DNA of 5,160 bases from positions 1-5,160 of the forward strand of contig JAAXIE010000139.1 in NCBI GenBank assembly GCA_012270525.1. Reading direction: 5' to 3'. The notes under the pieces were generated by a model, which worked only from the letters and a program-made list of their open reading frames with translations, searched no databases and had not been told where the DNA came from. The stretch's first letter is position 1; every line of letters begins with the position of its first letter. Source of the stretch: Dehalococcoidia bacterium (GTDB lineage Bacteria > Chloroflexota > Dehalococcoidia > UBA3495 > JAAXIE01). A program made the position numbers and the translations under genes. Positions 1 to 5,160 of this stretch are shown piece by piece.

Positions 1-423
1 CAGTCCAACAGCGGTTTCTCGGTGTTCCGCGGCCCCACCGTCGTCCTCAGTTGGGTCCTGCTGATGAGCAACATGTCGGAACTGTTCCCCAACCTGCGCT
101 GGGCCTTCATCGAGGCCTCATCCCAATGGGTCCCCTGGATTTACAAGGAAGTGGAGAACCGCTACAAGACCTCCGGCCGTGATTTCCCCGACGACCTGTT
201 CGGCTCCAAGAAGGTCTACGTGACCTGCGAGACCCACGACGACCTCCCCTGGGTGTTGAAGTACGCTGGCGAGGACAGCTTGGTGGTGGGCACCGACTAC
301 GGCCATCTCGACCCCTCCAGCGACACCAACGCCATTCTGGCCTTCCAGCAACTTGAGGAGATCGGCCCCGAGTCCAAGGAGCGCATCCTCCACCACAACC
401 CCAAGCGCCTCTACGCCCTCTAG
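1..423 (+). CDS. Amidohydrolase family 2 (PF04909-type) protein, C-terminal 140 codons only
   Basis: This gene enters from the left edge; its start and N-terminal metal-binding region are outside the window. Reading frame 1 is open from base 1 and ends at TAG 421-423. The GTG at 22-24 is an internal valine codon, because the residues before it (QSNSGFS) also match the downstream paralogue. Visible landmarks are FIEASSQWVPW (a conserved Glu on a beta-strand), GTDYGHLDPSS (the GSDxPHxDG-like motif carrying the catalytic/metal Asp of this superfamily) and the closing HNPKRLYAL (the usual NAxRLYGL end). It is 126/140 identical (90%) to the last 140 residues of the gene at 720-1829, with no gaps. 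Family members are TIM-barrel metal enzymes, either hydrolases or non-oxidative decarboxylases such as ACMSD, gamma-resorcylate decarboxylase and LigW. The substrate cannot be inferred. A strong terminator begins 22 nt after the stop, so this gene ends its transcription unit. Confidence 0.9.
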   Translation, partial: QSNSGFSVFRGPTVVLSWVLLMSNMSELFPNLRWAFIEASSQWVPWIYKEVENRYKTSGRDFPDDLFGSKKVYVTCETHDDLPWVLKYAGEDSLVVGTDYGHLDPSSDTNAILAFQQLEEIGPESKERILHHNPKRLYAL

Positions 424-444
424 TTCGTGGCTCAGGTCAGGCAA

Positions 445-482
445 GAGAAAGAGGCCCCCGTGATTCGGGGGCCTCTTTCTCC
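445..482 (+). terminator. Strong rho-independent terminator after the first amidohydrolase
   Basis: A perfect 16-bp inverted repeat (445-460 with 466-481) encloses a 5-nt loop, TGATT. The core is GGCCCCCG/CGGGGGCC. The outer part of the stem pairs an A-rich 5' arm (AGAAAGAG) with a T-rich 3' arm (CTCTTTCT), so the U tract lies largely inside the stem. That symmetry would let it act in both directions. It starts 22 nt after the stop codon and separates the two paralogues. Confidence 0.9.
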
Positions 483-605
483 TCTGGCCCATGCAAGCTG
501 AGGTCAAGCCGCGGGACTGTTCGGGTCGCGGCGCCCCCAATTCATCCCTACTGGCAGGAGCATGCTGGATACCGCAGCCTCAGCCCCGCTCCGACACGAC
601 CAAAC

Positions 606-634
606 TTGAAAGCGTCGACGATTCCCATTATGCT
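606..634 (+). promoter_or_regulatory. Candidate sigma-70-type promoter for the second amidohydrolase
   Basis: TTGAAA (606-611, 5/6 match to TTGACA) and TATGCT (629-634, 4/6 match to TATAAT) are separated by exactly 17 bp. Transcription would start near 641 and give a leader of about 80 nt before the ATG at 720. The position, after a strong terminator and before a gene with a good ribosome binding site, supports the call; the -10 match is only moderate. I see no clear operator or riboswitch in the rest of the 424-719 gap. A 5-bp hairpin (GAGCC/GGCTC, 675-689) lies in the leader and is too short to interpret. Confidence 0.45.
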
Positions 635-705
635 CGCCTCTCCAAGGCCTCAGAAGTTCTAGGAGAACAGCCCTGAGCCATTGCGGCTCCCATTGCAATA
701 GGAGC

Positions 706-712
706 AAGGAGG
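706..712 (+). promoter_or_regulatory. Ribosome binding site for the amidohydrolase at 720
   Basis: AAGGAGG lies 7 nt before the ATG at 720-722, a near-perfect Shine-Dalgarno at optimal spacing. It fixes the start codon of the 369-aa protein. Confidence 0.85.
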
Positions 713-719
713 CACAGTT

Positions 720-1829
720 ATGACAACACAGGTCAAACTGCAGGTCATCGACGCCGATGCCCATGTGGTGGAAACCGAACGCACATGGGACTATCTGGAG
801 CCGTCAGAGCAGAGGTACCGGCCCTTGCTCTATACCTCGCCCGACAGAAGCGTCAGCGATTACTGGCTCATCAATGGCGAACTTGGCCGGCCATATTTCC
901 CGCCCCTCAGCGAGCAGAAGATCGAGCAGATTTCCCAGAACGCAGGCCGGGCCATGGGTACACCCAAAGAGGCCCGCGAGATGAACGACATACAGATGCG
1001 CCTCGACCATATGGACGAGCTTGGCGTCGACGTCCAGGTCCTCCACAACACCATCTGGCTCGAGACCGTCACCACTTGGCCTGACACTCAAGCCGCCCTG
1101 TGCCGTTCCTGGAACAAGTGGCTTGCCGACATCTGGAAGCAGGACAAGGGTCGCCTCCGCTGGTCCTGTGTGGTGCCCGACCTCATGGTCGACGAGGCTA
1201 TCAACCAGATCCGCTTCGCCAAGGAGAACGGGGCCGTGGCCGTTTGCATGAAGCCCCTGGAAGGCGACCGCCTCCTGACCGACCCCTATTTCCATCCCAT
1301 CTTCGCCGAAGCCGAACGCCTCGATATGGCCATGGCCATCCACATCGCCAACGGAAACCGGCGCAACGTCCGCCTCTGGACATCCACGCCAGCTCCGGGC
1401 GAAGGCCAGTCCAACTCCGGCTTCTCCGTGTTCCGCGGCCCCACCGTCGTACTCAGCTGGGTCCTGCTCATGAGCAACATGTCGGAACTGTTCCCCAACC
1501 TGCGCTGGGGTTTCATCGAGGCCTCATCCCAGTGGGTCCCCTGGATATACAAGGAGGTCGAGAACCGCTACAAGACCTCCGGCCGTGATTTCTCCGACGA
1601 CCTCTTCGGGTCCAAGAAGGTCTACGTCACCTGCGAGACCCACGACGACCTGCCATGGGTCCTCAAATACGCTGGCCCGAACAGTCTGGTCATCGGCACC
1701 GACTACGGCCACCTCGACCCTTCCAGCGACACCAACGCCATCCTCGCCTTCCAGGGGATGGACGAAATCAGCCCCGACGACAAGGAGCGCATCCTCTGCC
1801 ACAACCCCAAGGCCCTCTACGGTCTGTAG
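720..1829 (+). CDS. Amidohydrolase family 2 (metal-dependent TIM-barrel hydrolase/decarboxylase), complete
   Basis: A complete protein of 369 aa, a normal length for amidohydrolase-2 proteins. The ATG is set by an AAGGAGG site 7 nt upstream. Landmarks: the N-terminal IDADAHVVE (D11, D13, H15, E18), where the usual HxH is replaced by DxH; a strand ending CMKP (K178); MAIHIA with H208, the expected third metal ligand; FIEASSQW (E267); GTDYGHLD with D328, the conserved catalytic/metal Asp; and the C-terminal NPKALYGL. By analogy with gamma-resorcylate decarboxylase (Glu, His, His, Asp ligands), D13, H15, H208 and D328 could hold one divalent metal (inference). No signal peptide or membrane segment is seen, so it is probably cytoplasmic. 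It is the tandem paralogue of the gene ending at 423 and has its own promoter-like sequence. It ends 41 nt from the stop of the convergent minus-strand operon. Aromatic-acid decarboxylation or hydrolysis are both possible; the substrate is unknown. Confidence 0.93.
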   Translation: MTTQVKLQVIDADAHVVETERTWDYLEPSEQRYRPLLYTSPDRSVSDYWLINGELGRPYFPPLSEQKIEQISQNAGRAMGTPKEAREMNDIQMRLDHMDELGVDVQVLHNTIWLETVTTWPDTQAALCRSWNKWLADIWKQDKGRLRWSCVVPDLMVDEAINQIRFAKENGAVAVCMKPLEGDRLLTDPYFHPIFAEAERLDMAMAIHIANGNRRNVRLWTSTPAPGEGQSNSGFSVFRGPTVVLSWVLLMSNMSELFPNLRWGFIEASSQWVPWIYKEVENRYKTSGRDFSDDLFGSKKVYVTCETHDDLPWVLKYAGPNSLVIGTDYGHLDPSSDTNAILAFQGMDEISPDDKERILCHNPKALYGL

Positions 1830-1870
1830 AAGCCCTTGCCACCCGTCGATCGAAAGAAGGCTCGAAGCAG

Positions 1871-2618
1871 CTATTGCGACGGGAACCGAGACGTGGGCAC
1901 CACCTCGTACTCCACGACCGTGTGTTCTGAGTCAAGGATTTCCGTGTCGCCGTTCACGGAGTAGATGGCCTGCCGGTGAATCAGTGGCCTATCGGTGGTG
2001 TACTCCAGTTCCCAGCGAAGTGTGTCGCTGCTTCGAAAACACCACGCTGGCACTGCCATTCAGGGTTCGATGCCCCTTCACTGTGTAGCCTTCGGTTCCC
2101 GCCCGCACAGGCGCCCCCCAAACCGACGCCATCCAGCCCGTGATGGAACCGTAGTCCTCCCCCATCGGGGTATCCCACGTTGTATCGGCTAGCAGGTCAG
2201 TGGACCGGATGTTGCCATCCCGGTACACGACTATTCCCAGTTGGGTCCCGCTCTCCGACTTGACTTCGGTGACTGCCTCGGTCCCCACACCCTCCGCACC
2301 CACTTTAATCCGCGTGTCGTGGATGACGGTGTGCGGGTGTTGGGCACCCTCCTTGAGGGGCACCCGTGGCTCTCGCTGCCATTCCTTCACCCTGTAGTAG
2401 AGCACTTGGCCTGGCAGACCGTTCAAAAGGGCATCCAACTCTTGCTTCGCCGTAGTGCTCATCGCGGCTGCAGTTGCCGGGCCACTGCCTCCTACGTACG
2501 TAAGGAGCAGCCACATGACAAGCCCTAGCAGGGCAGCGATTCCAAGGGCTCCCAACACGACCCAAATCGTGCGAGAACCCTGTCCCCGGAGTGTTATATG
2601 TAGGCGGGGTCCAGGCAA
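1871..2618 (-). CDS. Single-pass membrane-anchored protein of unknown function, reading frame interrupted by a 1-base frameshift
   Basis: I do not recognise this protein. As sequenced it reads 209 aa from 2618 to a stop at 1989. The real C-terminus appears to lie in another frame (1871-2035). Removing one A from the AAAA at 2036-2039 (TTTT in the mRNA sense) joins F194 to RSSDTLRWELEY and gives a continuous 248-aa protein ending at TAG 1871-1873. Visible features: a basic N-terminus (R5, R11, R16), one hydrophobic helix at about residues 17-41 (WVVLGALGIAALLGLVMWLL), and then a polar, probably beta-rich domain outside the membrane with repeats of the VVYRDGN and LEYTTDRPLIHRQAIY kind. No lipobox or peptidoglycan anchor is seen. 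The start is TTG (2616-2618), the first candidate after an in-frame stop, with no clear Shine-Dalgarno; translation may be coupled to the gene 21 nt upstream. GTG at about codon 21 is an unlikely alternative because it falls inside the helix. It is last in the operon. The break may be a sequencing error, a recent mutation or a functional shift. Confidence 0.6.
2036..2039 (-). other. Probable frameshift site (extra base in a 4-nt homopolymer)
   Basis: On the coding strand the sequence is GTGGTGTTTTCGAAGC. Reading three Ts instead of four joins the 5' frame (ends 1989) to the 3' frame (1871-2035) without a stop and restores a 248-aa protein. The 3' frame after the junction (RSSDTLRWELEYTTD onward) has the same charged, beta-like character as the domain before it. 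The unshifted tail (SKQRHTSLGTGVHHR) does not look like a natural C-terminus. Confidence 0.6.
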
Positions 2619-2639
2619 CCAGACCCGCTGCCCGCAGCC

Positions 2640-3305
2640 CTAATAGGCCGCCACCGCCGCCCGGCAGCACTCCACATCCTGGTCGTCGGTGCCACCGCTC
2701 ACTCCCACAGCCCCCACAATGTTGGGAGTGTCCAACACCGGCAGACCCCCAGCCACGGCGATGATCTTCCCCTGCGACGAAACGATCATGCTCTGGAACC
2801 AGCTCTGGCTGGCCGTGGCAGCCAGTTGGGCCGTGGGCACCTGGAAGGTGGCGGCCGTGTAGGCCTTGTTGACCGCGATATCCACGCTCATGGGGCGGGC
2901 TTGGTCCATGCGCCCGAACGCGATGAGACGTCCCCCCTCGTCGACCACGGCCACGCTAACCGCTATATCCAACTCCCGGGCCTTGGCGTGCCCTGCCTGG
3001 ATCATGGTGATGGCCCGGTCGATGGGTACAGGCATGGGTTCCCCTTTCGTACGGCGGTAGAAGTCCGCGTTCTTGTCGATGTAGTTGCGCCACCTCTCTG
3101 GAACGTCAATGTCCAGAAAGATGGCCTCAACGGGACACACCAGGGCGCACTGCTCGCAGGCGATGCATATTTCGGGGTCGATGAAATACTGGTCGTCGTT
3201 ATCTGTGCTGTGAATGCAGTCGACGGGGCACACCTCAAGGCAGGTGGCGTCCTTGACTCCAACGCACGGCTCGGCGATGACGTAGGCTGAGAACTGGGAT
3301 GTCAT
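2640..3305 (-). CDS. 7Fe-type ferredoxin (FdxA-like) fused to a GlcG/HbpS (DUF336) domain
   Basis: A 221-aa two-domain protein. Residues 1 to about 86 form a whole ferredoxin resembling the 7Fe FdxA of actinobacteria and Azotobacter FdI. The cysteines are C14-x7-C22-x3-C26-P-x2-C30 and C47-x2-C50-x2-C53-x3-C57-P, followed by the family's VPERWxxYIxxNA tail. By alignment with FdI, C14, C22 and C57 would bind a [3Fe-4S] cluster and C26, C47, C50 and C53 a [4Fe-4S] cluster. Residues about 90-221 form a complete GlcG/HbpS-like domain: a helix with GHAKAREL, SVAVVDEGG, FGRMDQA, then NKAYTAATFQVPT and the signature AVAGGLPV...VGAVGVSGGTDDQD. That family includes heme-binding HbpS and the PduO C-terminal domain. 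No signal peptide is seen, so it is likely a cytoplasmic electron-transfer protein with a cofactor- or ligand-binding module. The ATG at 3303-3305 follows an AGAGGA that overlaps the stop of the upstream RdhA-like gene (8-nt gap). The partner enzyme is inferred, not shown. Confidence 0.9.
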   Translation of the reverse strand: MTSQFSAYVIAEPCVGVKDATCLEVCPVDCIHSTDNDDQYFIDPEICIACEQCALVCPVEAIFLDIDVPERWRNYIDKNADFYRRTKGEPMPVPIDRAITMIQAGHAKARELDIAVSVAVVDEGGRLIAFGRMDQARPMSVDIAVNKAYTAATFQVPTAQLAATASQSWFQSMIVSSQGKIIAVAGGLPVLDTPNIVGAVGVSGGTDDQDVECCRAAVAAY

Positions 3306-3309
3306 GTGT

Positions 3310-3315
3310 TCCTCT
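3310..3315 (-). promoter_or_regulatory. Ribosome binding site of the ferredoxin-GlcG gene, overlapping the upstream stop codon
   Basis: Read on the minus strand, AGAGGA overlaps the TAG (3314-3316) of the preceding gene and lies 4 nt before the ATG at 3303-3305. The arrangement supports translational coupling and fixes the start. Confidence 0.6.
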
Positions 3316-3946
3316 ATGCGACGGGAGGGTCGGGCTCCAAGGGCAACTCGGTGAGAATGGGGTCACTGAGATGTATCCAGCCCTTCTTGCCAGCGGCTGA
3401 AAAATGCCCGTCGGCACCCGGGCGACCCAACCCTGCGGCTTCCCCCACCTTCACCGGATCGGCACCACCGAAACTGGCCCGGTAGCCCAACTCCCGTATG
3501 TAGGCAGCCAGGTTGAAGCTGACCAGGTTGCCTTCCAGGCTCGCCACCCGGCCCGCCATGCCCTCGGTGCTGCTGGGGTCGTGGTCCGTCTGCACCCCGC
3601 AGATGATGACGTGCGGGTAGTCCCGCACTATCTCTTCGGCTGACCGCTGGCCCTGACCATCGCGCAATTCGTCGGGACGCACGTGTCCGGGCTGCAGCCG
3701 GATGATGCCCACCATGTCGACCCCCAGCCAGACCCCCAACTCCTTCATGTTGGCGGTCATGCCAGCGAGATCGGGCACCTCGGTCTTCACCGGGTATACC
3801 GCCCCCTCAGGCGCGGAACGTATCGCGGCCGACAGGTCGTTGCCGGGGTCGGACAGGGGACGGTTGACGAACCTGTCCCACAGAGGGTCTTTGTCCCGGA
3901 AGCCGAACAACCGGCCCAGTATGCCTTTGGACTCCAGCGGGGCCAT
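3314..3946 (-). CDS. Short reductive-dehalogenase-like protein: corrinoid-binding-type domain without Fe-S clusters
   Basis: A 210-aa paralogue of the N-terminal and corrinoid-binding part of the gene just upstream. Shared landmarks in order: KDPL near the N-terminus (19-22), a helix leading to LGVDMVGI (74-81; LGADIVGI-like in the paralogue), RDYPHVIICGV (108-118), LAAYIRELGYRA (146-157), AAGLGRPGADG (170-180) against AGLGEMGRNG, and IHLSDPILTELPL (191-203) against IHLSSPILTDMPL. It then stops, 7 residues after the point where the paralogue would run on to its first Fe-S cysteine. It has one cysteine (C116) and no cluster motif. There is no room for a lost Fe-S domain, because the ferredoxin gene starts 8 nt later; the protein therefore ends at a domain boundary rather than by a frameshift. 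The ATG at 3944-3946 is 5 nt after the upstream stop with no clear Shine-Dalgarno, so coupled translation is likely. No signal peptide or TAT motif. It could be a corrinoid carrier, an enzyme subunit using Fe-S clusters in trans, or a degenerate copy. Confidence 0.85.
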   Translation of the reverse strand: MAPLESKGILGRLFGFRDKDPLWDRFVNRPLSDPGNDLSAAIRSAPEGAVYPVKTEVPDLAGMTANMKELGVWLGVDMVGIIRLQPGHVRPDELRDGQGQRSAEEIVRDYPHVIICGVQTDHDPSSTEGMAGRVASLEGNLVSFNLAAYIRELGYRASFGGADPVKVGEAAGLGRPGADGHFSAAGKKGWIHLSDPILTELPLEPDPPVA

Positions 3947-3951
3947 GAAGA

Positions 3952-5160
3952 CTACTTGGCCCGCCCAGCCTTCTGCTGCTCCCGCTCCTTCAGCAGGTCG
4001 AACCGCCTCGTGTTCTCCTTGAGCGGGTGGTAGTAACCGATCTTCGACTTGGGATCGGGGGCTTCGTGGGCCCCGTTGCCGTTGCTCCCGTTCAAGCCGT
4101 TCTCGCTATGCCCGTTGGCACCGTGCCCATTGGCCCCAGCCCCGTTCTTGCCCGGCGTCTTGCCATGGTAGATCGCCGTGTCGTAGTCCAGCCACTTCAC
4201 CCGCTTCCGCGGCACCGTCCCCCAGAAGACGTCGTCGATCCACTTGAGGGGCCACACCACGCCAGCCCGCAGGGGCACCGGCGTCCACTTCAGGCTCTTG
4301 ATGGCCAGGTCGTGCCACCAGCGCCTCGGCTTGGTGTAGGGGCAGATGGTCACGCAGGACATGCACACTTCCCAGAAATCCATCACGTAGGCCCGCAGCC
4401 GGTAGCAGGTCTCCCAGTTGAGCTTGTACTTCTTGATCCCGTTGTGAACCACCTTGTCTTCCATGGTGATGCTGTTGGTGGGGCAGGTGGTTGCGCACTT
4501 GCGGCACCGCGCGCAGAAATCGCTGACCCCGATGTCGATGGGCTTGTCCGTCAGCAGGGGCATGTCGGTCAGGATGGGGCTGGACAGGTGAATCCGTGCC
4601 CCGTACTTCTCGGTGATCAGTATGCCGTTGCGACCCATCTCGCCGAGGCCCGCCGAGAGAGCCGTGGGCATCGGTTGGGCCAGGTTCCGTACCGCCGAGT
4701 AGCCCATCTCCTTGATGTACCGCACCAGGTTCTCGTAGATCGCCCCCAGCTTGGCTTGGCTGAAATGATAGGCATGGTCGCCGATATGGTGCCGGTGCGC
4801 CTGTATCTTGTCGTAGTCCCAAGCCACCGTGATGACTATGGCGTAGGGGTACCGGTCGGGAATCGACGTCCCCTGCTCCGCCTCGTTCTTCTGGGCCGTG
4901 CCTGGCACCGCCGAGAGGTTGTCCACCTCTGCCCCGTCGCTGTACAGGAAGGACGGGTGCACCCCGGTGATTCCCACGATGTCGGCCCCCATGTAGTGGG
5001 CCACCCGCTTGATGTGCTTGGTCAGCACCTTGGGGTCAGTCTCTTTGACTTTGTCATCGTTGATCTTGCCCTTGGGGGCCTGCCCCACGGCAAAGAAGGC
5101 CACGTTGCGCTTGTCGGCCGACGACTGTATGAACGATATTCTGCCCAGCGGGTCCTTGGA
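3952..5160 (-). CDS. Reductive dehalogenase (RdhA)-like corrinoid iron-sulfur protein, N-terminus outside window
   Basis: The frame is open to the right edge (402 codons visible), so the GTG at 5101-5103 is only an internal valine; the true start is beyond the window. Residues here are numbered from that GTG. Domains: a helix into MGADIVGIT (38-46); RYPYAIVITVAW (84-95); YIKEMGYSA (129-137); SAGLGEMGRNGILIT (150-164) and IHLSSPILTDMPL (171-183), the hallmark of the RdhA/QueG corrinoid-binding fold; then two [4Fe-4S] motifs, C197-x2-C200-x2-C203-x3-C207-P and C233-x13-C247-x2-C250-x3-C254-PYTKP, the RdhA arrangement. The C-terminal part holds Trp-rich segments, a Gly/Asn/His linker (318-347) and a charged tail ending QQKAGRAK. 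The family reductively cleaves carbon-halogen bonds using cobalamin; its relative QueG reduces epoxyqueuosine. I cannot assign the catalytic acid or the substrate. The gene is upstream of its short paralogue (5-nt gap). A TAT signal cannot be judged because the N-terminus is missing, and no rdhB is seen downstream. Confidence 0.88.
   Translation of the reverse strand, partial: SKDPLGRISFIQSSADKRNVAFFAVGQAPKGKINDDKVKETDPKVLTKHIKRVAHYMGADIVGITGVHPSFLYSDGAEVDNLSAVPGTAQKNEAEQGTSIPDRYPYAIVITVAWDYDKIQAHRHHIGDHAYHFSQAKLGAIYENLVRYIKEMGYSAVRNLAQPMPTALSAGLGEMGRNGILITEKYGARIHLSSPILTDMPLLTDKPIDIGVSDFCARCRKCATTCPTNSITMEDKVVHNGIKKYKLNWETCYRLRAYVMDFWEVCMSCVTICPYTKPRRWWHDLAIKSLKWTPVPLRAGVVWPLKWIDDVFWGTVPRKRVKWLDYDTAIYHGKTPGKNGAGANGHGANGHSENGLNGSNGNGAHEAPDPKSKIGYYHPLKENTRRFDLLKEREQQKAGRAK
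4063..4152 (-). repeat. Low-complexity Gly/Asn/His-rich linker inside the RdhA-like gene
   Basis: About 30 codons (residues 318-347 from the GTG at 5103) encode degenerate NG-x repeats such as GANGHGANGHSENG and LNGSNGNGAHE. At the DNA level this is an imperfect AACGGC/AACGGG-type repeat. It links the Fe-S/corrinoid core to a conserved-looking charged tail (about 348-383) and is probably a flexible tether. It has no counterpart in the 210-aa paralogue. Confidence 0.8.

Follow-up and report, generated by a model that had tools for sequence, protein, structure and literature searches.

The locus raises the question of what role is left to a protein that has the corrinoid-binding core of a reductive dehalogenase (RdhA), has no iron–sulfur domain and is encoded immediately beside a full-length RdhA-like protein. 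The window, by which we mean the whole 5,160-nucleotide stretch of Dehalococcoidia DNA that was analysed, carries on its minus strand three genes in the order FULL, SHORT and FDXG, with gaps of five and eight bases between them. FULL (3952..5160) encodes a full-length RdhA-like protein with a corrinoid core and two Fe–S cysteine motifs; its 5′ end lies outside the window, so that 402 amino acids are visible, and its relative in L001, a Dehalococcoidia metagenome-assembled genome (MAG) carrying the same three genes, has 459. SHORT (3314..3946, an ATG-started open reading frame) encodes a 210-amino-acid stand-alone, vestigial paralogue of the RdhA corrinoid core, which we propose to be a non-catalytic subunit. 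FDXG (2640..3305) encodes a ferredoxin, nearest to the FdxA models, that is fused to an HbpS-like/GlcG domain (PF03928); the gene after SHORT is thus indeed a ferredoxin gene, as had been expected from the sequence.

On the plus strand, convergent with this cassette, lie two tandem amidohydrolase-like genes (1–423 and 720–1829, with PF04909 shown for the second). They are 90% identical over the 140 amino acids visible of the first, and the L001 cassette adjoins the same pair. A minus-strand open reading frame of 209 amino acids (1989–2618) has, by eye, a transmembrane-like segment near its start and matches no family above cut-off; the corresponding gap in L001 is 97 bases, which is too small to hold it.

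SHORT matches the reductive dehalogenase model TIGR02486 over profile positions 112–199 of 314 (E = 1.8e-6). The score of 28.1 bits is far under the curated cut-off of 160.35, and SHORT is by this measure not an RdhA; a Pfam scan gave no family at E ≤ 1. The predicted fold is that of the RdhA corrinoid-binding core and can be aligned through residue 505 of NpRdhA from Nitratireductor pacificus and residue 322 of PceA, so that the alignment ends seven residues before the first Fe–S cysteine of PceA (residue 329, counted on the profile alignments). SHORT contains a single cysteine and a CxxC motif is found in 0 of its 108 aligned relatives; neither the two [4Fe–4S] motifs of an RdhA nor the Fe–S domain of QueG is present. 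The original prediction, an RdhA corrinoid-type domain that has no cysteine cluster and stops at the boundary of the Fe–S domain, therefore stands. The landmarks to which it pointed are also found: AGLG and IHLSDPILTELPL are both contained in residues 171–203, AGLGRPGADG...IHLSDPILTELPL (3338..3436, minus strand, coordinates taken by hand from the open reading frame). Where the paralogue reads GLGEMGRNG, SHORT has GLGRPGADG in the alignment, such that GRNG has become RPGADG, and the HAYHF segment of the paralogue is absent.

Tyr426 and Lys488 of NpRdhA are described as catalytic (PMC7565698). The columns of NpRdhA and PceA were mapped onto FULL and SHORT by profile alignment. We take Arg305 of PceA to be the counterpart of NpRdhA Lys488. 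At the Tyr column (Tyr426 in NpRdhA, Tyr246 in PceA) SHORT has a tyrosine in none of the 108 aligned relatives, and at the Lys/Arg column (Lys488/Arg305) the 54 SHORT rows that were tabulated have Tyr in 29, His in 21, Gly in two, and Glu and Phe in one each. Both catalytic residues are thus missing. The conservation table compares these 54 of the 108 SHORT rows with the complete set of 53 FULL rows, which includes both unpaired copies of genome G025. Tyr73, Trp114, His122, Arg123, His124, Asp128, Tyr131 and Glu174, all conserved in FULL, are kept in 0–2% of the SHORT rows, and the core arginine Arg177 from the GRNG motif of FULL is kept in 4% (2/54). Gly58, Gly63, Gly153, Tyr154, Ala170, Gly171, Thr198 and Pro201, which are likewise conserved in FULL, are kept in 96–100%. 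Of the positions that should line the active site SHORT has hence kept almost none, in line with the change of active site that had been anticipated, and it has retained many scaffold positions. Lys51 (65%), Gly173 and Gly179 (65%), Gly187 (59%) and Pro207 (54%) are partly kept, so that the division between lost and kept residues is not clean, and this counts against the explanation that we favour below. At the column of a corrinoid-contacting histidine of PceA, as mapped in this analysis, SHORT of the window has a histidine, as do 21 of the 54 rows; weak corrinoid binding by SHORT is therefore conceivable, which is a second point against that explanation.

SHORT also has conserved residues of its own that are not common to FULL: Trp23 (108/108), Phe26 (107/108), Gly129 (108/108) and Gln133 (95/108). 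Part of the protein is therefore under a new constraint. Trp23 and Phe26 belong to an N-terminal segment that has low confidence when SHORT is predicted alone, and the DPLWD motif that includes Trp23 (residues 20–24; 3875..3889, minus strand, coordinates again taken by hand from the open reading frame) is a candidate for a segment that docks onto a partner.

A protein search limited to 0.55 to 1.75 times the query length found 124 homologues of SHORT at E ≤ 0.01. SHORT thus belongs to an old family and is no product of chance. The 120 that were listed are 33–100% identical to the query, and 118 of them are within 133–233 amino acids, a list from which, given the length window, the absence of an Fe–S domain cannot be demonstrated by itself. 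Because the protein search was filtered by length, the stand-alone character of SHORT rests on the genome searches, which had no such filter, and on the tree. The SHORT alignment contains 108 of the 120 listed homologues, and ten of its columns are invariant. Left out were P0118, which is full-length-like with 328 amino acids, P0012 and P0015, in which the frame apparently changes part way, and P0013, P0014, P0019, P0082, P0087, P0113, P0117, P0119 and P0120. The dN/dS ratio of SHORT is 0.07 between the window and L001 and 0.21–0.28 for three closer pairs, well below 1 throughout; the closer pairs are the better guide because dS between the window and L001 is high (1.7 for SHORT). The values for FULL are 0.11 and 0.15–0.31.

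Profile searches were run on overlapping sets of genomes: 294 of the class and 400 of the phylum, for both of which a smaller SHORT alignment of 51 rows was used, 197 and 147 from draws of two orders, and all 16 of another order. SHORT was found in 6/294, 4/400, 8/197, 7/147 and 3/16 of these, respectively, and its absence from the other genomes is not firm, as in many of them only part of the first-look candidates were scored. Complete copies come from 13 genomes, all of the same phylum as the L001 MAG, and the search for the gene pair in other genomes that had been suggested for this locus was thus successful. Including the window there are 14 loci with a complete SHORT (the window, G001, G180, G283, G222, G105, G024, G735, G739, G758, G766, G329, G423 and G437), and FULL, SHORT and FDXG follow one another in the same order and on the same strand at all 14. 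Two further loci, cut by contig ends, stand outside this count, namely G345, in which the last part of SHORT and then FDXG are visible, and G458, in which FULL is visible. FULL and SHORT are a few bases apart at most loci and up to about 300 in G105; the FULL gene of G024 consists of two overlapping frames, through an assembly error or in reality. Frames of 572 and 585 amino acids in G739 and G758, considered as natural fusions of SHORT with its partner, are really an out-of-frame open stretch over the upstream FULL gene and were rejected as such. In G329 an extra open reading frame that resembles the HbpS part of FDXG (L049, 8013–8411, plus strand) is located just upstream of FULL, beside the downstream fusion.

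The wider neighbourhoods, compared for ten of the 14 loci, are mostly different between lineages. Amidohydrolases, luciferase-like monooxygenases, a Rieske protein, HpaB and SDRs are among the matches of the 20 neighbouring proteins that were scanned, and these families suggest the catabolism of organic compounds. FULL-like copies without SHORT also exist, two in G025 (L038 and L039) and a second copy in G758 (L077). Pairing on the side of FULL is therefore not strict, and the unpaired copy in G758 counts against reading SHORT as a fixed partner.

In a tree of the core domains SHORT forms one clade (support 100/100) and FULL, including every paired copy sampled, forms another (95/81). The two are joined with a support of 100/99, and both unpaired G025 copies fall outside this joint clade. 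A quick tree gave a support of 99 for the joint clade and 100 for SHORT. The trees contain 27 or 18 SHORT rows, and two outgroup rows with long branches were dropped from the main tree and from the tree with NpRdhA. With the other RdhA-like proteins as outgroup, this topology gives SHORT a single origin, in which the ancestor of FULL was duplicated once the G025 type had branched off. In G025 the outgroup RdhA-like genes L038 (8141–9713) and L039 (9057–10628) are each followed by a ferredoxin of 94 amino acids, without a short copy, and this arrangement is likely to be the state before the duplication. Genome G134 (L022, contig C111) contains two adjacent full-length RdhA-like genes, which the tree places with the NpRdhA core.

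When both halves of NpRdhA are included, the vestigial half groups with the core of NpRdhA itself (98/94) and SHORT groups with FULL (100/99). An AU test of SHORT and the vestigial half as one clade gave p = 0.048, a borderline rejection obtained with long branches. The SHORT profile scores 34.9 bits against the vestigial half and 41.9 bits against the catalytic half of NpRdhA, while the FULL profile scores 2.6–2.7 bits per piece and 128.5 bits, respectively. The fused design of NpRdhA and the separate-gene design of SHORT are likely to have two independent origins, judging by the tree.

FULL scores 157.7 bits against TIGR02486 (cut-off 160.35), a score obtained with a protein that is truncated by the window, and it has the core fold and the two Fe–S motifs of an RdhA. 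Its alignment of 53 rows consists mostly of proteins without known neighbours, and some of the rows may be unpaired. The commonest residues at the Tyr column are Gln (34), Ala (10), Gly (3), Leu (3) and Ser (2), the five together making up 52 of the 53 rows, and the Lys/Arg column has His in 50 rows and Gln in three, so that the catalytic pair of Tyr and Lys/Arg is missing. In a further 18 RdhA-like rows from the same class, these columns hold Tyr in 14 and Arg/Lys in all 18. Tyr131 of FULL, invariant in 53/53 rows, precedes the Tyr column by one turn and aligns with Ser422 of NpRdhA, and the family has the conserved motif HRHxIGDxAYH. As the canonical catalytic residues are missing, it may be wrong to view FULL as a dehalogenase at all, and the removal of a halogen from an organohalide is for FULL a candidate function only, proposed from its sequence. 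One source names members of this family ‘reductive dehalogenase’, ‘ferredoxin’ and ‘epoxyqueuosine reductase QueG’. An RdhA-like clade that is named dehalogenase or QueG and has an active site unlike that of a known dehalogenase matters for counts of dehalogenation genes in environmental genomes.

Both parts of FDXG score above the Pfam cut-offs (Fer4, PF00037, 35.1 bits; HbpS-like, PF03928, E = 2.3e-33), and its scores against the FdxA models are 87.3 (FdxA_Actino) and 58.5 bits, under cut-offs of 125 and 135, respectively. A published study reports a Kd of 34 µM for the binding of aquo-cobalamin to HbpS of Streptomyces reticuli, and a pink band on a native gel for the C-terminal domain of PduO together with aquo-cobalamin (PMC4923194). 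By analogy, FDXG may have a role in the handling of the cofactor besides the supply of electrons.

The original prediction had read SHORT and the ferredoxin as a split reductive dehalogenase, in which SHORT would bind corrinoid and catalyse the reaction and the separate ferredoxin would replace the Fe–S domain as electron relay. SHORT does stop at the Fe–S boundary with a ferredoxin gene next to it, but its active-site positions are nearly all gone (no Tyr in 108 relatives, Arg177 in 2/54 rows), a full-length copy with two Fe–S motifs of its own adjoins it at 14/14 loci, and L038 and L039, the outgroup copies without a SHORT, already have a ferredoxin gene next to them on the downstream side. 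Because the G025 type already has an adjoining ferredoxin, FDXG was probably not recruited to make up for the domain that SHORT lacks. We therefore reject the split enzyme, which is very improbable. From the other role offered for SHORT, a corrinoid-binding scaffold, the scaffold is likely and the binding of corrinoid unlikely. It had also been envisaged that homologues elsewhere always carry the Fe–S domain, making SHORT a degraded copy. The loss of the C-terminal domain and of the usual active site is what a duplicate decaying without function would show, yet a complete stand-alone copy is present in 13 genomes, the cassette is identical at 14/14 loci, there are 124 relatives, the most distant of them about 33% identical, ten columns are invariant in the 108 that were aligned, and dN/dS is well below 1. 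With this conservation and these ratios, decay is hardly credible and we discard it.

In our judgement SHORT is probably a catalytically dead paralogue of FULL that is kept as its fixed partner in a heterodimer (a pseudo-dimer). From a duplicate core that has lost its active-site positions and is encoded beside FULL, we infer that SHORT would be inactive and without corrinoid and would associate with FULL through an interface between the two cores. SHORT would then fill the place of the second protomer in the homodimeric respiratory RdhAs, or of the vestigial fused domain in the catabolic NpRdhA. In favour of this reading are the predicted fold, the cassette common to 14/14 loci, the single origin by duplication, the contrast between lost active-site and retained scaffold positions, the low dN/dS, the match of the SHORT profile to both halves of NpRdhA, and the conserved Trp23 and Phe26. 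Only FULL would bind the corrinoid and hold the two Fe–S clusters and act on the substrate, electrons would reach the enzyme from FDXG, and the HbpS domain of the latter could help in loading or holding the corrinoid. Against this pseudo-dimer, the adjacency of the two genes taken alone would also fit a chaperone or a regulator. In human B12 trafficking CblD docks on CblC, and SHORT might similarly dock transiently on FULL as an assembly factor that loads or protects the cofactor, without being a permanent subunit. We regard such a factor as unlikely. SHORT has no sequence match to the CblC/CblD pair at E ≤ 1, and the Z of the comparison is of a size that common arrangements also give. An allosteric subunit that senses substrate or another ligand, bound in a pocket that would not hold corrinoid, has in its favour the residues conserved only in SHORT (Trp23, Phe26, Gly129 and Gln133) and the new constraint they imply; this constraint could nevertheless concern the interface only, and a regulatory subunit seems to us quite improbable. 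Going beyond the pseudo-dimer, FULL could conceivably represent a new class of heteromeric corrinoid/Fe–S enzyme, a tentative idea in which HRHxIGDxAYH, the invariant tyrosine one helical turn away and the histidine at the Lys/Arg position would replace the Tyr and Lys/Arg pair. Such an enzyme would function only with its dead twin and with a ferredoxin of its own, whose fused HbpS domain would bind cobalamin and either load or reduce the cofactor; the substrate of the enzyme may not be an organohalide.

Among known systems, QueG epoxyqueuosine reductase is catalytic and has an Fe–S domain, and the SHORT profile is nearer to RdhA than to QueG. Neither a stand-alone vestigial RdhA subunit nor a FULL–SHORT–FDXG cassette was found among those titles and abstract openings of the open-access literature that were listed. 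In the literature compared, an RdhA either pairs two catalytic subunits as a homodimer or is a single chain to which a dead copy is fused. In the homodimer of the respiratory RdhA PceA the two protomers are identical and both catalytic, unlike FULL and SHORT, and the PceA–PceA contact is described as the largest in PceA2B2 (PMC10624902). The best analogy for SHORT is the vestigial N-terminal domain of NpRdhA (PDB entries 4RAS and 6ZXU). Both are duplicates of the RdhA cobalamin core that have lost active-site residues, and the NpRdhA domain is reported not to bind cobalamin and to mimic the protomer interface (PMC10463259). It is fused to the catalytic core in the same chain, whereas SHORT is a separate gene at 14/14 loci. 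If our reading is correct, the purpose of a non-catalytic half becomes directly testable, as a separate protein can be added or omitted, and a dead copy retained as a conserved subunit with its own gene would add a third solution to the homodimer and the fused chain. The pseudo-dimer would then, to judge by the tree, probably have arisen twice.
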